This document shows positions 1 through 64,000 of a DNA stretch of 64,000 bases, in pieces (position 1 is the first letter of the stretch; each line of letters begins with the position of its first letter). The notes under the pieces were generated by a model, which searched no databases, was not told the origin of the DNA, and saw nothing but the letters and a program-made list of their open reading frames with translations. A program made the position numbers and the translations under genes. The stretch is taken from assembly GCA_035502855.1 (NCBI GenBank), contig DATJTX010000031.1:186001-250000 (forward strand), written 5' to 3'. Source of the DNA: Candidatus Baltobacteraceae bacterium (GTDB taxonomy: Bacteria > Vulcanimicrobiota > Vulcanimicrobiia > Vulcanimicrobiales > Vulcanimicrobiaceae).

Positions 1-1672
1 CGTCACCGGTGTTGACGCCCATGCCCACCGTGAACTCGCGCTTGCCGAGCGCTTTCCACTTCTCGGCGAGTTCGAGGATCTTTTTCTGCTGCGCGACGGC
101 GGCGCGCACCGCATTCGCCGCGTCATCGGGCGTCTGGTACGGAGCGGAGAAAACCGCCATGACGCAGTCACCGATGAACTTGTCCACGTAGCCGCCGTAT
201 TGGAAGATGATCGCACACATCTCTTCGAAGTATTCGTTGAGCTGGGTATAGATCTCTTCGGGTGTCATGTTTTCCGACATGGCGGTAAAGCCGCGGATGT
301 CGCTGTAGAAGATCGTCGCCTTCACCTTCTTGCCCTTGAGCGCCAGCGCGTTGCGCGGATCTTCGTGTGAAAGAATGTCGGTGACGATCGCCGGGCTGAC
401 GTGCATTCCGAAGAGATTGGTGACCATCCGTCGCTGCGCGCCCTCGTGGAGCACGCGATAGAGGCCGACGAAGAGCGTAGCCAGCACCATCGCGAGCACC
501 ACGTGCACCAGGTCGACCCACATCAGCTTCTCGACGAAGAGCGCAACGTTGATATACGCGTAGACGACGGTGGTCGCGAGGGAGATCACGATCGCGAGGG
601 TGGTGCTGCGCATCAGACTGAACGAGAGCGAGACCAGCAGCGGCAGCGCAAAGATCAGCAGCACATTGAGCCATTGCGGGGCCGGCTGCATGTAGATGTG
701 GCGCAGCAGCTGATCGGCCAAACGTGCGTTGGCGAAGAGTCCGGGCGTATTGGCCTGCCGTGCGGTTTGTACGAAGTCGCCTTGAGCCTGCGCCGTGTCA
801 CCGATGTAGATCAACCCGCCTTTGGCGAATTGGGCCAGGTCGGGAATCGATTCGGAGTACGCGTCCGAAAACGAGAGCACACCGCGCCCCGGAAACTCCG
901 CCGCGTGTTCCTCGACGCGGTTGCCGGAATCGGTCGTGAACTGTTGCGTCTCAAAGCGCGGCGCGACGAGGAGGAACGTTCCGTTGTCGTCGCGCGGCAG
1001 GGCCGCGAAATCGAGCGGTTTGCCGGTATAGTTCTGCGCGGCCGCCGCCGCGAGCGCATAGAAGGTTGCGTTATTGTTCGCCCCGCCTCCGCTGGTGCGG
1101 ATGCGCATCGGCTGGCCGAGAAAAATGCCGCCGGGCTCGTCGACGGTGGTGTACCCGCTGCCGGCGCTGGACGAAGCGAGCGACGGCGTCGGTGGCGAGA
1201 TCCCGAGATTGCCGTTCGCGGTCGTATTGATCGTGTAAGCGAGAATCGTCGGAACCTTTTTCATCGCCGCCGCGAATGCGGTATCCCAACTCGGAACGGG
1301 CGCCGGGTCGAGGAAGTCGATATCGAAGACCACGGTCTTCGCGCCGGCCTTGGCGAGATGATCGAGCAGCGTGGCATACACGGTGCGCGCGAACGGAAAC
1401 TGGTGCAGCGCCTTGACGTTGCTGCCGTACGTCAGCTCGTCGATGCGGATGATTCCGAGGTTGGGATCCTTGTCGTTGTTGCTATCGTAGGCGGGACGGC
1501 CCAGGCCGAGGTGCTCCGACTGATCGAGCGCCGCGTAGTGCGCTTGCAGATCGGTAACGCGGTGAACGAGCGGAATGGAGTCGTTGTCGATCAGCAGCAG
1601 GGTCGCGCCGATGCCGCTTGCGACCAGGCCGAGTGCGACGGCGATGAGTAAGGTTCGCAATCGGGTGCTCAT
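1..1672 (-). CDS. CHASE2-domain adenylate cyclase, C-terminus beyond the left edge
   Basis: Membrane-bound class III nucleotide cyclase predicted to make cAMP in the cytoplasm in response to an extracellular signal. The 557 codons present show an N-terminal membrane anchor (residues about 5-25), an extracytoplasmic CHASE2 sensor (about 30-310), three closely spaced membrane segments (about 335-415) and the start of the cyclase domain (from about 430). The metal-binding Asp is in FYSDIRGFT. The second Asp and the adenine-selecting Lys are in VDKFIGD, which favours ATP over GTP. The reading frame is open to base 1 at a GVNTGD motif, so only the last part is missing. The ATG at 1672 follows GGGAGG at a good distance. 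The next gene, efp, lies upstream on the same strand. Confidence 0.9.
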   Translation of the reverse strand, partial: MSTRLRTLLIAVALGLVASGIGATLLLIDNDSIPLVHRVTDLQAHYAALDQSEHLGLGRPAYDSNNDKDPNLGIIRIDELTYGSNVKALHQFPFARTVYATLLDHLAKAGAKTVVFDIDFLDPAPVPSWDTAFAAAMKKVPTILAYTINTTANGNLGISPPTPSLASSSAGSGYTTVDEPGGIFLGQPMRIRTSGGGANNNATFYALAAAAAQNYTGKPLDFAALPRDDNGTFLLVAPRFETQQFTTDSGNRVEEHAAEFPGRGVLSFSDAYSESIPDLAQFAKGGLIYIGDTAQAQGDFVQTARQANTPGLFANARLADQLLRHIYMQPAPQWLNVLLIFALPLLVSLSFSLMRSTTLAIVISLATTVVYAYINVALFVEKLMWVDLVHVVLAMVLATLFVGLYRVLHEGAQRRMVTNLFGMHVSPAIVTDILSHEDPRNALALKGKKVKATIFYSDIRGFTAMSENMTPEEIYTQLNEYFEEMCAIIFQYGGYVDKFIGDCVMAVFSAPYQTPDDAANAVRAAVAQQKKILELAEKWKALGKREFTVGMGVNTGD

Positions 1673-1715
1673 GGCCAGGCCTCCCGCGCCGATTCGGCGC
1701 TTTCTCGTTCGAGCG

Positions 1716-2279
1716 TTAGCTATTGACCCGTCCGATATATCGCCGATCGCGCGTATCGATCCGAATCATGTCGCCGGGATTGACGAAGAGCGGCACGTTG
1801 ACCGTGGCGCCGGTTTCGAGCTTGGCCGGCTTGCCCGTGTTGGTCGCCGTGTCTCCCTTGAAGCCGGGATCGGTCTCGACGACCTTCAGCTCGACGTGCG
1901 GCGGAAGGTCGACGCCGATCGGAACGCCTTCGTGCAGCTGCACGTCGACGACCATCCCGTCTTTGAGGAAATCCGCCGGATCGCCGATCAACTCCCGCTG
2001 GATCGTGATGTTTTCGAACGACTCCTGATCCATGAAGTGGAAACCTTCGGCATCATTGTAGAGGAGCTGCATCTGACGGTTGTCGACGGTCGCGCGCTCG
2101 AGCTTCTCACCGGCGCGGAAGGTGCGCTCGAGCGTCGTTCCGGTCTTGACGTTCTTCAGGCGCGTGCGCACGAATGCCGCACCTTTTCCGGGTTTGACGT
2201 GCAGAAACTCGATGACGGTCCAGAGGTTGCCGTCCACGACGATGGTGATACCGTTGCGGAGATCGTTCGAGGAAATCAT
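1716..2279 (-). CDS. efp: Elongation factor P
   Basis: Translation factor that binds between the P and E sites and relieves stalling at polyproline stretches. The 187 residues match the family length and its three beta-barrel domains (KOW-like, OB, C-terminal). The conserved loop reads KPGKGAAF, with the lysine that is usually modified at position 32. The C-terminus has the expected DTRDRRYIGRV-type end. No Shine-Dalgarno site precedes the ATG; a TATAGA box lies 8 bases before it, which suggests a leaderless transcript. It sits between plsY (upstream on this strand) and the cyclase gene. Confidence 0.95.
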   Translation of the reverse strand: MISSNDLRNGITIVVDGNLWTVIEFLHVKPGKGAAFVRTRLKNVKTGTTLERTFRAGEKLERATVDNRQMQLLYNDAEGFHFMDQESFENITIQRELIGDPADFLKDGMVVDVQLHEGVPIGVDLPPHVELKVVETDPGFKGDTATNTGKPAKLETGATVNVPLFVNPGDMIRIDTRDRRYIGRVNS

Positions 2280-2324
2280 GACCCGCGTCTATACGGGTCC
2301 GGTCCGGGGACTTCCCGCCAAACC

Positions 2325-3002
2325 CTAGGAGCGATCGAAGAGACGGATCGGGCCTTCCGTTCCCCTACGCAGGCGAACGATGTTTTCGCGGTGCGTCCAG
2401 AGGATGAGCAGTGCGGCAAAAACCCCGAACATCGTTTCGGGGACCGATCGCGTGAAGAAAAACAATGCAAACGGTGCGGCGATCGCCCCGAGCATCGAAC
2501 CGACCGACGAAAAACGGGTGAGCACGAGCGCGCCGAGTATCCAGACGGCGACGACCACGAGACCGGCCGGCCAGCAGAGCGCGAAGATCGCGCCGAAGGC
2601 GGTGGCGACACCCTTGCCGCCTTTCCAGCCCAACCACGGCGAGAAGCAGTGTCCAAGCACGGCAAGGGCCGCGGCAATGCACGCCAGTGCCGGGGACGCG
2701 TGCGCGACGAAATATGTGGATCCGAAGTGAACGATGATCCTCGGCATCGCCACCGTCACGAGTAGCACGGGGACCATCCCCTTTGCCGCGTCCAGTAAGA
2801 GAACCGCGACAGCGCCCTTTTTGCCGAGTGCCCGCAGCGCGTTCATTGCGCCGATATTTCCCGAGCCGTGTTTGCGCAGATCGGTGTGATAGATGAATCG
2901 ACCGATCAGGTAGCCCCATGGAATCGAACCAATCAGGAATGAGCCGACTACAGTCAGGACGAGTACTCCGGTTCCGACGGCGATGGCAGCGGTCTCGTTC
3001 AT
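2325..3002 (-). CDS. plsY: Glycerol-3-phosphate acyltransferase PlsY
   Basis: Integral membrane enzyme that transfers the acyl group of acyl-phosphate to glycerol-3-phosphate, the first step of phospholipid synthesis. The 225 residues contain the family signatures GSGNIGAMN (residues about 40-48) and WKGGKGVAT, plus several hydrophobic helices. The ATG at 3002 overlaps the stop of der as ATGA, indicating translational coupling. A longer in-frame reading upstream lies entirely inside der and is not plausible. PlsX is not in the window. Confidence 0.94.
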   Translation of the reverse strand: MNETAAIAVGTGVLVLTVVGSFLIGSIPWGYLIGRFIYHTDLRKHGSGNIGAMNALRALGKKGAVAVLLLDAAKGMVPVLLVTVAMPRIIVHFGSTYFVAHASPALACIAAALAVLGHCFSPWLGWKGGKGVATAFGAIFALCWPAGLVVVAVWILGALVLTRFSSVGSMLGAIAAPFALFFFTRSVPETMFGVFAALLILWTHRENIVRLRRGTEGPIRLFDRS

Positions 3003-4354
3003 GCGTCGCCCTCCCGCTCGCGCCGCGGACGGAACTCGAGGGTGAGCGGCACGCCCTCGAAATCGAACTGCTGGCGAATCGTGTTCTCGAGAAACCGTTT
3101 GTACGACGGCTGCACCAGATCCGGGTCGTTGCACGAGAAAACAAAGAGGGGCGGATGCACCGACGGCTGCGTTGCGTAGTAGATCTTGAATAATTTCCCG
3201 CCGGCGGCCGGCGCAGGATGGGCCAGCACGGCATCGCGGATCAATGCGTTCAACGCCGGGGTCGGAATGCGGCGATCGAGGTTGTCGGCAACTCTACTGA
3301 CGACCGGCATGAGGCTGCCCAGCCGCCGTTTGGTCTTGGCCGAGAGAAACGTGATCGGCGCAAAGCGCGCAAACGGAATCAAGTCGTGAATAACGTTCGC
3401 GAGCTCGCCCTGACTGAACTCGCCTTGCTGTTCGCGCGCGAGATCCCACTTGTTGCCGACGATGATCAGCCCTTTGCGTTCTTCGATCGCCAAGCCGGCG
3501 AGCCGGCGATCTTGTGCGGTGACGCCGACCATCGAATCGAAAACCAGGAGCGCGATGTCGGCGCGGGCGATCGCGCTCAGCGAGCGAAGGGCGGCGTAAT
3601 ATTCGATCGCGCCATGGGCCTCCGGCTTCTTGCGCACGCCGGCCGTGTCGATCAAGCGAATCGTACGGTCGTGCCAGCGCATCAACGTGTCGATCGAATC
3701 GCGCGTCGTGCCCGGTACGTCGGTGACGATCGCGCGCTCTTCGCCGAGCAGCGCGTTGAGCAGCGAGCTCTTACCAACATTCGGACGGCCGATGATCGCC
3801 AGCGCGAGTTCGTCGCCGAGCTCGGCGTTCGGCGCTTCCGGCGGCAAGAGTTCGATCACGCGATCGAGCAGATCGCCGGTGCCTTCACCGTGAATTGCCG
3901 AGACCGCGACCGGTTCACCGAACCCGAGGCGCGCGAACTCGCCGTGCACGGAGGCGAGCGCGCTGGGCGACTCCGCTTTGTTGGCGACGAGTACGACGCG
4001 GCGGCGCGTCGTGCGCAAAATTTGCGCGACGTCGTGATCGAGCGGATTGAGTCCGGCTTGCGCGTCGACGACGAAGATGACGGCATCGGCTTCGTGCGCG
4101 GCGACCTCGGCCTGACGGCGCGTGGCTTGCGCGAACGCTTCGCCGTGCGCGTTGTCGGCGTCCGGATCGATCCCGGCCGTATCAACGACGCTGAAAATGC
4201 GGCCGCGCCACTCGCAGAGCGCGTAGAGACGGTCGCGCGTCACGCCCGGCGAATCCTCGACGATGGCGAGGCGCTGCCCGATCAGGCGGTTGAAGAGGGC
4301 GCTCTTTCCGACATTGGGACGGCCGACGATGGCAACGGTCGAGGGCCGCAGCAT
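2999..4354 (-). CDS. der: Ribosome-assembly GTPase Der (EngA)
   Basis: Tandem-domain GTPase needed for 50S subunit maturation. Two complete G domains are visible, each starting with GRPNVGKS (near residue 10 and again near residue 180), each with a DxPG switch motif and an NK/NKWD-type base-recognition motif, followed by the C-terminal KH-like domain. I chose ATG 4354 because the family begins only a few residues before the first P-loop and a GGTGG sits 5 bases upstream. A GTG at 4387 would add 11 residues but is about 20 bases from its nearest AGGAGG. Overlaps plsY by 4 bases. Confidence 0.94.
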   Translation of the reverse strand: MLRPSTVAIVGRPNVGKSALFNRLIGQRLAIVEDSPGVTRDRLYALCEWRGRIFSVVDTAGIDPDADNAHGEAFAQATRRQAEVAAHEADAVIFVVDAQAGLNPLDHDVAQILRTTRRRVVLVANKAESPSALASVHGEFARLGFGEPVAVSAIHGEGTGDLLDRVIELLPPEAPNAELGDELALAIIGRPNVGKSSLLNALLGEERAIVTDVPGTTRDSIDTLMRWHDRTIRLIDTAGVRKKPEAHGAIEYYAALRSLSAIARADIALLVFDSMVGVTAQDRRLAGLAIEERKGLIIVGNKWDLAREQQGEFSQGELANVIHDLIPFARFAPITFLSAKTKRRLGSLMPVVSRVADNLDRRIPTPALNALIRDAVLAHPAPAAGGKLFKIYYATQPSVHPPLFVFSCNDPDLVQPSYKRFLENTIRQQFDFEGVPLTLEFRPRREREGDA

Positions 4355-4430
4355 CGTGCCCACCGGGATTGGGGGAGTGTCTTGCACCGGCTCACCATTC
4401 GGAATGACCTCCTGCGGCCCCCACTTCGGG

Positions 4431-5198
4431 CTACGGTTCGACGCGAAAAGAGAACGTAACGGTTTGGGACCCCTTGCGATTGCGAAACGTTACGCTCGCC
4501 GCCCCCGGCTCGATCGCTTTCAATACGAAAATGCTGTATGTGCCGGTTAGTCCGGCGAGTGAGGAGCCGTATTTTTGATCGAGGGTCACACTCGGAGAGG
4601 TCGTCCGTGCGATGCTCCAAGAATCCGGCGAGTCGCTCGGGCCCGACGTAGCGAGCGCGACGTCAAAGCGATCTCCGACTCGAGCAACCACGGTGGTGCC
4701 GCTCGTTGCTGCCAGCAGTGGCCCAAACTCCATGCGTGTGGGCGGAATCACGCGTCGCAGGTGATGGAGCATCGATACACCGGATATGGGCTGACGACGA
4801 TCATCGAGCGGTTCAAGCGATAATCCTCCCACGTAAGAGAAGTATCGCGGTGCAGTCCAGGAGGCGGACTGCAATTCCAATGTTCCCGCTAGCGATAGGC
4901 GCTCGAGGGTCGACCACGTACCCTGCGTCGCGACGACCGCTCCTCCATGTCGTCCGCCGGTAAATCGCTCGGTCATGACGAACGTTCCTCGGCCCAGCCC
5001 GAGATCGGGGCCGGGATCGACGAGCGTAAGCTCCGTCCAAACGCCGGGGCAATCCGAGCAGGGCAGCACTCCGGTATACTGTCCGCGCAGCGGGTAGTAT
5101 CCAAAGGGTAACGCCGCGGCACCGGCCGAGAAGCGCAATAGAACCAAGATCGCGCATGCGATGGAGAGGCATCGTACGGTGCGTATCGTGATGTTCAT
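4431..5198 (-). CDS. Secreted protein with NlpE-like and chagasin-like domains
   Basis: 255 residues with a signal peptide (about 1-28). Residues about 35-140 resemble the NlpE N-terminal domain, including the LPCSDCPG motif with its two cysteines. The second half (about 165-255) has the pattern of a chagasin/I42 cysteine-protease inhibitor: VGDRFDVAL near its start, an S-W where the family has GYxW, and an F-V-L-K-A...G...V-T-F strand pair followed by a FSFRV end. The NlpE assignment is fairly firm and the chagasin one is tentative. No lipobox Cys is obvious, so it may be periplasmic rather than a lipoprotein. Divergent from miaB. Confidence 0.6.
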   Translation of the reverse strand: MNITIRTVRCLSIACAILVLLRFSAGAAALPFGYYPLRGQYTGVLPCSDCPGVWTELTLVDPGPDLGLGRGTFVMTERFTGGRHGGAVVATQGTWSTLERLSLAGTLELQSASWTAPRYFSYVGGLSLEPLDDRRQPISGVSMLHHLRRVIPPTRMEFGPLLAATSGTTVVARVGDRFDVALATSGPSDSPDSWSIARTTSPSVTLDQKYGSSLAGLTGTYSIFVLKAIEPGAASVTFRNRKGSQTVTFSFRVEP

Positions 5199-5259
5199 CG
5201 CCGTTCGCTTCCTCCAGGGTGCGGGACGGTCTCCCTCCCGAGGTGAAGGTTCGTTCTCT

Positions 5260-6687
5260 ATGAAGCCCCCCGCAACCGCTCGTGTGACTCCGGCCGTCTA
5301 CATTGAAACGTTCGGCTGTCAGATGAACGAGGCCGACTCCCAGTACATCGCCGATCGTGCGACGAGCGCCGGCTACGCGATCGCGACGAAAGCCGAAGAG
5401 GCGAGCGTGCTGGTCCTCAATACCTGCACCGTGCGCGATAACGCCGAACGCCGTGCCTACGGGCGGATGAATCACTTCAAAGTGCTCAAGGATCGCGATC
5501 CGCAGGTGCGGCTGGTCGTTATGGGTTGTCTCGCCGAACAGGATCGCGATCGGATGCAAACGCTCGCGCCGCACGTCGATGCGGTCTTCGGCACGAAGGA
5601 GCTCGCTCAACTCGGCGATCAGTTGGCGGCGTGGGTGCCGTCCTTCGACTCTGCGGGCGCGAGCGAGGAACAGTTGTACCGAGCGATGGGCGGGACCGCG
5701 GATGCAGTGATCGACGCCTTTTCGCATCTTCGCGCGTTCGTCACCGTGCAGCGCGGGTGTTCCTACTACTGTACGTTTTGCATCGTGCCGCACGTGCGCG
5801 GGCGATTCGATCACCGTCCGATGCGCGAGATCGTGGGCGAAGCACAGGCGCACCTCGCGGCGGGTGCGCGCGAGATCATGCTGGTCGGGCAAACGGTCAA
5901 TGCGTGGCGCGCGGCGAGCGGCGAAGACTTCGGCGATCTGTGCAAGGCGGTCGCGGCGCTGCCGGGGCTGGAACGATTGACGTTCATCTCTCCGCATCCG
6001 AAAGATTTCAGCGAGAAGATCATCGCCGATCTGGCGACCGTGCCGCAGCTCAACCCGCGCGTGCACCTGCCGCTGCAGTCGGGCAGCGATGCGATGTTGC
6101 GGCGGATGAATCGCAAGTACACGCGCGCGCAATTCGAAGAGAAGTTGGAACTGTTTCGGCGCTATCTCCCGCATTGGGCCGTGACCACCGACATCATCGT
6201 CGGCTTTCCCGGCGAGAGCGACGCCGATTTCGAAGACACGATGGACCTCGTCTCGAGGGGTGCGTTCGCGAACGCCTTTACCTTTATCTATTCGATCCGG
6301 CGCGGGACGCCGGCCGCGCGCTGGGAGCAGGTGCCCGGCGAGGCCTCCTCGGCGCGATTCAAGCGGCTGGTCGATGCGCAGAATGCGGCGACGCGCGCCT
6401 ATCACGACCGTAAAATCGCCACGACCGTGCGCGCGCTGGTCCAAGGTCCCTCGAAGAAAGACCCCTCGAAGCTTGCCGCGAAGGCGCCGGACAACGTCAC
6501 CGTGATCGCACCGATGCCGCCCGATTACGACGAGGCGACCTACGCACGCGAACCGTGGCTCGACGTCGAAGTCGAAACCGCGCACGTCTGGGGCTGTACG
6601 GGCACGATCGTGCGCCGCGCCGCGCGTTACGATGAGGCGGGAACGGCAATCGCGCGCCCGCTCATCGATCTCATCGCAACCGGATAG
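5260..6687 (+). CDS. miaB: tRNA-2-methylthio-N6-dimethylallyladenosine synthase MiaB
   Basis: Radical SAM methylthiotransferase that adds a methylthio group to i6A37 in tRNA. The 475-residue protein has the N-terminal UPF0004 domain with its three cluster cysteines (TFGCQMN, NTCTVR, MGCLAEQ), the radical SAM CSYYCTFC motif near residue 167, and a C-terminal TRAM-like region. ATG 5260 follows a GAGGTGAAGG site. An upstream in-frame ATG would place an unlikely 33-residue tail over the divergent gene's start. miaA, which makes the i6A substrate, lies five kilobases downstream in the same run. Confidence 0.95.
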   Translation: MKPPATARVTPAVYIETFGCQMNEADSQYIADRATSAGYAIATKAEEASVLVLNTCTVRDNAERRAYGRMNHFKVLKDRDPQVRLVVMGCLAEQDRDRMQTLAPHVDAVFGTKELAQLGDQLAAWVPSFDSAGASEEQLYRAMGGTADAVIDAFSHLRAFVTVQRGCSYYCTFCIVPHVRGRFDHRPMREIVGEAQAHLAAGAREIMLVGQTVNAWRAASGEDFGDLCKAVAALPGLERLTFISPHPKDFSEKIIADLATVPQLNPRVHLPLQSGSDAMLRRMNRKYTRAQFEEKLELFRRYLPHWAVTTDIIVGFPGESDADFEDTMDLVSRGAFANAFTFIYSIRRGTPAARWEQVPGEASSARFKRLVDAQNAATRAYHDRKIATTVRALVQGPSKKDPSKLAAKAPDNVTVIAPMPPDYDEATYAREPWLDVEVETAHVWGCTGTIVRRAARYDEAGTAIARPLIDLIATG

Positions 6688-6689
6688 GA

Positions 6690-9167
6690 ATGAGCGAGCC
6701 GATCAAGTACTCGCCGATGCTCGAGCAGTACTTCGGGATGAAGAGCCGATATCCCGAAGCGATCTTGCTCTCTCGTGTCGGCGACTTCTACGAAGCCTAT
6801 GGCGAGGACGCGCAGACGATCGCGCAGGCGCTGCAGATCGCGCTCACCAGTAAGGAATCAGGCGGCGGACGGCGTGTCGCGATGGCCGGCGTACCGCATC
6901 ACGCGCTTGCCGGCTACCTGCATAAGCTGGTCGCGCAGCGCTTCATCGTTGCGCTCGCGGAACAGCTCGAAGCACCGGTTCCCAACAAGCTCGTTCGCCG
7001 CGACGTCGTGCGCATCGTGACGCCGGGTACGCTGATCGAGGAGCAGCTGCTCGACGGCAAATCGCACAATTATCTCGCGGCCGTCAGCGCGATCGACGAC
7101 GTCTTTGCGCTGGCCTACGCCGACGTGTCCACCGGACACGGCGCGGCGACGGCGATCTCCGGCGAGGGCGCCTACGACGACGTGCTGGCCGAACTCGCCC
7201 GCATCGCACCCTCGGAAATCGTCGCCGACGTGCCGCCCGCAGTGCGCGCGGCGATGAGCGGTGCGCTCGAGGCGAGCGGCGCGCGCATCGCCGCGCCGTC
7301 GATCGGTCTGGTGGACGCTCGCGAACGCACGCCCGTCGGCGGGTTCTCTTCGGATGAAGTGACGGCGATGCACCGGGCGCTCGACGTGCTCGGAGGATTC
7401 ATCAAACGCACCGCGATCGCCGGCGGCGGCGACAGCCTGCGCGCGGTCGAGTTCTACCATCATCGCAATTTTCTGATGCTCGACCCCTCGACGCGCAAGC
7501 ATCTCGAATTGATCAAGGCCCAGGGCGTGAATCCACGCGCGACGCTGCTCGCGACGCTCGACCTGTGCGCGAGCTCGATGGGATCGCGAATGCTCGGGCG
7601 CTGGATTCTCGCGCCCCTCGTCGATCGCGATGCGATCCTCGCCCGTCAAGATGCCGTGCAAACATTGCTCGACGAGCACGCGCGCCGCGAGGCCGTGCGT
7701 GAGATCTTGGCCGGCTGCTTCGATCTGGAACGCATCGCGCAGAAGGTTCGTTTCCGCCGCGCACTTCCGCGCGACCTTGCCTCGCTGCGGCGGACGCTCG
7801 AGGTGTTGCGCCCGCTGCCGCAGGTGACGCCGCCGGCCCTCGCCGCCACGGTGGCGGAGATCGGCGAGTTTGCCGCGCTTGCCGAAGACCTCGAGCGAAC
7901 GCTGGCCGACGAGCCGCCGGCGCAACTCGCCGACGGCGGCGTGATTCGGCCTGAAGCCGACGCCGAGCTCGCGCAGTGCGTCGCTCTGCGCACCGACGCG
8001 CGTTCGAGTCTTTCGGCTCTGGAGGAACGCGAACGAGAACGCACCGGCATCAAATCGCTGCGCATCAAATACGCGAGCGCGTTCGGCTATGCGATCGAGA
8101 TCAGCAAGACGCACGCGGCCAGCGTGCCGGCCGACTACGTGCGCAAACAGACGCTCACGACCGGCGAACGCTACATCACGCCCGAGCTCAAGGAATTGGA
8201 GCTGGCGATTTCTACCGCGCAGTCGCGTCAGCAGCGCCTGGAAGAGAAGCTTTACGGCGAGCTGCTCGAGCGCGTGGCTGCGTGCGTCGACGATCTGCTG
8301 CGGACCGCCGAGACGATCGCGCGGCTCGACGTCCTCGCTGCGCTCGCGCAAGCCGCCGCCGAGCGCAGCTACGTGCGTCCGGATTTCGTCGAAGAGAGCG
8401 CGGTTGCGATCGAGGACGGCCGGCATCCGGTGATGGAGGCGGTGCTGCACGCGCACTTCGTGCCCAACGACCTGCATCTGGAGTCGCAGGTGCATCGCTT
8501 CATCTTGTTGACCGGACCGAACATGGGCGGGAAATCGACCTATCTCCGGCAAGCCGGGCTGCTGACGATCATGGCGCAGATCGGGTCGTACGTGCCGGCG
8601 CGGGCGATGCGCCTGGGCATCGTGGACCGGATCTTTACCCGGATTGGCGCCGGTGACGATTTGGCCTCGGGCCAGTCAACCTTTTATATGGAGATGGCCG
8701 AGGCCGCCGGCATCCTGCGCCGCAGCACCCGCCGCTCGCTCCTGCTCATCGACGAGGTCGGGCGCGGCACCGGAACGATCGACGGGCTCTCGATCGCGCA
8801 GGCGATCTGTGAATACCTCCTGGGATTGGAGGCGCAGGCGCCGATGGTGCTCTTCGCCACCCATTTCCACGAGCTGTGCGCGCTTGCGGATCACTGGCCG
8901 CTCGTTGCCAATTACCATATCACGGCGGTCGAAAACACCGCGCGCGACGGTGCGCCCGTTTTCTCGCATCGCGTCCAAGCCGGCAGTTCATCGCGCTCGT
9001 TCGGACTCGAGGTGGCGCGCATGGCGGGTTTGCCGCCCGCCGTCGTCGAGCGCGCACGCGAGATTGCCGACGCGCTCTCCGGCCAATCCGACCTCGAAGT
9101 CACCGCGCCGCTGCGGCGCCGTCTATCGAAAGCCGGCGCGTCGGAGGAGCAGCTTTCGCTGCTATGA
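6690..9167 (+). CDS. mutS: DNA mismatch recognition ATPase MutS
   Basis: Recognises mismatches and recruits MutL. The 825 residues show the mismatch-contact motif GDFYEAYGEDA near residue 30, the core and lever domains, and the ABC-type ATPase with Walker A TGPNMGGKST, Walker B LLIDEVGRGT and the dimer-interface DG-S signature. Length and domain order are those of a full MutS I protein. It starts 2 bases after miaB, and its stop overlaps the mutL start. Confidence 0.97.
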   Translation: MSEPIKYSPMLEQYFGMKSRYPEAILLSRVGDFYEAYGEDAQTIAQALQIALTSKESGGGRRVAMAGVPHHALAGYLHKLVAQRFIVALAEQLEAPVPNKLVRRDVVRIVTPGTLIEEQLLDGKSHNYLAAVSAIDDVFALAYADVSTGHGAATAISGEGAYDDVLAELARIAPSEIVADVPPAVRAAMSGALEASGARIAAPSIGLVDARERTPVGGFSSDEVTAMHRALDVLGGFIKRTAIAGGGDSLRAVEFYHHRNFLMLDPSTRKHLELIKAQGVNPRATLLATLDLCASSMGSRMLGRWILAPLVDRDAILARQDAVQTLLDEHARREAVREILAGCFDLERIAQKVRFRRALPRDLASLRRTLEVLRPLPQVTPPALAATVAEIGEFAALAEDLERTLADEPPAQLADGGVIRPEADAELAQCVALRTDARSSLSALEERERERTGIKSLRIKYASAFGYAIEISKTHAASVPADYVRKQTLTTGERYITPELKELELAISTAQSRQQRLEEKLYGELLERVAACVDDLLRTAETIARLDVLAALAQAAAERSYVRPDFVEESAVAIEDGRHPVMEAVLHAHFVPNDLHLESQVHRFILLTGPNMGGKSTYLRQAGLLTIMAQIGSYVPARAMRLGIVDRIFTRIGAGDDLASGQSTFYMEMAEAAGILRRSTRRSLLLIDEVGRGTGTIDGLSIAQAICEYLLGLEAQAPMVLFATHFHELCALADHWPLVANYHITAVENTARDGAPVFSHRVQAGSSSRSFGLEVARMAGLPPAVVERAREIADALSGQSDLEVTAPLRRRLSKAGASEEQLSLL

Positions 9168-10840
9168 TCAACCTTCTCGACCCGATAACGATCGGACAGA
9201 TCGCGGCCGGGGAGATCATCGAACGGCCGCAATCGATCGTCAAGGAGCTGGTGGAGAACGCGGTCGACGCCGGCGCGGCGCGCGTGAGCGTCGTGCTCGA
9301 ACGCGGCGGCAGCGAACGCATCGACGTGATCGACGACGGCGGCGGAATCGCGCCGGAGGAATTGCCGCTCGCGGTGCGCCGTCACGCAACCAGCAAACTC
9401 GCACGCGCCGAAGATCTCGAGTCGGTTGCGACGTTGGGCTTCCGCGGCGAGGGTCTCGCTTCGATCGCCGCGGTTGCACGCCTCGAGATCGTCACGCGAA
9501 CCGCAGCGTCGCCGATCGGCTCGCGTATCGTCGCACATGCGGAGAGGGCCGAGCCGGTCGAGCCGGCAGCGGCCGCGATCGGGACGCGCGTGAGCGTGAG
9601 CGAGCTTTTTGCGAACGTTCCGGTGCGGCGCGAATATCTCAAAAGCCCGGGCGCGGAGTTTACGCGGATCTCGAGCTGGCTTTCGAGCTTTGCACTCGGG
9701 TATCCGCACGTTACGTTCGTCTTGCGTCACGACGGCAAGGACGTTTGGATTCTGCCGGCCTCGGCCGATCCGCGCGAACGGCTCGCGATGGTCTTCGGAA
9801 AAGACGCCGCCGCGAACCTGATCGCGCTCGAACCCGATGCCGCACGCATGCTCGACGGCAGGGTGAGCGGCTACGTGAGCGCGCCGGGCCACGATCGCGG
9901 CGATCGCCGCATGCAGTTGCTGTTCGTGAACGGACGGCTGCTCCGCAGCACGCTGCTCGCCGGCGCGTGGACCGCCGGCTACACAACCTTCGCGATGATC
10001 GGCCGTCAGCCGTACGGCGTGCTGATGCTCGATCTGCCGCCCGAACACGTCGATCCGAACGTGCATCCGACCAAGAGCGACGTGCGGTTGCGGTTCGGAA
10101 ATCAGGTTTTCGACGCGGTCCGGCGCGCGATCGGGGCAACGCTGCACCATCACGCCACCGCGCGTTTCGCGGATTCGACGAACGGATCGGTTTCGTTCGC
10201 TCCGCAAGAGATCGACGTCTCGCTGCCGCACGTGCAGTCGCTCTTCGAGCGCCCGCTGGGCGATCCGAGCGATGTTCCCGGCTTGCGCATGCGCGTGCTC
10301 GCGCAGCTGCACCGCACCTATATCCTGGCGAGCGACGGCGAAGGGCTCCTCTTGGTCGACCAGCACGCCGCGCACGAGCGCATCGCCTACGAGGCGATCG
10401 TCGAGCGCGCGCGCGAGCGCGCGCCCAGCGAGCCGCTGCTGGTACCGATCGTCGTCGAACTCGATGCGCAGCAAAGCGTTGCGCTGGAACGGGCACTCGA
10501 GCTGCTGCGCGAAGGCGGGCTCGAGATCGAGGCTTTCGGCGAACGAACCTATCGCATCACGGCGACGCCTGCCGGATACGGGGCGCGCGCCTTCGACGTC
10601 GCGGGCTTTCTGGCGGATCTCACCGATGAGCCCAGAGCGCGCGATGTGCGCGAGCGCATCTGGGCCTCGCTCGCATGCCATTCGGTAGCGGTTGCCGGCG
10701 AGCGGCTCGAGTTCGACGAGATGACCGGCTTGATCGAGCGTTTGTCGGTTTGCGCCAACCCGATGCATTGCCCGCACGGACGTCCCACCATGGTGCGGCT
10801 TTCGCCGGATGAGATCGCAAAGATGTTCAAGCGACTCTAA
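9164..10840 (+). CDS. mutL: DNA mismatch repair protein MutL
   Basis: GHKL ATPase that couples MutS to strand incision. The 558 residues include the N-terminal ATP-binding motifs (IAAGEI, ENAVDAG, GFRGEGLAS). The C-terminus carries the metal-binding endonuclease motif DQHAAHERIAYE, plus an ACH where the family has ACR, and a CPHGRP end. It is therefore the nicking type found in bacteria that lack MutH. ATG 9164 overlaps the mutS stop (ATGA) and follows GGAGGAG. Confidence 0.96.
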   Translation: MINLLDPITIGQIAAGEIIERPQSIVKELVENAVDAGAARVSVVLERGGSERIDVIDDGGGIAPEELPLAVRRHATSKLARAEDLESVATLGFRGEGLASIAAVARLEIVTRTAASPIGSRIVAHAERAEPVEPAAAAIGTRVSVSELFANVPVRREYLKSPGAEFTRISSWLSSFALGYPHVTFVLRHDGKDVWILPASADPRERLAMVFGKDAAANLIALEPDAARMLDGRVSGYVSAPGHDRGDRRMQLLFVNGRLLRSTLLAGAWTAGYTTFAMIGRQPYGVLMLDLPPEHVDPNVHPTKSDVRLRFGNQVFDAVRRAIGATLHHHATARFADSTNGSVSFAPQEIDVSLPHVQSLFERPLGDPSDVPGLRMRVLAQLHRTYILASDGEGLLLVDQHAAHERIAYEAIVERARERAPSEPLLVPIVVELDAQQSVALERALELLREGGLEIEAFGERTYRITATPAGYGARAFDVAGFLADLTDEPRARDVRERIWASLACHSVAVAGERLEFDEMTGLIERLSVCANPMHCPHGRPTMVRLSPDEIAKMFKRL

Positions 10841-10841
10841 C

Positions 10842-11732
10842 GTGCCCGTTCTGATTCTCGCCGGCGCGACCGCATCGGGGAAGACCGATCTTGCGGTCTC
10901 GCTTGCGCAACGCTTCGATGCCGAGATCGTCGGCGCCGACTCGCGTCAAATCTACCGCGGCATGCCGATCGGCACCGCCGCTCCGAGCGAGGGGCAGGCG
11001 CGCGCCGTTCCGCATCATTTGATCGGCTTTCTCGATCCGTACGAGCGTTACTCCGCCGCCCGTTACGCGCGGGACGCGGTGCGGACGATCGAAGCCATTC
11101 GAGCGCGTGGACGGCGCGCGATCGTCGTGGGCGGCACCGGATTCTATCTACGCGCTTTAGCCGGCGACGTCGATCTCGCGCCGCAATACGACGAGGCGCT
11201 GCGCGAGCGGCTCGCCCGCGAGGCGCGCTTGCATCCCCCGGATGTGTTGTGGTCGTGGCTGCGCGCGCGCGATCCGCGGCGAGCTGCGACGCTCGAACCC
11301 GCCGACTCGTATCGCGTGATTCGGGCGCTCGAGGTTGCGCTGGCGGCGCCGAGCACGCGCGGCGACGGCGCGGCCGGTGTCACGCTGCGAAGCGCGCGCA
11401 TTCCGTTCGTCAAGGTTGCGCTCGACGTTCCGCTCGCGACGATCGACGCACGGATCGACGCGCGCACCGACGTGATGCTGGCGCAAGGGTTGCTCGACGA
11501 AGCGGAACGAATCGGAGCCGCCGCGGTCGCGGCGAATGCCGTCGGTTATCCGCAAGCGTTAGCGTTCTTGAACGGTTGGAGCACGCGCGAGGAGCTGCGC
11601 ACCGCGCTGGTTCGCGCAACGCGCCGCTATGCGCGCCGGCAACGTTCGTGGTTGCGCTCGGAACCGGGCGTGAGCTGGCTCGCGCCCGATTCGGTCGAGT
11701 CGGCGGCAAGGGAAAAGCTCGGCTGGACGTAA
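10842..11732 (+). CDS. miaA: tRNA dimethylallyltransferase MiaA
   Basis: Transfers dimethylallyl to A37 of tRNAs reading UNN codons, making the substrate of MiaB. The 296 residues show the P-loop GATASGKT at the N-terminus, [10 protein letters not shown], the [11 protein letters not shown] motif and a C-terminal [12 protein letters not shown] motif. I chose GTG 10842, one base after the mutL stop, because it puts the P-loop in its usual place. It is followed at 14 bases by hfq, the common mutL-miaA-hfq order. Confidence 0.95.
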
Positions 11733-11746
11733 AGTCCACGATTGAC

Positions 11747-11989
11747 ATGCCCGGCAGTCTTCAAGACAGCTTTCTCGCCGAATGCCGACGCGGCGGTACC
11801 GCCGTGACCGTCTACCTCATGAACGGCTTCCAGCTCCGCGGCACCGTCAAGGGGTTCGATCCGTTTACCTTGCTCCTGGAATACGAGGGCAAGACGCACC
11901 TGATTTACAAGCACGCGATTTCGACGATCTCGCCGGCCGCGCCGGTCGCCGTGCACGAGAACGGCGAAGGAGCGCAGGCAAGCTCATGA
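11747..11989 (+). CDS. hfq: RNA-binding protein Hfq
   Basis: Small Sm-like hexameric RNA chaperone. The 80 residues contain Sm1 ([12 protein letters not shown]) and the Sm2 signature YKHAISTI, both close to consensus. The N-terminal [10 protein letters not shown] is also typical (Q-D-x-F-L). It lies after miaA, and its stop overlaps the dapF start (ATGA). Start chosen at the ATG that gives the normal Hfq N-terminus; the frame is open further upstream inside miaA. Confidence 0.96.
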
Positions 11990-12753
11990 GCGCTCGCGTC
12001 GCCGTCTCGAAAATGCACGGCGCGCGCAACGACTTCATCGTCCTGGATGCGCGAAAGCAATCGGTCGACGACGTGCACGCGTTCGCCCGGCGCTGGTGCG
12101 ACCGCCGCGCGGGCGTCGGCGCCGACGGCTTGCTGGTGATCGGAACGTCGGCGCGCGCGCCCGTCTCGATGCGCGTCATCAACGCGGACGGCAGCGAGGC
12201 CGAGATGTGCGGGAACGGCGTGCGCTGCGTCGCGCGCTATCTCGACGAACGCGGCGAAGGCGCGCAGCTCGAGATCGATACGATGGGCGGGCTCATCCGT
12301 ACCAGCGTGATCGAACGCGGCGAGGTCTATCAGGTGCGGGTCGACGTCGGCGAGCCGCAAATCGTCAGCCGTGACGCGACGCATCCGCAGAGTGCGGTGG
12401 TCGTGGTCGGCAATCCGCACCTCGTGCTCTTTCGCGAAACGATCGACGCATTCGATCTGCGCGCGCTCGGCGAAGAGGCCGCCGCCGAGTTTCCCGGCGG
12501 GATCAACGTTCATCTGGTCGAGGTTGATTCGCCCGCCTCGTTGCGCGCGCGCCACTATGAGCGCGGTGCCGGGCTGACGATGGCGTGCGGTACCGGCGCG
12601 GTCGCCAGCGCCGTCGCGGCGGCGGCGCGCGGCGACGTGCGCAGCCCCGTGCTGGTGCGCGTCCCCGGCGGCGAATTGAGCATCGAGTGGAACGGCAGCG
12701 GCCATGCGTTCATGACCGGTCCGGCGGTGCACGTTTTCGATACCCAACTATGA
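11986..12753 (+). CDS. dapF: Diaminopimelate epimerase
   Basis: Converts LL- to meso-diaminopimelate for lysine and peptidoglycan synthesis using two catalytic cysteines. These are in [15 protein letters not shown] (near residue 73) and ACGTGAVAS (near residue 204). The N-terminal KMHGARNDF is the family start. 255 residues, slightly short but complete. Coupled by 4-base overlaps to hfq before and the radical SAM gene after it. Confidence 0.95.
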
Positions 12754-13958
12754 TCGGTCTGGCCTATTGCGATCGCGCGGGTCGTATTTACTATGATGAA
12801 ACGCGCACGCCGCTGGCCGACGGCGGGATCGTTCGCGAAGCGTTTGCCGACGAATTGATTCCGGCGCCGCCGGGAACGGTCGAGATGATCTTGCCGGGAC
12901 GGCGCGCGCGCACGACCGCCGGCACGGTGCGCGGGCGCTACGCGTTGGCCGTGATGCTGCCGGCCGGTTACACGCGGCTGCTCGTTCCCGCCTACGCGCC
13001 GGAAGAGGGCGCGCCCGCCCTCCCGCTCTTCGGTTACACGTTTGCCGCGGTCATCGACGACCGGCTGCACGTGGCCGCGATGAAGACCGACGAGAGCGAG
13101 GACTGGCAGCCGCGCGCGTTCACACCGGGTGAACTCGAGACGCTCCTCGAGCGGCGCATGAAGACCGATCCCGGTAATCAAGTACTGGCCCAAGTCGCGC
13201 TCTGCTCGCGCGAGTACGGCTGTTTCACCGCCCAGAACGTCTTTCTCGAACGCGGCGAGGCGGCGCTCCCGGTTTCGCCAAAATGCAACGCACGCTGCAT
13301 CGGCTGCATCTCCGAGCAGGAACCGGATGCCGGATTGCCCTCGCCGCAAGCCCGTATCGAATACGAGACCACGGCGAACGAACTCGCGCGCATTGCGATC
13401 CACCACTTGGAGCGCGTCGACGACGGCATCGTCTCGTTCGGACAGGGCTGCGAGGGCGAACCGCTGCTGCGCTCGATCGCGATCGCGGCGGCGATCGAAC
13501 GCATCCGCACGGCGCGACCGAACGGTACGATCAACCTCAACACCAACGGCAGTCTTCCAAGCGCGCTCGAACGCTGCATCGACGCCGGGCTGCAAGCCGT
13601 CCGCATCAGCCTCAACTCGTTCCGCCCGCGGGTCTACGCCGCGTACTACCGCCCGATCGGCTACACGCTGGAAGACGTCTTCGCATCGGTTCGTTTGGCG
13701 GTGCGGCACGGTTTGCGCGTCAGCCTGAATCTGCTCACGCATCCGGGCGTAACCGACGATGAAGACGAGGTCACCGCGATGACGGCGCTTCTCGACGAGA
13801 CGCCGGTTGCGATGATTCAAACGCGCACGCTGAATATCGATCCGCAATGGTATTTCGACGCGGTTGGACGTCCGCGCAATCCGATCGGCATGCGGCGGGT
13901 CATCGAAACGATCCGTCGAACTCCCGTCGCGGTCGGCAACTTCACCCACACCCATTAA
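12750..13958 (+). CDS. Radical SAM protein of unknown substrate
   Basis: 402 residues. An N-terminal region of about 170 residues without a recognised domain precedes a radical SAM core with the CNARCIGC cluster motif (CX3CX2C, near residue 178), a GQGCEGEPL motif resembling the GGEP stretch, and INLNTNGS, typical of SPASM-like and MoaA-like barrels. No C-terminal SPASM cysteines are visible. The 4-base overlap with dapF suggests co-translation with the DAP/tRNA run, but no specific reaction can be named. Confidence 0.8.
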   Translation: MIGLAYCDRAGRIYYDETRTPLADGGIVREAFADELIPAPPGTVEMILPGRRARTTAGTVRGRYALAVMLPAGYTRLLVPAYAPEEGAPALPLFGYTFAAVIDDRLHVAAMKTDESEDWQPRAFTPGELETLLERRMKTDPGNQVLAQVALCSREYGCFTAQNVFLERGEAALPVSPKCNARCIGCISEQEPDAGLPSPQARIEYETTANELARIAIHHLERVDDGIVSFGQGCEGEPLLRSIAIAAAIERIRTARPNGTINLNTNGSLPSALERCIDAGLQAVRISLNSFRPRVYAAYYRPIGYTLEDVFASVRLAVRHGLRVSLNLLTHPGVTDDEDEVTAMTALLDETPVAMIQTRTLNIDPQWYFDAVGRPRNPIGMRRVIETIRRTPVAVGNFTHTH

Positions 13959-13963
13959 TTTTT

Positions 13964-15061
13964 GTGAAACTGCAGTACATCGTCGTGCTGGTTCTCGCCG
14001 GCATCGGCTACGGCATGATCGAGCCTGGGCGTCTGACCTACGCCTTCGGGCACGCGACGCTCTACGTGTTGCTGCCCGCGCTGCTCTTCGAAGCCGCCTG
14101 GAATTTGCGCTATCGCGCGATGCTGCGCGGCTGGCGTGCGATCGCGATCCTCGCCGTGCCGGGCGTGCTGCTCACCGCGGTCCTGATCGCGGGCGCGCTC
14201 GCGGTCGTGCACGTGCCGTTCAAGACCGGGTTGCTCGCCGGGGCAATCCTCTCGGCGACCGATCCGATCGCCGTGGTCGGGATCTTCCGCCGGATGCGCG
14301 TGCCCGCGCTGCTCAGCACGATCGTCGAATGTGAGTCGCTCTTCAACGATGCGGTCGCGGTTGCGCTCTATCGCGCCGTGCTCGCGGCGGTGCTGGCCGG
14401 GTCGGTCGGCGCTGCGGGTCTCGCGCAGATCTCGGCGACCGCGATCGCCGGCGTGATCGGCGGCATCGCGATCGGAATCGGTATCGCGTTCGTCGCCGCG
14501 GCGCTGTTGCGAAATCGCAACGACGTCGTCCTGCAGATCCTCGCCACCGGCCTGTGCGCATACGTCAGCTATTACGCTGCCGATCGGCTCGACTGTTCGG
14601 GCATTTTTGCGACCATTGCCGGCGGCATCGCCATCCGCTCCTTCGAGCGACGGTGGATCAGTCTCACCGTCGCCGAGGACGTCAATCGCTTTTGGGACGT
14701 GGCCGCGCTGGTCGCGAATGCGCTCGTCTTCTTTCTGGTCGGCGCGGCGCTCGACGTGTCGATCGTTACGCTCGACCCGGCGTTCGTGCTGGCGGCGCTA
14801 GCGGGCGTGATGATCGCTCGCGTCGCCGTGTCCGGCTTGCTGCTCCCGACCGGCTACCCGCGCGAGTGGCTCGACGTCGTCCGCGTGGCGGGGATGCGCG
14901 GGGCGCTCTCGCTGGCGCTGGCGATCGCGCTGCCGCAGGTACCGCAGCGCGAGGCGATCATCGCGGCGACATTTGCGGTCGCGCTTGCGACGATCATCTC
15001 ATCGACGCTGACCGTGCCCCCGGTGGTCGCGAGGGTCGCTGCACGACGTCCGAACGGATGA
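13964..15061 (+). CDS. CPA1-type Na+/H+ (or K+/H+) antiporter
   Basis: Polytopic membrane exchanger. The 365-residue protein carries ATDPIAVVGIFRRM, ECESLFNDAVAV with the ion-binding Asp, and a DCSGIFATIAGG half-helix, all NhaP/NHE features. It is about one helix shorter at the N-terminus than many CPA1 proteins and begins at GTG 13964, five bases after the radical SAM stop. It stands at the start of a long Na+/K+ region (kdp, KdpD-like sensor, TrkA proteins), so a role in cation balance fits. Confidence 0.85.
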   Translation: MKLQYIVVLVLAGIGYGMIEPGRLTYAFGHATLYVLLPALLFEAAWNLRYRAMLRGWRAIAILAVPGVLLTAVLIAGALAVVHVPFKTGLLAGAILSATDPIAVVGIFRRMRVPALLSTIVECESLFNDAVAVALYRAVLAAVLAGSVGAAGLAQISATAIAGVIGGIAIGIGIAFVAAALLRNRNDVVLQILATGLCAYVSYYAADRLDCSGIFATIAGGIAIRSFERRWISLTVAEDVNRFWDVAALVANALVFFLVGAALDVSIVTLDPAFVLAALAGVMIARVAVSGLLLPTGYPREWLDVVRVAGMRGALSLALAIALPQVPQREAIIAATFAVALATIISSTLTVPPVVARVAARRPNG

Positions 15062-15110
15062 TCCGTTCGGAGGCTGGGCGGTACGCGCTCGCTGCGATAC
15101 GCTACGAGCG

Positions 15111-16199
15111 ATGTTCCACGCCCTCGTTTTGGCGGCGATCGTTGCTGCATCGCCTTCCGCAACTCCGTCACCATCCCCGGCGCCGACGGCTTCGCCTGCG
15201 CCCGCATACTCGGTGCACGGCGCCTTTTCCGGATACGGGAATTTCAAGACGCAGAGCGATCTTGCGACCCAAACCGACGTAAGCAACGCGCTCCTCACCT
15301 TCTCGAAAAACACCGGACGAGTGCAAGCGAGCGTGACCACCGGCGCGTACGCGTTTCCGGTGGCCGGTCAGCCGCTCGTCCCGACGACGAGGCAGCCGGG
15401 CGCGAACACCGCGCTGTACGGTGCCGTGCCGGCGTACGATGTGGCGTATGTCCCGAACGGCAACGTGACGGTGAGCGCTGGTCAGCTCGCGACCATGCTC
15501 GGCCAAGAGAACGGCTTCACCTTTCAGAATGTCGATATTCAGCGCGGCATCGTGTGGGCGGCGGAGCCGACGTTCAGCCGCGGCGTGCGCGTCGCGTACA
15601 CCAACGGTAAGATGACCGGCGATCTCGAGTACGACGACGGCTACTATTCCGGCAGCAGCGGACGCGCGGTCGAGGGCCTGGCCGGCTGGGCGCCGACGGC
15701 CAACACCGACTGGAGCTTCGCGTTCATCGTTCCGGGCGCAAACACGCCGCCGAACGTCACCGCTGCAATCGCGAACAAACGGGAGTACGATTTCATGCTG
15801 ACGCAGCAGTTCGGAAAGCTGCAGCTCGAACCGTACGTACTCTACGTCCAATCGCCCGCCTCGGCCGCACTCGGCTACACCGGCAGCGAGAGCGCACTCG
15901 GTGCCGCCCTCCTCGCGAACTACGCGTGGAACGCCGTCTATTCGGTCGGCGGGCGCTTCGAGTCGTTCGGCAACCATGGCGCGACCGCCGACACCTCGCT
16001 CAACGCGGATCTCGTCGGCTTTGGCCCCGGAAGCCGCGCCACCACGTGGACGATTACGCCGCAATATCATCCCGGCCCGTTCTTCGCGCGCGCCGAATAC
16101 TCGTTGGTCACGGTGAACGATGCGATCGTCGGGTTCGGCCCCACCGGGACACTTACCGATCAATCCCGCTTTCTCGTCGAACTGGGAGCGCAATTCTGA
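15111..16199 (+). CDS. Porin-like outer-membrane beta-barrel protein
   Basis: 362 residues: a signal peptide, a Pro/Ser/Ala-rich linker (about 15-32), then alternating hydrophobic/polar strands rich in Gly, Tyr and Asn, ending in GAQF with a terminal Phe as in BamA-folded barrels. I cannot assign a substrate. It lies immediately upstream of kdpF (its stop TGA shares a base with the kdpF ATG), so it may be co-transcribed with the K+ pump and admit cations. TACGCT lies 7 bases before the ATG and there is no Shine-Dalgarno site. Confidence 0.72.
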   Translation: MFHALVLAAIVAASPSATPSPSPAPTASPAPAYSVHGAFSGYGNFKTQSDLATQTDVSNALLTFSKNTGRVQASVTTGAYAFPVAGQPLVPTTRQPGANTALYGAVPAYDVAYVPNGNVTVSAGQLATMLGQENGFTFQNVDIQRGIVWAAEPTFSRGVRVAYTNGKMTGDLEYDDGYYSGSSGRAVEGLAGWAPTANTDWSFAFIVPGANTPPNVTAAIANKREYDFMLTQQFGKLQLEPYVLYVQSPASAALGYTGSESALGAALLANYAWNAVYSVGGRFESFGNHGATADTSLNADLVGFGPGSRATTWTITPQYHPGPFFARAEYSLVTVNDAIVGFGPTGTLTDQSRFLVELGAQF

Positions 16200-16288
16200 T
16201 GCAATTCGATGACGTCGTCGGTATCATTTTGACCCTCGCCGGTCTCGTGTATCTCACGTATGCGATGCTTCGTCCGGAAAAATTCTAG
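16199..16288 (+). CDS. kdpF: K+-transporting ATPase subunit KdpF
   Basis: 29-residue single-helix membrane peptide that stabilises the KdpABC complex. It ends YAMLRPEKF, matching the conserved LLRPEKF end of KdpF, and is followed by kdpA. The ATG shares one base with the preceding stop codon. Confidence 0.9.
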   Translation: MQFDDVVGIILTLAGLVYLTYAMLRPEKF

Positions 16289-16298
16289 GAGTCACGAC

Positions 16299-16385
16299 AT
16301 GCTGCTCGAGTTAGGGATCATCGCCATCGGAGTCGTCGTGTTCTATATTTTCGATCGCTACGTGGTCGGTTTGGAGGAGCTGTGA
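16299..16385 (+). CDS. 28-residue single-helix membrane peptide inside the kdp operon
   Basis: ATG 16299 follows AGGAG at 7 bases. The peptide is one hydrophobic helix (residues about 4-18) followed by a short acidic tail (YVVGLEEL). Its TGA shares a base with the kdpA ATG, and the kdpA ribosome site (GGAGGAG) is inside its last codons, so translation is likely coupled. It is not a second KdpF by sequence (no LRPEKF). Function unknown; a second small Kdp subunit is an inference from position. Confidence 0.6.
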   Translation: MLLELGIIAIGVVVFYIFDRYVVGLEEL

Positions 16386-18085
16386 TGACCGTCATCGGTT
16401 GGGTCCAAGCGCTCGTCATCCTCGGCCTCGTCCTCCTCTGCGTCAAACCGCTCGGCGCCTACATGGCGCGCGTGTTCGAAGGAGAGCGCACGTTTCTCGC
16501 GCCGGTCCTCGCACCGCTCGAGAAGCTCATCTACCGCATCTGCCGGATCGATCCAAACCAGGAGATGCGGTGGTACACGTACCTCTTTGCCGTCCTCGGA
16601 TTCCACGTGGTCGGTCTGGTGTTTCTCTACGCGCTGCTGCGTACGCAGGCGTGGCTTCCGCTCAACCCGCAAGGCTTCGGCAATCTCGCCCCCGATCTGG
16701 CATGGAACACCGCGGTCAGCTTCCTGACGAATACGAACTGGCAGTTCTACTCCGGCGAGAGCACGATGAGCTACCTCTCGCAGATGATGGGGCTCGCGTG
16801 GCACAACTGGGTCTCGGCAGCGCTCGGGATTTGCCTGGCAATCGCGCTGTTCCGCGGGATCGCGCGAACGACGATCAACACGTTGGGGAACTTCTGGGCC
16901 GACATGACACGCTGTCTGCTTTATGTTTTTCTTCCGATCTGTATCGTGGGTTCGCTGCTTCTCGTGTGGCAAGGCATGCCGCAGAATTTCCATGGATACA
17001 CCAACGTGGTCTCGATCGAAGGCTTCAAGCAGACGATCACGCAAGGCCCGATGGCCTCGCAAGAGTGGATCAAAGACATGGGAACCAACGGCGGCGGATT
17101 CGTGAACGCGAACTCGGCCTCGCCGAACGAGAACCCGACGCCGCTGAGCAATCTCTTCGAACTGTTCTCGATCTTCTTGATCGGCGCGGCGCTGACGTAC
17201 ACGTTCGGCCGCATGGTCAAGGACCAGCGTCAAGGCTGGGCGATCTTGGCGACGATGTCGATCGTCTTCCTCGCCATGTTCGCCGTGTGCTACGCGAGCG
17301 AGGCGGCGGGAAATCCGATCGTGCACAGCCTCGGCGTCGCCGGCGCAAACATGGAAGGCAAAGAGGCGCGCTTCGGTGTCGCGGCCTCGGCGCTCTTTGC
17401 GACGATGACCACGGTGACGTCGTGCGGCGCGGTGAACTCGATGCACGATTCCTTTACCGCGTTGGGCGGTTTGGTCCCGCTGGTCGACATCCAGCTCGGC
17501 GAGATCATCTTCGGCGGCGTCGGCAGCGGCATGTACGGCATGCTGATGATGATCGTGCTGACGGTCTTCATCGCGGGCCTGATGGTCGGGCGCACCCCCG
17601 AGTATCTCGGCAAGAAGATCGAACGCAAGGAAATGCAGCTCGCCATCCTGTTTTTCTTGATCCCGCCGGCCTTCGTGCTGGTGCCGGCCGCGATCGCCGC
17701 GGTTACCCCTGTCGGACTCGCGACACTCAACAACGCCGGGCCGCACGGGTTCTCGGAGATTTTGTACGCGTTCACTTCGATGGTCGGCAACAACGGCAGC
17801 GCGTTCGCCGGCATCGGGCCGAACGTGTTCTATAACCTCGTGGGAAGCGTGGCGATGCTCTTCGGCCGCATCGGCATGTTCATTCCGGCGATCGCGCTCG
17901 CCGGCGCGCTTGCGGGAAAGAAGGCGGTGGCAGCCGGTCCCGGCACCTTCGAAACGCACTCGCCGATCTTTATCGCGCTGTTGATCGGAACGATCGTCAT
18001 CGTCGGCGCGCTCACGTTCTTCCCGGCCGACGCGCTCGGCCCGATCGTCGAACAACTCTACATGCTGCAAGGAAAGACGTTCTAG
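16385..18085 (+). CDS. kdpA: K+-transporting ATPase subunit A
   Basis: Potassium-channel-like subunit of the Kdp high-affinity K+ pump, in the inner membrane. The 566 residues match family length and show repeated selectivity-filter-like segments such as TNTNWQ, GTNGGGF, TSCGAVN and VGNNGSAF. ATG 16385 directly follows a GTG that could also start it. The stop TAG at 18083-18085 touches the left end of an inverted-repeat element that separates it from kdpB. Confidence 0.96.
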   Translation: MTVIGWVQALVILGLVLLCVKPLGAYMARVFEGERTFLAPVLAPLEKLIYRICRIDPNQEMRWYTYLFAVLGFHVVGLVFLYALLRTQAWLPLNPQGFGNLAPDLAWNTAVSFLTNTNWQFYSGESTMSYLSQMMGLAWHNWVSAALGICLAIALFRGIARTTINTLGNFWADMTRCLLYVFLPICIVGSLLLVWQGMPQNFHGYTNVVSIEGFKQTITQGPMASQEWIKDMGTNGGGFVNANSASPNENPTPLSNLFELFSIFLIGAALTYTFGRMVKDQRQGWAILATMSIVFLAMFAVCYASEAAGNPIVHSLGVAGANMEGKEARFGVAASALFATMTTVTSCGAVNSMHDSFTALGGLVPLVDIQLGEIIFGGVGSGMYGMLMMIVLTVFIAGLMVGRTPEYLGKKIERKEMQLAILFFLIPPAFVLVPAAIAAVTPVGLATLNNAGPHGFSEILYAFTSMVGNNGSAFAGIGPNVFYNLVGSVAMLFGRIGMFIPAIALAGALAGKKAVAAGPGTFETHSPIFIALLIGTIVIVGALTFFPADALGPIVEQLYMLQGKTF

Positions 18086-18360
18086 GAGCCTCCAATGATA
18101 TCCACGTATCGATCGTTCGCTTGTGAAGCACCCCGGATGCTAGGCGTCCGCGATGGAGCGTACCCGCAGCGGTCCGTGACTGAGCGGACAACGACGCAGA
18201 CGGAGTGCTTCAAAGCGAACCCTCCGGGCGGGCGCACATTCGCCACATCTCGTCGTCGCTGCGTCAGTCACGATGCACTGCGGCATCGCTCCCTCCTCGC
18301 TTCTCGATCTGCGGCAAATGTGAAGTCCGCGATCGATACGCTGATATCATCGGAGGCTCC
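18085..18360 (+). repeat. 276-bp foldback (MITE-like) element between kdpA and kdpB
   Basis: The two ends form terminal inverted repeats: 18085-18115 and 18330-18360 are complementary at 28 of 31 positions. Inside, 18155-18183 and 18264-18292 (29 bases each) are also largely complementary, sharing GGAGCG, CGCAG and CGTGACTGA. A local hairpin pairs 18116-18131 with 18205-18219. No open reading frame of note is present. The right arm carries the GGAGG ribosome site of kdpB, and the left arm carries its complement CCTCC, so in the mRNA the element could hide that site. Probably an inserted foldback element, or a large RNA regulatory structure. Confidence 0.75.
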
Positions 18361-18364
18361 TTAA

Positions 18365-20413
18365 GTGCTTTCGCAACGGCGGCTCGAGCGTCGGCCCAAA
18401 GCACGCTCGCTCTTCGATCGGGAGATTCTCGGCCGAGCGGTCATCGACTCGTTCAAGAAGCTGGATCCTCGCTGGCAAGCCCGCAATCCGGTGATGTTCG
18501 TGTGCGAGGTCGGTGCGCTGGCGACGCTCGTCTTCTTCGTGCGCGACCTCATCCACCACGGTCCGGCCGGATTCGACTTTGCGATCTCGATCTGGCTCTG
18601 GTTCACGGTGCTCTTTGCCAACTTGGCCGAAGCCGTGGCCGAAGGCCGCGGCAAAGCGCAAGCGGACGCGCTCCGCAAAACACGTACGCAGACGCTGGCG
18701 AAACTCGTCGTGGGCGATGGGGTCGAGACGGTCCCCTCGAGCAGCTTGCGCAAGGGCGACGTCGTCCGCGTTGCAACCGGCGAGCTGATTCCCGGCGACG
18801 GCGACGTCATTTCGGGCGCGGCGATGGTCGACGAATCGGCGATCACCGGCGAGTCGGCGCCGGTCGTTCGGGAGGCCGGCGGCGACCGCAGCGCGGTCAC
18901 CGGCGGCACGCGCGTGATCTCGGATCAGGTCGACGTGCGCATCACCGCAAACCCGGGCGAAACGTTCCTCGACCGCATGATCGGGTTGGTCGAAGGTGCG
19001 AAACGCCAGAAGACGCCGAACGAGATCGCGCTCTCGATCCTGCTCGCGGGATTGACGATCATCTTCCTGTTCGCGGTCGCGACGCTCTCGCCGTTCTCCG
19101 TATACGCGGGTGCGCATCAATCGGTCACGGTGTTGATCGCATTGCTCGTCTGTCTCATTCCAACCACGATCGGCGGACTGCTGTCCGCGATCGGCATCGC
19201 GGGCATGGACCGCGTCATGCAGCGCAACGTGCTGGCCATGAGCGGACGCGCGGTCGAAGCCGCGGGTGACGTCGACACGCTGCTCCTGGATAAGACCGGA
19301 ACGATCACCCTCGGAAACCGCCAGGCGACCGAAGTCATCAGCGTCGACGGAACCGTTCCGGCCGACGCGATGCGCGTTGCGTACCTCACCTCGCTGCCCG
19401 ACGAGACGCCGGAAGGCCGCTCGATCGTGACGCTGGCGCAAGCCAACGGCATCACGGATTCCGAACCCGACGGCGCGACGTTCATTCCGTTCAGCGCGTA
19501 CACGCGCATGAGCGGGATCGATCTTCCGGATGGAACGATGCTGCGCAAAGGAGCACCGGATGCGGTTACGGCCTGGGTACGCGATCAGGGAGGCAAACCG
19601 GTCGACGGCCTCGCGCCGCAGGTCGAGCGCATCGCACGCGCCGGCGGCACGCCGCTCTTGGTTGCCCGCAACGCGCAGATCCTAGGCGTGATCTATCTCA
19701 AGGACATCCTCAAGCCGAACATGCGCGACCGGTTCGATCGCTTGCGCGCGATGGGCATTCGCACGGTGATGATCACCGGTGATAATCCGCTCACCGCGGC
19801 GGCGATCGCCGGCGAGGCGGGCGTCGACGATTTCCTCGCCGAGGCCACGCCCGAGACGAAGATGGACCTGATCAAGCGCGAGCAGGGCTCGGGTCGACTG
19901 GTCGCGATGACGGGCGACGGCACCAACGACGCACCGGCGCTTGCGCAAGCCGACGTCGGCGTCGCGATGAATACCGGCACGCAGGCTGCCAAAGAGGCGG
20001 CGAACATGGTCGACCTCGATTCCGACCCCACCAAGTTGATCGAAGTCGTCGAGATCGGCAAGCAGCTCCTGATGACGCGCGGCGCGCTCACGACGTTCTC
20101 GATCGCCAACGATGTCGCGAAGTACTTCGCGATTCTACCGGCGATGTTCGCGACGGCGTATCCGGTGATGAACGAACTCAACGTCATGCGCCTGACCACA
20201 CCCCAGAGCGCGATTCTCTCCGCCGTCATCTTCAACGCGCTGATCATCGTCGCGCTGATTCCGCTCGCGCTGCGCGGCGTCACGTATCGTCCGCTCGGCG
20301 CCAACGCCGTGCTGCGGACCAACGTCCTCCTGTACGGCGTCGGCGGGATCATCGTGCCGTTCATCGGGATCAAGCTGGTCGACATGATCCTCGCCGCTCT
20401 GCACTTAACATGA
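18365..20413 (+). CDS. kdpB: K+-transporting ATPase subunit B (P-type ATPase)
   Basis: Catalytic subunit of KdpFABC. The 682 residues include the phosphorylation motif DKTGTIT (Asp near residue 309), the TGES actuator loop, the [10 protein letters not shown] hinge and the expected membrane helices. GTG 18365 is 9 bases after GGAGG, which belongs to the right arm of the foldback element. Only kdpC follows downstream on this strand. Confidence 0.97.
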
Positions 20414-20422
20414 GGTGACCCC

Positions 20423-21022
20423 GTGGCAAACGTACAGCAAATCAAAGACAACACGCTCAAGCACATCGGTACCTCGGTGCTCTTCACGATCGTTACGGTG
20501 ATCGCGTTCGGCTTGATCTATCCGATCGTGTTCACGGGAATCGCGCAAGTGCTCTTTCCGTGGCAGGCGAACGGCGAGCTCGTCATGCGTGACGGAAAGC
20601 CGGTCGGATCGGCGATCATCGGACAGCTCTGGACGAAGCCGCAGTATTTTCAGGGCCGGCCGTCGGCTGCCGGCAAAGGGTACGATCCGACGCAGACCGG
20701 CGGAACGAACCTGGGTCCGACCTCGAAGAAACTGATCGACGCGACCAAAGCTACGATTGCCGCGCTGAAGAAGGCGAATCCCGACGCGACGATTCCGATT
20801 CCAATGGACCTGGTCACGTCGAGCGCCAGCGGCGTCGATCCCGACATCAGCCCGGCGGGAGCGTATTATCAAGCACCGCGGGTCGCCAAGGCGCGCGGCC
20901 TGCCGGTTGCAACGGTGAACGCCTTGATCGCAAAGGTGATCCAGCCGCGCACCTTCGGATTTCTCGGCGACCCGCGCGTCAACGTCTTACAGTTGAATCT
21001 CGCGCTGGACAACCTTCACTAG
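20423..21022 (+). CDS. kdpC: K+-transporting ATPase subunit C
   Basis: Single-span subunit that caps the Kdp complex. 199 residues with an N-terminal membrane helix (about 17-40), the LPWQANGEL-type stretch (here FPWQANGEL), the QYFQGRPSA motif and the SASGVDPDISPAGA block. GTG start preceded by TGAGGTGA. Three bases separate its stop from the convergent KdpD-like gene. Confidence 0.95.
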   Translation: MANVQQIKDNTLKHIGTSVLFTIVTVIAFGLIYPIVFTGIAQVLFPWQANGELVMRDGKPVGSAIIGQLWTKPQYFQGRPSAAGKGYDPTQTGGTNLGPTSKKLIDATKATIAALKKANPDATIPIPMDLVTSSASGVDPDISPAGAYYQAPRVAKARGLPVATVNALIAKVIQPRTFGFLGDPRVNVLQLNLALDNLH

Positions 21023-21025
21023 CGC

Positions 21026-23185
21026 CTACGCTTCGGACTGCGGGGCGTTTTCGGCGGGCGGCTTCGGGCGTGCCAGCACGAGAAGCTCGCGCGCCCCTGC
21101 GTCCAGCAGCCGGCGTGCAAACGAATTGCGTGCCGGCCAGCGCGGCGTCCGATGCGTACCGCCGACCGCGATGTCGGTCTGCGGACGGGAACGCGCGATC
21201 GCAAGCAATCGGGTTGCGGCGTCGTCGACGCCGCGCTCGTCGATCCAATCGACGTTGAGTACGCGGGTGGCGCGCTCGAATTCGGTCAGAACCGCCTCAT
21301 TGACGTGCTCGCGGCGTTCCGCGACGTGCGCGACCGCGAAGTCGACCTCGAGGCGCACGGCCATCCGCGATGCCTTGCGAACGAGCAAGAGATCCTCACG
21401 CCGGCCGACGATCGAGAGTAAGATCCGATTGAAGGGTGCGGCAATGCGTTCGCGCATCTCGGCGCGCAGCACCTCCCGAATCGCGAGTTCGCGCAGTGCG
21501 GCCAAGTTTTCGGTCCGGAAGAAGTTCGCGAGCGCCGGCTCGATTCGTTCGGGCGGGTAGATCTTCCCCGCGCGCAACCGTTCGCGGAGCGTCTCCGGTG
21601 AGACGTCGATTAAGATCACTTCGTCGGCGAGCGGAAGGATGCCGTCCGGCAACGTCTCGCGCACGATCGTTCCGGTGAGCCGGTACACCGCGTCGCTGAG
21701 CGCTTCGAGGTGCTGGATGTTCAGCGTCGTGATTACGTCGATGCCGGCACGCATGAAGGCGAGCACGTCGAGAAATCGCTTCGGCGCCAGCGATCCCGGC
21801 GCGTTGGTATGGGCGAGCTCGTCGACGAGAACGACGCGCGGTTTCCGCGCGAGTATGGCCTCTCGATCCATCTCGGTATAGGTGATGCCGTCGGCCACGA
21901 TGGTCTTGCGCGCGACGATCGGCAGATCGCCGATCATCGCTTCGGTTTCGGCGCGTTTGTGCGTTTCGACGAACCCGATGACGACGTCGACCCCCTCGGC
22001 GCGCAGTTGATGACCGCGGTCGAGCATTGCGTACGTCTTACCGGCGCCCGCTGCCGCGCCCAGATAGACGGTGAGCTTGCCGTATCCCACCCGCATCCGG
22101 TCGCCGAGCGTGCCCGAGAGCGGCGTGGTTAGCGTTGTCTGCTCGATGTAGGATTGCTCGACGTCGAGGATCGCGATATCGCGTTCGACCGGCGCGTTGA
22201 CCAGACGCATGGCGAGCTTGCCGCGCGGCAGAATCAAGAGCGACGCGCGTAATGCGTTGAAGTCGATGCTCTCCGGTTCCTGGGGTGGTAGCAGTTCCGC
22301 GTTGTGCGTCGTCGCAACACGCGTCAACTCGGTCTGATCGCAGCCGGGCGCCGGGAGGATTTCGAGCGTCAGATCGAGTGCGGCCGCGATCGGAGCGCAG
22401 CGCTGCACGAACACGGCGCAATCGACGCCGTCGGGGACGATCGTAATCGCGGCGGACGCGATCGCGGCCGAGACGGTGGGGATCGTCAGTTCGTCGATCG
22501 TTCGAAGCAGCAGCTCCCGCAGCATCGCGAGCGTCGATTCTTTGTAGAGGCCGGCCTCTGCCCGTCCGATGTCGCCGTCGCGAACGATCTTCCCGCTCTG
22601 CAGCCGTTCGCGCAGGATCTCCGGCGAAGCGTCGAGTGCGATCACTTCGTCGGCGCCTTTGAGAAACGAGAGTGGCACGATCTCGCGAATCGGATAGCCG
22701 ATCAGACGCTCTGCGGTGGTCGAAACCGTTTCGAGATGCGCGATGTTGAACGCGCCGAGCACGGTGATGCCCGCCTTCTGCAACTCGAGGGCGTCTTGCC
22801 AGCGTTTGCCGTTGCGGGATTCGCCGAGGTTATCGTGCGCGAGTTCGTCCATGATGATGACGTCGGGGTGGGCGCTGAGCGCGGCATCCAAATCGAACTC
22901 CGGGTAATGGTTCGAGCCGATCACGACGTCGCGCGGCGCGATCCGCGGCAATCCCTCCGCCAGTCGCTCGAGATCGGGCCGTTCCTTGGTTTCGATCCAG
23001 CCGATCGCCACGCGTTTCCCGGCGCTTTGCAGTCGCCGTGCGTCCGTCAGCAGACGGCGCGTCTTGCCCGCGCCGGGCGCCGCCGCGACGTAGACGACGA
23101 GCCGTGCCTTCTCACCGAACTCGCGTAGCAGCTGCTCTGCCGACCGGCGCCGTGCAGCTTCTCGTTCGTCCGCCGTTCGATCCAT
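21026..23185 (-). CDS. Double KdpD-type sensor protein without a kinase
   Basis: 719 residues containing two copies of the KdpD N-terminal K+/turgor-sensing module. The first P-loop AAPGAGKT is near residue 36 and the second, GAAAGAGKT, near residue 375. Each copy has the MDELAH/VDELAH Walker B and a following SPE-LRERL stretch, then a universal-stress-protein-like region (degenerate in copy one, clearer in copy two). There are no membrane helices, HisKA or HATPase. It is thus the sensing half of KdpD, duplicated. ATG 23185 was chosen; a GTG at 23251 would overlap the divergent kinase gene. Convergent with kdpC. Confidence 0.85.
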   Translation of the reverse strand: MDRTADEREAARRRSAEQLLREFGEKARLVVYVAAAPGAGKTRRLLTDARRLQSAGKRVAIGWIETKERPDLERLAEGLPRIAPRDVVIGSNHYPEFDLDAALSAHPDVIIMDELAHDNLGESRNGKRWQDALELQKAGITVLGAFNIAHLETVSTTAERLIGYPIREIVPLSFLKGADEVIALDASPEILRERLQSGKIVRDGDIGRAEAGLYKESTLAMLRELLLRTIDELTIPTVSAAIASAAITIVPDGVDCAVFVQRCAPIAAALDLTLEILPAPGCDQTELTRVATTHNAELLPPQEPESIDFNALRASLLILPRGKLAMRLVNAPVERDIAILDVEQSYIEQTTLTTPLSGTLGDRMRVGYGKLTVYLGAAAGAGKTYAMLDRGHQLRAEGVDVVIGFVETHKRAETEAMIGDLPIVARKTIVADGITYTEMDREAILARKPRVVLVDELAHTNAPGSLAPKRFLDVLAFMRAGIDVITTLNIQHLEALSDAVYRLTGTIVRETLPDGILPLADEVILIDVSPETLRERLRAGKIYPPERIEPALANFFRTENLAALRELAIREVLRAEMRERIAAPFNRILLSIVGRREDLLLVRKASRMAVRLEVDFAVAHVAERREHVNEAVLTEFERATRVLNVDWIDERGVDDAATRLLAIARSRPQTDIAVGGTHRTPRWPARNSFARRLLDAGARELLVLARPKPPAENAPQSEA

Positions 23186-23243
23186 GGAGCGAGCCGGTTC
23201 GGCAAAATGAACGGCGTCCCCGCTCCGCGAAACGCATGAGTGA

Positions 23244-24779
23244 ATGGCCACTCTCTGCTACGCGCTTTTGGCAATTGCGTGGGCCGTCGATCTGGTAACA
23301 CCGCAGCTTTTTGTCGCAGCGATACTGCTCAACGGGCCGATCGCGCTGTCGGCGCTTGCGCTGCGGCCTTCGTTGACCGTTCGGTTGGTCGTGCTGGCGG
23401 AAATTGCGAACGTCGTGGCAGGTTACGTCAATGGGCTCGCTGATGGCGGACATTGGGAGACGATCGCAGTCGCCGATCGCGTGCTCGCCGCGGCGAGCTT
23501 TTTGCTGGTCGGGGCGTTGACGTTGCGGGCCCAGCTAAACGCGCGGCGCGCCGGCGAAGGCGCCGAGCGGGAACGGCAAATTCAACGCGAGCGCGCGTTG
23601 CGCCGCGCGATGGAACAGGTTCGCGCGAGCCTGAACATGGAGATCGTCATGCGCAATGCGGTGCGCGAGGCGCAGCGCATCACCGCAGCGCCGCGCGTGC
23701 TGCTCCTGATCCGCGCCACCTCGCTGGACGTGCCCGATTCGTACGAGTACGCCTCCGAGGGCGAGGTAACGCTCAAACGCGAACCGCTTGCGCCCGAGAT
23801 CACATCGGTCGTCGAGAGCGCTCGCGCACGCGGCGGCGTCTTGACGGTCGGGGCGAACGACCCGCTCGCAAGCATGCTCGGCGAAGCGGTTTCGGCGGCA
23901 GCGATCGAGCTGGACACCGGCACGGTTGCGCTGATCATCGGCTGGGGCGCACGCACGCCGACGCCCGAGGAACAAGACGCCGTTCGAGATTTCGTGGACA
24001 ATCTCGCAATTGCGCTGCAACAAGCTCGTCTCTTTATTCGCTTGGCCGAACAGAACGAGGAGATACGCCGAGGGCGCACCGAGCTGCAGAACCGCAGCGA
24101 GGTGATTCGCGACATCGTCTATGCGCTCGCGCACGACCTGCGTACGCCGCTCGTCGCCGCGGATGTAACGATGAATCAAGCGCTCGAAGGCGCATACGGC
24201 GAATTGCCGGAGCGGTATCGGCACATTCTGCAAACGACGCGCGAATCGACCGCGAACCTGCGCCGTTTGGTCGACACGCTGCTGCTGGTCGCGCGTTATG
24301 AGGCGGGTGAAGATTCGCGCCGGTTTCGACGCGAAGAAATTGCGCCGTTGCTCGAACGCGTGGCCGGCGAATTGCAGCCGGTGGCCGCCGCCAAAGGCGT
24401 GCGGCTCACCGTCGCGCCCGTCGACGCGGAGCTCGTGATCGAAGCGGACGAGGACGAGATACGCCGCGCGCTCACGAACCTGGTCGCCAACGCGATCGAG
24501 GCAACGCCGGCAAACGGGAGCGTCGGCGTCGAAACGTTTGTCAATGACGGGCGCCTGACCGTAAGCGTCGTCGACGATGGTTACGGCGTAGCCCCCGAAC
24601 GGCGCGCAGCGTTGTTCCAGCGCTTCGGCGGGGTGCGCGCCGGCGGAGGAACGGGCTTGGGACTCTATATCGTGCGCCGCATCGCGGAAAAGTACCAAGG
24701 CCATGCGACCTACGAACCGCGCGAGCCGCGCGGCAGCCGGTTTTCGATCGAACTCCCGCTCGACGGTGCGCGAGCGTGA
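23244..24779 (+). CDS. Membrane sensor histidine kinase (KdpD C-half-like)
   Basis: 511 residues: three or four hydrophobic helices (residues about 3-92), a GAF-like domain (about 130-265), then HisKA with the phospho-acceptor His in ALAHDLRTPL (near residue 295) and a HATPase with NLVANAIEA, DDGYGV and GTGLGLYIV. Order (membrane-GAF-HisKA-HATPase) is that of the C-terminal half of KdpD, while the N-terminal half is encoded divergently at 21026-23185. It overlaps the response regulator gene by GTGA. Confidence 0.88.
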   Translation: MATLCYALLAIAWAVDLVTPQLFVAAILLNGPIALSALALRPSLTVRLVVLAEIANVVAGYVNGLADGGHWETIAVADRVLAAASFLLVGALTLRAQLNARRAGEGAERERQIQRERALRRAMEQVRASLNMEIVMRNAVREAQRITAAPRVLLLIRATSLDVPDSYEYASEGEVTLKREPLAPEITSVVESARARGGVLTVGANDPLASMLGEAVSAAAIELDTGTVALIIGWGARTPTPEEQDAVRDFVDNLAIALQQARLFIRLAEQNEEIRRGRTELQNRSEVIRDIVYALAHDLRTPLVAADVTMNQALEGAYGELPERYRHILQTTRESTANLRRLVDTLLLVARYEAGEDSRRFRREEIAPLLERVAGELQPVAAAKGVRLTVAPVDAELVIEADEDEIRRALTNLVANAIEATPANGSVGVETFVNDGRLTVSVVDDGYGVAPERRAALFQRFGGVRAGGGTGLGLYIVRRIAEKYQGHATYEPREPRGSRFSIELPLDGARA

Positions 24780-25414
24780 GCGAACGAACGCGTATCGTCA
24801 TCGTCGAAGATCACGCGCTGACGCGCGAGGGAATGAAGACCGCGCTGCTGACCGCGTTCGACGTGGTGGGTGAGGCCGGCGACGGCGTCGAGGGCTACGA
24901 GCTCGTCGTCGCAGAACGGCCGGACGTTGCGATCGTCGATCTGGGGCTGCCGGGCATCGACGGAATCGAATTGACCAAACGGATCCGCGCCGACGCACCG
25001 GGCACGCACGTCGTGATCATGACGATGATCGACGTGGAAGGAGAAGTGCTGGCCGCGCTCGCCGCGGGGGCGGACGCCTACTGTTTGAAATCCTCGCCGG
25101 TTTCCGTCCTGATCGACGCGGTGCGCATTGCCGGTGAGGGCGGCGCGTATTTCGACCCGCGCATCGCGCACGTGGTGCTCTCGCGCTTCTCATCGCGGAC
25201 GGCCCCCACGCCGGCCGCCGGTTCGCCGCTGACGCCGCGCGAAGTCGAGGTTTTACGCTCGATCGCCGACGGAAAGGCGAATACCGAAATTGCCGCGTTG
25301 CTGAACATCGGCCTCGGCACGGTCAAGGGACACATCCGCGACATCTTGGAGAAGCTTTCCGCCGCCGACCGAACGCAAGCCGCCGTCGTTGCGTTGCGAA
25401 AGGGATTTATTTAG
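24776..25414 (+). CDS. LuxR/NarL-type response regulator
   Basis: 212 residues with a receiver domain (phosphorylated Asp in IVDLGLPG near residue 56, Lys in CLKSS near 104) and a C-terminal LuxR helix-turn-helix (LTPREVEVL ... GLGTVKGHI). The usual partner of KdpD is KdpE, an OmpR-type regulator, so this is a different output. Overlaps the kinase by 4 bases. Probable target: the kdp operon, by position only. Confidence 0.93.
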   Translation: MSERTRIVIVEDHALTREGMKTALLTAFDVVGEAGDGVEGYELVVAERPDVAIVDLGLPGIDGIELTKRIRADAPGTHVVIMTMIDVEGEVLAALAAGADAYCLKSSPVSVLIDAVRIAGEGGAYFDPRIAHVVLSRFSSRTAPTPAAGSPLTPREVEVLRSIADGKANTEIAALLNIGLGTVKGHIRDILEKLSAADRTQAAVVALRKGFI

Positions 25415-26105
25415 CGGAGAGGTGACGGGTGAAAACGGCTTGGAGTTTTTCGGCTGCGCCGTTCTTGCAGACCGCGACGATGCGGTCGCCGGCGTGTAGT
25501 TGCGTTTCGCCGGTCGGGATGACGATCGAGTCGTCGCTCTCGCGTTCGATCGCCACGATCACGCTGTTGCGCGGAAGGGAGAGATCGGCGAGCGAGTGAT
25601 CGGCGGCGACCGATCCCTCGGGAACGCTGATACGCACCAGGCTCAGATTGCCGCGCCCGAACAGGTGCATCGTCTCGAGCGCCGCGGAGTAGCTCGCCGC
25701 GTTGACGTGCTCGTTGAGCACGTCGAGAATGATCTCGGTCGAGGAGATGACGGTGACCGGATCGGCACCGTCGAGCGAATCGAAGATCTGCTTGTTGCTG
25801 GGATTGTTGACGCGCGCGATGCAGCGCGCCTTCGATTTCTTCTTGGTGAGCAGCACGACGACCAGATTGTCTTCATCGTCCCCGGTATCGGCAACCACCA
25901 CGTCGGCGCGCGCGACCCCGGCCGCTTCGAGCACCGTCGGGTCACAGCCGTCGCCGACCACCGTTACCTGGCGGTCGACCAGCGTATCGAGGGTCTTGGC
26001 TTTGCGCTCGATCTTCTCGACTACGACGACCTCGTGGTGCTGGTTGAGCAGCGCCCGCGTCAGGTACGAGCCGACCTTGCCGCCGCCTACTATCAGAATA
26101 AACAC
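25407..26105 (-). CDS. TrkA-family K+ channel/transport regulator, copy 2
   Basis: 232 residues with an N-terminal RCK/TrkA-N Rossmann domain (ILIVGGGKVGSYL, VVVVE-x acidic end of strand 2) and a C-terminal TrkA-C domain (about 150-225). It begins at GTG 26105, sharing one base with the stop of the upstream TrkA gene, so the two are co-translated, probably as a heteromeric gating ring. No Trk/Ktr membrane partner lies in the window. The 3' end overlaps that of the response regulator. Confidence 0.9.
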   Translation of the reverse strand: MFILIVGGGKVGSYLTRALLNQHHEVVVVEKIERKAKTLDTLVDRQVTVVGDGCDPTVLEAAGVARADVVVADTGDDEDNLVVVLLTKKKSKARCIARVNNPSNKQIFDSLDGADPVTVISSTEIILDVLNEHVNAASYSAALETMHLFGRGNLSLVRISVPEGSVAADHSLADLSLPRNSVIVAIERESDDSIVIPTGETQLHAGDRIVAVCKNGAAEKLQAVFTRHLSAK

Positions 26106-26779
26106 TAGGCGTTGACCGCCTCGGGCGTGCAGCCCGCGAAGAGCTGCGCGAATTCGCTGATCGCTTCGGGCGCGACGATCGCGTTGATCTGATCGCCTTC
26201 CTCGAGCACGAGATCGTTGGTAGCAACCATCACGCCGACGTTCGCGCGCCGGATCGCCGCGATGCGGATGCGGCCGGGCCGCTCGATTTCGCCGACGCGC
26301 TTGCCCGCCTCGCTCGGCGGAACCATCGCCGAGAGCGAGGTCACCTTGCCGAAGTCGAAGGAATGAACCGGATCCCACGGCGCTTCCATCAACGTATCGC
26401 GGATCAGTTTGGCACCGACCGTGGTGGGCACGACGGTCTGGATGCCCAGTTCGCGATACATCTGGCCGCGCGGCGGATCGTAGATGCGGCATACGACGCG
26501 ACCGATCTTGAACATGCGCTGCGCGATCAGGCCCGCCATGATGTTGCGGTTGTCGCCGTCGGTCACGGCCACGAAGCCGTCGGCGGAGGCGGCACCGGCG
26601 CGTTTGAGCACATCGTAGTCGATACCGGTTCCGACGACGACGTGCCCGCGGAAGTTGGCTCCGAGGCGCTTGAAGGCGGTAGGATTCTCGTCGACGACGA
26701 TCACCTCGTGACCGTCTGCGTCGAGTAATTTCGCGAGTGCGGAGCCGACGCGTCCGCACCCCACGATGAGGTATCGCAT
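26105..26779 (-). CDS. TrkA-family K+ channel/transport regulator, copy 1
   Basis: 224 residues: TrkA-N domain starting MRYLIVGCGRVGSALA with the nucleotide-binding glycines and the Asp of VVDENP, then a TrkA-C domain ending near residue 215. Together with the adjacent copy it resembles two-gene TrkA/KtrA-type arrangements. There is no good Shine-Dalgarno site. It is divergent from tRNA-Pro. Confidence 0.9.
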   Translation of the reverse strand: MRYLIVGCGRVGSALAKLLDADGHEVIVVDENPTAFKRLGANFRGHVVVGTGIDYDVLKRAGAASADGFVAVTDGDNRNIMAGLIAQRMFKIGRVVCRIYDPPRGQMYRELGIQTVVPTTVGAKLIRDTLMEAPWDPVHSFDFGKVTSLSAMVPPSEAGKRVGEIERPGRIRIAAIRRANVGVMVATNDLVLEEGDQINAIVAPEAISEFAQLFAGCTPEAVNA

Positions 26780-26883
26780 GGACGAACAAGACCGTTCCCA
26801 AAAGGGGGCCCGTTCCCCTTGGCGGGGACCCGCTTGCTAAAGCAGGAGGGGCTGCCGATGATCAGAATAGACGGGGGTTTTGT

Positions 26884-26957
26884 CGGGGCGTGGCTCAGCT
26901 TGGTAGAGCGCTTCGTTCGGGACGAAGAGGTCGCTGGTTCGAATCCAGTCGCCCCGA
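26884..26957 (+). tRNA. tRNA-Pro(CGG)
   Basis: Full cloverleaf: acceptor CGGGGCG pairs with CGCCCCG, D-stem GCTC/GAGC, anticodon stem CTTCG/CGAAG with loop TTCGGGA (anticodon CGG), T-stem GCTGG/CCAGT with loop TTCGAAT, discriminator A. CCA is not encoded. Confidence 0.96.
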
Positions 26958-26979
26958 GATTCTTCCTAAGGTCTGATCG

Positions 26980-27381
26980 TTGTTCGAGAGATTTGGTCCG
27001 GCGTCGCTGCGCGTGTTGCGCGTTGCCGAGCAAGAATGCCGTAACCACAATCATTACTACGTCGGTGCCGAGCACCTGATGGTGGCTCTGCTCGAAGAAC
27101 GCGATCCGCAAATTCTCCACGATTTGGATGCCGACGGGATCGACGTGAGCGAACTGCACGCCGACGTGCGCCGCCATTTGGGCGCGGGCGAGGACCGCCT
27201 GTGGGAGGGCATCTTGGTGACGCCGCGCGTTCGCAAGATCATCGCTCTGGCGGAAAGCTACGCGGGCGAGGCGCCGGTGGAACCGGCGCACCTGCTGCGG
27301 GCGGTGCGCGCCGAGGGCGGGAGCCTGGCCGCGGAGATCCTGCGCCGCAGCGCGCACCGAAACTCGGCGACCGGAACGTAG
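26980..27381 (+). CDS. Stand-alone Clp N-domain protein
   Basis: 133 residues made of two Clp-N repeats (about 5-65 and 75-130; YVGAEHLMVALLEE and VEPAHLLRAV), the domain with which ClpA/ClpC bind substrates and adaptors. No AAA+ module follows, so it is either an adaptor/ClpS-like or ClpC-interacting factor, or a remnant. Starts at TTG 26980 after an AAGG. Followed closely by the DedA gene. Confidence 0.8.
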   Translation: MFERFGPASLRVLRVAEQECRNHNHYYVGAEHLMVALLEERDPQILHDLDADGIDVSELHADVRRHLGAGEDRLWEGILVTPRVRKIIALAESYAGEAPVEPAHLLRAVRAEGGSLAAEILRRSAHRNSATGT

Positions 27382-27393
27382 TACCGGCACAGC

Positions 27394-27918
27394 GTGGAAC
27401 ACCTCCATCAGGTCGCGGTATCGCTGATCGACCATTACGGCTACGGCGGCCTGTACGTCGTGCTGTTGCTCGGGAACGTCGGGGCGCCGGTGGGTGCTGA
27501 GATCATCATGCCGTTGGCCGGCGCGCTCACTGCTACCGGGCATCTTCCATTCATCTGGCTCACGGTGGTCGTGGCGGTGCTGGGCGAAGTCTCCGGCGGC
27601 ACGATCGGGTATCTGGTCGGACGATTCGGCGGGCGGCCGCTGATCGACCGGTATGGATGCTACGTGCATCTGAGCCATGCCAATCTGGACCGGGTGCACG
27701 GCTTCTTCGAGCGCTACGGCAGTTTTGCGATCTTCATCTGCCGCTTCATCCCGGTGATTCGCGGGATCGTCTCGATTCCGGCCGGGTTGGCCGAGATGAA
27801 CCTGGCCCAGTTCTATCTCTGGTACGCGCTCGGATCCGCGGTTTTTTGCGGCGTGCTGGTATGGGTGGGCATGGCGCTCGGGCGCAACCTTCATACGGTG
27901 CTGCCCTTCGTACATTAA
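27394..27918 (+). CDS. DedA-family membrane protein
   Basis: 174 residues with hydrophobic helices and the family motifs GAEIIMPLAGAL, the ExxGGxxGYxxGR stretch (EVSGGTIGYLVGRFGG) and the basic FICRFIPVIRGI loop. DedA proteins are half-transporters, several of which flip lipid carriers such as undecaprenyl phosphate. GTG start. Upstream of uvrC by 4 bases. Confidence 0.9.
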   Translation: MEHLHQVAVSLIDHYGYGGLYVVLLLGNVGAPVGAEIIMPLAGALTATGHLPFIWLTVVVAVLGEVSGGTIGYLVGRFGGRPLIDRYGCYVHLSHANLDRVHGFFERYGSFAIFICRFIPVIRGIVSIPAGLAEMNLAQFYLWYALGSAVFCGVLVWVGMALGRNLHTVLPFVH

Positions 27919-27922
27919 AGGT

Positions 27923-29908
27923 ATGAACGCGGCGCCTCTCGAGCAGACGCTCTCGCAAATTCCCGACGCTCCCGGCGTTTACCAGATGGTCGGACGCGGC
28001 GGTGAGATTCTCTATATCGGCAAGGCCGTCTCGCTGCGCAGCCGCGTGCGCTCCTATTTTCAGGATTCGGCGGCGCATCATCCGCGCACCCAGGCGATGG
28101 TGGAACGCGTGGTCGACGTACGCACGATCGTCGTCACCAACGAGATCGAAGCGTTGATCCTCGAAGCGAACCTGATCAAGCGCTACCAGCCGCCGTTCAA
28201 CGTGCGCTTGCGCGACGACAAGCGCTATCCCTACTTGAAGGTAACGAACGAACACTTTCCGCGCGTGGTTTTCACTCGCATCGTCAAAGACGACGGCGCG
28301 CGTTACTTCGGTCCGTACACCAACGCCAAAGCGCTGCGCGAACTGATCGATCTGGTGCGCTTGGTCTTTCCGCTACGCACCTGCCGCGAGCCCATCGACG
28401 GACGGCGCAAGCGCCCGTGCCTGCAGTATCATATCAAACGCTGCCTCGCGCCGTGCGTCGGTTATCAGAGCGAAGAAGACTACGACGCGATGATCGACGA
28501 GGTCGTGCTGTTTCTCGAAGGCAAACAGGATTCGCTCTTGCGGCGCTTGCAGCGCGAGATGACCGAAGCGGCCGACCATTTGAACTTCGAAGCGGCCGCG
28601 CGATTGCGCGATCGCATCGTGCACGTTCGCCAAGTCACCGAAGACCAGATGGTGGTGTGGAAGTCGCGCCTGGACATGGATTTGATCGCCTCGGCGCGCG
28701 CGCAAGGCCAAGCGTGCATGCAAGTCTTCATGGTGCGCGGCGGCAAGTTGATCGCGCAGGAATACTTCATCCTCGACGGCGTGCACGAGCAGCCCGACGC
28801 CGAGCTGATGGGCGAGTTTCTCGTGCAATTCTACACCGCGCGCACCGCGAGCGCCGCCGAGCCGGCGGGCGTTTCGGCGCTGCCCTCGCGCGTCGCGAGG
28901 GACGTGCAGGTGCCCGTTCCCGAAAAGGCGCGCTCGCGTACGCGCGAAACCGGCGCCGCCGCGGTTCCGAAGGAGGTGCTGGTGCAGAGTCTGCCCGGCG
29001 ACGATCACGGCGTGATCGAATCCTGGCTCTCGCAGCTCAAGGGCCAGCGCGTGCGTATCCTGCAGCCGCAGCGCGGCGAGCGGGCCGAGTATCTGCGCCT
29101 GGTGCGCAAGAACGCCGAGCAGAATCTGCGCGCGTTCCTCGTGCATCAGGAGGTGCAGGAGAGCGCGCAGGCGCGCGCGCTCACCGAACTGGCCGACGCG
29201 CTCGAACTTCCCGAACCGCCGCATCGCATCGAGTGCTACGACATCTCGAACATCCAAGGGACCAATCCGGTCGCCTCGATGGTCGTCTTCGTCGAAGGCC
29301 GCGCCAAGAAGAGCGATTACCGCAAGTTCAAGATTCAATACGACCGCGGTCCGAACGATTTCGCGATGATGCAGGAGACGCTGCGCCGGCGTTTGCGCTA
29401 TCTGCGTCACGAAACCGACGAGACCGTCGACAAGACCGAAAAGCAGCTCGCGAAGAAAGAGAAGTTCAACAAAAAGCCGGATCTGCTCCTGATCGACGGC
29501 GGCAAGGGACAGCTCGGCGCGGTGGTCGAGGTGATGGAAGAACTCGATATGACCGGTTTAGCGGTGGCTGGACTGGCGAAAGAACACGAGTGGCTCTACG
29601 TTCCCGGGAATCCGGACCCGATCGTGCTCGCCCCCAACTCGCCCGGCTTGCATTTGATCATGCGCATTCGCGACGAAGCACACCGCTTCGCGGTCACCTA
29701 CCATCGGCAGCGCCGGGGCAAAGCGATGACACGCTCCTCGCTCGATACCCTCGCAGGCGTCGGGCCTGTGCGCCGCAAACGGCTTCTCGCGGAGTTCGGC
29801 TCCGTGGCGGCGATCAAACGCGCGAGCGTGGATGAGATCGCGGCGGTGAAGGGTATGAATGCAACCCTGGCCGCACAAATCAAGAACGCTTTGGAAGGGA
29901 GTTCCTGA
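27923..29908 (+). CDS. uvrC: Excinuclease ABC subunit C
   Basis: Nuclease of nucleotide excision repair that makes both incisions. 661 residues: N-terminal GIY-YIG domain (GVYQM ... LYIGKA, about 12-90), cysteine cluster CREP...CLQYHIKRCLAPC, UVR motif (about 200-240), RNase H-like domain (ECYDISNIQG, LLIDGGKGQL) and C-terminal helix-hairpin-helix pair. Complete. Its stop shares one base with the next ATG. Confidence 0.96.
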   Translation: MNAAPLEQTLSQIPDAPGVYQMVGRGGEILYIGKAVSLRSRVRSYFQDSAAHHPRTQAMVERVVDVRTIVVTNEIEALILEANLIKRYQPPFNVRLRDDKRYPYLKVTNEHFPRVVFTRIVKDDGARYFGPYTNAKALRELIDLVRLVFPLRTCREPIDGRRKRPCLQYHIKRCLAPCVGYQSEEDYDAMIDEVVLFLEGKQDSLLRRLQREMTEAADHLNFEAAARLRDRIVHVRQVTEDQMVVWKSRLDMDLIASARAQGQACMQVFMVRGGKLIAQEYFILDGVHEQPDAELMGEFLVQFYTARTASAAEPAGVSALPSRVARDVQVPVPEKARSRTRETGAAAVPKEVLVQSLPGDDHGVIESWLSQLKGQRVRILQPQRGERAEYLRLVRKNAEQNLRAFLVHQEVQESAQARALTELADALELPEPPHRIECYDISNIQGTNPVASMVVFVEGRAKKSDYRKFKIQYDRGPNDFAMMQETLRRRLRYLRHETDETVDKTEKQLAKKEKFNKKPDLLLIDGGKGQLGAVVEVMEELDMTGLAVAGLAKEHEWLYVPGNPDPIVLAPNSPGLHLIMRIRDEAHRFAVTYHRQRRGKAMTRSSLDTLAGVGPVRRKRLLAEFGSVAAIKRASVDEIAAVKGMNATLAAQIKNALEGSS

Positions 29909-30270
29909 TGCACTGGCTGCTTCGCTTTCTGATCACCGCGGCGGCGCTCTGGCTGATCGCGGTCTACGTGCCTGGCTTTCACATGAACTCGTGGGTCGAC
30001 GCGCTGATCGCGGCCGTGATCTTCGGCTTGGTCAATGCGATCATCGGACCGATTCTCAAATTGATCTCGCTGCCGTTGACGATCCTGACGATCGGGCTTT
30101 TCTCGATCGTGATCAATTGGGCGCTCTTCGCGCTGGCCGTCTGGCTCTCGCCCGGTTTCAAGGCGACCGGCGCCCCCTGGCCGGCCTGGGAGTCGACGCT
30201 GGTCGGTTCGATCGTCATGATGCTGATCTCGATCTTCGTGACCACCCCGCTCACCCGCTCGTCATCCTGA
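29908..30270 (+). CDS. Phage holin-like family 4 membrane protein
   Basis: 120 residues, four predicted helices, with the family block FGLVNAIIGPILK (about 42-54) followed by LPLTILTIG. Despite the family name these are ordinary bacterial inner-membrane proteins of unknown role. The last residues (RSSS, stop) are encoded by the first bases of a palindromic repeat (CGTCATCCTGA), so the repeat supplies the stop codon. Confidence 0.85.
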   Translation: MHWLLRFLITAAALWLIAVYVPGFHMNSWVDALIAAVIFGLVNAIIGPILKLISLPLTILTIGLFSIVINWALFALAVWLSPGFKATGAPWPAWESTLVGSIVMMLISIFVTTPLTRSSS

Positions 30271-30300
30271 GGTGCGAGCGCAGCGAGCCTCGAAGGGTCG
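30262..30300 (+). repeat. Single GTCATCCTGAGG-type palindromic repeat
   Basis: Begins GTCATCCTGAGGTGCGAG, passes through a central CGCAGCG and ends CCTCGAAGG. Same family as the arrays at 49654-49845 and 50150-50323. It lies between the holin-like gene and tmRNA. Confidence 0.8.
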
Positions 30301-30359
30301 GCGGCACCACCGGGTTGCGGGCCGTGTTATAGTAAGTAGTCCGCTACGGCGGCAACCGG

Positions 30360-30714
30360 GGGGCTGAACTAGGCTCGACGGGAAGATCCGTGGTCGGCGT
30401 TAGCAAGCGGAGTTGCGAGCTCTCCTAAAACGATCGCAACGGCAATATCTGCCAACAACGAATACGCACTGGCTGCCTAATCTAGGCTAGTCACCGGACG
30501 CGGAGAGTCGGCCCGAACCGCCCCGCACTCCGGCCATCAATTCGGGCTGGTACGCGAACGTGATTCGATTCGCGTACGAGATCAAGGATCTGCTGCGTAC
30601 GGTAAGTCCCGCTTCGAGACGTCCGTGCGAGTAAGTCAAAGTCGAAGCTGAGCTTGGAGAACGCGCCGGGCAGGCTTTTCGGACTCGGGGGGCAGTACCC
30701 CGACAGCTCCACCA
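30360..30714 (+). ncRNA. ssrA: tmRNA
   Basis: 355 nt. The 5' end GGGGCTG pairs with CAGCTCC before the encoded ACCA (one G-U pair); the GGCTCGAC that follows the 5' acceptor strand is the standard tRNA-like domain start. The tag frame at 30436-30480 encodes ATAISANNEYALAA and a TAA, the expected ALAA-ending proteolysis tag. The T-arm and pseudoknot-like stems occupy the 3' half. A TATAGT box at 30329-30334 may be the -10. The 3' end borders a lower-GC accessory stretch. Confidence 0.95.
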
Positions 30715-30726
30715 ATTTTATGCTGC

Positions 30727-30763
30727 AACACAGGAATTCGATTTTTTATGGAATTCTTGTGTT
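30727..30763. repeat. 13-bp inverted repeat downstream of tmRNA
   Basis: AACACAGGAATTC and GAATTCTTGTGTT (30727-30739, 30751-30763) pair at 12 of 13 positions, plus a G-U in RNA, around an 11-base T-rich loop. There is no T-run after it, so it is a poor intrinsic terminator. It marks the left end of the accessory island. Confidence 0.6.
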
Positions 30764-30824
30764 AAGCAATGATGCCTGACTTGGAACGGACACGTTTGCG
30801 TTCGCGCTCCGGCACCACGCTAAT

Positions 30825-31092
30825 CGAGCCGCTCGTTCCGACTTGCCCTCGTACCGACTTGCCCGCGTACCTCTACGACTTCGCTCCGGCTGTCCTATGC
30901 AATACTGGATGTCAGCTCCGGGCATGATGAACGGTTTGATCTTGGAAAGCTGCGCGAATTAGACTTGCATTACAACGACTCTAAGATTGCATATACTCCG
31001 GATCGAAGCGTCGGCGTTCTCGTGCAAGAAATCCTTCAGAGGGCGCTGCCGGCAACGACGCCAAGGTCCGTAGCCCCTTGGCGCAAGTGCTA
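30825..31092 (+). pseudogene. Possible gene remnant without a start codon
   Basis: About 88 open codons with no ATG or usable start in the first 70, ending at TAA 31090-31092. The middle part (LRELDLHYNDSKIAY ... VLVQEILQRAL) reads like normal protein, with mixed charged and hydrophobic residues, but matches nothing I recognise. It may be the 3' end of a gene lost on island insertion, or chance. The rest of 30715-31105 holds only the inverted repeat at its left end. Confidence 0.25.
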
Positions 31093-31105
31093 AAGGGAGC
31101 ACTGA

Positions 31106-31579
31106 TTGCTCGGCCAATCATGCTTGATGCCCTTCCATAGGCCTCGCCCTTTTCCCAAACAGCGAAATCCAGCCTCGGAAACTATGCTGCAAGATCTGCG
31201 CAATGCGCTGGCCGAGCGGGCAACATATGTCGGCAGCCCGTACCATACGGACATTCCGAAACTTGGGCTTCGGCCGAGTCCGCGGCGAAGTGCCATGAGG
31301 ATCGAGGATGCCGAAGAGTCAGGCCACGAGCCGGATTGCACACTGTGCCCTCGCAAATGGGCACATCAGCCTGAAGGCGTTCAAAACCTACTTAGGGATG
31401 CGATACGGGGACGCCAGTTCATCGAGAACGGGGAAAATTTTCCCTACAAGGTTTGGGCTCGCGATCCGGACGATCGCGAACTAGTCTACGAAGCGAAGGC
31501 TAGTCCCGTAACTGGTGAGTACCATGGTTATCCCTTGACCCGCATGCAATCTAGAAAGTTGCCGATCGCAATACCATGA
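31106..31579 (+). CDS. Unknown 157-residue protein, first gene of an island two-gene module
   Basis: Hydrophilic protein with a Pro/Arg-rich N-terminus (RPRPFPKQRNP), a paired-cysteine motif DCTLCPRKW near residue 77 that could bind metal, and a C-terminal beta-rich part (YKVWARDPDDRELVYEAK). TTG 31106 follows AGGGAG; ATG 31127 would shorten it by seven residues. The stop overlaps the next ATG (ATGA). GC content and codon use look lower and different from the chromosome around. No function assigned. Confidence 0.65.
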   Translation: MLGQSCLMPFHRPRPFPKQRNPASETMLQDLRNALAERATYVGSPYHTDIPKLGLRPSPRRSAMRIEDAEESGHEPDCTLCPRKWAHQPEGVQNLLRDAIRGRQFIENGENFPYKVWARDPDDRELVYEAKASPVTGEYHGYPLTRMQSRKLPIAIP

Positions 31580-32889
31580 GGATACTGCAGTTCATCCATG
31601 ATGGTTGGCTCAAGACACAAATAGAAGACCCATCAGCGCGAGCCACGATGGTGTCTCTACGTGTCGTCTTTGACGGAATAGAGATTGCGCGGAACGTGAG
31701 TAAGCGCAGCGGAAGCCCGCGCGATTTCGTCAACGTACCCCTCCAGCCTATAGCACAAGCATTGGCCGAGCACTGGTGGCAATGGCTTTACGAGCCGTAT
31801 CGCCCACTTGATCCAGATGCATTCAAGGCGCGACACCGATTTGATTCAGTGACGAACGGTTACGCGTTTCCCGCCGTTTCGGTTTGCTCTGGGGGCGCGT
31901 CCTCGCTACTTGTCGCTTGGAGACCAGAGCCTTCGGATTCCTATGCGATCGAATTCATCACGCCGGAATCCCCAGTTCAGGTAGCTGAACGCGCTTCCAC
32001 AGAGGAGCAACTTATGCAGATCGTCGAGGAGGCGCTCGCGCGTCTTAAGGGCGAGTCTGACGCATATTCAGAGCTAAGAGCAGCGTGGAACCGCGTTTCT
32101 GAGTCGTTGCAGGACCCGGATGAACTCGCTTACTGTCGTTTTGCGGGCCGGCTTGGGCTAGATCCGTACGATCCAGACGTTCCCGATCTAACGGAATTCA
32201 CTAACGCACTTTCGCCAACATTGCTTGATGATATCTCCGATTCCGCAAACATTGAGGATTTATCAGAGACTGTCGCATGGGTCGATAAAGAACAGCCTCG
32301 GCTAAAGAATGCGCCAACGATCGACATATCGGGTTTTGGCTGTCCCCCGGACGATAGCCTTGACAAGCCGCCATATGAAACAGGAATGGATGCCGCGAGG
32401 CAATTGCGGCAGCGATACGGGGTAGAGCACAAGCGTCCACACGATTCGGTCGCAGAATTGTTTGGGGGTGCGCTCTCACCAACGAGAAGCGCTTTGTGGC
32501 AAAGCGGACCTGCTAGCATACGCGGCTTGGTTCAACGAAATGGTGATGACGCTCGAATAGGAGCGATTGCCCGAACGGCGCGTGAAAGACATATGAGCGT
32601 ATGTACCGCTGGCTACATGGCGTGGATTAGCAACGGCGAGGACACGCGAGCAACAACGAGAGGGTATACGCGGGAGCAAATGGCCGCCCGAGCGTTTGCT
32701 CGCGAAATGCTTGCGCCACAGGACTATCTGAAGGCCCAAGCGCCTTCTCGAGGGTTTACCTCTGATGACATCGAGGAGCTGGCCGGACAATTGATGTGTC
32801 CTTCTGATATTGTCGCGTGGCAGGCGTCGAACGCCGGCATCCCGCTATGGAATGTACCTCTCGAACCCGCGTCGTTAGCAATCGTTTAA
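31576..32889 (+). CDS. Unknown 437-residue protein, second gene of the island module; ImmA/IrrE-like C-terminus?
   Basis: No signal peptide or membrane helix. The N-terminal 130 residues contain a WWQWLYEPYRP stretch. The C-terminal 100 residues (AARAFAREMLAPQDYL ... DDIEELAGQLMCPSDIVAWQASN) resemble the end of ImmA/IrrE-type metallopeptidases (AFAxExLxP, then a LAxxFxVS helix). The HExxH zinc motif expected just before this is absent; the corresponding place reads ARERHMSVCTAGY, so the protein would be a non-catalytic relative. This link is from pattern memory and is tentative. Translationally coupled to the gene before. Confidence 0.6.
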   Translation: MRILQFIHDGWLKTQIEDPSARATMVSLRVVFDGIEIARNVSKRSGSPRDFVNVPLQPIAQALAEHWWQWLYEPYRPLDPDAFKARHRFDSVTNGYAFPAVSVCSGGASSLLVAWRPEPSDSYAIEFITPESPVQVAERASTEEQLMQIVEEALARLKGESDAYSELRAAWNRVSESLQDPDELAYCRFAGRLGLDPYDPDVPDLTEFTNALSPTLLDDISDSANIEDLSETVAWVDKEQPRLKNAPTIDISGFGCPPDDSLDKPPYETGMDAARQLRQRYGVEHKRPHDSVAELFGGALSPTRSALWQSGPASIRGLVQRNGDDARIGAIARTARERHMSVCTAGYMAWISNGEDTRATTRGYTREQMAARAFAREMLAPQDYLKAQAPSRGFTSDDIEELAGQLMCPSDIVAWQASNAGIPLWNVPLEPASLAIV

Positions 32890-33037
32890 CGGCTTGAACG
32901 ACGAAAATGTTCGTGTTCCAGGTCAACCACCGTCCATGGGTTTCTCAAATTAGCGTGAACTCGGCGCGGGAGAGAATTCCTGGTTTACGGCCAATTCTTG
33001 TGATCCCGCCCCCAATTTTACAATTTTATACTAGATA

Positions 33038-33068
33038 GACGAATTAGGGACTTTTGGACTAATTCGTC
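33038..33068. repeat. 10-bp perfect inverted repeat at the right side of the island
   Basis: GACGAATTAG (33038-33047) and CTAATTCGTC (33059-33068) flank an 11-base loop. No T-run follows. The 247 bases between the island module and the next gene hold only this and an AT-rich stretch with CCAATTTTA at 33012. Confidence 0.6.
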
Positions 33069-33136
33069 CGTTGTGCTTTTCGGGCAGTCAATTCGTCAGC
33101 TGCGCCGGCAAAGGAGGTGTTGTTTGGCGGAGGAAC

Positions 33137-33667
33137 ATGGGCCGAGTGATGCCCGCGTCGATTGTTGCGCTCATTCTCGCTGCTGCGACAGCTGTGTCGC
33201 CATCGACGACCGGCAGGCCCGCGAATCCGCCATACATGAAGCCGCCAGTGGGATGGCGCAGCTTGGGCCCTCCTCCACCGGATGCTCCCGTTGACTACGG
33301 CTGGGTGTCGCCGCATTTTCATGACGGAACTCCCCACGCAGGCGATAGTATGGAGGCGTGGGTGCGGCCAATCCCGCTGAACTCAACGCTAGCCGACCAA
33401 GTACACGAGTTGATTACGGAGGAAACGCAGGACGGACGCGTCCTCGCGAGTTCGCATAGTCACGCCACCTGCAGCGGGACGCAGCCGGGATGGACCGTTG
33501 ACCTTCGCATTGGATTGTCCCCGGTCGTCACGGTTTCGCAAGTCTTCCAGCTTGCGGTCTGGGAAGGACATGTGTACATCATCAACTTCAACCATCGTGC
33601 CGACCTGCCCGTTGACAACGTCGTGCAGACATCGCTCGACTCCCTATGCCCGAAGCTCGGAGTCTGA
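33137..33667 (+). CDS. Secreted protein of unknown function
   Basis: 176 residues starting at ATG 33137, which follows GGCGGAGGAAC. Signal peptide of about 24 residues, then a Pro-rich segment (PPYMKPPVGW, PPPPDAP) and an alpha/beta region with two cysteines (TCSGTQ, SLCPKL) likely to form a disulfide. No family recognised. The higher GC suggests it belongs to the chromosome rather than to the island before it. Confidence 0.7.
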   Translation: MGRVMPASIVALILAAATAVSPSTTGRPANPPYMKPPVGWRSLGPPPPDAPVDYGWVSPHFHDGTPHAGDSMEAWVRPIPLNSTLADQVHELITEETQDGRVLASSHSHATCSGTQPGWTVDLRIGLSPVVTVSQVFQLAVWEGHVYIINFNHRADLPVDNVVQTSLDSLCPKLGV

Positions 33668-33766
33668 ACAAGCCGAGCAGCCAATAGCGCTCATGGCGGT
33701 AGTATCTATGCTGGCACGCCGGCGTCCACGATCTTGCGCGGCACTTCATCGAGCTTTTGAGCCCGC

Positions 33767-35068
33767 CTACACGACCGTGATCTGCGGCCGGAAGTCCGCC
33801 GCGAATAGGCTCTTCGGAATCATCGCGTGGACACCGCGGACGATGTCGACCACTTGCGTGACGCGGAAGTTTCCGGCGATGCTGAGCAGCGCATAGGCGT
33901 CCAACTCGGTCATGTTCGCGCGCGTCGAGAGGAACGTGATCGCGTTGCGTGCGGCCGCGGTCATCGCCAGGTTCAGATCCTTGTCCAAACCCAGCACGAT
34001 CCAGTGCGTTTCCGTTTCGGCGATCGGCCAGGCGAAGTTCTTGTTCTTGTGCAGCACGACCTGAATGCGCATCTCCTTCATGCGCGTCTCGAGCGCCGAT
34101 AAGTTGATTTCGCCGTCTCCTTGAACCGCGTGCGAATCGCCGGTAAAGAGCAGCGCGCCCGGCTTCCACACCGGGATGTACATGATCGAGCCTTCGGACA
34201 TCTCACTCAAATCGACGTTTCCGGCGTGCGGCCCGGGTGGAACCGAGCTCGTGACGCCGGGTCGCAACGGCGGGTAAAAGCCATCCGGCGGCGCGACGCC
34301 GAGCGTCCCTTGGAACGGCTTGAGCGGCACGTGCACTCGCGGCAGAAACTCCGCCTGCATCGCGCTCAAATCGAGATCGACGTACTTGATCTGGCCGTGC
34401 GGGAAGTCGGTCGGGAGCAGTCCCGTCTCGAGCGCGCCGGGATTGTTGAAGACCGCGGCCCACGGGTACGGTTCGAGGCGCTGATACCGAATCTCGAGCA
34501 CGTCGCCGGGTTGCGCGTCATTCACCCAGATCGGCCCGATGATCGAGTGCGGGCCATGTCCGGGATGGCTGACGCGAATCTCCACGAGCTTTTCGATCGG
34601 CACGCCCGGCTGCATTGCGTTGAGGAAATGCGACCACGTGTCGCGGCAGCTGATCACGTCGTCGGAGTCGATCGCGAAGATTGGCGGCAGCGTCGTATCG
34701 TACACGCCGAGCTGGGTCGTCTCCGACGTGCACTCGACCACGTGGACGCGGCCCTCGTTTTGCGGCATGCGTCGCGAACCGTCGCCGCCCGTGCTCGACG
34801 CATCGGCCCGTTTCGCAAACCACGGTCCGATCGCCGCCAGAATTCGCATGAACGCGCTCGATTTCCAAAGCTCGCGTTGCGAGCGCCGGCGCGCGGTCAG
34901 GCGGTCATCGAGCGCACCTTGATCGATCTCGTCCATGTGCGTGAGACGATCCGCCGCACGTGCCGTGTACGATTGCTCGGCAAGGTCTTGGCGCAACACG
35001 CCCAGGCCTTGCTCGTCACCGCAACCGAAAAAGCCGCCGCACCGGTGCTGAACATGCTCGCCGCTCAT
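33767..35068 (-). CDS. Acetamidase/formamidase family protein
   Basis: Hydrolase of short-chain amides (FmdA/AmdA family). 433 residues: an unusual N-terminal extension of about 105 residues, then the family core with VISCRDTWSHF, a GPIWVNDAQPGDVLE segment, a proline/glycine-rich PLRPGVTSS loop and the metal-site motif TGDSHAVQGDGEI. The extension has no clear signal peptide. ATG 35068 lies after a TGAGGATT. Substrate unknown. Ten bases after the neighbouring minus-strand gene. Confidence 0.85.
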   Translation of the reverse strand: MSGEHVQHRCGGFFGCGDEQGLGVLRQDLAEQSYTARAADRLTHMDEIDQGALDDRLTARRRSQRELWKSSAFMRILAAIGPWFAKRADASSTGGDGSRRMPQNEGRVHVVECTSETTQLGVYDTTLPPIFAIDSDDVISCRDTWSHFLNAMQPGVPIEKLVEIRVSHPGHGPHSIIGPIWVNDAQPGDVLEIRYQRLEPYPWAAVFNNPGALETGLLPTDFPHGQIKYVDLDLSAMQAEFLPRVHVPLKPFQGTLGVAPPDGFYPPLRPGVTSSVPPGPHAGNVDLSEMSEGSIMYIPVWKPGALLFTGDSHAVQGDGEINLSALETRMKEMRIQVVLHKNKNFAWPIAETETHWIVLGLDKDLNLAMTAAARNAITFLSTRANMTELDAYALLSIAGNFRVTQVVDIVRGVHAMIPKSLFAADFRPQITVV

Positions 35069-35077
35069 TCGGAATCC

Positions 35078-35788
35078 TCACATTCGGTCGATAGTGATCG
35101 TGCTCTCCGTCGTTTGCGCGCCTTTAGCCGCCGGCGTGATCGTTTCGCGGTAGGTTTCGTGTTGGAGAATTCCCGACGGATCGAAGAGTGCCTCGACCGC
35201 GATCTCGACCGACGCGCGTTTTCCGCTCGAGTCGCGTCCGCGATCCGATTGATGCGATCGCCAGCCGCCGCTGCCCATGCCACCCATCCCGCCGCGGCCT
35301 CGCCGGTAACCGCCTGAGTTTTCGGACGAGTGCTGATTCGAATTGCCGTCGGCGATCAAGGTCGCCGAGCCCGCGTTGGTGACGACGTTGATATCGACCG
35401 GAACGTCGATCGGCGGCGACGACTTCTGCGGCGCGGGCGAGGCGGTGGTCGCCGGTGCCGGTACGCTCAGGCTCATTTGTCCGTGATCGCTGCCGTCGAG
35501 TGAGGCGGCGAGCCGGCCGGCGAAATTCAGTTGCCCCAAAAGCGTTGCAACCAATGCCGCGGTCGGGTCGTTGGGCGCGGTTGCGAGCGAGAGCGTGCCG
35601 TCGTCGCCGCGCGTCACCATCACCGCTGTGGCGGTTCCGTTGCTCAAAAGCCGCGCATAGAGTCGCGTCGGCGCGGCCCAGTTGAGCAGCAGCGTTGAGG
35701 CGGAGGGGGTAGCCTGTGCGCTGACCGTCGTCGTGACCCGATAGGTGATGCTTTGGCCGACGTGCGCCGGCCCTGCGAAAAATAGCAT
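35078..35788 (-). CDS. Hypothetical protein with Gly/Arg-rich segment
   Basis: 236 residues. The N-terminus (MLFFAGPAHVGQSITYRV) is hydrophobic but too short for a clear signal peptide. The region is beta-rich, with Ala/Thr/Pro-rich linkers, then a disordered RGRGGMGGMGSGGW segment near residue 165 and a beta C-terminus. ATG 35788 is preceded by AGGA. No family recognised; possibly co-transcribed with the acetamidase gene. Confidence 0.6.
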   Translation of the reverse strand: MLFFAGPAHVGQSITYRVTTTVSAQATPSASTLLLNWAAPTRLYARLLSNGTATAVMVTRGDDGTLSLATAPNDPTAALVATLLGQLNFAGRLAASLDGSDHGQMSLSVPAPATTASPAPQKSSPPIDVPVDINVVTNAGSATLIADGNSNQHSSENSGGYRRGRGGMGGMGSGGWRSHQSDRGRDSSGKRASVEIAVEALFDPSGILQHETYRETITPAAKGAQTTESTITIDRM

Positions 35789-35861
35789 GATGATCCTGAG
35801 CCTAATCCGCGATTCTGAGAGATTGATATGATGGTGGGATCGCTTTCGAGGAGGGTTCCCG

Positions 35862-36132
35862 GTGCTGCCGCTCATTATCGCGCTCGGTGATTCGCCCACG
35901 TACGGCTACGGCTTACCGTCTCCGACGACGCCACTGGCAACGCATGACCGGACCGGAATCACCGCAGTTTGCGAAGGACGTCGATGCGTGGAACGTCACG
36001 CTGACGAGGACGGGCTTGCACGTCGTCGATATCAGCGACGACCGACGGATGTACGAGCGGAGATACATCTTGTCCGACATCTTACATCCAAACGTCGAGG
36101 GGAACGCGGCGATCGCGAGTGACTTTCGCTGA
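35862..36132 (+). pseudogene. Broken SGNH/GDSL esterase
   Basis: GTG 35862 follows GAGGAGGG and opens with LIIALGDSPTYGYGL, the block I serine motif of SGNH hydrolases. About 25 codons later the homology continues in another frame, ending DILHPNVEGNAAIA, the block V Asp-x-x-His motif. The roughly 120 residues that should separate the two blocks are gone. So an internal deletion with frame change has destroyed the gene. Confidence 0.7.
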
Positions 36133-36198
36133 CGCTGTGGTCAAACGCTGTTCGCTCAGCGGGGGAGTCCCTCGTCCAAACGAGAACGGCACACAAAT

Positions 36199-37114
36199 AT
36201 GAGACGCTGGGTTGTTCCATTCGCCTTGATGGCGGTTATCGTACCGTTTATGGGACCGCAAGCCGACGCGCAGGCCGAGAGCTACCGATTGACGGTATCG
36301 CAGCAGGTCGCCAAAGGTGTAGACGCGGGATACATCAGCTCGCAGCCGTCGGGCATCGAAGGACTCTGCGCCGTTAGTACGTGCGCGCATGATTTTGCGG
36401 CGGGCACGGAAGTGACGATCACGATGAGCGTCGATTGGACGTACACGTGGGGCGGCGCGTGCGCGGGCGCAACCGGAAAGTCCTGCCGCGTTCGCATGGA
36501 CGGCAACAAATCCGTTTCGATCGAACGGCGATCGTTCAAAGTCACCTACTTCCCCAACTCGAAATACGCGGGTATTCTGGTCGCGAACCCGGGCAATCGC
36601 GTGCTCTCCGCCTACGGGCAGTCGTATAGTTTCCCGCAGGGCGAGACGGTGACGATTGCGCAATGGCAGAACCGCGGCGGCGGCGGCCCCGACGTTTCGA
36701 AATTGGTGAAATGGGAGAGCTCCTGCGCCGGCCAGTCGGTGGGTTCGTGCCGGCTCGTCATGGATGGCGACAAAACCGTGAGCGCCGAATGGGCCGACGC
36801 GCAAGCGACCAAAGGCGAGATGGAACTCAAGGTGCTCAGCGTCGGCAAACAAGCGGGAATGGCGAATGAAAAACCCGGGCGTGTACCGCGTTTCGCCGCC
36901 GGGAAAAATCATCAGCGACTGCCGGCCCTTTACCGGTGGATGCAAAGAGCGCTTTGCCGCCGGCACGACGGTGACCGTCGAGCAGCTCAACAGTTCGAAC
37001 ATGCAGTTCGACCATTGGGGGGCGGGGTGCGATTCGCAGACGCGCACCACGTGCACGGTCAAGATGGACCGCAACCGGACGGTGGAAGGCTATTTTCTCT
37101 ACACGGGACCCTGA
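36199..37114 (+). pseudogene. Secreted InlB-B-like repeat protein split by a frameshift
   Basis: ATG 36199, signal peptide of about 25 residues, then three similar modules each with paired cysteines and a C..(R/K)xxxDxxK/RTV ending (near residues 100, 195 and, after the shift, at the C-terminus). The reading frame changes within the run of five A at about 36869-36873: the first frame reads AGMANEK, the other continues NPGVYRVSPPGKI and runs to the stop at 37112-37114. One extra A restores a single 305-residue protein. A sequencing error in the homopolymer is as likely as a real mutation. The 3' end overlaps the MarR-GNAT gene end. Confidence 0.7.
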
Positions 37115-38028
37115 AGCGCCCGCTCCCAATACTGCCCGACGAGATCTTTGCCGAAGCTGCGATGGCGCTCTTCCTTGACGAGGCGGAAGCCCGCCTCTTC
37201 GTAGAGATGGCGCGCGGCGTGCAGCACGTCGTTCGTCCACAAGATCATCTTCTTGTAGCCCGCTCGGCGGGCGAACTCGACGCATTCCTGCACGAGCCGC
37301 CGGCCGATCCCGTGACCGCGTGCGTGTGCCTCGACGTGCAGCAGACGCAGTTGCGCGATCGTCGCGCTCTTCTTGACGAGAAAGATGCAGCCGACGTTGA
37401 TGCCGCCGCGCTCGGCGATCCAACAGCGCTCGCGTTTCGCATCGAAGTTCTCCACGAAGCCGGCGAGAATGCGCGCGAAGAGCGCCTCCGCTTCCTCGTT
37501 CCAGCCGTACTCGCGCGCATAGAGCACGCCTTGACGCTCCGTGACCCATCCGATATCGCCCGGCCGTAAGGTCGTGCGGAGCACGTACGATTCGTCACCC
37601 GTGCTTTGGCCGCCCAAGATGGTCTCGATCGTGCGCATGGCCTCGCCGAGACGAGCTTGCTGATCGTCGGTGATGTCGTCGAGTGCGGCCGCGACCTTTT
37701 CGTGCTGCCGGCGATCGAGCGACGCGAAGGCTTCGCGTCCTTTCGCGGTCAGAAAGAGGTGGCTCTGACGTGCGTCGCTCGCCGACCGCTTGCGACGAGC
37801 CAAGCCGCGATGCACGAAATCGCGCAATATGCGGCTCAGATAACCGTTGTCGAGCCGCAGCATCTTACCGAGCTCGGTCGCGGTGAGGTTATCGCTTTGG
37901 GCGAGCTCGTAGAGTACGCTTGCTTCCGCCAGCGAGAACGGGCTTTCGAGAAAGTCTTTCTGCAGCGCCCCGACGTATCGCGTGTAAAACCGATTGAACC
38001 GGCGGACGCGCTCGACCGGCAGAGGCAT
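37099..38028 (-). CDS. MarR-family regulator fused to GNAT acetyltransferase
   Basis: 309 residues. The N-terminal half is a MarR winged helix (about 10-145; LTATELGKMLRLDNGYLSRIL and the basic wing RKRSASDARQSHLFL). The C-terminal half is a GNAT domain (about 155-305; acetyl-CoA loop ARGHGIGRRL, then YEEAGF). Such fusions are usually autoregulators, often linked to drug or metabolite acetylation. ATG 38028 is chosen because it lies about 10 bases after a -10 box, giving a near-leaderless mRNA; upstream ATGs at 38040 and 38067 lie within the promoter/operator. Confidence 0.88.
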   Translation of the reverse strand: MPLPVERVRRFNRFYTRYVGALQKDFLESPFSLAEASVLYELAQSDNLTATELGKMLRLDNGYLSRILRDFVHRGLARRKRSASDARQSHLFLTAKGREAFASLDRRQHEKVAAALDDITDDQQARLGEAMRTIETILGGQSTGDESYVLRTTLRPGDIGWVTERQGVLYAREYGWNEEAEALFARILAGFVENFDAKRERCWIAERGGINVGCIFLVKKSATIAQLRLLHVEAHARGHGIGRRLVQECVEFARRAGYKKMILWTNDVLHAARHLYEEAGFRLVKEERHRSFGKDLVGQYWERALQGPV

Positions 38029-38030
38029 GA

Positions 38031-38070
38031 TAGTTGACATTATCAACCATATAGTTGCCGATGTCAACTA
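38031..38070 (-). promoter_or_regulatory. Promoter and operator of the MarR-GNAT gene
   Basis: On the minus strand TTGACA (38067-38062), 17 bases, GATAAT (38044-38039). The whole 40-bp span is bounded by a perfect 10-bp inverted repeat, TAGTTGACAT and ATGTCAACTA, and contains further TTGA/TCAA half-sites. Both promoter boxes lie inside it, as expected for MarR autorepression. Transcription would start a few bases before the ATG. Confidence 0.75.
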
Positions 38071-38127
38071 ATGGGATCGCGCCGTATCGGCGACGGCACC
38101 CGATCGGCCGACGGGCACCTTGTCGGT

Positions 38128-38454
38128 CTAGTCCTGATCGCAAGTAATGTCCTGACGAAACGCGCTGGTCATGATTTGGTCGAATGCAATGTGCTCGCTT
38201 CGGGGTTGAAGAGCAACCTCGGTTACGAGAACGCTTACCGGATCGATGAGCAAGCGCTCGGCCCTTTCGGGATCGTCGGTTGCGAGGATCGCGCTAAGCG
38301 CATGGGCTCGCTTTCGTAGCGCCATAAGGTGCTCTTGTAGGCACGCGCGCACCGAATCGATGCGTCCGTAGTGATAACAACACTGTTCGTGCAGCGCAAA
38401 CTCGGGGATCGCTCCGTCGATGCGACTGATGGTAAATGTCGTGGAGGGCTTCAC
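38128..38454 (-). CDS. Hypothetical 108-residue protein downstream of the RRM gene
   Basis: Begins at GTG 38454, one base after the RRM gene stop, suggesting coupling. Mostly helical by eye, with EQCCYHYGRIDSVRACLQEHL and an acidic/basic helix (DDPERAERLL). No family recognised. Could be chance; support is its position and a normal amino-acid mix. Confidence 0.4.
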   Translation of the reverse strand: MKPSTTFTISRIDGAIPEFALHEQCCYHYGRIDSVRACLQEHLMALRKRAHALSAILATDDPERAERLLIDPVSVLVTEVALQPRSEHIAFDQIMTSAFRQDITCDQD

Positions 38455-38455
38455 G

Positions 38456-38728
38456 CTAGCGTCGGGCCGCGCCAGCCGCTTCGCGCGGTCGCGCCTCACT
38501 TACAACCAGCGCGCGTCCCGCGATCGTGCGCCCGGAGAACTCGGCGATGGCGATGGTGGCCGTTTCCGGTCGCTCGAATTCAACGAAGCCAAAACCCTTC
38601 GGTCTGCCCGTCTCGCGGTCGATAACAATTCGAACGAAAGTAACAGGGCCTGCGATTTCGAAAAGTGCTTTAAGGCCATCCTCGGTCATTGAAAAGGGGA
38701 GGTTGCCCACGAAGAGTCTTGTTGACAT
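38456..38728 (-). CDS. RRM-domain RNA-binding protein
   Basis: 90 residues comprising one RNA-recognition motif with RNP2 LFVGNL (residues 5-10) and RNP1 KGFGFVEF (about 44-51), and a short basic tail. This is the bacterial Rbp/cyanobacterial-type single-RRM family, often cold-induced; the RNA target is unknown. ATG 38728 follows AAGGA. Confidence 0.92.
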   Translation of the reverse strand: MSTRLFVGNLPFSMTEDGLKALFEIAGPVTFVRIVIDRETGRPKGFGFVEFERPETATIAIAEFSGRTIAGRALVVSEARPREAAGAARR

Positions 38729-38756
38729 GCGTAATCCTTGTTTGGGGGATGTTGTA

Positions 38757-38790
38757 TTATTGATAATAACATATCAATAAGCGATGTCAA
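38757..38790 (-). promoter_or_regulatory. Promoter with palindrome of the RRM gene
   Basis: Minus strand TTGACA (38790-38785), 16 bases, TATTAT (38768-38763). A perfect 9-bp inverted repeat TTATTGATA/TATCAATAA (38757-38765 and 38772-38780) covers the -10 and spacer and looks like an operator. Confidence 0.65.
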
Positions 38791-38866
38791 GGCGGTGCAT
38801 CGCAACGAATCCTCCGTCGATGGCGGAGACAGCGGCGACTAGCCGCGAACGTCGAACCCGGCCGTC

Positions 38867-39112
38867 ATGGACGACGCAAAACGCCTGACCGCTGCGCTCA
38901 ATGCAGCCGTGAAAAGCCCGCAATTTTCGAACAGCAAGGCGCGTGCGGTAGCGCGCCAGGAAGCGGCCGTGAATTGGCCAGCGACCAAAGCCCTCAACGC
39001 CGGATTCAATCCCGAGGTCGACGGCTTCGAATCGTTCGTGATGAACGACGGCAGCGTGAGCGCGTGGTCGTCCGGACAATTTCGCTACGTCGCCCAGGCG
39101 AGGAAATCATGA
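38867..39112 (+). CDS. Small hypothetical protein coupled to gamma-glutamyltransferase
   Basis: 81 residues, soluble, no family recognised; contains ALNAAVKSPQFSN and a VDGFESFVMNDGSVSAWSSGQF end. Its stop overlaps the next ATG (ATGA), so it is likely translated together with the gamma-glutamyltransferase. No strong ribosome site at its ATG. Confidence 0.5.
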   Translation: MDDAKRLTAALNAAVKSPQFSNSKARAVARQEAAVNWPATKALNAGFNPEVDGFESFVMNDGSVSAWSSGQFRYVAQARKS

Positions 39113-40857
39113 AACGTGCGCTTGCGCTCTGCCTGATCGTCTGCCTCGGAGCCGCCGTTCCGGCCGACAATGCCGTGCGCGGCGTTCGGGCCGAAGGCTG
39201 GCTCGAGCAGACCCGCTCGCCGGTCCTCGCTCGCAACGGGATGGTCGCGACGAGCCAGCCGCTGGCCGCGGAAGCCGGTTTGCGCATTCTGATGGAAGGC
39301 GGCAACGCGGTCGATGCCGCCGTTGCTACTGCGGCGACGCTCAACGTCGTCGAGCCGATGATGGTCGGCATGGGAGCCGACGTCTTCGCCATCATTTACA
39401 TCGCGAAAGATCATCGCTATTACGTGCTCAACGCGAGCGGTGAAGCGCCTTCCGGCGCCACGATCGCGCGCATGAACGCGCTCGGCTATCATTACGATCC
39501 CAAAAACTGGGGGCCCGGTTCCGGCATGCCGTCGGGCGGCATCCTCGACGTCACCGTGCCCGGCTCGGTGTGGGGCTGGGACGAAGTGCTGCGCCGTTTC
39601 GGCAGAATGAAGTTTGCGCAGGTGCTTCAGCCGGCGATCGACTACGCCCAGAACGGCTATCCCGTTTCGGAACGTATCGCGCACATCTGGAAACTGCCCA
39701 ACGCGCTGCCGTTGCGCGGCTGCTGCACGCGACTCGATCCCAATTCGGTGCGGACCTGGTACATCGACGGCGTGCCGCCGAAAACCGGGCAGATCTACCG
39801 CAATCCGGCGCTCGCGCACTCGTTCCGGCTCTTGCAGAAATACGGACGCGACGTGTTTTATCGCGGCGAGATCGCGCGCGCGATCGTCGCCACCTCGCGC
39901 AGGCTCGGCGGTACGATGACGATGGCCGATCTCGCCAACTATCGCGGCGAATGGGTGAAGCCGATCGACACGGTCTATCACGGCTACCATATCTTGGAAT
40001 TGCCGCCGCCGACGCAGAGCTTTGCGGCCAATGAAGCGCTCAACATCCTCGCGCAGTGCGTTCCGAAGGTCGTACCGGGTCAAACGCTCGCCTCGCTCGG
40101 TCCGCGCAGTCCCGAGTACTGGCATCTGCTGGTCGAAGCAAAGAAGCTGGCGTACGCCGATCTCTACCGGTACAACGGCGATCCCGACTACGTCAGCGTG
40201 CCGCTCGCACGCCTGCTTTCAACGCAATATGCGGCCTCACTCTGTCCGAAGATCGATCCGAATCACGCCGCTACGATCGCGGCGCCGGGAGAACCGAGCG
40301 GCGCGGGCGATACGATCGTGCTTTCCACCGCCGATCGCTGGGGCAACATGGTCTCGTGGGTCAATAGTAATTACGACGAGTTCGGGTCGGGCATCACGGT
40401 GCCGGGCTACGGCTTCATCCTGCACGATCGCGGCGGCCTCTTCACGCTCAATCCGCGCAGCCCGAACGCGCTGGCGCCGCACAAGCGGCCATTCAACACG
40501 CTGATGGCCGGCTTCATCGAACGCGGCGGCCGGCCGCTGATGACGCTCGGATTGATGGGCGGCGATATGCAGGCGCAGGGGCACGAACAGATCGCCGTCG
40601 ACATCATCGATCTCGGCGCCAACGTGCAGCAGGCGGGCGACATGGCGCGCTTTCGGCAAGACGAGATTTCCGACACGCTCTATCTCGAGTCGCCGCTCTA
40701 CGATCTCGTCGGCGATCGCTTGCGCGCGATGGGACACAACGTGCGTTCGAGCAATCGCGCCCCGATGGGCGGCTATCAGGCGATCATGCTGCTCTCGAAC
40801 GGGGCCTATGCCGGCGGTTCCGATTTCGGCAAGGACGGCGAAGCCGTCGGGTGGTAG
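39109..40857 (+). CDS. ggt: Gamma-glutamyltransferase family protein
   Basis: Ntn-hydrolase that cleaves gamma-glutamyl bonds (glutathione and related) in the periplasm or outside. 582 residues with a signal peptide (about 1-22) and the large-subunit start SQPLAAEAGLRILMEGGNAVDAAVA. The autocatalytic site, where the new N-terminal Thr follows GD, lies near residue 402 (GAGDTIVLSTADRWGNMVS), followed by FGSGITVPGYGF and the oxyanion-side PFNTLMAGF. The third position after the Thr differs from the TTH of E. coli, as in other Bacillus-YwrD-like members. Confidence 0.9.
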   Translation: MKRALALCLIVCLGAAVPADNAVRGVRAEGWLEQTRSPVLARNGMVATSQPLAAEAGLRILMEGGNAVDAAVATAATLNVVEPMMVGMGADVFAIIYIAKDHRYYVLNASGEAPSGATIARMNALGYHYDPKNWGPGSGMPSGGILDVTVPGSVWGWDEVLRRFGRMKFAQVLQPAIDYAQNGYPVSERIAHIWKLPNALPLRGCCTRLDPNSVRTWYIDGVPPKTGQIYRNPALAHSFRLLQKYGRDVFYRGEIARAIVATSRRLGGTMTMADLANYRGEWVKPIDTVYHGYHILELPPPTQSFAANEALNILAQCVPKVVPGQTLASLGPRSPEYWHLLVEAKKLAYADLYRYNGDPDYVSVPLARLLSTQYAASLCPKIDPNHAATIAAPGEPSGAGDTIVLSTADRWGNMVSWVNSNYDEFGSGITVPGYGFILHDRGGLFTLNPRSPNALAPHKRPFNTLMAGFIERGGRPLMTLGLMGGDMQAQGHEQIAVDIIDLGANVQQAGDMARFRQDEISDTLYLESPLYDLVGDRLRAMGHNVRSSNRAPMGGYQAIMLLSNGAYAGGSDFGKDGEAVGW

Positions 40858-41043
40858 ACTTTATCCGCCAAAGCTGAAGCTTTGTCGGCTAAAGTCGCCT
40901 GCTATGCTGCAAATCCGCCAAAGGCCTCCGGGTCGTTTCGCAACCTTTTTAGTCGGCTGCCGGTTAAGGGGTTGCGTCGGCGAGGAGTCCATGAGACACT
41001 GCCTCGCGACTCCCTCATGCGCGATCTTTCGAGCGGTCGATGA

Positions 41044-42270
41044 ATTGCGCCACCGAAAGATTGGTCTACTATCTCTACAACCTTTACCGAACTGCCACTT
41101 TGTGGCGCGCTTCTTCGCGGCATCGAAGACCTCAAATTCAGTGAACCGACTCCGATTCAGCGCATGGCGATTCCGCCCGCGCTGGAAGGGCATGACGTTC
41201 TTGCCAGCGCCCAGACCGGCAGCGGCAAATCCGCCGCATTCGGCTTGCCCGTTCTCGAAACACTCCTTCGCCGGCCCGAGCGCACACGGGGAACCCGCGC
41301 GCTGATTCTGGCGCCGACGCGCGAACTCGCGCAGCAGATCACCGAACATCTTCGCGCGCTGGCAAAACACACCGATATTCGTATCGCGCCGGTCTACGGC
41401 GGCGTCGGCATGCGCCCGCAAATCCAAGCCTTCCGCCGCGGCACCGACGTCATCGTTGCCACACCGGGGCGCCTGATCGACCTCATGCAGCAGGGCGAGG
41501 CGCGGTTGGATCGCATCGAGATCTTGGTACTCGACGAAGCCGACCGCATGATCGACATCGGCTTTTTGCCGGCGGTCAAGCGGATTATCACAAAGCTGCC
41601 GAATCGCCGCCAGACGCTGTTCTTCTCGGCCACGATCGCCGGTGCGGCCGCATCGCTCGCGCACGATCTGCTGCGCGATCCCGTTCGCGTCAACCTGACC
41701 CCCACCGCAACCCCGGTCGAAACGGTCAGGCAGAGCGTCTACGCCGTCGATCAGGAAAAGAAGACCGAACTGCTTCTCGATCTGCTCAAGGACAACAACA
41801 TCTTCAACGCGATCGTTTTTACGCGAACCAAAGCTCGCGCGGATCGTCTGGCCGGAGCGCTGGCCCGGCACAACGTCGGCGCCGAAGCCATCCACGGCGA
41901 TCGCTCGCAAGCTCAACGGACGCGCGCCCTCGACGCATTCAAAAAAGGGCGCTACCGGGTGCTGGTCGCGACCGACGTCGCCGCGCGGGGCATCGACATC
42001 GCTGATCTCGGCCACGTCATCAACTACGACGTGCCGGCGGAACCGACCGACTACATCCACCGCATCGGGCGAACCGCCCGCGCGCAGAAGGCCGGCGACG
42101 CGATCACCTTCGTGTCGTACGATGAAGCGGGACTTTTCGCACAAATCGAGCGTAGTATGGGAACATCCATCGAACGGATGGAGCATCCCCTGATGGACAC
42201 CTTTACCGGAAACAAACTCAAGGCGCCGCCGCAAGTGCGCCGTCGTACCTTTCGCCGCCGCCGCCGCTAA
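41044..42270 (+). CDS. DEAD-box RNA helicase with non-AUG start
   Basis: Contains motif [26 protein letters not shown], and the C-terminal HRIGRTARA motif, with an Arg-rich tail. The first ATG is 41164, but the Q motif ([16 protein letters not shown] ... PTPIQ) is encoded in the same frame just upstream (from about 41083), and an in-frame TGA stands at 41041-41043. In that stretch no ATG, GTG or TTG exists; the candidates are ATT 41044, ATC 41071 and CTG 41092. The whole 408-codon frame is given here. Otherwise, a one-base frameshift from ATG 41040 would explain it. The 5' region 40861-41040 contains short inverted repeats. Confidence 0.8.
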
Positions 42271-42323
42271 TTGCAGAAGGAACCACGATTATCGCTACAC
42301 GCACTCGCACTCCTAAATCACGC

Positions 42324-42584
42324 GTGCCCAAGGCTCACAGCATCGCTACGAAGGAAGCGCCGCTGGAAGTCTACGGCAGCGTCAAGCAAGTCTTTCCGAG
42401 CACGACGTTCTCCGTCGAACTCGATAACGGCCACACGATCCTCGCGCACATCGCGGGACGTCTGCGCCGCCACCGTATCAAAATTCTTCCCGGCGACCGG
42501 GTCGACGTCGAGCTTTCGCCGTATGATTTGACCAAAGGCCGCATCGTCTACCGCTATCGAGCGGGAGAGGCGCGCCGTACGTAA
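42324..42584 (+). CDS. infA: Translation initiation factor IF-1
   Basis: OB-fold factor binding the 30S A site. From GTG 42324 it has 86 residues with [34 protein letters not shown] and GRIVYRYR, all close to consensus, and an N-terminus about 10 residues longer than usual. The only good ribosome site (AGAAGGA, 42275-42281) is 6 bases before an in-frame ATT at 42288, which would add 12 basic residues. Start therefore uncertain; an AUU start is possible. Lies 18 bases after the helicase stop. Confidence 0.9.
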
Positions 42585-42585
42585 T

Positions 42586-43035
42586 TCATCGATGCTGTAA
42601 TCGATGCTGTAGAAGATACACGAGCGCACGTTGGAGACCCGAAAACGTGCGCTCGGCCAATTTTCGGCCGACGGCTTCGAAAAAGAGCCGCTCGGCGACA
42701 TCGAGACCGCAGGCGTAATGCGCGTGCACGCGCAGAATCAGCAACGGGCCGAAGCGGCGAAACGAGATCGTGCCGCTCATTGACGGAAGCGGCGCTTCCT
42801 CTTCGCGCGACCAATTGAACGAGAGCGCGCGTTCGCTGCAGCTCTCCGGAAGAAATCGGAATCGCGCTTCGATCGGAACGCCGCGCAGACCGGCGCGAAT
42901 GCGTATCGCGAAGGGGTCGTGTCCGTTTGCCGGCGTGCATTCGGCGAGCGCTTTGAGCGGATCGATCGTCCCGTGCAAAAGCCACACAGCGGATTGCAAT
43001 TCCGCCAATCCATCACGCGTCCGCAGCTTTGCCAT
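42586..43035 (-). CDS. SRPBCC-like hypothetical protein
   Basis: 149 residues, soluble. The pattern of long beta strands (IEARFRFLP, ALSFNWSR, MSGTISFRRFGPLLILRVHAHYAC) followed by a long C-terminal helix with EAVGRKLAERTFSGLQRAL is like SRPBCC/START ligand-binding folds. No specific ligand can be named. ATG 43035 follows GGAGG at 8 bases. Convergent with infA. Confidence 0.6.
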   Translation of the reverse strand: MAKLRTRDGLAELQSAVWLLHGTIDPLKALAECTPANGHDPFAIRIRAGLRGVPIEARFRFLPESCSERALSFNWSREEEAPLPSMSGTISFRRFGPLLILRVHAHYACGLDVAERLFFEAVGRKLAERTFSGLQRALVYLLQHRLQHR

Positions 43036-43167
43036 GGCCCCGGCCTCCGTGGATGTTTCTTCGGTGCGACACGTACTGCTCCCGGTTGCTCGATACCCCA
43101 AGCAGGGAGCCGTGCACTTTTGTATATTCCCTTTTGCATAGCACATCCGTCTCGCGGAGGATCTCAA

Positions 43168-43716
43168 ATGCAAGTCCCCCCGAAGATGGCGAATCCGGCA
43201 GCGCTCGGACTCGCTGGGTTTGCCCTCACTACATTCTTGCTCTCGTGCGCCAACGCCGGACTGCTCCCCGCAACCGACGGCGTCTGGATCGGTTTTGCCC
43301 TGTTCTACGGCGGCTCGGCGCAATTGCTCGCCGGCATGTGGGAATTTCCCCAAGGCAATACGTTCGGCGCAACCGCGTTCAGCTCGTACGGCGCGTTTTG
43401 GCTCGGAACGGCATTCTACGTCTGGTTCTTTGCCGGTAAGGCGGCTTCGGTGCCGCAGGACCTCGCCTATCTGCTCTTCGCCTGGGCCGTTTTTACCGTC
43501 TATATGACGATAGAGGCAGTCCGCCACACGGCATTGCCGGTGAAGCTCGTCTTCATCGTTTTGTCGATCACGTTCATTCTGCTCTGGCTCGGTGCCGGTT
43601 TCGCCCAACCCGGGCTGACCGTTGCCGGCGGCTGGACCGGAATAGTAACCGCAGTTCTCGCCTGGTATGCGTCGTGGAAGGCTGCGCACGACGCGCATCC
43701 ATCGCTCCCAGTCTAA
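43168..43716 (+). CDS. GPR1/FUN34/YaaH (SatP-like) transporter
   Basis: 182 residues, six helices. It starts with the family motif NPAALGLAGFALTTF (residues about 9-23) and has the FYGGSAQLLAGMWEF motif of acetate/succinate-proton symporters. ATG 43168 follows GGAGG. Acetate uptake is likely but not shown by the sequence alone. Confidence 0.9.
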   Translation: MQVPPKMANPAALGLAGFALTTFLLSCANAGLLPATDGVWIGFALFYGGSAQLLAGMWEFPQGNTFGATAFSSYGAFWLGTAFYVWFFAGKAASVPQDLAYLLFAWAVFTVYMTIEAVRHTALPVKLVFIVLSITFILLWLGAGFAQPGLTVAGGWTGIVTAVLAWYASWKAAHDAHPSLPV

Positions 43717-44093
43717 GGCGGGGACGGTGAAGCTTCGGGCGTGGCAGTAAACACGTACTGCCCGGCCTTCGGGCCGAGCGGCGCACCGTAGCCGATAATC
43801 GAGCCGTCGGGTTTCATCTTACCCGCGATGTGCACGCCGCCGAGGGTCGCGATATCGAACCAGATATCCGACCCTTGACGGCCGCCGCGCACCGTTTCGA
43901 GCCGGCCGCCCGTATCCGGGCGATAGGTACCGTTCACGTAACCGTTCTGAATCGTTATTTGCATTTCGCCGGTGTACCCGAACGCCTGAAACCGCGGGCG
44001 GATCTCGGTATGATAGCGCTTGACGACGGGCGCCGCCTGTGCGACCAGCGCCGGCGCGGGATGAACCAGCGCGAGCAATAGCGCAAGAATCAT
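43713..44093 (-). CDS. Secreted protein of unknown function
   Basis: 126 residues from ATG 44093 (or 132 from 44111). Signal peptide with Ala-rich cleavage region (PALVAQAAP), then a beta-rich domain (IRPRFQAFGYTGEMQITIQNG) that looks like a small barrel or sandwich. No family recognised. Divergent from the TPR/ATP-grasp gene, with overlapping starts. Confidence 0.6.
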   Translation of the reverse strand: MILALLLALVHPAPALVAQAAPVVKRYHTEIRPRFQAFGYTGEMQITIQNGYVNGTYRPDTGGRLETVRGGRQGSDIWFDIATLGGVHIAGKMKPDGSIIGYGAPLGPKAGQYVFTATPEASPSPP

Positions 44094-44109
44094 GGTGGCC
44101 AATGATACC

Positions 44110-45366
44110 ATGATCCTCGCGCGCTTTCCTGAATTGGGCGAGCATACGGTTGCCCCGCCGGCGCTTCGTCCGTTCAGCGGAATCAGCGAGGCGGAACGCG
44201 AGCTGAGCGTGTGCTGCCGCGCCGCGCCTGCACCGCGCACGTACGCCATGCTCGGGAACGTGCTCGTACGCGAAGGACGGTACGTCGACGCGCTGGAGGC
44301 CTATCGCAGCGCCGCCGAACTCGACCCTTCCGATGCGTCCGCGCATTGGGCCTGTGCGGAGATCGCGCACGTACTCGACGATCTCGCGACGAGCCGGTTC
44401 CATCGCACGTGCGCGCTGACGCTGCGCCGCGTCTACCCGGATCCGTTGCCGGTCGGCTCGCGTACGCCGATCCTGCTGCTCTTACGCGATGCCCCTTACA
44501 GCGTCAACACGCCGCTGGAGCTGATTCTCGACCGCTCGCGCGTCGCCGTACACAAATACTACGTCGAGGAGGACGCGGAGCCGACGCTTCCGCTGTTCGC
44601 GCTGGCATTCTGCGCGTTCGGCGCAGCCGAGGCCGCCGCGCCGGCGATCCGGCGCGTCGCGGCGCTGACCGCTCGAGCCTCCGCCGCCTTCAACGACCCG
44701 GCTCTCCTGAACGGCACGGCGCGCGAAGCGCTCGCGCACACCCTGGACGGTATCGACGGCGTGCTTGCCGCGCAGGCGAGCGTCGTGACGCGCGAGCAGA
44801 GCGGATCGATCGCGATCCCGGCCTTGGTCCGGCCGGTGGATACGCACGCGGGCGACGGCCTTGCCTACCTGACCGATGCGGCGGACCTGGAGCGCCACCT
44901 CGCGCGCTTCGCCGCCGCGCGCTATCACGTCGGCCGATTCATCGAGTATCGAAGCGCCGACGGCTTCTACCGGAAATTCCGCGCGATCTTCGTGGACGGC
45001 GTCGCCTACCCATATCATTTGGCAATCGCGCCGCAGTGGAGCGTGCATTATCAGACCAGTCCGATGCGCGAGTCGCCCGCGCTGCGCGCGGAGGAGCGAG
45101 CCTTTCTCGAGGCGCCCGAACGGGTTGTGCCGGCCTGGAACCGGCTGATGCCGCAGATCGCGCGTGCAATCGGACTCGACTACTTCGGCATCGATGCGAC
45201 CGTACTCCCGGACGGGCGGCTCTTCGTATTCGAAGCCGATGCCGGGATGCTCGTTCACGACGAAGATGCGCGCGACGTCTTTGCCTACAAGCGGCCGCAC
45301 GTCGCGCGCATTCGCGAAGCGCTACACGCAGCTATTGCAGTCCGTACGCAGCCAAAAACTCTTTGA
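44110..45366 (+). CDS. TPR / ATP-grasp protein
   Basis: 418 residues from ATG 44110 (ATG 44092 would add six). The N-terminus (about 35-115) looks like two TPR units (AMLGNVLVREGRYVDALEAYRSAAELDP). The C-terminal part (about 240-410) is ATP-grasp-like, with VGRFIEYRSADGFYRKFRAIFV and GLDYFGIDATVLPDGRLFVFEADAGM, the latter resembling the Mg-binding region of RimK-like ligases. It probably ligates an amino acid or peptide, but the substrate is unknown. Confidence 0.75.
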   Translation: MILARFPELGEHTVAPPALRPFSGISEAERELSVCCRAAPAPRTYAMLGNVLVREGRYVDALEAYRSAAELDPSDASAHWACAEIAHVLDDLATSRFHRTCALTLRRVYPDPLPVGSRTPILLLLRDAPYSVNTPLELILDRSRVAVHKYYVEEDAEPTLPLFALAFCAFGAAEAAAPAIRRVAALTARASAAFNDPALLNGTAREALAHTLDGIDGVLAAQASVVTREQSGSIAIPALVRPVDTHAGDGLAYLTDAADLERHLARFAAARYHVGRFIEYRSADGFYRKFRAIFVDGVAYPYHLAIAPQWSVHYQTSPMRESPALRAEERAFLEAPERVVPAWNRLMPQIARAIGLDYFGIDATVLPDGRLFVFEADAGMLVHDEDARDVFAYKRPHVARIREALHAAIAVRTQPKTL

Positions 45367-46039
45367 CCAGCGCCCACGCTTGCCGTGCGGCGATCGCGTT
45401 GTAACTGGCGCGCGCATCACAAAAGAAGCCGTGGTCGGCCTGGGAAAAGATCACTTGTTCGTGATTGGCCTTGGCGGCCGTGAGCGCGTCGGAGACGGCG
45501 CGGTATTGATCGGGTCCGATGTGCCCGTCGAGCCCGCCCCAAAACATCAGGATCGGCCCGCTCTGGGCGGTGGCTAGGCCGAGTAGATCCGGCACGATGC
45601 CGCCGCCGTAGAACGAGACCGCTCCACCGAGCTCGGCGCGTGCGTTGGCCATGTACGCGACGCGTCCGCCCATGCAAAACCCGATCGCGCCGATGCGCCG
45701 CGCGTCCAGACCTCGTGTCCGCAGCCATGCGTAGGTTGCATCGATGTCGGCGTTCAACCCCTCCGGCCGCAGGCCCGCCATGTGTTCTCGCGCCCCTTCG
45801 AAATCGGTGTAGCTGCCTTCGAAGCCGGGCCCGGTGCGGTGAAACAGCTCGGGCGCGATCGCGACGAAGCCCAGCTCCGCGAAACGGTCGGCGATCGAGC
45901 GGATGTGCGCGTTCACGCCGAAAGCCTCCTGAAAAACCATCATTCCGGCTGCGCCGCCGGAACGCGGTCGCGCAACATAGGCACTCATCGTCGTTCCATC
46001 GGCGACGTCGAGCGCAATGCGTTCGGTTGAAGAGGACAC
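45332..46039 (-). CDS. Dienelactone hydrolase family protein
   Basis: Alpha/beta hydrolase of 235 residues with the DLH catalytic triad: Cys in IGFCMGGR (near residue 115), Asp in GGLDGHI and His in ADHGFFCD. GTG 46039 has AAGGAG at 6 bases. Substrate unknown; such enzymes open lactone rings in aromatic breakdown. Its 3' end overlaps that of the ATP-grasp gene by 35 bases. Confidence 0.9.
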   Translation of the reverse strand: MSSSTERIALDVADGTTMSAYVARPRSGGAAGMMVFQEAFGVNAHIRSIADRFAELGFVAIAPELFHRTGPGFEGSYTDFEGAREHMAGLRPEGLNADIDATYAWLRTRGLDARRIGAIGFCMGGRVAYMANARAELGGAVSFYGGGIVPDLLGLATAQSGPILMFWGGLDGHIGPDQYRAVSDALTAAKANHEQVIFSQADHGFFCDARASYNAIAARQAWALVKEFLAAYGLQ

Positions 46040-46069
46040 GGATTCTCCTTCTCGGTACAAGAGCTATCT

Positions 46070-46429
46070 ATGAGTGCTGTTGGTATCGTTCTCGAAATCC
46101 ATTTGGTTCTGGCCTTTCTGGTGGCGCTCTGCGCCGTGGTGTTCAGTTGGACCGCCAATGGCCGGCGCGTCGTCAACGCCGTCGTCGGATTGCAATTCCT
46201 CGTCGGGCTGGTAGCGGCTGCAATGCTGGGCGCGAACCATCTTCCGATTCCTCCTGCGGTTTGGCTGCATCTGCTCATCGCCCTTGCGATCCTGGCGTCA
46301 TACGGGATTGCCATGCGAACGGGAAAGCGAGCTGGCGGAGCACGTACGGCATTGCTGTATTCGATCGCCGGCGTCGTGCTGGTCTTCCTCAACATTTGGC
46401 TGGGGCTGCATATGGCGGGGATGACCTAA
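46070..46429 (+). CDS. Four-helix membrane protein
   Basis: 119 residues, four hydrophobic helices (about 5-25, 35-55, 62-82, 95-115) separated by short loops with a few basic residues. No family recognised. Stands 4 bases before the GerMN gene, likely in the same transcript. Confidence 0.65.
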   Translation: MSAVGIVLEIHLVLAFLVALCAVVFSWTANGRRVVNAVVGLQFLVGLVAAAMLGANHLPIPPAVWLHLLIALAILASYGIAMRTGKRAGGARTALLYSIAGVVLVFLNIWLGLHMAGMT

Positions 46430-46432
46430 GCA

Positions 46433-46945
46433 GTGCGATCGTTGCGAATCGTTTTTGCGGTCGTCGTCGTCGCGCTGGCAGCGGCCGCCGGATGGTATTT
46501 TCTACATCCGCGCGCGCCGGGCGGCGAGAACCTCACCGTCTACTATACGAAACTTGACGGCACCACACTTGGATCCTGGCAGGTTTCCACCCGCACCGCG
46601 CAGCCGGGCGAGGAGAGTGCTGCGCGCTTGCACGACCTGGCGACCTACGCGGCGGTTCAAGCGGTGGCCGGGCCGCCGCCGGATATCCAGGCGGTGCGCT
46701 TTCCCAGCGGCACACGCGTGCTCGACGTTGCGGTCAACGGGCCGACCGCCGTGGTCGATCTGCATATGGGACCGAGTGACGGCGGCTCATTCCAAGAAAC
46801 CGGCGAGTTCAAAGGTCTGGTGTATACGCTAACGGGAATTCCCTCTATCAATGCGGTCCAGATTACGATCGAGGGCCGAACTGTAGAGACGCTCCCGGGG
46901 GGACATCTTGAGCTCGATGAACCGCTTCGCCGCTCGGATTGGTAG
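46433..46945 (+). CDS. GerMN-domain protein
   Basis: 170 residues: an N-terminal signal anchor (about 7-25), then a GerMN domain (about 33-150; LTVYYTK at its start, VLDVAVNGPTAVVDLHMG, then FKGLVYTLTGIPSINAVQITIEG). GerMN domains occur in envelope and spore-germination proteins and are often next to amidases, as here. GTG start. The end overlaps the amidase start by 38 bases. Confidence 0.88.
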   Translation: MRSLRIVFAVVVVALAAAAGWYFLHPRAPGGENLTVYYTKLDGTTLGSWQVSTRTAQPGEESAARLHDLATYAAVQAVAGPPPDIQAVRFPSGTRVLDVAVNGPTAVVDLHMGPSDGGSFQETGEFKGLVYTLTGIPSINAVQITIEGRTVETLPGGHLELDEPLRRSDW

Positions 46946-48887
46946 CGCGTGTGCGATCTTCGTGCTGCTCGCAACGACCGTCGTCCGTGCCGACACGGTT
47001 AGCTACGCATTCGAACGATCGTCGATAACCTTCACCCACATCACCCATACTGGAGGCGCAACCGCGATCGGCATCGACGATCCGGCGCTGCGCTCGCTGC
47101 TCAAAGCGCTCGGCGCCGCGCTGACCTGGCGCGCGGGAGACCGCACCGTGCTGATTGCAACGTCCGCGCCCGAGGTGATCAGCTTCGGCGTCGGCGACGA
47201 CCAGTACAGCATCGGCGCGCTCACCGCGCAGGCCGGCTTTGCACCGTATATGAACGGCACCGAAGTCTACCTTCCATTCGACGACCTGATGCGCGCGCTC
47301 GGCGTCGCGCCTGCGGGCGGCGTGCTCGAACGGCTCCTCACGTCGGTCGACGTCGAAGGATATGGTCCGCAGGCGGTGGTGGTCGCGCGCGGCGGCGGAA
47401 TCTTGCACGGGCGCGCGATCGGCGATACACCCGATCACCTCGTCTACGAATTCGACGGAGTGGGAACTACGCTCGCGCCCGAACGTACGGTCAACGCGGG
47501 CGGCATCCGCGATCTGCAGATTACATCCGAGGGAAGCGTGCGCGATCCGAAAACCTACCTCTCATTCGATCTCGCACCGAACACGCGGCACGATCCGCCG
47601 CAGTCGGGAAGCGGCGAATTCGAGATCGCTTTCGGCGCGAACGGCAGCGCTCCGCCGTTGATGGAGCCGCTGCGCGAATCCCTTGCCGTCGCGGGCGCCG
47701 CAGCGCTGGCGGTCGTGGCGGAAGCGACGACCGCGCCCGCTCCGGTAGTGACGGCATCTCCGCTCGCAAATGCGCCCGCGGCGGCGAACGCCACCGTCGA
47801 CAGCGTCAGCGTGAGCACACTCGCCGACGGCAGCGAAACAGTGGCGATCGGCGTGACCGGCGATGCATCCTACGAGTGGCATCGTCTGCGCGCGCCGGAC
47901 GACCGCTTCTGGATCGACATCAAAAACGCACAGCTTGCGGGCGGCCCGCTGGAACAAGCCGAGGCCAATCCGTTGATCGCGCTGCGCGTGCGCCAGATCG
48001 ATCCGCAAACGGTTCGCGTTGCGCTCTCGCTCGCCGGCGACACGGCGCTCGCGGTTTCACCCTCGGCGAGCGGAATCACGGTGAACGTCGGAACGACGAT
48101 GGTCGGCGAGAGCGCGCCGCGCGAGGGCACGGGCACGATCGGCGCGGTGGTCTCCGCCAACGAACCGCAGCCCTCGATCACGCCGGTTCCGGCCGACGAG
48201 TACGGCGCGAGCAATTCGGGCGACGACACCAGCTGGAAATTCGGCCCGCGCGGCTACGTGCCGACCAATCCGAAGCTGATCGTCATCGATCCGGGGCACG
48301 GCGGCGACGATCGCGGCTCGGTTCACGGTGATCTTCAAGAAGCCGTGCTCACCCTCGACATGGCCAAGCGCGTGCAGTCGATTCTGATTGCGCGCGGCTG
48401 GCAAGTGAAGATGACGCGCACGACCGATCACGACGTCGACGCGACGCCGACCAGCACGGCTGAAGCGAAGAAAATGGGATACGACAACGACGCCGCCGAC
48501 GATTTGCAGGCGCGCGACGACATCGCCAACGAGAGCGGCGCTCGATTGTTCGTCAGCATCCACTGCAATGCGTACATCAATAGCGGACCGAATGGAACGA
48601 CGGTCTACTACTACAAACCGATTGATCAGCCGTTGGCTCAGATCATGGATCGCGACATCGCAATGGCCGGTCTCGCGAAAGACGACGGCATCGTCAAGGA
48701 GCACTTGTACGTAACCGCACATGCCGACATGCCGGCTGTATTGATCGAGACGGCGTTTCTGACCAATCCGGGCGATTACGCCAAGCTTTCCTCACCCGAT
48801 TGGCGCGCGCAGATGGCCCAGGCGATCGCCAACGGCATCGACCAGTATGCGCGCGAGTACCCGGTCGTCGGCAGCACGCAGCAGTGA
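46908..48887 (+). CDS. N-acetylmuramoyl-L-alanine amidase with AMIN-like domains
   Basis: Zinc amidase that cuts the glycan-peptide bond in peptidoglycan. 659 residues: signal peptide, copper-amine-oxidase-N-like domain (about 33-138), AMIN-like region (about 145-245), Ala-rich linker, second AMIN-like domain (about 295-395), linker, then Amidase_3 (about 458-650) with zinc ligands in IDPGHGG, LQEAVLT and SIHCNA and the catalytic Glu in VLIETAFL. TTG 46908 after GGGGGGA is chosen; ATG 46917 is possible. Stop overlaps murI. Confidence 0.92.
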   Translation: MSSMNRFAARIGSACAIFVLLATTVVRADTVSYAFERSSITFTHITHTGGATAIGIDDPALRSLLKALGAALTWRAGDRTVLIATSAPEVISFGVGDDQYSIGALTAQAGFAPYMNGTEVYLPFDDLMRALGVAPAGGVLERLLTSVDVEGYGPQAVVVARGGGILHGRAIGDTPDHLVYEFDGVGTTLAPERTVNAGGIRDLQITSEGSVRDPKTYLSFDLAPNTRHDPPQSGSGEFEIAFGANGSAPPLMEPLRESLAVAGAAALAVVAEATTAPAPVVTASPLANAPAAANATVDSVSVSTLADGSETVAIGVTGDASYEWHRLRAPDDRFWIDIKNAQLAGGPLEQAEANPLIALRVRQIDPQTVRVALSLAGDTALAVSPSASGITVNVGTTMVGESAPREGTGTIGAVVSANEPQPSITPVPADEYGASNSGDDTSWKFGPRGYVPTNPKLIVIDPGHGGDDRGSVHGDLQEAVLTLDMAKRVQSILIARGWQVKMTRTTDHDVDATPTSTAEAKKMGYDNDAADDLQARDDIANESGARLFVSIHCNAYINSGPNGTTVYYYKPIDQPLAQIMDRDIAMAGLAKDDGIVKEHLYVTAHADMPAVLIETAFLTNPGDYAKLSSPDWRAQMAQAIANGIDQYAREYPVVGSTQQ

Positions 48888-49663
48888 TCGGCCTGTTCGA
48901 TTCGGGACTGGGCGGGTTGACCGTCATCCGGCGCGTACGCGAACGCCTGCCGGACGTCGACATCCTCTATTTCGCCGATCAAGCGCACGTGCCGTACGGC
49001 GGACGCGCGCCGGACGATCTCTTCGCGTTGGTGCAGAGCAACCTCGCCTGGCTCGACGAGCGCGGGGTTGAGGCGATCGTCATGGCGTGCAACACTTCCT
49101 GCGCGATCGCAGACGTGTACGGATGGCCCTCCACCCGCGCCGAGGTGTTCGACCTGCTCGACTCGGCGACGATCGCGCTGCAGCGGCGCGCCGCGCGGCG
49201 CGTGGGTGTCGTCGCGACCGAGGCGACCGTTCGGTCCGGGGCGTACGGCCGGCGCATTCGCAACGCCATCCAGCAGAGTGAAGTGTGGGAAGTCGCCGCT
49301 CCGCAATTGGTGCCGCTGGTCGAAGCGGGCGAACACGAGAGCGAGGCAGCGCGCATCGCCGTCGCGCGCGTTTGCGCGGAGCTTCCGCCCGGGCTCGACG
49401 CAGTCGTCTACGGCTGCACGCACTACCCGGTGCTCGAGGCGCATTTTCGCGCTGCGCTCGGACCGGCCGTTGAATTGGTCGATCCCGCGTTCGTCCAGGC
49501 GGCGCGGCTGGCGGAGTTCTTGGCGCTCGACGAAACGCCGGTCGGCTCCGGAACGACACGTTACGTAACCAGCGGCGATCCCGAGCGCTTTCGCGCCAGC
49601 GTCGCCCGCATCATGGAAGAACGCACGCCGGTGATCATGACTACCTCGCTCCTGTCATCCTGA
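48884..49663 (+). CDS. murI: Glutamate racemase
   Basis: Makes D-glutamate for peptidoglycan. 259 residues starting at GTG 48884 with IGLFDSGLGGLTV; the two catalytic cysteines are in MACNTS (near residue 68) and YGCTHYP (near residue 177). Coupled to the amidase by GTGA. The last codons (LLSS, stop) come from the first copy of a palindromic repeat, so the native C-terminus may have been altered by its insertion. Confidence 0.95.
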   Translation: MIGLFDSGLGGLTVIRRVRERLPDVDILYFADQAHVPYGGRAPDDLFALVQSNLAWLDERGVEAIVMACNTSCAIADVYGWPSTRAEVFDLLDSATIALQRRAARRVGVVATEATVRSGAYGRRIRNAIQQSEVWEVAAPQLVPLVEAGEHESEAARIAVARVCAELPPGLDAVVYGCTHYPVLEAHFRAALGPAVELVDPAFVQAARLAEFLALDETPVGSGTTRYVTSGDPERFRASVARIMEERTPVIMTTSLLSS

Positions 49664-49845
49664 GGTGCCGCGCGAAGCGCGGCCTCGAAGGACGAACGAG
49701 CCCGCCTCCTCCGTCATCCTGAGACGGCAGTGCCTCCGTCATCCTGAGATGCTAGTGCCTCCGTCATCCTGAGACGGCAGTGCCTCCGTCATCCTGAGGT
49801 GCCGCGCGAAGCGCGGCCTCGAAGGACGAGAAGGACGAGAGCGAC
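49654..49845 (+). repeat. Left repeat array: palindromic units and 25-bp tandem units
   Basis: Two full palindromic units (from 49654 and from 49788), each starting GTCATCCTGAGGTGCCGCG, turning at GCGAAGCGC and ending CCTCGAAGGAC. Between them are tandem 25-bp units beginning CCTCCGTCATCCTGAGA (49708, 49733, 49758, then merging into the second full unit at 49783). Units are truncated copies of the palindrome arm. Confidence 0.85.
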
Positions 49846-49885
49846 GGCGCTAGCGGACGGCAGTGCGCGCAGCAGAAGACGACGT

Positions 49886-50260
49886 ATGAAGCGGTTTTAC
49901 GTTTACATGCTACAGTGTGCCGACGATTCATTCTACGTCGGGATCACCAGCAAACTGGAGGAGCGTCTCGGGCAGCACGATTACGGCTGGGACGAACGCT
50001 GCTATACGTTCAAACGGCGGCCGTTACGCTGCGTCCACATTTCGGAATTTGCAACGTTTGACGACGCCGTCGCGTGGGAGAAGCATCTCAAGGGTTGGAG
50101 CCGCGCGAAAAAGCGCGCATTGGTAAATGGCGACTGGGGAGAAGTGCGGCGACTTGCAAAGCGTCCTTCTCGTTCCTTCTCGTCCTTCTCGTCCTTCGAG
50201 GCTCGGTCGCTGTGCGACCGAGCACCTCAGGATGACGGAAGCGAACGCACCTCAGGATGA
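49886..50260 (+). CDS. Small GIY-YIG nuclease-domain protein
   Basis: 124 residues. The GIY-YIG domain occupies about 1-85 (FYVYMLQCADDSFYVGIT, where VYM and YVG are the two signature strands, R in EERLGQH, and the conserved E of AVAWEKHLKGW). The C-terminal 35 residues (RSFSSFSSFEARSL ...) are encoded by the flanking palindromic repeat rather than by family sequence. Related to the single-domain YhbQ-like group. The gene is framed by repeat arrays facing each other. Confidence 0.9.
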   Translation: MKRFYVYMLQCADDSFYVGITSKLEERLGQHDYGWDERCYTFKRRPLRCVHISEFATFDDAVAWEKHLKGWSRAKKRALVNGDWGEVRRLAKRPSRSFSSFSSFEARSLCDRAPQDDGSERTSG

Positions 50261-50323
50261 CGGAGGCGAATGCACCTCAGCCCTTCGAGGCTCGCTTCGC
50301 TCGCACCTCAGGATGACGCCTAG
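50150..50323 (-). repeat. Right repeat array, inverted relative to the left one
   Basis: CTCGTCCTTCTCGTCCTTC stretches lead into CCTTCGAGGCTCGGTCGC, a loop, GCACCTCAGGATGACGG, then two partial copies and a last full unit (CCCTTCGAGGCTCGC ... GCACCTCAGGATGACG, 50279-50319). The orientation is the reverse complement of the array at 49654-49845. Confidence 0.85.
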
Positions 50324-52959
50324 CTAAACAGGGCGCGGCGCTGGCGTTCGAGTTCGACCGTCGAGGTCGCCGCGGAGCGGCTATCCTGGACGTGCGATTC
50401 GACCAATGCGGCCATCTGTGAGTAATCGCCGTACATCGCGTAGGCGCGGCGGGCTTCGTCGTTGGCCGCGTCTTCGGCCTGTTCGAGCGTAAACTGAGCC
50501 GAGCTGGCAAATTGCTCGATGCGCCCGAAGGCTTCTTGCGCCATGCGCGCCTGGCGCGCGCTGTGTTCGGCTTTGGCGACGCCGTTTTCGATTGCGACGC
50601 CGGCAGCCTTGCCGCGCGATTCCAGATCGCTGAGCACCTTGCGAATGTCGAGCGTCGAGGCTTTGGTCTTGTCGGCCAAGCCTCGCACCTCGCCGGCGAC
50701 GACGTTGAAGCCCTTGCCGTGATCGCCGGCGCGGGCGGCTTCGATCGCCGCGTTGAGCGCGAGTAGATTCGTCTTGTCGGAAACCGAGCGAACGAGGTTG
50801 ATGATGTTGAAGATCTGGTGCATCGACTTTGCGAATTGATCGAGCGCGCTGCGGCTCTGGACTGCCATCGCGGAGAGCACGTTGATCGTTTCGATCAACT
50901 CGCCGACCGTGTCGCGCATGATGCGCACCTGCGGTGCGACCTGCTCGAACCGCTCACCGAGCGCCTGAAAATCTTTGCCGAGCTGCTCGTTCGAGGAGCT
51001 CAGCCCCATCGATTCTTGCGAGAGCTGGTTGAGGCTGGCGATCTGCGAGCGTGATTGCGTCCTGATCGTGTCGCCGGTCGCGCGCACCGAGTTGACGGAG
51101 CGGTCGATCGACTCGACGATGTCGTTGAGGGTGAAGCCGTGCGTCGGCCCGCCGGCAAGATTGATGCGCGGCCGCCAGCTCTCCAAATTGCGGTTGAGCA
51201 GCAGGCGGAAGACGTCGGTGGGGAAGAGCGGCTCCATTCGTTCCCACACGAACCGGGCGGCCTTGACGAAATCTTCCCGTTCGTCCGGCGCGAGTTCGTG
51301 GACTTCGAGATTCTTGCGCAGCTCGGCGAGCGCGTGCGCCTCGTCTTCGGTCGCGATGCGCCGGTGATACTCGGTCGCCTCTTTGAAGGCGAGTTCGATG
51401 ATCGCGCGATCCTCCTCGGACAGCGAGCGCCAGCGCTCGACGTTGCCGAGCACGATCTGCGTGTTGTAGGTGTGCGCGGTCAGCGACAGGTAGCGCTGGA
51501 ATTCGTTGAGCCGCGCGCCCAGCGTGTTTGCGAGCGGGTTCTCCTGCGCGTCCACCTCGTGATTCTGAAGCGAACGGTAGAGATCTTGGAATGGAATCAC
51601 CTTTGGTGAAGCCCCGAGCGCGTGCATCAGCGCGAGGTAGACCACGGAGTCTTGGATGCGCACCCGCATCTTGCGCATGTCGGCCGGACGCCGGATCGGA
51701 TGCAAGTTGTTGGTGAAGTGTCGCATCCCGTTTTCGAAATACGCCAGGCCGTGCAAACCGAACGATTCGAACGAGGTCAGGATATGCCGGCCGAGATGGC
51801 TGTCGAGCAGCCGGTAGGCCGCGTCGCGGTCGGCGAACACGAACGGAAGATCGAGCAGTTGCGCGAGCGGCAGCAGCGCGCCTGCAACGTAGGTGGTGAC
51901 GCTCACCATGTCAAGCTCGCCCGAGCGAACGCGCAGCATCGCTTCCATTTCACTGCCGCCGGCGAACGGAATCTCGAGCTCGAACGTGAGCCGCCCGCTC
52001 GAAAGCTCGAGCGTGCGCTTCGCGACGTATTCCCACGCGCGCGACGGCGGATAGCCGAGCGGAAGCAGCGTCGCGACTTTGATCGTGGTGTGATCGGCCT
52101 TCGGCGCCGTGCGCGAGCGCGAGATGTATTCGATCTCCGCGCCGTAGTAGGCCAGGCGCTGCGTTGCAAAGGCGGATTCGAGCGCTTCGCGACCCTGCGC
52201 GGCCGCGACGTTCGCCAGTCCGTCGGTGGCCTTGCGCATCGCCTCCGCCGCCAGGCTGTGATTGCGTCCGCTGACCACCGCCCGATCGATGGTCACGGAC
52301 AGGTCGGCGGCAAGTTCGGCGATCTCGGCCAGCGACGTGCGTGCGACTTCAGCGAGCGGCGCCGATTCGGCGGAGCGTTCGGCGTTGGCGCGGACGGAGC
52401 GAATCGTTGCCTCGGCTTCGCGCTGGATCTCCAGCACGAGGGTCTTGATCGCCGAAGTCGATTCGTTGGTCGTCTTTGCCAACCGTCCGACCTCGCCGGC
52501 GACGACGGCGAATCCCAATCCATGCGTTCCGGCGCGCGCGGCCTCGATTGCGGCGTTGAGCGCGAGCAGCTGCGTTTCGTCGCTGACGTCTTCGACGAAC
52601 TCGGTCATGCGCCCGATCTCGCTCATGAGCCGGCCGAAGTTGTCCATCGCGGTAGCGGTGTCGGCCGAAAGCTCCGCGAGCTGCTGCACCGAGGTGAGTA
52701 AATTCTCGACGACTTCGAACGAGTTGCCCAAGTCGGAGGCGGCGGCTCGCGCCGAAGCTTGCGCGGTTTGCAGGCGCTCGGCGGTCTCACGCGAGGCAGC
52801 GGCAAGGGTGCCGGCGGTATCGGAAAGCGCGACCATGAGCGTGGTCTGTTCCTGCGCGGTCGCCGCGATCGCTTCGGAGGCGCGCCGAACGTCCTCGACC
52901 GCCTTGGAGACGCTCGCATTGAATCGGTCGAAGAGCGCGTCCTCGCGTTCGGAGATCAT
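50320..52959 (-). CDS. Soluble chemoreceptor with MCP-DctP-MCP architecture
   Basis: 879 residues without signal peptide or membrane helix. Residues about 1-280 form a coiled-coil MCP signalling domain with hairpin tip [19 protein letters not shown] (about 131-149). About 291-590 is a TRAP-type DctP solute-binding domain ([14 protein letters not shown] at its start, the ligand Arg region [11 protein letters not shown], and a [10 protein letters not shown] motif). About 600-879 is a second MCP domain with tip [17 protein letters not shown] (near 737). DctP proteins normally act in the periplasm, so a cytoplasmic ligand sensor for organic acids is inferred. Its stop lies at the edge of the repeat array. 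Confidence 0.85.
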
Positions 52960-52962
52960 GAT

Positions 52963-53233
52963 TTCGAGCTATTCGACGGACCGAGGAACCACCCATACGC
53001 CGCGTAGCCACGATAATGCGGTTGCGGACCGAAGCTGCGCCCCACCGAAAAGAGCAGCGCGTGGATTTCACCCAGGGAGTGGATGTAGCCCAAACCGACA
53101 TCCGACTGCTGATAGTCATCGTGTGGGGTGGTTCGGGTCAACTCCATGCCAATAGTATCGTCCGCGGCTAGCGGATACATAGCCGCTAGGCCGGCCTGCC
53201 AATCGCCCGGGCCGGTCGCATCGCGTCCGACGC
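52963..53233 (-). pseudogene. C-terminal remnant of an outer-membrane beta-barrel protein
   Basis: In one frame up to the in-frame TAG near 53234-53239 the sequence reads strand-like segments GPGDWQAGLAAMYPLAADD, IGMELTRTTP, VGLGYIHSLG, HALLFSVGRSF and YRGYAAYGWFL, the pattern of the last strands of a barrel. No start or signal peptide remains. A short ORF from ATG 53180 exists but is unlikely to be functional. Lies between the chemoreceptor and a PAP2-like gene. Confidence 0.45.
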
Positions 53234-53316
53234 CGGGCTACGCCGGTCGCGAAGGTCACCTACGGATAGAGGGAGACCTGCGGCGCGTGCGCGCCCTCCG
53301 CTGCGCGCGTTCGGGC

Positions 53317-53961
53317 TCAGATCGCGACCGGCGCGCCGACGTGAAAGAGATGGAAGAAGAGCGCAGTCGAGAGCGTCGCCAAGACGGCGCCGGCAAGGAC
53401 TTGCAGCAGCGTATGCGCTTTGAGATAGACGCGCGCCCAGCACACCATCGGAATCAGGACGAGAAACGGTAGCGTCTGGCTGCCGTAGAGCAGCGTGAGG
53501 GCAACCAGCGGGGCGGTGATGCCGATCGCGTGCGTGCTGATTTTCCAATACCGCGTGATGTACTGCACGATCAGGGTCGAGAGGGTATAGGCCGCCATCG
53601 CCGCGATCATCAGGCGCGGCGCATGAATGACCCACATCACCACCGTGCCGGCAAGATAGAACACGACGAAAGCGCTGAAGACCGCCTCGCGTTCGTGCCG
53701 CACCGACATGTCAAGATCCGAGATGCGATCGCTTCCGTAGAGCCAGAAGACGTACATCATCGGCCCGATCGAGGTGAAGAACGTAGAGATGAAGAGCAGC
53801 CACCAGAAGTCCAGCTCGTTGCGCGCGCTCGCATGGGCAAGGATTACGAAGAGGGCCAGCGCGGTAAGAAATGGATTGAAGATCGTCGAGAGGATGCGCG
53901 CGAGGTCGCGCCAGGCCCGCCGATTCTTGATCGGAACGATCTCTTGGAGCGGATCGTGCAT
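53317..53961 (-). CDS. PAP2-like membrane protein
   Basis: 214 residues, about six helices. The second and third phosphatase motifs are recognisable (STHAIGI, ARVYLKAHTLLQ), but the first is only a RHERE and the Asp after the final His is replaced by Gln, so lipid-phosphatase activity is doubtful. TAATCT lies 9 bases before the ATG and no Shine-Dalgarno site is seen. Divergent from dxs. Confidence 0.7.
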   Translation of the reverse strand: MHDPLQEIVPIKNRRAWRDLARILSTIFNPFLTALALFVILAHASARNELDFWWLLFISTFFTSIGPMMYVFWLYGSDRISDLDMSVRHEREAVFSAFVVFYLAGTVVMWVIHAPRLMIAAMAAYTLSTLIVQYITRYWKISTHAIGITAPLVALTLLYGSQTLPFLVLIPMVCWARVYLKAHTLLQVLAGAVLATLSTALFFHLFHVGAPVAI

Positions 53962-54029
53962 TGGCCCGGTAGATTAGCCCCCTTGGCCGGAATCCCCTCA
54001 ACCCTCGGCGAACCATCGCCGCTCACATT

Positions 54030-55940
54030 ATGATCATTGAACGAATCGAGTCCCCGGCCGGCGTCAAAGCCCTTTCCCGCGATGAGTTGGACGTGCTCGC
54101 TCGTGAAATCCGCGACATGCTCGTCGTTACGTGCTCGCGCAACGGCGGCCATCTGGCGCCGAATTTGGGCGTCGTCGAATTGACCATCGCGCTTCACCGC
54201 GTTCTCGACCTGCCGACCGACAAACTGGTTTGGGACGTTTCACACCAGGCCTACGTCCACAAGATCCTCAGCGGCCGCCGCGACCGGTTCCACACCCTGC
54301 GCAAGGGCGGCGGCATCTCCGGCTTTGCGATGCGCAGCGAGTCGGCATACGATCAATTCGGCGCGGGTCACGCCTCGACGTCGGTCTCGGCCGCCTACGG
54401 AATGGCGGTCGCGCGCGATCTCTCCGGCGGCGGCGAAACGATCGTCGCGGTGCTGGGCGACGGCGCGCTGACCGGCGGGCTCGCGTACGAAGCGCTCAAC
54501 AACGCCGGCCAGCTCCATTCGAATTTCATCGTCATTCTCAACGACAACGAGATGTCGATCGCGCCGAACGTGGGATCGATCGCCTCGTATCTTTCGATGC
54601 TGCGCAGCAAGCCGTTTGCCAATTTCGTGCGCGAACGCGCCAAAGACGTGTTCGGACACATCCCGTTCGGCGGGGCCGCGCGCAAAGCGTTCGCCAGTGC
54701 GGAGATGGGGGCGATGCGCTTCGTCGCGCCCTCCGAGAAGGCCGCGGTCATCTTCGAAGAGCTGGGCTTTCGCTACATGGGCCCGTTTGACGGGCACAAC
54801 GTCGATACGATGATTGCGGCGCTGGAGACGGCCAAGAGCGTCGACCGCCCGGTGCTGCTGCACGTACGCACGGTCAAAGGCAAGGGCTACGAGCCGGCCG
54901 AGAAGGATTCGCGGACCTTTCACGGCGTCTCGAGCGCGTTCGACGTCGAAAACGGAAAACTCGAAGTCAAGCCCGACGCTCGGCCAACCTTCTCCGACGT
55001 CTTTGCCGGCGCGCTGATCGAACTTGCGCAGTCGTATCCCAAGCTGATCGCGATCACCGCCGCCATGCCCGACGGAACGAAGCTCTCCAAATTCGCCAAG
55101 CAATTTCCGGAGCGTTTCTTCGACGTCGGCATCGCCGAGGCGCACGCCGTTTGCATGGCGGCCGGCGCATCGACCAGCGGTCTGCAGCCGGTGTGTGCGA
55201 TCTACTCGACCTTTCTGCAACGCGCCTACGATCAGGTCGTGCATGACGTGTGCGTGCAGAATCTGCCGGTCGTCTTCTGCCTCGATCGCGCCGGCTTCGT
55301 CGGCGACGACGGTCCCACGCACATGGGGCTCTACGACGTCGCCTATCTGCGCACGCTTCCCAACATGACGGTAATGGCGCCGCGCAACGAAGACGAGCTT
55401 GCGCCGATGCTGGCGCACGCGCTTACACGTAGCGGCCCGGCGGCGATCCGTTATCCGCGCGGTTCGACCAGCGGACGCCACCGCGATCCGGTCGCGCCGA
55501 TCGAGCACGGCCGCGCCGAGGTGTTGCGCCGCGGCACCGGCGTCGCGGTCCTCGCCCTCGGGAATACGGTCGAGGTAGCGCTCGATGCGTACGGGCTGTT
55601 GGCGAGCGGAGAATTCGGCCGCTCCGACCGGCTGCCGACCGTCGTCAACGCGCGGTTCGCCAAACCGATCGACGGCGAGCTGCTGGCGGAACTGGCCGCC
55701 GATCACGACACGTTCCTTACGCTGGAAGAGCACTCGCTCGCAGGCGGCTTCGGATCGGCGGTCGTAGAGAATGTGTCGGATTCGGGCCTTGCGGTTCGGG
55801 TGCAGCGCGTCGGCGTTACCGACGTTCTGGTTGCGCACGATTCCCAGCCCAGCCAACGCGCGCTCTTCGGGCTATCCGCGCAAGCGATCGCGGAGCGCCT
55901 TGCGCGCGCGCTCGACCCGCATCAGGAGATACATCGTTGA
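54030..55940 (+). CDS. dxs: 1-deoxy-D-xylulose-5-phosphate synthase
   Basis: Thiamine-diphosphate enzyme joining pyruvate and glyceraldehyde-3-phosphate, first step of the MEP isoprenoid route. 636 residues with WDVSHQAYVHKI, GHASTSVSAA, the TPP/Mg motif GDGALTGGLAYEALN, and the C-terminal transketolase halves (DRAGFVGDDGPTHMG). Complete. Its stop overlaps the secG start (TTGA). Confidence 0.97.
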   Translation: MIIERIESPAGVKALSRDELDVLAREIRDMLVVTCSRNGGHLAPNLGVVELTIALHRVLDLPTDKLVWDVSHQAYVHKILSGRRDRFHTLRKGGGISGFAMRSESAYDQFGAGHASTSVSAAYGMAVARDLSGGGETIVAVLGDGALTGGLAYEALNNAGQLHSNFIVILNDNEMSIAPNVGSIASYLSMLRSKPFANFVRERAKDVFGHIPFGGAARKAFASAEMGAMRFVAPSEKAAVIFEELGFRYMGPFDGHNVDTMIAALETAKSVDRPVLLHVRTVKGKGYEPAEKDSRTFHGVSSAFDVENGKLEVKPDARPTFSDVFAGALIELAQSYPKLIAITAAMPDGTKLSKFAKQFPERFFDVGIAEAHAVCMAAGASTSGLQPVCAIYSTFLQRAYDQVVHDVCVQNLPVVFCLDRAGFVGDDGPTHMGLYDVAYLRTLPNMTVMAPRNEDELAPMLAHALTRSGPAAIRYPRGSTSGRHRDPVAPIEHGRAEVLRRGTGVAVLALGNTVEVALDAYGLLASGEFGRSDRLPTVVNARFAKPIDGELLAELAADHDTFLTLEEHSLAGGFGSAVVENVSDSGLAVRVQRVGVTDVLVAHDSQPSQRALFGLSAQAIAERLARALDPHQEIHR

Positions 55941-56308
55941 CCCTTTTACTCGCCGCAGCCGCAAAGGCCGCGACCGCTGCCGCCAAGGGCGCGCCCCTCA
56001 AAGTGCTGCCGCCCGTTCAAAACCTCGTCGTTCCGCCGGCCGCGACGCAGCCGCAGACCGTCTTTCAGGAACATTTCGGATGGCTCACCCACGGCATCGC
56101 CGGAATCTTCATTGTCGCGGCGATCGCGTTGATCGTGCTGCTTGCGGTTCAGACGACCAAACAAGAGGGTCTCTCGGGAACGATCGGCGGACGGGTCGAG
56201 TCGGCGTACTCGCGGATGGGCGGTGAGGAACAGCTCAAGCGGCTGACCGGATTTACCGCCGTCGTCTTCGTGCTCACGGGATTCATCCTGTCATTAACGG
56301 GGATCTAA
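55937..56308 (+). CDS. secG: Preprotein translocase subunit SecG
   Basis: 123 residues. The SecG core lies in the second half: helix 1 (about 50-72), then QTTKQEGLSGTIGG, and helix 2 (about 102-122). The first 45 residues form an Ala/Pro-rich extension not usual in SecG. TTG 55937 overlaps the dxs stop; no later good start gives a shorter form with a ribosome site. Confidence 0.88.
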   Translation: MTLLLAAAAKAATAAAKGAPLKVLPPVQNLVVPPAATQPQTVFQEHFGWLTHGIAGIFIVAAIALIVLLAVQTTKQEGLSGTIGGRVESAYSRMGGEEQLKRLTGFTAVVFVLTGFILSLTGI

Positions 56309-56321
56309 CGCGCTGAGCGCA

Positions 56322-57293
56322 TTGCTCGACGTTCGCAACCTCCGGACGACGTTTCGAACGGAGGACGGCCCGGTGACGGCCGTCAACGGCCTTTCGTTTT
56401 CACTCCAGCCCGGCGAGACGCTGGGAATCGTCGGCGAGTCGGGCTCGGGGAAGTCGGTCACGGCACTCTCGATCATGCGCCTTCTCTCGCGTAACGCGAG
56501 CGTCGCCAGCGACGGCATCTTTTTCGAGGGCGAGAACCTGCTCGCCAAGAGCGAAGCTCAGATGCGCAGGATCCGCGGTCACAAGATCGCGATGATCTTC
56601 CAAGATCCGATGACGAGCCTCAATCCGGTGCTCACCGTCGGCGAACAGATCGCCGAAGCGGTGCGCGTGCACCTGGGGTATTCGCGCGCCGATTCCCGCG
56701 CCAAGGCGGCTGAAATGATGCGCAAGGTCCGCATCCCTTCACCCGAGGAACGCATCGACGACTATCCCCATCAATTCTCCGGCGGCATGCGTCAACGCGT
56801 GATGATCGCGATGGCGCTCTCGTGCAATCCGCAACTGTTGATCGCGGACGAACCGACGACCGCGCTCGACGTGACGATTCAGGCCCAGATCCTCGAGCTG
56901 ATGAACGAAATGCAGCACGAGACGGGAGCGGCCATCGTCATGATCACGCACGACCTCGGCGTGGTGGCCGAAGTGTGCAAGAACGTGCTGGTGATGTACG
57001 GCGGAAATCTCGTCGAATACGGCACGGCCGATCAAATTTTCAGCGAGCCGAAGATGCCGTACACGCAAGGGCTGCTCGCATCCCTTCCCCGCCTCGACCA
57101 GAGCGAGCATCGCCGCTTGCAGCCGATCAAAGGCCAACCACCGAACTTGCTCAATCTTCCGGCCGGATGCGCGTTCGCACCGCGCTGCGATGCACGGATG
57201 ACGGTTTGCGACGAACCCGTCGCCCTCTACGACTTCGGCGCCGACCACGCGGCACGCTGCTGGCTCTACGACGGGAAGGTTCCATGCCGCTGA
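56322..57293 (+). CDS. Oligopeptide/dipeptide ABC transporter ATP-binding protein (OppD type)
   Basis: 323 residues with Walker [10 protein letters not shown]-loop [10 protein letters not shown], signature FSGGMRQRV, Walker B LLIADEP and the C-terminal oligo_HPY region with cysteines (GCAFAPRCD). TTG 56322 is the first good start in frame; a CTG at 56313 is also possible. The paired gene follows with a 10-base overlap. No permease or binding protein of the transporter lies in the window. Confidence 0.92.
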
Positions 57294-58306
57294 TCGAGGT
57301 CCGCGATCTCTACAAGTACTTTCCGATTCATGCGGGCCTGTTTTCCCAGCATGTCGCCGACGTCAAAGCCGTCGACGGCGTGAGTTTTACGATCGATGCC
57401 GGCGAAACGCTGGGCTTGGTGGGCGAGTCCGGGTCGGGCAAAACGACGATCGGGCGCATGCTGCTCCACTTGCTTGCGGTAACGAGCGGGTCGATCGCCT
57501 ACGACGGCGCCGAGATCACGACGATGCGTGCCGACGAGATCCGCCGCCTGCGGCGGAAAATCCAAATCATCTTCCAGGATCCCTTTGCCAGTCTCAATCC
57601 GCGCATGACGATCGGCGAGATCATCGCGGAGCCCCTGCGTATTCATGGGCTCGCCCGCGGTGCGCAGGCGCAGGCGCGCGTCCAAGAACTGCTGCGGCTC
57701 GTCGGATTGCGGCCTTACAGCGCCAATCGCTACCCTCACGAGTTTTCGGGCGGCCAGCGGCAGCGGGTGGGCATCGCCCGCGCGCTCGCGGTCGACCCGA
57801 AGTTCATCGTCTGCGACGAGCCGGTCTCCGCACTCGACGTCTCGATCCAGGCACAGGTGATCAACCTGCTCGAGGACCTGCAGGCGCAACTGGGACTGAC
57901 CTACCTGTTCATCGCGCACGACCTTTCGGTCGTGCGCCACATCTCCACCCGCGTCGCGGTCATGTACGTCGGCAAGATCGTGGAGCTCAGCTCGCGTGAC
58001 GAACTCTACGAGCGGCCGCTGCACCCCTACACGCAGGCGCTGCTCTCCGCGATTCCCATTCCCGATCCGTCCGCCGAGCGTCGCCGCAAGCGCATCGTGC
58101 TCACCGGTGATATTCCCTCACCGGTCGATCCGCCGTCCGGGTGCCGCTTTCACACGCGCTGTCCGGTCGCGTTCGACCGCTGCTCGGTCGAAGACCCGGC
58201 GTTCACAGAATACGGCAGCGGTCATTTTGCGGCGTGCCATTGGGTCGACGAGCACCGCGGCGCCGCACCCGACTTGACCCACGGCCCGGCGTTAATTTCG
58301 GGATAA
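57284..58306 (+). CDS. Oligopeptide/dipeptide ABC transporter ATP-binding protein (OppF type)
   Basis: 340 residues with a KYFPI start typical of OppF/DppF, Walker [47 protein letters not shown] and the oligo_HPY C-terminus (GCRFHTRCP). ATG 57284 follows GGGAAGG and overlaps the oppD end. It would form the second half of the ATPase dimer. Confidence 0.94.
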
Positions 58307-58329
58307 GGCGCGCGCGCTATGCTCGTCGT

Positions 58330-59115
58330 GTGATCGTTGCGCAGATTTCCGATCTTCACATACGACGCCGGGGGCACGTGCTGCACCACATGCCCAACAC
58401 CGCCGACTACCTTCGCCGCACGATTGCGCGGCTGCATGCACTCCACCCCCGCCCCGATCTGGTCCTGGCAACGGGCGACCTCACCGAACGAGGTTCGCCG
58501 CACGAGTACCGGCGATTGCGGTCGATGCTCGGGCGGCTCGAAATTCCGCACTTTTTGATTCCGGGAAATCACGATGATCGCGAAGCGCTACGGCGGGCCT
58601 TTCGCGATCATCGTTATTTACGGACGTTCGCCCACCACGCAAGCTTCGCGATCGACGCCTGGCCGCTGCGGATCATTGCGCTGGACTCGACCGATCCGGG
58701 GCGCGCCGGCGGATTCGTGGATGGCGAACGCCTCGGATGGCTCGATGCCGAACTGGCCGCCTATCCGCGCCGCCCGACGATCGTCGCGCTGCATCATCCG
58801 CCGTTTCGTACCGGCATACCGGCGATGGATGCGTACGGCTTTGTCGGGGTCGAGCGGTTGGCTTCGGTCGTGCGCGCTCATCCGCAGATCGCGCGCATCG
58901 TGTCCGGCCACGTCCATACGATTCTGATGCGCCCCTGGAACGGCGCGATCGCATGCACGGCGCCGAGCACCTCGCCGCAATTCGTGATCGGGCGTTCGCG
59001 CCTGGGCATCGGGGTGGAGTCAGCCGGGTTCTTGCTCCACGAATGGAGCTTCAATGCCGACGTGCACACCTACATCGTCCGTTTAGAGGGTGGAATCGAA
59101 CAGCAGATCGCGTAG
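58330..59115 (+). CDS. Metallophosphoesterase (CpdA-like)
   Basis: 261 residues with all calcineurin-like motifs: QISDLHI, GDLTERG, GNHDD, ALHHPP, SGHVHT. Closest to class III cyclic-nucleotide phosphodiesterases (CpdA/Icc), so it could degrade cAMP made by the CHASE2 cyclase in this window; that link is inferred. GTG 58330 has TATGCT 5 bases upstream and no Shine-Dalgarno site. Confidence 0.9.
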   Translation: MIVAQISDLHIRRRGHVLHHMPNTADYLRRTIARLHALHPRPDLVLATGDLTERGSPHEYRRLRSMLGRLEIPHFLIPGNHDDREALRRAFRDHRYLRTFAHHASFAIDAWPLRIIALDSTDPGRAGGFVDGERLGWLDAELAAYPRRPTIVALHHPPFRTGIPAMDAYGFVGVERLASVVRAHPQIARIVSGHVHTILMRPWNGAIACTAPSTSPQFVIGRSRLGIGVESAGFLLHEWSFNADVHTYIVRLEGGIEQQIA

Positions 59116-59133
59116 GCGGTGTTTAAAAAGCGA

Positions 59134-59160
59134 GGCGGACGTTGTACGTCCGCCTTCATT
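59134..59160. terminator. Bidirectional Rho-independent terminator
   Basis: Perfect 8-bp stem GGCGGACG/CGTCCGCC with a 5-base loop, followed by TTCATTTA on plus and by CGCTTTTTAAA on the other strand. It would end both the phosphodiesterase and the Lys/Arg repeat protein transcripts. Confidence 0.85.
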
Positions 59161-59187
59161 TAGAACTGCGCAGATTCTCGCGTTCGG

Positions 59188-59538
59188 TTAAGCCTTTTTC
59201 TTGCGCGAGGACTTTCTGCGTCCGGCCTTCTTGCGGCCCGCGGCCTTTTTGCGTCCGCCGGCCTTCTTGCGGCCCGCAGCCTTTTTGCGTCCGGCTTTTT
59301 TCCGTCCCGCCTTTTTGCGTCCGCCGGCCTTCTTACGGCCGCCCGCCTTTTTGCGTCCGGCCTTTTTGCGTCCGCCGGCCTTTTTGCGTCCGCCGGCAGC
59401 TTTCTTGCGCGTCGCTTTTTTACGTCCGCCGGCTGCCTTTTTGCGTCCGCCCGCGGCGGCTTTCCGGCGAGCCTTACGGCGCGGCTTTTTCTTGGCCTCA
59501 CCCATCGTCTCGCCATTCATCATGGTATCGGAGTCCAT
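59188..59538 (-). CDS. Lys/Arg/Gly repeat protein (histone H1-like)
   Basis: 116 residues. After an acidic start (MDSDTMMNGETMGEAKKK) nearly the whole protein is GGRKKA/AGRKKA repeats, extremely basic and presumably disordered, like the C-terminal tails of H1-like or HU-like nucleoid proteins. ATG 59538 has AGGAGGA at 5 bases. Likely binds DNA or RNA. Divergent from topA, sharing its upstream region. The DNA is itself a short-period repeat, so length may vary among strains. Confidence 0.8.
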   Translation of the reverse strand: MDSDTMMNGETMGEAKKKPRRKARRKAAAGGRKKAAGGRKKATRKKAAGGRKKAGGRKKAGRKKAGGRKKAGGRKKAGRKKAGRKKAAGRKKAGGRKKAAGRKKAGRRKSSRKKKA

Positions 59539-59593
59539 TCATTCCTCCTCGTCCCCCGGGGGACGAACAGCGTTATTTGGACAGCGCACGAAA

Positions 59594-59608
59594 TGCGCTT
59601 TAAGCGCA
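59594..59608. repeat. Palindrome TGCGCTTTAAGCGCA
   Basis: 15-bp palindrome midway between the two divergent genes, followed by TATAAAGG. Possible operator or promoter element. Confidence 0.4.
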
Positions 59609-59638
59609 CTATAAAGGATTTTTTCGAATCATGCAAAT

Positions 59639-59682
59639 CGCGCGTACGCACGCGTACGCGCGCGCACGTGCGCGCGTGCGCG
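59639..59682. other. 44-bp perfect alternating pyrimidine-purine tract (Z-DNA prone)
   Basis: Every step from 59639 to 59682 alternates pyrimidine and purine, mostly CG and CA/TG, with two TA steps. Such tracts flip to Z-form under negative supercoiling. It is 76 bases upstream of the topA start. Confidence 0.8.
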
Positions 59683-59732
59683 AGCGGGGTCGATTCTTCG
59701 ACTCGCTCGGGGCGCAAGGTTTGCCCCGGTCT

Positions 59733-59757
59733 TGACCCCGGGAGTATACTTAGCCCC
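59733..59757 (+). promoter_or_regulatory. Likely leaderless promoter of topA
   Basis: TATACT lies 7 bases before GTG 59758, with TTGCCC about 18 bases further upstream and no Shine-Dalgarno site between. Confidence 0.45.
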
Positions 59758-61953
59758 GTGAAAAAGCCCCTGATCATCGTGGAGTCGCCGACCAAGGCGC
59801 GTACGATCAAGAAGTTTCTGCCGCCGCGCTATGCGGTCAAGGCATCGGTGGGCCACGTACGCGATCTGCCCAAGAGCACGCTCGGCGTCGACGTCGAGCA
59901 CGACTTCGCGCCGAAGTATCTCACGATCAAAGGCAAGGGCGACATCATCAAAGAGCTCAAGAGCGCGGTCAAAAGCGCGAGCGACGTCTATCTCGCGACC
60001 GACCCGGATCGCGAAGGCGAGGCGATCGCATGGCATTTGGCCGAGCTGCTCAAGCTCGAGGACCCAAAGCGAATCGAACTCCACGAAATCACCAAGGATG
60101 CGGCGCTGGCCGCGCTGCGGGACCCGCACCGGATCGACATGGATCGCGTGAACGCACAGCAAGCGCGCCGCATTCTCGACCGGCTGGTCGGCTATAAGAT
60201 TTCGCCGCTGCTCTGGGCCAAAGTCCGCGGCGGCCTCTCGGCCGGGCGCGTGCAGTCGGTCGCCGTGCGGCTCATCGTCGATCGGGAGCGCGAGATCAAC
60301 GCGTTCACGCCGCGTGAATATTGGACCGTTACCGCTCAGCTCGCGACGCAGCGCGATCCCTCCGCCGTCTTCCCCGCCGATTTGGTGGCGCATCGCGGCG
60401 AGAAGCTCGAAATCACCAACGAAGCGCAAGCCGCTGGGATCCTGCGGGCGCTCGAGGGCGCGGCGTTCTCGGTCGCCTCGATCAAGCGCCGTGAGGTGCG
60501 GCGCAACGCTCCCGCGCCGTTCACGACCTCAACCCTCCAACAGGAAGCATCACGTAAACTGCGGCTGCGGGTGCGGCGCACGATGCAGATCGCCCAATCG
60601 CTCTATGAAGGCGTCGACCTGGGCGGCTCGGAGGGGACGCAGGGTCTGATCACCTACATGCGTACCGACTCGACGCGCATCGCCGACTCGGCGCGCGAGC
60701 ACGCGCGGGAATATATCTCGCAGACCTACGGCGCCGAATTCCACGGCGGTGCGGCGCACAAGGTGCGCGAAGGCGCGCAAGACGCGCACGAGGCGATTCG
60801 TCCGACCAGCGTCTTCCGTACGCCCGAGAGCGTGGCGCACGTGCTCAAACGCGATGAACTGCGCTTATACACGCTGATCTGGGAGCGCTTCACCGCCTCG
60901 CAAATGGCGCCCGCCGTCCTCGACCAAACGACCGTCGACATCAGCGCCGCGGAATATACGTTCCGCGCGACCGGCAGCATCGTGAAATTCGCCGGCTTCA
61001 CCCGCGTATACGAAGAAGGCAAAGACGAAGATCCTTCGACCGGCTCAGGGCAGGCTGCGCAAAACGGCGAAGATGCCGCGAAGGCGAACGGTGCGCTCCG
61101 AGGCAAAGGCCGCGTGCGGTTGCCCGAACTGCACGAACGCGACGCGCTCGATCCGCGGGCGATCGAACCCAAGCAGCACTTCACCGAACCGCCGCCGCGA
61201 TACACCGAAGCGACGCTCGTCAAAGCGTTGGAAGAGAACGGCATCGGGCGCCCATCGACCTACTCGACGATCGTCGATACGATTCAAGCGCGGGGCTACG
61301 TAACGCAAGAGGAGCGCCGCTTCAAGCCGACCGACATCGGCATCGCGGTCAACGACCTGCTGGCCGAGCATTTCAAGGACATCGTCGATCTGAAATTTAC
61401 CGCCGGCATGGAGGGCGATCTCGATAAAGTCGCCGAGGGCCACGCCGACTGGGCCGGGATTCTGCGCCAGTTCTACGCACCGTTCGCGCATCAGCTGGAA
61501 GAGGCGGAAAAGAAGCTGCCGCGACTCGAGATCAAGGACGAGCCAACCGACGAGATTTGCCCCAATTGCGGCCGGCCGATGGTAATCAAGACCGGCCGTT
61601 TCGGCAAGTTCATCTCATGCACGGGCTATCCCGAGTGCAAGACGACCAAACCGATCGTCAAGGACACCGGTGCAAAGTGTCCCAAGGACGGCGGCATGAT
61701 CGTCGAGCGCCGTTCGAAGAAGGGCCGCACGTTCTACGGCTGCGCCAACTATCCGAACTGCGACTTCGTCTCGTGGGATCGCGTGATCCCGCAGCCCTGT
61801 CCGGTTTGCGGAAGTTACGTCGTCGCGAAGAACCGCCGCGGCGGCGTCGTGCACCTCGAATGTGCCGCCGACAAGGAACACGACGTCTCCTCGCTCGCGA
61901 AATCCACCTCCGGTGAGGAACCGAGCGAAGACCGCGAACTCGCGGAAGTCTAG
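59758..61953 (+). CDS. topA: DNA topoisomerase I
   Basis: Type IA topoisomerase relaxing negative supercoils. 731 residues: TOPRIM (IIVESPTKA ... DPDREGEAIAWHL), active-site Tyr in ITYMRTDS (near residue 300), and three C-terminal zinc ribbons (CPNCGRP ... CTGYPEC, CPKDGG ... CANYPNC, CPVCGS). GTG 59758 gives the normal KKPLIIVE start. An unusual DPSTGSGQA stretch near residue 427 is encoded by an inserted palindromic repeat. Acidic C-terminal tail. Confidence 0.96.
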   Translation: MKKPLIIVESPTKARTIKKFLPPRYAVKASVGHVRDLPKSTLGVDVEHDFAPKYLTIKGKGDIIKELKSAVKSASDVYLATDPDREGEAIAWHLAELLKLEDPKRIELHEITKDAALAALRDPHRIDMDRVNAQQARRILDRLVGYKISPLLWAKVRGGLSAGRVQSVAVRLIVDREREINAFTPREYWTVTAQLATQRDPSAVFPADLVAHRGEKLEITNEAQAAGILRALEGAAFSVASIKRREVRRNAPAPFTTSTLQQEASRKLRLRVRRTMQIAQSLYEGVDLGGSEGTQGLITYMRTDSTRIADSAREHAREYISQTYGAEFHGGAAHKVREGAQDAHEAIRPTSVFRTPESVAHVLKRDELRLYTLIWERFTASQMAPAVLDQTTVDISAAEYTFRATGSIVKFAGFTRVYEEGKDEDPSTGSGQAAQNGEDAAKANGALRGKGRVRLPELHERDALDPRAIEPKQHFTEPPPRYTEATLVKALEENGIGRPSTYSTIVDTIQARGYVTQEERRFKPTDIGIAVNDLLAEHFKDIVDLKFTAGMEGDLDKVAEGHADWAGILRQFYAPFAHQLEEAEKKLPRLEIKDEPTDEICPNCGRPMVIKTGRFGKFISCTGYPECKTTKPIVKDTGAKCPKDGGMIVERRSKKGRTFYGCANYPNCDFVSWDRVIPQPCPVCGSYVVAKNRRGGVVHLECAADKEHDVSSLAKSTSGEEPSEDRELAEV
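61033..61060 (+). repeat. Intragenic palindromic repeat inside topA
   Basis: CCTTCGACCGGCTCAGGGCA followed by GGCTGCGC. Translated it gives STGSGQA on the plus frame and ACPEPVEG on the minus strand, signatures of a dispersed repeat seen in many unrelated genomes. It is in frame. Confidence 0.65.
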
Positions 61954-62022
61954 CCGTGTGCGAAGAGTCGACAGCGTTCCCATCCCCTTGCCATTAGGAT
62001 CGATCCGGGTGAATGAAGATGA

Positions 62023-62217
62023 GTGCCAGCGAAGGTTCGAGACGCCCTCAGGGCGCTCAAGCGTGATGGTTGGGTTCTCACCACCCAACGAGGGTCGCAC
62101 CGCCAATTCAAGCACCCACGTAAGCCCGGGAAGGTGACGGTGAGCGGGCATGAGAGCGATGATCTTCCCCCGAAGTTGGAACGGTCGATTTTGAGGCAGG
62201 CGGGGCTCTGGCCATGA
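62023..62217 (+). CDS. hicA: HicA-type mRNA interferase toxin
   Basis: 64 residues, double-stranded-RNA-binding-like fold. KVRDALRALKRDGWVL, then GSHRQFKHP with the catalytic His, and a SILRQAGL end, all HicA features. GTG 62023. Its stop overlaps the hicB ATG. Confidence 0.88.
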   Translation: MPAKVRDALRALKRDGWVLTTQRGSHRQFKHPRKPGKVTVSGHESDDLPPKLERSILRQAGLWP

Positions 62218-62396
62218 AGTTTTTCGTTGAGATATCTAAGACCGATACCGGATACGCAGCGCACGCGCCGAGCGTTGTCGGGTGCGTCGCAACCGGTGCG
62301 ACGCTCGAAGAAACCGAAAGGCGAATTGGAGAAGCGCTGCAATTGCATCTCGATCTGGATTCAATTCCCGATCTTGAGTTTCGTGTATGTGCTTAA
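62214..62396 (+). CDS. hicB: HicB-type antitoxin, short form
   Basis: 60 residues comprising only the partial RNase H-like HicB domain (FFVEISKTDTGYAAHAPSVVGCVATG ... ETERRIGEALQLHL). The C-terminal DNA-binding part found in many HicB proteins is missing, so autoregulation may be lost or depend on another protein. Coupled to hicA by ATGA. Confidence 0.85.
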   Translation: MKFFVEISKTDTGYAAHAPSVVGCVATGATLEETERRIGEALQLHLDLDSIPDLEFRVCA

Positions 62397-62438
62397 GGGA
62401 AATCGCCATGCGATTGAGGATCGACGCCGTGATGGGAA

Positions 62439-63791
62439 ATGTTCAATAAGCTGACCGTCATCGGAGGCGGCCTGGCCGGCTGCGAGGCGGCGTGGCAGGC
62501 GGCGAATGCGGGCGTGGACGTCGACCTGTACGAGATGCGTCCGCTGCGGAGCGGACCCGCGCACACGACCGGACGACTCGCCGAACTGGTGTGCAGCAAC
62601 TCGCTGCGCGGCGCGGCGCTCGAAAACGCCGTCGGCTTGCTCAAAGAAGAGCTGGCGCGGCTCGATTCGATCGTCGTCACCAGCGCGCGCGAGGCCGCGG
62701 TTCCGGCCGGCGGCGCGCTCGCCGTCGACCGCGCGAAATTCGCCGACGCGGTCGAGGGGCGCATCACCGCACATCCGCGCATCGCGCTGCACCGTCAAGA
62801 GGTGAGCGCGATTCCGCTCGATCGTCCGGCGATCGTCGCCTGCGGCCCGTTACCGAGCGACGCATTGCTGCAGAGCATCGACGCACTGCTTCGAGAACCT
62901 CAGCATGACACAAAAGGGCGCCTGCACTACTACGATGCGGCCTCGCCGATCGTGGCTGCGGATTCGATCGACGAATCGCCGATGTACCGGAAGTCCCGCT
63001 ACGAAAAGGGCGAGGGCGACGACTATCTCAACATCCCGCTCGATCGCGCGCAGTACGCGCAGCTCCTCCACGATTTGCGCACGCTCGAGCGCCATCAACC
63101 CAAAGGTTTCGAGCTGGACGCAAGCGCCAACTACTTCGAAGGCTGCTTGCCGATCGAAGAGATGGCCGATCGTGGCGACGACGTGCTGCGCTTCGGACCG
63201 CTCAAGCCGGTCGGCCTACGTGACCCGCGCACCGGACGGACGCCGCACGCGGTCGTGCAGCTGCGCAAAGAAAACACCGAGGGCACGGCGTTCAACCTGG
63301 TCGGATTTCAAACGCGGCTGTCGTGGCCGGCGCAGAAGGCGGCCTTCGGAAAGCTGCCGGGCTTGGCCGACGCGGAGTGGCTGCGGCTCGGCGTGATGCA
63401 CCGCAACACGTTCCTCGACTCGCCGCGCGTGCTGGATGCGCGTCTACGGCTACGCGGTTACGAGAACCTGTACTTCGCCGGACAGATCACCGGCGCCGAG
63501 GGCTATGTCGAGGCGGCCGCCTGCGGTGCGATGACCGGTCTTCATGCGGCGCGCGCGATTCTCGGACTCGAGCCCATCGAATTTCCGCGCGAAAGTGCGT
63601 TCGGCGCGGTCGTCGCGCATCTGCAAAACCGTGCGACACACGACTTTCAACCGGCCAACGCGACCTGGGCTTACTTCCCGCCGCTCGACCGCGAGGTTCG
63701 AGACAAGAAAGAACGGCGTCGCCTCATGGCGCAACGCGCGCTGGCTGCGATCGATGGTTTCAAAAACCGAATCGCCCTGCTGCCGGTATAA
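62439..63791 (+). CDS. trmFO: Folate-dependent tRNA (uracil-54-C5)-methyltransferase TrmFO
   Basis: FAD enzyme that methylates U54 of tRNA using methylenetetrahydrofolate. 450 residues with VIGGGLAGCEAAWQ, YEMRP, ELVCSNSLRG, CGPLPSDAL, YYDAASPIV, the GQITGAEGYVEAAACG motif and an NATWAYFPP end. It follows topA as in many genomes, with hicAB between. A REPQHDTKG segment near residue 155 is encoded by CCTCAGCATGACA, similar to the window's repeat arm. Confidence 0.96.
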   Translation: MFNKLTVIGGGLAGCEAAWQAANAGVDVDLYEMRPLRSGPAHTTGRLAELVCSNSLRGAALENAVGLLKEELARLDSIVVTSAREAAVPAGGALAVDRAKFADAVEGRITAHPRIALHRQEVSAIPLDRPAIVACGPLPSDALLQSIDALLREPQHDTKGRLHYYDAASPIVAADSIDESPMYRKSRYEKGEGDDYLNIPLDRAQYAQLLHDLRTLERHQPKGFELDASANYFEGCLPIEEMADRGDDVLRFGPLKPVGLRDPRTGRTPHAVVQLRKENTEGTAFNLVGFQTRLSWPAQKAAFGKLPGLADAEWLRLGVMHRNTFLDSPRVLDARLRLRGYENLYFAGQITGAEGYVEAAACGAMTGLHAARAILGLEPIEFPRESAFGAVVAHLQNRATHDFQPANATWAYFPPLDREVRDKKERRRLMAQRALAAIDGFKNRIALLPV

Positions 63792-63796
63792 CGCGG

Positions 63797-64000
63797 TTAC
63801 TTGATCGCGTAGGTGATCGTGATCGTTGAGGCGACCGGCACCGTCACGTAGTCCTGCGGCGTCTGGGGCGCGTCGGGTCCCGTCATCATGCCGTTGACGA
63901 AGTACTGCGTCGAGCAGGAGCCGTCGGGCGTGTTTTGTTCGATCGATTGAACGTTGATCGCGCCGCCGATATGTACGTTCAGATCTTTGGCGATCGATTC
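63797..64000 (-). CDS. 3' end of an unidentified gene, cut by the right edge
   Basis: 67 codons in one open frame ending TAA at 63799-63797. The residues (KDLNVHIGGAINVQSIEQN ... DYVTVPVASTITITYAIK) suggest a beta-rich, probably secreted or cell-surface protein. Family cannot be told from this part. Confidence 0.55.
   Translation of the reverse strand, partial: ESIAKDLNVHIGGAINVQSIEQNTPDGSCSTQYFVNGMMTGPDAPQTPQDYVTVPVASTITITYAIK

Follow-up and report, generated by a model that had tools for sequence, protein, structure and literature searches.

A MITE-like foldback element at the kdpA stop codon of a Candidatus Baltobacteraceae genome carries an inner hairpin that recurs in records of many phyla

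In the 64,000-nucleotide stretch of DNA analysed here (the window), kdpA and kdpB are separated by a foldback sequence, and the best explanation of the locus as a whole, which we hold to be very likely, is a MITE-like insertion, through which translation of kdpB may have become dependent on translation of kdpA. We identify the sequence with high confidence as a non-autonomous, MITE-like foldback element and, judging from the flanking letters, hold just as firmly that it reached kdp by TA-targeted insertion (TTC-TA, element, TA-AGTG). Within a dispersed family, the kdp copy is taken to be an older, divergent member. All of kdpA, kdpB and kdpC are intact in the window, with clear Pfam matches (Table 1).

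Table 1. Features of the kdp locus and of the element lying within it (window positions).
Feature	Position	Strand	Basis or remark
kdpA	16382..18085	+	Pfam KdpA, E 2e-234
AAGGA near kdpA 3' end	18069..18073	+	probably ancestral kdpB SD; role inferred
TA target duplication, left copy	18083..18084	+	flanks compared with kdpA-kdpB junctions of 18 relatives
Left terminal inverted repeat	18084..18115	+	contains CCTCC 18089-18093 and AGGAG 18084-18088
Foldback element, 277 bp	18085..18361	.	arms, fold, flank comparison, homologous copies elsewhere
89-codon open frame	18095..18364	+	in frame with kdpA; not a gene, may serve as bridging frame
Left inner arm, self-complementary hairpin	18115..18220	+	fold and alignment; inverted relative of right arm
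Right inner arm, self-complementary hairpin, holds conserved core	18228..18330	+	model R1, 95.6 bits
Inner-hairpin core CGTCAGTCAC-[GATGC..GCATC]-GCTCCCTCCTCGCTTC	18262..18303	+	alignments, covariation
Core tip stem	18271-18276 paired with 18283-18288		
Right terminal inverted repeat	18330..18361	+	contains GGAGG 18352-18356
SD-like GGAGG, kdpB's only one	18352..18356	+	right arm; 8 nt before GTG 18365
TA duplication, right copy	18362..18363	+	with A18364, former kdpA stop TAA abutting kdpB start
kdpB	18365..20413, GTG start	+	Pfam E1-E2_ATPase and Hydrolase domains; MLSQRRL-type start as in relatives
kdpC	20423-21022		Pfam match

The earlier note on this DNA held that kdpA and kdpB are normally nearly adjacent and proposed a search of relatives for an empty site. 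Both points agree with what we found, the two genes being close or overlapping, and free of the element, in every one of the 18 relatives whose junction could be read (for example TTC TAATG and TTC TAG ATG). The flanks in the window read GTTC-TA on the left and TA-AGTG-CTTTCGCAACGG on the right, and their comparison with the relatives supports a TA target duplication, another of the proposed checks. In the simplest history suggested by these sequences, an ancestral GTTCTAAGTG took up the element at the TA within its TAA stop, with duplication of that TA; the element would have inserted while kdpA and kdpB adjoined, and the old TAA would have been left directly beside the GTG of kdpB. Because the element begins with a G (G18085), the kdpA stop is remade as TAG and KdpA is unchanged, and the element together with one copy of the TA amounts to 279 bp, or 93 codons, making the insert a multiple of three. 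Related copies have the canonical ends TA/GGGAGCC...GGCTCCC/TA; those of the kdp copy are worn (one G missing on the left, C to T on the right), and for this reason the duplication at kdp is read from relatives and not from an identical empty strain.

The foldback described in the earlier note was borne out at the level of predicted structure. The terminal arms (32 nt each) are 91% complementary, and the RNA fold of 18060-18390 reaches -158.6 kcal/mol compared to -121.5 ± 5.4 kcal/mol for shuffled sequences (z = -6.9; 0 of 100 shuffles equally stable). The predicted fold comprises a base stem and two self-complementary inner arms with a small hairpin in between. The statement that there is no ORF is not literally true, as an 89-codon frame running from ATG 18095 to TAA 18362-18364 spans the element. 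Its codon score of -0.31, against 0.42-0.48 in kdpA and kdpB, reflects non-coding usage, and an open frame of this length arises by chance in about 13% of cases; on these grounds the frame was rejected as a coding gene and kept only as a possible path for ribosomes. No terminator-like site was found inside the element.

The native SD of kdpB is probably the AAGGA inside kdpA, judging by its sequence and by the close spacing of the two genes in relatives, and it now lies about 290 nt from kdpB. The only SD-like site of kdpB at present, as stated in the earlier note, is the GGAGG in the right arm; in the mRNA this substitute would be buried by pairing with the CCTCC in the left arm, and RNA folding, also proposed as a check, did bury it. 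The computed cost of opening the site on a naked strand is 33.6 kcal/mol, the highest of the 11 genes measured (25.3 kcal/mol or less in the ten others), and 12.9 kcal/mol with a ribosome footprint placed at the kdpA stop. A ribosome at this stop would melt the base of the stem and allow kdpB to be translated. As an alternative route, translation may restart at ATG 18095, which sits with the AGGAG at the kdpA stop, and read the 89-codon frame through the hairpin; since the frame ends at the TAA beside kdpB, ribosomes that restart there could open up the hairpin as well. By either route kdpB would depend on translation of kdpA, probably at reduced efficiency, and processing of the long stem by RNase III is possible. 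On these models, dependence of kdpB translation on kdpA, or a reduction of it, is a tentative reading that we consider a real possibility. It had been suggested that the hairpin could lower kdpB translation or act as a switch: masking of the SD was upheld in the computed fold, with the caveat that a ribosome terminating on kdpA brings the opening cost into the range of the other genes, and the switch was not, Rfam giving nothing.

The element could also be a neutral passenger whose hairpin is passed or melted by ribosomes, with kdpB expressed as before from the SD in the right arm. The intact kdp genes, the good spacing of that SD, the in-frame bridging frame and an opening cost in the normal range once a ribosome occupies the kdpA stop would all fit such a reading, but without translation of kdpA none of the 11 sites measured is more strongly masked than that of kdpB, and we consider the reading plausible though somewhat improbable. 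By analogy with the NEMIS elements of Neisseria, for which RNase III cutting has been proposed (PMC2229807), the stem may instead be cut so that the kdpA and kdpBC messages are separated and their stability is altered. The terminal stem, about 30 bp long and near-perfect, would suit the enzyme; it has bulges, however, and translation of kdpA would compete with its formation, which leaves this reading doubtful. Under the preferred explanation, a MITE-like insertion with translation-dependent kdpB, the local case illustrates how an operon can keep working though a foldback element has landed between once-adjacent genes: the stop of the first gene is restored by the element, which also brings a ribosome site and keeps a path open, in frame, to the start of the second.

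Further copies, which the earlier note had proposed to look for, were found both by DNA search and by a structure model. In the DNA search, which covered 60 relatives, homologous copies with partly different ends were detected at other loci of the host genome and in seven further genomes. The structure model of the right arm (R1), with which a two-arm copy may count twice, matched 33 places in the host genome and 41 of 98 genomes, at up to 41 places per genome. R1 matches were almost confined to the host's own family and its sister family; the other family searched in the class gave none, and a single weak match lay elsewhere in the phylum. A young subfamily with ends GGGAAGCTCTGAAGAAGTC occupies about 20 insertion points in the host genome; its copies are nearly identical, many lie at contig ends, and most are flanked by TA within CTAG. 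Eight assembly contigs (C7, C18, C20, C21, C23, C27, C28 and C34) end about 135-155 bp inside young copies, which points to the repeat as a main cause of assembly breaks. One orthologous locus has a full copy in the sister species and a short remnant in the host genome, indicating that copies are gained or lost. The outcome named beforehand as contrary to a mobile element, namely no other copies or a spacer conserved in distant relatives, was looked for and did not occur.

Target duplication and placement at gene ends were also seen away from kdp. A 3-bp TWA duplication, lying within CTWAG, flanks 29 copies in one other MAG. Among 62 gene ends facing the element at 47 copies, 36 have the stop codon exactly at the junction, a gene end being counted where the best coding frame ran toward the element under a crude codon model trained on genes of the window. 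The stop would be remade by the duplicated TA and the G of the element, or by the TAA of the TWA duplication, and these junctions can be explained by target choice together with selection against insertions in coding sequence. At one locus (L087; G000:C11, near 32433) a 29-bp remnant is made up of two fused end repeats (GGGAAGCTCTGAAGAAGTCAGAGCTTCCC) with TA on both sides and adjoins an IS630-type end (GAGACACTACACTA), consistent with insertion into a transposon end and then near-complete internal deletion. In G024, short copies lacking the left arm (L044, L047, L049 and L050) occur alongside full copies with both arms, as would be expected if the interior were deleted step by step or if the element existed in two forms.

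Compared to known repeats, the element has the properties of a MITE in the general sense: it is short, has terminal inverted repeats and no transposase gene, and occurs as dispersed copies with target-site duplications (TA at kdp by comparison, TWA in the 29 copies mentioned above). No long element with these ends was found, so that the end repeats are not seen to be shared with an autonomous transposon, and the element is for this reason called MITE-like only. RUP of Streptococcus pneumoniae, NEMIS/Correia of Neisseria, ERIC of enterobacteria and Nezha of cyanobacteria are likewise short and gene-free with terminal inverted repeats; they too are intergenic, are transcribed with their neighbours into strong RNA folds and can affect the flanking mRNA (PMC2229807; PMC3733652), and RUP also targets TA.

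The CGTC-tagged REPs (Di Nocera 2013, PMC3733652) share with the present hairpin the CGTC motif, a palindromic dispersed form, occurrence in several phyla and location at gene ends, and they have no known dedicated transposase. REPs measure 20-40 bp, and those tagged with CGTC have an 8-9-bp stem directly after the CGTC and a CCA-like tail (PMC3733652). In the hairpin described here, by contrast, CGTC and the start of the stem are several bases apart, GCTCCCTCCTCGC forms the 3' side, and the hairpin as a whole lies within an element of 160-280 bp that has end repeats and a target duplication; set against that published description, our core alignment (A2) falls outside the CGTC-tagged class. 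The REP/RAYT definition does not apply either, the core having no GTAG tag and a Y1_Tnp match being absent from four of five carrier genomes, the host included. CIR, found in Caulobacter and other alphaproteobacteria, likewise has two long inverted-repeat arms and a linker, and its mobility mechanism is unclear (PMC2229807). Compared by description only, CIR has a conserved GANTC at the loop and is about 110 bp long, unlike the present element, which has terminal inverted repeats and a target duplication and whose conserved flanks are GGTCAC/GCTCCC. In Streptococcus pneumoniae, 36 of 58 CDSs that overlap a BOX element take their stop codon from it (PMC3049150). BOX elements are dispersed repeats that provide the stop of the gene before them, as here. 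The sequence and modular design of BOX are, to our knowledge, unrelated to those of the present element. No description of this repeat was found in the open-access papers searched, the coverage of which is incomplete. Being outside the CGTC-REP definition and without the autonomous partner of a MITE, the element is described as MITE-like, a new variant.

The family is more surprising than the local case, in that it has one inner hairpin with strictly conserved flanks and with pairing kept by compensatory changes. The exact core pattern CGTCGGTCACAN{8,20}TGCTCCCTCCTCGC, scanned against 84,980 species genomes, matched at least 119 stretches. The matches listed include records labelled Acidobacteria/Vicinamibacterales, Acidimicrobiia/Actinomycetota, Verrucomicrobia, Elusimicrobia, Myxococcales/Deltaproteobacteria, Sphingomonadales, Bacteroidetes and Eremiobacterota, the labels being those of the MAG records and repeats being prone to misbinning. 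One MAG that has dozens of copies may carry the Acidimicrobiia label in error, as some proteins encoded next to the copies look acidobacterial to us. The elements come in two recurring sizes, about 160 bp with one arm and about 275 bp with two. Over 57 distinct cores, the covariation score of the tip and outer stem was 0.516, against 0.133 ± 0.019 in shuffles and 0.112 or less with slid partners, and double-change cells numbered 110 versus 34. Paired tip positions amounted to 3.1 compared to 1.35 with shuffled arms (65 distinct tips). As the pattern fixed only the flanks, the search did not force any pairing inside the gap, apart from the A-T pair at the base of the tip. At the second tip pair (A2 columns 28/46), 13 of the 57 cores have a G.A apposition and the others a Watson-Crick pair, and this recurrent G.A could be the sign of a particular non-canonical pair in a folded strand.

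The inner hairpin recurs in these records within elements of differing ends. Terminal repeats fell into 45 groups, 12 of them with at least two members, under a crude grouping that over-splits by register, and the two ends match within each copy. Ordinary MITE families have conserved ends and variable insides, the reverse of the present family, in which the inside is conserved across phyla, the ends vary and no related autonomous element was found. Six copies in Vicinamibacterales and Acidobacteria records (L108, L132, L158, L168, L169 and L182) have the core followed by a one-sided end like CAGCRACCTGCTAG and no matching left end; they are possibly one-ended remnants or have a different organisation.

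No transposase with matching ends was found, and pattern searches with the end repeats for an autonomous partner returned short copies only. The host genome has neither DDE_Tnp_1 nor Y1 enzymes. It carries two IS630 copies whose ends (TAGTGTAGTGTC) are unlike those of the kdp type (GGGAAGCTCTGAAGAAGTC); a few other copies of the element share only TAGTGT with the IS630 ends, and the TA target fits the IS630 type. Neither IS630-type nor DDE_Tnp_1 enzymes, the two transposase families tested there, were detected in G028, a genome 98% complete with 39 matches, and G024 has none of DDE_Tnp_1, Y1 and IS630. Clustering of ORFs near 142 core-bearing loci revealed no recurring transposase by eye; the clusters were made up of spurious frames that overlie the element and of genes related to one another within single MAGs. 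Carriage by phages or plasmids was rejected, the exact core pattern being absent from 2.9 million viral contigs and PLSDB giving no match to the one Sphingomonadales copy used as query.

That the family was moved through its conserved inner hairpin as a folded single strand, with the end repeats free to vary rather than driving the movement, would account for one conserved core amid many unrelated but matched end-repeat types, for covarying inner and outer stems and for a nearly complete genome with many matches and neither enzyme. The TA and TWA duplications, however, are typical of a DDE transposase, no candidate enzyme was found and MAGs may miss a transposase gene, and we judge this mode of movement unlikely. 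A wider proposal, similarly conjectural and improbable, is a cross-phylum class of mobile foldback elements recognised by an internal hairpin, CGTTGCTCGTCGGTCAC-[stem]-GCTCCCTCCTCGCGCC, between covarying stems, with interchangeable ends and an enzyme that would act on the folded strand; the G after the TA would permit harmless landing in stop codons, and kdpB would be translation-dependent.

A native kdp regulatory RNA evolved in place, be it a riboswitch, an attenuator or a stoichiometry switch, would fit the strong, stable fold over the kdpB ribosome site and the position between kdpA and kdpB, but it is absent from the kdp loci of the relatives examined, copies occur at unrelated loci and there is no Rfam match or terminator-like site, so that this highly improbable reading is already largely refuted by the dispersed copies and the empty kdp sites. 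A native kdp spacer was likewise rejected on the element-free junctions of the relatives examined, and a riboswitch or other known RNA on the lack of any match at gathering score in an Rfam 15 search of the element.

Downstream of the operon, positions 21026-23251 (- strand) encode a 741-aa protein in which the KdpD sensor domain occurs twice in tandem (two stretches matching PF02702) and which has no kinase match, and a separate histidine kinase (23244-24779, on the opposite strand) adjoins it. The usual KdpD thus appears to be split here, with its sensor duplicated.

Follow-up and report, generated by a model that had tools for sequence, protein, structure and literature searches.

The window, by which we mean the whole 64-kb stretch of DNA analysed here, carries on its forward strand a gene (49886-50260, with its ATG at 49886) coding for a UPF0213/Slx1-like GIY-YIG nuclease of 124 aa. 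A profile search matched PF01541 to residues 4-76 of this protein (E 2.8e-17), and its AF2 model (pLDDT 93.8) has as nearest solved folds the UPF0213 proteins 1zg2 and 1ywl, followed by Slx1, a nuclease for branched DNA. The catalytic residues of the GIY-YIG domain (Tyr, Arg, and Glu) are conserved in 48 homologues. The upstream neighbour belongs to the Asp/Glu racemase family and is probably a glutamate racemase (48884-49663), and the downstream neighbour, on the opposite strand (50320-52959), combines chemotaxis-signalling and solute-binding domains. In the latter, a single chain of 879 aa joins MCP signalling domains (PF00015, in two stretches) to a TRAP-type DctP domain (PF03480, residues 305-575); such a fusion is unusual because DctP proteins are normally extracytoplasmic.

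In both sequence and fold the window nuclease resembles the UPF0213/Slx1-like GIY-YIG proteins (1zg2, 1ywl), bacterial members of which fall in a 'non-Eukaryota Slx1' cluster (Dunin-Horkawicz, 2006; PMC1564403); the searched portion of that text reports neither a repeat association nor a function for them. With the GIY-YIG homing endonucleases of the I-TevI type it may share a selfish or mobile context. Unlike these, it is a free-standing, single-domain ORF with no intron or intein and no NUMOD tail, and the DNA that flanks it is repeat.

Palindromic repeats (REPs) fill the intergenic space around the nuclease gene. Their core, GTCATCCTGAG, occurs exactly nine times in the window, where about 0.8 matches would be expected by chance with one mismatch allowed, and eight of these occurrences lie inside 49654-50317, five on the forward strand upstream of the gene and three on the reverse strand downstream. 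Genome-wide (3.33 Mb), the core is present in 65 copies and its reversed control in none, and eight of the 65 copies fall within the 664 bp of this locus. Upstream, the outermost REP is a complete hairpin (49654-49695, +) containing the TGA stop codon of the racemase gene. It is followed by three tandem 25-nt units made of the 5' half only (49708-49782, +; cores at 49713, 49738, and 49763) and by an inner complete hairpin (49788-49829, +) identical to the first at 42/42 nt, both complete copies reading GTCATCCTGAGGTGCCGCGCGAAGCGCGGCCTCGAAGGACGA (n = 2). Downstream, all in inverted orientation (-), are an inner complete REP whose upper hairpin is extended (50189-50236), a partial one consisting of the 5' half only (50247-50261; core 50251-50261), and an outermost complete one (50281-50317). 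Folded as single-stranded DNA, the repeat leaves a GTCA tag unpaired at the foot of a TCCT/AGGA lower stem, which is separated by a 2-nt GA bulge from an upper hairpin. The conserved domain of the nuclease ends at ~50161, and its last ~30 residues, from ~50168, are encoded by repeat sequence.

The sequence-only reading of this locus, namely opposing repeat arrays on either side of a GIY-YIG gene whose C-terminus is made of repeat sequence, holds, because repeats, gene, and repeat-derived tail were all found as it described them. It had also pointed to copies elsewhere in the window, and here it was right only in part: we found one exact lone core (30261-30271, +) and one with a single mismatch (62899), so that copies within the window are sparse and the dispersal is genome-wide. 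On contig C23 of the window genome, two opposing REP arrays (97279-97371, L023-L025; 105464-105522, L026-L029) lie ~8 kb apart and possibly bracket a larger segment.

In a survey of 117 genomes of the class, we could distinguish two GIY-YIG subfamilies, clade A, which includes the window gene, and clade B. Clade A genes have a fixed arrangement of forward cores upstream and reverse cores downstream, and clade B genes do not. Over the class, upstream REPs are forward in 78 cases and reverse in 6, and downstream REPs are reverse in 74 and forward in 9. Variant loci lacking the exact core have both arms of the lower stem changed together (GTCACCCTGAG..TCGAAGGG, GTCATCCCGAG..TCGAGGGA, GTCACGCTGAG..TCGAAGCG). 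A detector for NNNY-GAG..TCGA-R-N'N'N' that requires a perfect 4-bp stem placed a REP no more than 500 bp away from 46/53 clade A genes, 30/53 being bracketed by forward copies upstream and reverse copies downstream, against 7/28 and 0/28, respectively, for clade B. A general attraction of repeats by any GIY-YIG gene is ruled out by the absence of bracketing in clade B (0/28), and UvrC-type GIY-YIG matches in Sphingomonas, Bradyrhizobium, and Rhizobacter likewise have no flanking repeats.

The same association extends well outside the class. Selecting on protein similarity and nothing else, we took the 80 best homologues out of 85,000 species genomes; they belong to at least seven phyla (Eremiobacterota, Pseudomonadota, Bacteroidota, Chloroflexota, Calditrichota, Ignavibacteriota, and Cloacimonadota). 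A REP lies within 500 bp of 77/80 of them, compared to 0-3/80 for scrambled motifs, and REP density is 3.44/kb near the genes versus 0.21/kb further off. The outcomes that would have spoken against the association did not appear: repeats are not equally common by unrelated genes, since other ORFs of the same loci (at least 1 kb off) are bracketed in 1/71 and 0/150 cases versus 10/23 and 43/69 for the nuclease, and flanked homologues are the rule in other genomes and phyla. The lower stem of the REPs also covaries by compensation in the multi-phylum set, the three pairs outside Y-R being complementary in 63-68% of distinct elements (maximum 41-58% in 1000 shuffles). This covariation was clear with short loops and in the multi-phylum set only, an unconstrained search over 45-60 nt being too noisy and a 48-row alignment too diverse for a genome scan. 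The window case is one instance of a general rule.

Presence of the gene goes together with REP abundance. Among family genomes at least 90% complete, the median number of cores is 124 with an intact clade A gene (n = 31) and 7 without (n = 24; p = 5.6e-9), and no gene-bearing genome has fewer than 25. The contrast persists inside genera (permutation p = 5e-5, the floor of 20,000 permutations), which rules out a purely phylogenetic correlation of gene and REP number. Some REP-rich genomes have no intact clade A gene (for example G093, with 114 cores), and copies therefore outlive the gene. We also counted three REP types in the 117 genomes (TGAG with TCC, TGAG with CCC, and CGAG with TCC): the type beside the gene is the commonest elsewhere in the same genome at 45/49 loci, where 23.8 would be expected and at most 35 were obtained in 10,000 permutations. 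Two of the four exceptions lie in genomes (G035, G031) that each have two nuclease genes and two REP types, both abundant genome-wide.

Consistently, REP type follows the phylogeny of the nuclease. The maximum-likelihood tree leaves many forks open, since it rests on 93 columns; along it, lower-stem type changes 36 times versus a shuffled mean of 57 (minimum 50), and the Y base (T or C next to GAG) changes twice versus 7.6 times (minimum 5). A clade starred on the tree unites eight proteins from four genera (g1, g15, g26, g35), and CGAG is the dominant type in 7/8 of the corresponding genomes, the exception being G098. It includes a CGAG-type member of the window genome's own genus (G019), the window gene itself falling outside. 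Taken together, the shared place, fixed opposing orientation, matched type and copy number, and parallel phylogeny show gene and REPs to be cognate partners, insofar as sequences can show this.

Within the protein, K-G-W-x-R at ~69-73 goes with T next to GAG and departures from it tend to go with C, and the helix that bears this motif is a candidate reading element. In post hoc counts that ignore kinship, the motif versus departures gives 42 T/3 C versus 4 T/18 C in Sphingomonadaceae and 30 T/0 C versus 7 T/8 C in the window's class. R73H alone does not serve as the specificity switch: it holds in the window's class (38 R/T, 9 H/C, 1 H/T) but fails in Sphingomonadaceae, where R occurs with CGAG in 19 loci; the broader GWxR motif does better. 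H73, otherwise typical of CGAG-type enzymes, is also present in two clade A proteins (L079, L067) related to an independent CGAG pair (L073/L080); L079, which has H73 yet TGAG repeats, may be an intermediate state.

A second subfamily of repeat-associated nucleases, sister to clade A in Sphingomonadaceae and called clade C here, is characterized by the C-terminal motif ..WKxxLIExxNPxWxDL. Sphingomonas and Bradyrhizobium genomes have up to ten GIY-YIG genes. Clade C genes are flanked by a different hairpin, for example TCGTCATTCCCGCGAAGGCGGGAATCCATT (L256), with a CGTC tag, an 8-bp stem starting with AT, a 4-nt loop, and a CCA tail. When all 64 three-base tags were tested near clade C genes, GTC (40 near, 7 far) and TCA ranked joint first; TCA can lie within the very hairpins that bear the GTCA tag. 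Among 110 loci from 199 Sphingomonadaceae genomes, clade A has the bulged REP at 67/70 loci and a GTC-tagged 7-bp hairpin at 1/70, and clade C has them at 0/40 and 32/40 (21 bracketed), respectively, which is a clean double dissociation. Over the whole comparison, the cognate pairing spans at least seven phyla, two nuclease subfamilies, and two REP architectures.

The clade C hairpins conform to CGTC-tagged REPs as Di Nocera et al. (2013; PMC3733652) described them, including the unbulged stem of 8-9 bp, the loop of 4-5 nt, and the CCA tail. These elements were described as ones that 'apparently lack a dedicated transposase', transposase genes alone having been tested, and their origin was left open because no transposase adjoined them (PMC3733652). 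The window repeat shares with them the CGTC/TGTC tag followed by AT (CGTCATCC/TGTCATCC, with GTCA unpaired in the single-stranded fold). It differs in its 4-bp lower stem, 2-nt GA bulge, longer and variable upper hairpin, and missing CCA tail, and therefore represents a relative or new variant outside the four families of that study.

The genes next to the nuclease are common mainly to close relatives, and the locus is often conserved within genera; the unit is therefore largely vertical, not freely hopping, with many contexts overall. In genus g4 the mnmA/mqnC interval was found in several states: empty with a 21-bp gap (L215), nearly empty with two outer REP ends fused perfectly, CCTGTCATC-CT-GATGACAGG (L204), occupied by a REP array with no gene (L211), or filled by the nuclease cassette, which points one way in L203 and L208 and the opposite way in L205. 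Empty and filled states, as the sequence-only reading had envisaged, can thus be compared, at genus level and with no target-site duplication identified between them. A further candidate (doda/cyt, genus g32) differs between genomes and was discarded as a clean empty site because the neighbouring gene is inverted too. Elsewhere, related genomes with the same flanking genes carry the cassette in opposite orientations (L038 versus L050/L048; L056 versus L058). Tandem half elements retain the 5' tag but not the 3' arm, and several of them stop at the TCGA bulge. Site states and half elements fit cutting and copying at REP ends, and would also fit recombination between repeats.

At the same mnmA/mqnC site, opposing REPs can also enclose a gene for a GNAT acetyltransferase (L210, 3009-3557) or an NHL-repeat protein (L213, 2701-3696), a possible case of composite, REP-bounded cargo. 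Spurious ORFs running through REP arrays (L210, 2577-3017) encode peptides such as PFDYAQGDT, STALRVT, and CHPERSRR, and database entries with strings of this kind would serve as a quick marker of the repeat class.

The likeness to REP elements and their RAYT enzymes proposed from the sequence alone gains support from the agreement of copy number, repeat type, and nuclease phylogeny. RAYTs are defined by an inverted REP on either side of the gene, by cognate REPs in large numbers, and by agreeing trees (Nunvar, 2010; PMC2817692). As in REP/RAYT (REPIN-RAYT) systems, the GIY-YIG gene is single or low-copy and lies between two inverted REPs, cognate REPs of the same type are dispersed genome-wide, enzyme and REP phylogenies run parallel, and an unpaired tag sits at the hairpin foot. 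However, RAYT is an HUH Y1 transposase (PF01797), whereas the window protein has the unrelated, hydrolytic GIY-YIG fold and matches PF01541 only, and the tag is GTAG in RAYT-linked REPs and GTC(A)/CGTC in these. In all defining features but the enzyme family, the GIY-YIG system agrees with RAYTs: it works like one and is not one. The window genome lacks PF01797, as do nearly all REP-rich relatives, which rules out a RAYT as hidden mobiliser in the window genome. A literature search that excluded preprints and most subscription journals turned up no paper connecting GIY-YIG enzymes with REPs.

Our preferred explanation, which we hold to be likely, is a REP system in which a GIY-YIG nuclease takes the part of the RAYT, and we infer that this enzyme spreads the repeats by cleavage and mobilisation. 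The gene with its inverted flanking REPs would be the 'master' unit, and the scattered REPs its non-autonomous copies. The nuclease would recognise its own REP once the hairpin is extruded, as a single strand or a cruciform, and the features read would be the unpaired GTC(A) tag, the lower stem and, in the window's subfamily, the GA bulge. Given the Slx1-like fold, the conserved catalytic residues, and the missing RAYT, we propose that it cuts this hairpin, much as its Slx1-like relatives cut branched DNA. Repair of the break might then copy or insert REP sequence at new intergenic sites, or rearrange REPs. Because no covalent intermediate forms when GIY-YIG enzymes hydrolyse DNA, joining would be left to the replication and repair machinery of the host, in contrast to RAYT/IS200 transposition. 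GIY-YIG enzymes are not known to transpose DNA unaided, which counts against this explanation, as do the largely vertical history of the gene, REP-rich genomes with no intact gene such as G093, and the failure to find a target-site duplication.

The main rival to mobilisation is a role in hairpin tolerance, the nuclease being an Slx1- or SbcCD-like guardian that recognises REP hairpins or cruciforms at replication forks and resolves them without spreading REPs, so that carrier genomes can bear many of them. Slx1 is indeed the closest fold after UPF0213, the gene is mostly vertical within genera, and the copy-number correlation fits tolerance as well as spread. A guardian, however, has no need to be encoded between opposing REP arrays whose orientation is fixed, or next to REPs of a specific type that switches with nuclease phylogeny, and cassettes missing or flipped at the same site also speak against it; we consider this role unlikely. 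We give still less credit to the nuclease gene being a passenger, one of several cargoes between opposing REPs that another transposase moves. The GNAT and NHL-repeat protein genes at mnmA/mqnC (L210, L213) speak for such a scenario, but the window genome has no RAYT, other ORFs are bracketed in at most 1/71 cases, nuclease presence, type, and phylogeny track the REPs, and two subfamilies matched to two REP architectures would be unexpected of a passenger.

REPs immediately up- and downstream of the ORF, with good folds, could also act on the stability or termination of the nuclease mRNA, dispersed copies being unrelated regulatory hairpins. Such autoregulation would leave the genome-wide match of type and number and the tandem half elements unexplained, and we judge it very improbable. 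As to chance or an assembly artefact, contigs do often end near nuclease genes, which indicates that the repeats trouble assembly, but complete or long contigs show the pairing too, as do isolates from many phyla, and controls are near zero, so that the control counts already refute this last explanation and leave it practically no weight.

Returning to the RAYT-like reading, CGTC-tagged REPs are widespread (PMC3733652), and UPF0213-like GIY-YIG nucleases are the best candidates for the missing mobilisers of this large palindromic-repeat class. More broadly, we lean towards the view that UPF0213-type GIY-YIG proteins are dedicated mobilisers of CGTC-type REPs across bacteria, a second and independent class beside the HUH RAYTs, with hairpin reading specific to each subfamily and a K-x-W-x-x-x-K-K helix that helps to set the base pair. 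With this association, the repeats gain a specific enzyme, each enzyme gains a matching substrate, and the code between them can be tested. If true, it would account for a large share of the unexplained palindromic repeats of Alphaproteobacteria, Bacteroidota, Eremiobacterota, and others, would provide a function for 'hypothetical' UPF0213/GIY-YIG genes, and would mean that REP parasitism or domestication arose at least twice, with unrelated enzymes.

Follow-up and report, generated by a model that had tools for sequence, protein, structure and literature searches.

What could a chemoreceptor achieve with a solute-binding domain of the TRAP transporter type set between two signalling hairpins, and where in the cell would it work? 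The question is raised by a gene for an 879-residue protein in the stretch of DNA analysed here (64,000 nucleotides, hereafter the window), which comes from an uncultured soil bacterium of the Eremiobacterota with a genome of 3.33 Mb that is 96.6% complete. The original prediction, made from the letters of the window, was of a cytoplasmic receptor that senses organic acids and might bridge two chemosensory arrays or form an unusual trimer arrangement. We find that the domain order and the soluble state hold, that the protein belongs to a conserved family, and that its two hairpins differ in a fixed manner at their tips, a difference that speaks against bridging.

Domain order, soluble state and genomic setting

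The receptor frame is on the minus strand, from an ATG at 52959 to a stop codon at 50320-50322, and contains no internal stops (Table 1). Pfam places DctP at residues 305-575 (E 1.5e-66, model positions 11-282 of 286) and MCPsignal (PF00015) in two stretches, each above the cut-off (E 6.7e-53 for the whole protein), and the middle region also exceeds the NCBIfam cut-off for TIGR00787 (DctP subunit) and matches PDB 4p47 by sequence (E 3e-49). An AlphaFold2 model based on 27 aligned sequences (mean pLDDT 83, pTM 0.61) has long helices at 2-142 and 144-284 (hairpin 1) and at 611-743 and 745-864 (hairpin 2), with an alpha/beta DctP fold at 292-588 whose best counterpart among solved TRAP binding proteins is again 4p47 (target-normalised TM-score 0.90, rmsd 1.7). 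A DctP-like domain flanked on both sides by complete MCP hairpins, as originally proposed, is thus borne out by Pfam, by the modelled fold and by the match to 4p47. Aligned with each other, the two hairpins show no gaps, stay 601 residues apart throughout and share one register around the tip, and their arms are therefore equal in length, at about 131-142 residues from the tip or some 19-20 heptads.

Table 1. Receptor gene, its parts and the neighbouring gene, in positions of the window
Feature	Position	Strand	Basis
MCP-DctP-MCP chemoreceptor gene, whole, 879 aa	50320..52959	-	Single open frame; Pfam DctP and two MCPsignal stretches; 22 other full-length copies
MCP hairpin 1, residues 8-284, tip E139	52108..52938	-	MCPsignal; two long modelled helices; gap-free across aligned copies and against the hairpin of single-hairpin relatives
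Altered hairpin-1 tip: Q130, L148, G158 (Tsr N376, R394, R404)	52486..52572	-	Tip alignment, 17 distinct tips
DctP (TRAP solute-binding) sensor domain, residues 292-588	51196..52086	-	PF03480; TIGR00787; PDB 4p47 by sequence and fold
R413 and R434 of the DctP domain, putative carboxylate holders	51658..51723	-	Invariant in 27 aligned copies; Arg also in 4p47
MCP hairpin 2, residues 609-879, tip E740, K749 and R759 kept (Tsr R394, R404)	50323..51135	-	MCPsignal; modelled helices; 19/19 distinct tips
PAP2-like gene (named by inspection)	53317..53961	-	Upstream, same direction as the receptor; often adjacent in relatives (synteny in L001, L006, L007, L008, L020)

A hydropathy scan of 19-residue stretches found no membrane helix in the receptor, the maximum being 1.76 at residue 358, within the DctP fold. 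Upstream of the ATG the frame stays open for just three codons, and this closure together with the low hydropathy means that no N-terminal membrane anchor or signal peptide has been missed, in agreement with the earlier claim that the protein lacks both. As there is no membrane helix and CheA and CheW reside in the cytoplasm, both hairpins and the DctP domain must be cytoplasmic too, which supports the idea of a receptor that works inside the cell and carries a TRAP-type carboxylate-binding domain flanked by two complete hairpins. Consensus methylation sites are absent under the strict definition, and three relaxed matches occur, two of them inside the hairpins. The PAP2-like gene is separated from the receptor gene by 357 bases (52960-53316), compared with a few bases in the relatives L006, L007 and L008. 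Directly after the receptor's stop codon, positions 50240-50319 hold a short repeated sequence (TCATCCTGAGGTGCG...) that resembles an intergenic repeat element. No plasmid record gave a match covering 80% of the query.

The host genome places the receptor in a small chemotaxis system. Three proteins carry MCPsignal, namely the receptor and a pair of membrane MCPs (705 and 571 residues), and CheW domains occur only twice, in one CheA (661 residues) and in one single-domain CheW (169 residues; contig C34), so that the search for cheA and cheW suggested by the original prediction returned one of each. The neighbours of cheA, read from the frames by inspection, form a flagellar cluster with fliR, flhB, flhA, a PilZ-like protein, cheY and cheC; CheR and CheB are also present, side by side on another contig. 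The two membrane MCPs measure 228 and 198 residues from tip to C-terminus, and since the receptor's arms are shorter than these it is uncertain whether it would share a mixed array with them.

The receptor's DctP domain is the only one in the host genome, in which no DctM permease was found. The same holds more widely: in our phylum sample of 149 genomes, those with a double receptor outside genus g37 have one DctP match each and no full-length DctM, the sole exception being a marginal DctM match of 22 bits in G084. As the only DctP in these genomes, with no full-length DctM, the domain is, on genomic evidence, no longer able to serve a TRAP transporter in these bacteria. It has the full fold and the conserved arginines of the DctP/SiaP-type solute-binding proteins (PF03480, TIGR00787; closest solved structure 4p47), but differs from them in having no export signal (its N-terminus is not hydrophobic) and no permease in the genome, and in being fused within a chemoreceptor. 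Membrane receptors can be stimulated by separate periplasmic solute-binding proteins (review PMC9602780); there, as here, a solute-binding protein feeds signalling, but in the window receptor it is covalently attached and cytoplasmic rather than separate and periplasmic.

A conserved family and its single-hairpin relatives

A search for the same domain order in other genomes returned 22 further full-length copies of the double receptor and two fragmented ones, 54-88% identical to the window protein and all from Eremiobacterota MAGs or MAGs placed beside Eremiobacterota. Many copies share their neighbours, with a PAP2-like gene upstream and murI downstream. The original prediction had itself raised the danger that the frame might be an assembly fusion of separate genes. 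We found no point in favour of an assembly or gene-fusion artefact, or of a degenerate gene, and the 22 full-length copies in independent MAGs, at these identities, with the same junctions and under strong constraint, refute the idea and leave it practically no chance of being correct. Constraint is unevenly spread over the protein: across 19 copies, pairwise identity averages 0.69 for the DctP domain, 0.89 for the hairpin-1 tip, 0.82 for the hairpin-2 tip and about 0.3 for the two linkers, making the hairpin-1 tip the most conserved part of the receptor.

Genus g37 has shorter proteins (L058-L061) composed of one hairpin followed by DctP, with both domains confirmed by domain search in L058 and L060; a further one from another family of the same order (L062) is a fragment of this kind, ended by a contig edge. 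These are likewise cytoplasmic MCP-DctP receptors, homologous to the window protein over about 560 residues of hairpin 1 and DctP (the hairpin of L058 aligns with hairpin 1 without gaps over 260 residues), and their DctP domains fall in one clade with those of the double receptors; they differ from it in having a single hairpin and a canonical tip (N376, R394, R404). In a maximum-likelihood tree all MCP-fused DctP domains form one group (99/96), separate from 26 free-standing DctP proteins, which indicates that MCP and DctP were probably fused once within the sampled set. The group divides into a double clade (99/98) and a single clade (100/98) that are sisters, an arrangement compatible with gain as well as with loss of the second hairpin. 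A BLAST comparison of hairpin 2 with other MCPs gave no clear candidate for its donor.

Asymmetry of the two tips

Aligned without gaps to the full-length Tsr of the PDB, residues 113-176 of hairpin 1 correspond to Tsr 359-422 and residues 709-778 of hairpin 2 to Tsr 354-423, which places E139 and E740 at Tsr E385, the centre of each tip. Core-complex simulations for E. coli identify three strong receptor contacts with CheW (E402, R404 and R394), which are made by the outer subunit of each dimer (PMC6954272), and Tsr R394 also touches CheA, since its cysteine replacement crosslinks to P3 and P4 (PMC6746300). It is at these positions that the two hairpins part. All 17 distinct tips of hairpin 1 carry leucine at 394 and glycine at 404, with Q or E at 376, whereas the 19 of hairpin 2 all have K or R at 394 and R at 404; E402 is kept in both. 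R394 and R404 are found in the four complete tips of the single-hairpin relatives, and 41 distinct tips from other MCPs of the same bacterial family are nearly uniform (N376 in 41/41, R394 in 40/41, E402 in 41/41 and R404 in 41/41). Because nearly all other MCPs are canonical, the altered tip of hairpin 1 is probably the derived state.

We considered hairpin 1 as a decaying copy and rejected this, as its tip is more conserved than that of hairpin 2, with 52 of 71 positions invariant (89% mean identity) against 45 of 71 (82%). From the pattern of substitutions the tip is altered in a fixed manner and maintained, without decay. The positions usually listed as trimer contacts in Tsr are 377, 380, 381, 385, 388 and 398; all are identical in the two hairpins, and hairpin 1 is ordinary there. 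R404 also forms an inter-receptor salt bridge with E402 (PMC6746300, PMC6954272), so that losing it may have consequences for trimers in addition to CheW.

The survey of tips turned up several other unusual MCPs. The only other tip seen with L at Tsr 394 (HGLGF) is that of a 687-residue MCP (L142:1411-3471, G034), in which R404 is kept. L097, L098 and L099 (G098, G056 and G117) have tips close to those of E. coli MCPs and unlike the rest of the family, which suggests horizontal transfer or contamination. Two MCPs of G125 lie in very long frames of 1475 and 1374 residues (L127:661-5085 and L128:613-4734), with their tips far towards the C-terminus.

Two-hairpin receptors as such are known. DosM of Vibrio cholerae (VC1403) has two signalling hairpins and spans two CheA/CheW layers, or baseplates (PMC7534058), which corrects the earlier view of known MCPs as having a single signalling hairpin; 98% of its homologues are without a sensory domain, and the F9 arrays use triple CheW (PMC9321776). 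DosM and the window receptor are both soluble MCPs with two hairpins per chain, but DosM-type receptors are mostly sensor-less and work with triple CheW in double-layer arrays, while the window receptor has DctP between its hairpins, a single-domain CheW in its genome and the full set of CheW-contact residues in hairpin 2 only. We rejected membership of the DosM/F9 group on the absence of a triple-domain CheW (CheW3) from the host genome in the CheW-domain search, and the loss of R394 and R404 from the hairpin-1 tip is further evidence in the same direction.

The receptor could nonetheless act as DosM does, as a homodimeric rod with a hairpin at either end and DctP in the middle, so as to link two layers of CheA/CheW within a sandwich array in the cytoplasm. 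Its solubility and its two complete hairpins of equal length would suit this arrangement, for which DosM itself is the precedent. The bridging of two arrays envisaged by the original prediction is disfavoured, however, since two of the three CheW-contact residues are gone from hairpin 1 in every copy and kept in hairpin 2. In the same bacterial family, a soluble DosM-like MCP with two hairpins and no sensor domain (L126:985-3372, minus strand, a 796-residue frame on contig C242 of G124) has both tips canonical, and the triple CheW used by F9 arrays has no counterpart in a host whose CheW domains are confined to CheA and one single-domain protein. We consider such a bridge quite unlikely.

Likely ligand and a proposed model for signalling

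R413 and R434 of the DctP domain are unchanged in every one of the 27 single and double copies aligned, and 4p47 also has arginine at the matching positions. SiaP and other TRAP binding proteins use an arginine of this kind to bind the carboxylate of the ligand, and we take R413 and R434 to be the arginines that hold it here. These correspondences make an organic acid, probably a carboxylate, the likely ligand of the receptor.

We propose an asymmetric cytoplasmic organic-acid receptor in which hairpin 2 engages CheW and CheA, with hairpin 1 as a structural partner that may pair with it within the chain; we give this reading about an even chance of being right. The protein would be a soluble receptor of the flagellar chemosensory system, its DctP domain, separated from any transporter, monitoring an organic acid in the cytoplasm. 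The DctP cleft would close on the carboxylate, with R413 and R434 as the likely clamp, and closure would shift the bases of the two hairpins, which are joined to its N and C ends, against each other. The signal would then travel from the bases along the heptads of the arms to the tips, where hairpin 2, with its ordinary tip, would alone dock on CheW and CheA, and hairpin 1 would fill the inner, trimer-facing place in the receptor dimer as partner hairpin. The unusual trimer arrangement that had been suggested as an alternative to bridging may apply, and is close to this reading.

In the simplest case hairpin 1 would pair with hairpin 2 of the same chain, one polypeptide making one asymmetric receptor dimer. 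Such pairing is possible because the hairpins have the same register around their tips and both their bases are attached to one DctP domain. That a single chain provides a CheW-facing hairpin and a trimer-facing one, each held to its place by evolution and separated from the other by a cytoplasmic clamp of transporter type, is a tentative proposal for which we see a real but lesser chance. In one subgroup hairpin 2 has an extra, inserted residue close to its base that slightly breaks the symmetry, and this counts against our favoured model, as does the equal length of the hairpins, which would also suit a homodimer with two parallel pairs of hairpins. In that homodimer, hairpin 1 would lie beside hairpin 1' and hairpin 2 beside 2', and the whole would occupy two of a trimer's three dimer positions, just one of which would touch CheW and CheA. 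Shared length and register fit this arrangement, and the evidence of the tips serves it as well as it serves the favoured model, but a DctP dimer would have to keep two bundles parallel and correctly spaced, and we think it unlikely.

Hairpin 1 might instead be a regulatory or decoy element that enters mixed trimers with the membrane MCPs through its kept trimer residues and, being without CheW contacts, lowers kinase output. Tsr E402 and R404 are known to stabilise CheA-ON (PMC6954272), and the commonly listed trimer contacts are ordinary in hairpin 1, both of which are compatible with such a role; the arm lengths are unlike those of the membrane MCPs, and we regard it as very doubtful.

Our results identify a new variant of the double-hairpin chemoreceptor, one with a transporter-derived sensor. 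The original claim of novelty stands for this DctP-sensor variant and falls for two-hairpin receptors that bridge baseplates, which DosM already represents; in the open-access literature we found no paper describing a DctP-type chemoreceptor or this route to a sensor domain. By that route a TRAP solute-binding protein has parted from both its transporter and the periplasm and turned into a cytoplasmic sensor, which points to one way in which new sensor domains arise. The dimers of chemotaxis arrays consist of identical subunits in unequal places, one facing CheW and CheA and the other the trimer axis, and the contribution of each place is hard to study as a result. If our favoured model is true, the inner/outer asymmetry that ordinary receptor dimers assume only upon assembly is here written into the gene, and in a receptor whose hairpins are not interchangeable either hairpin could be mutated alone.
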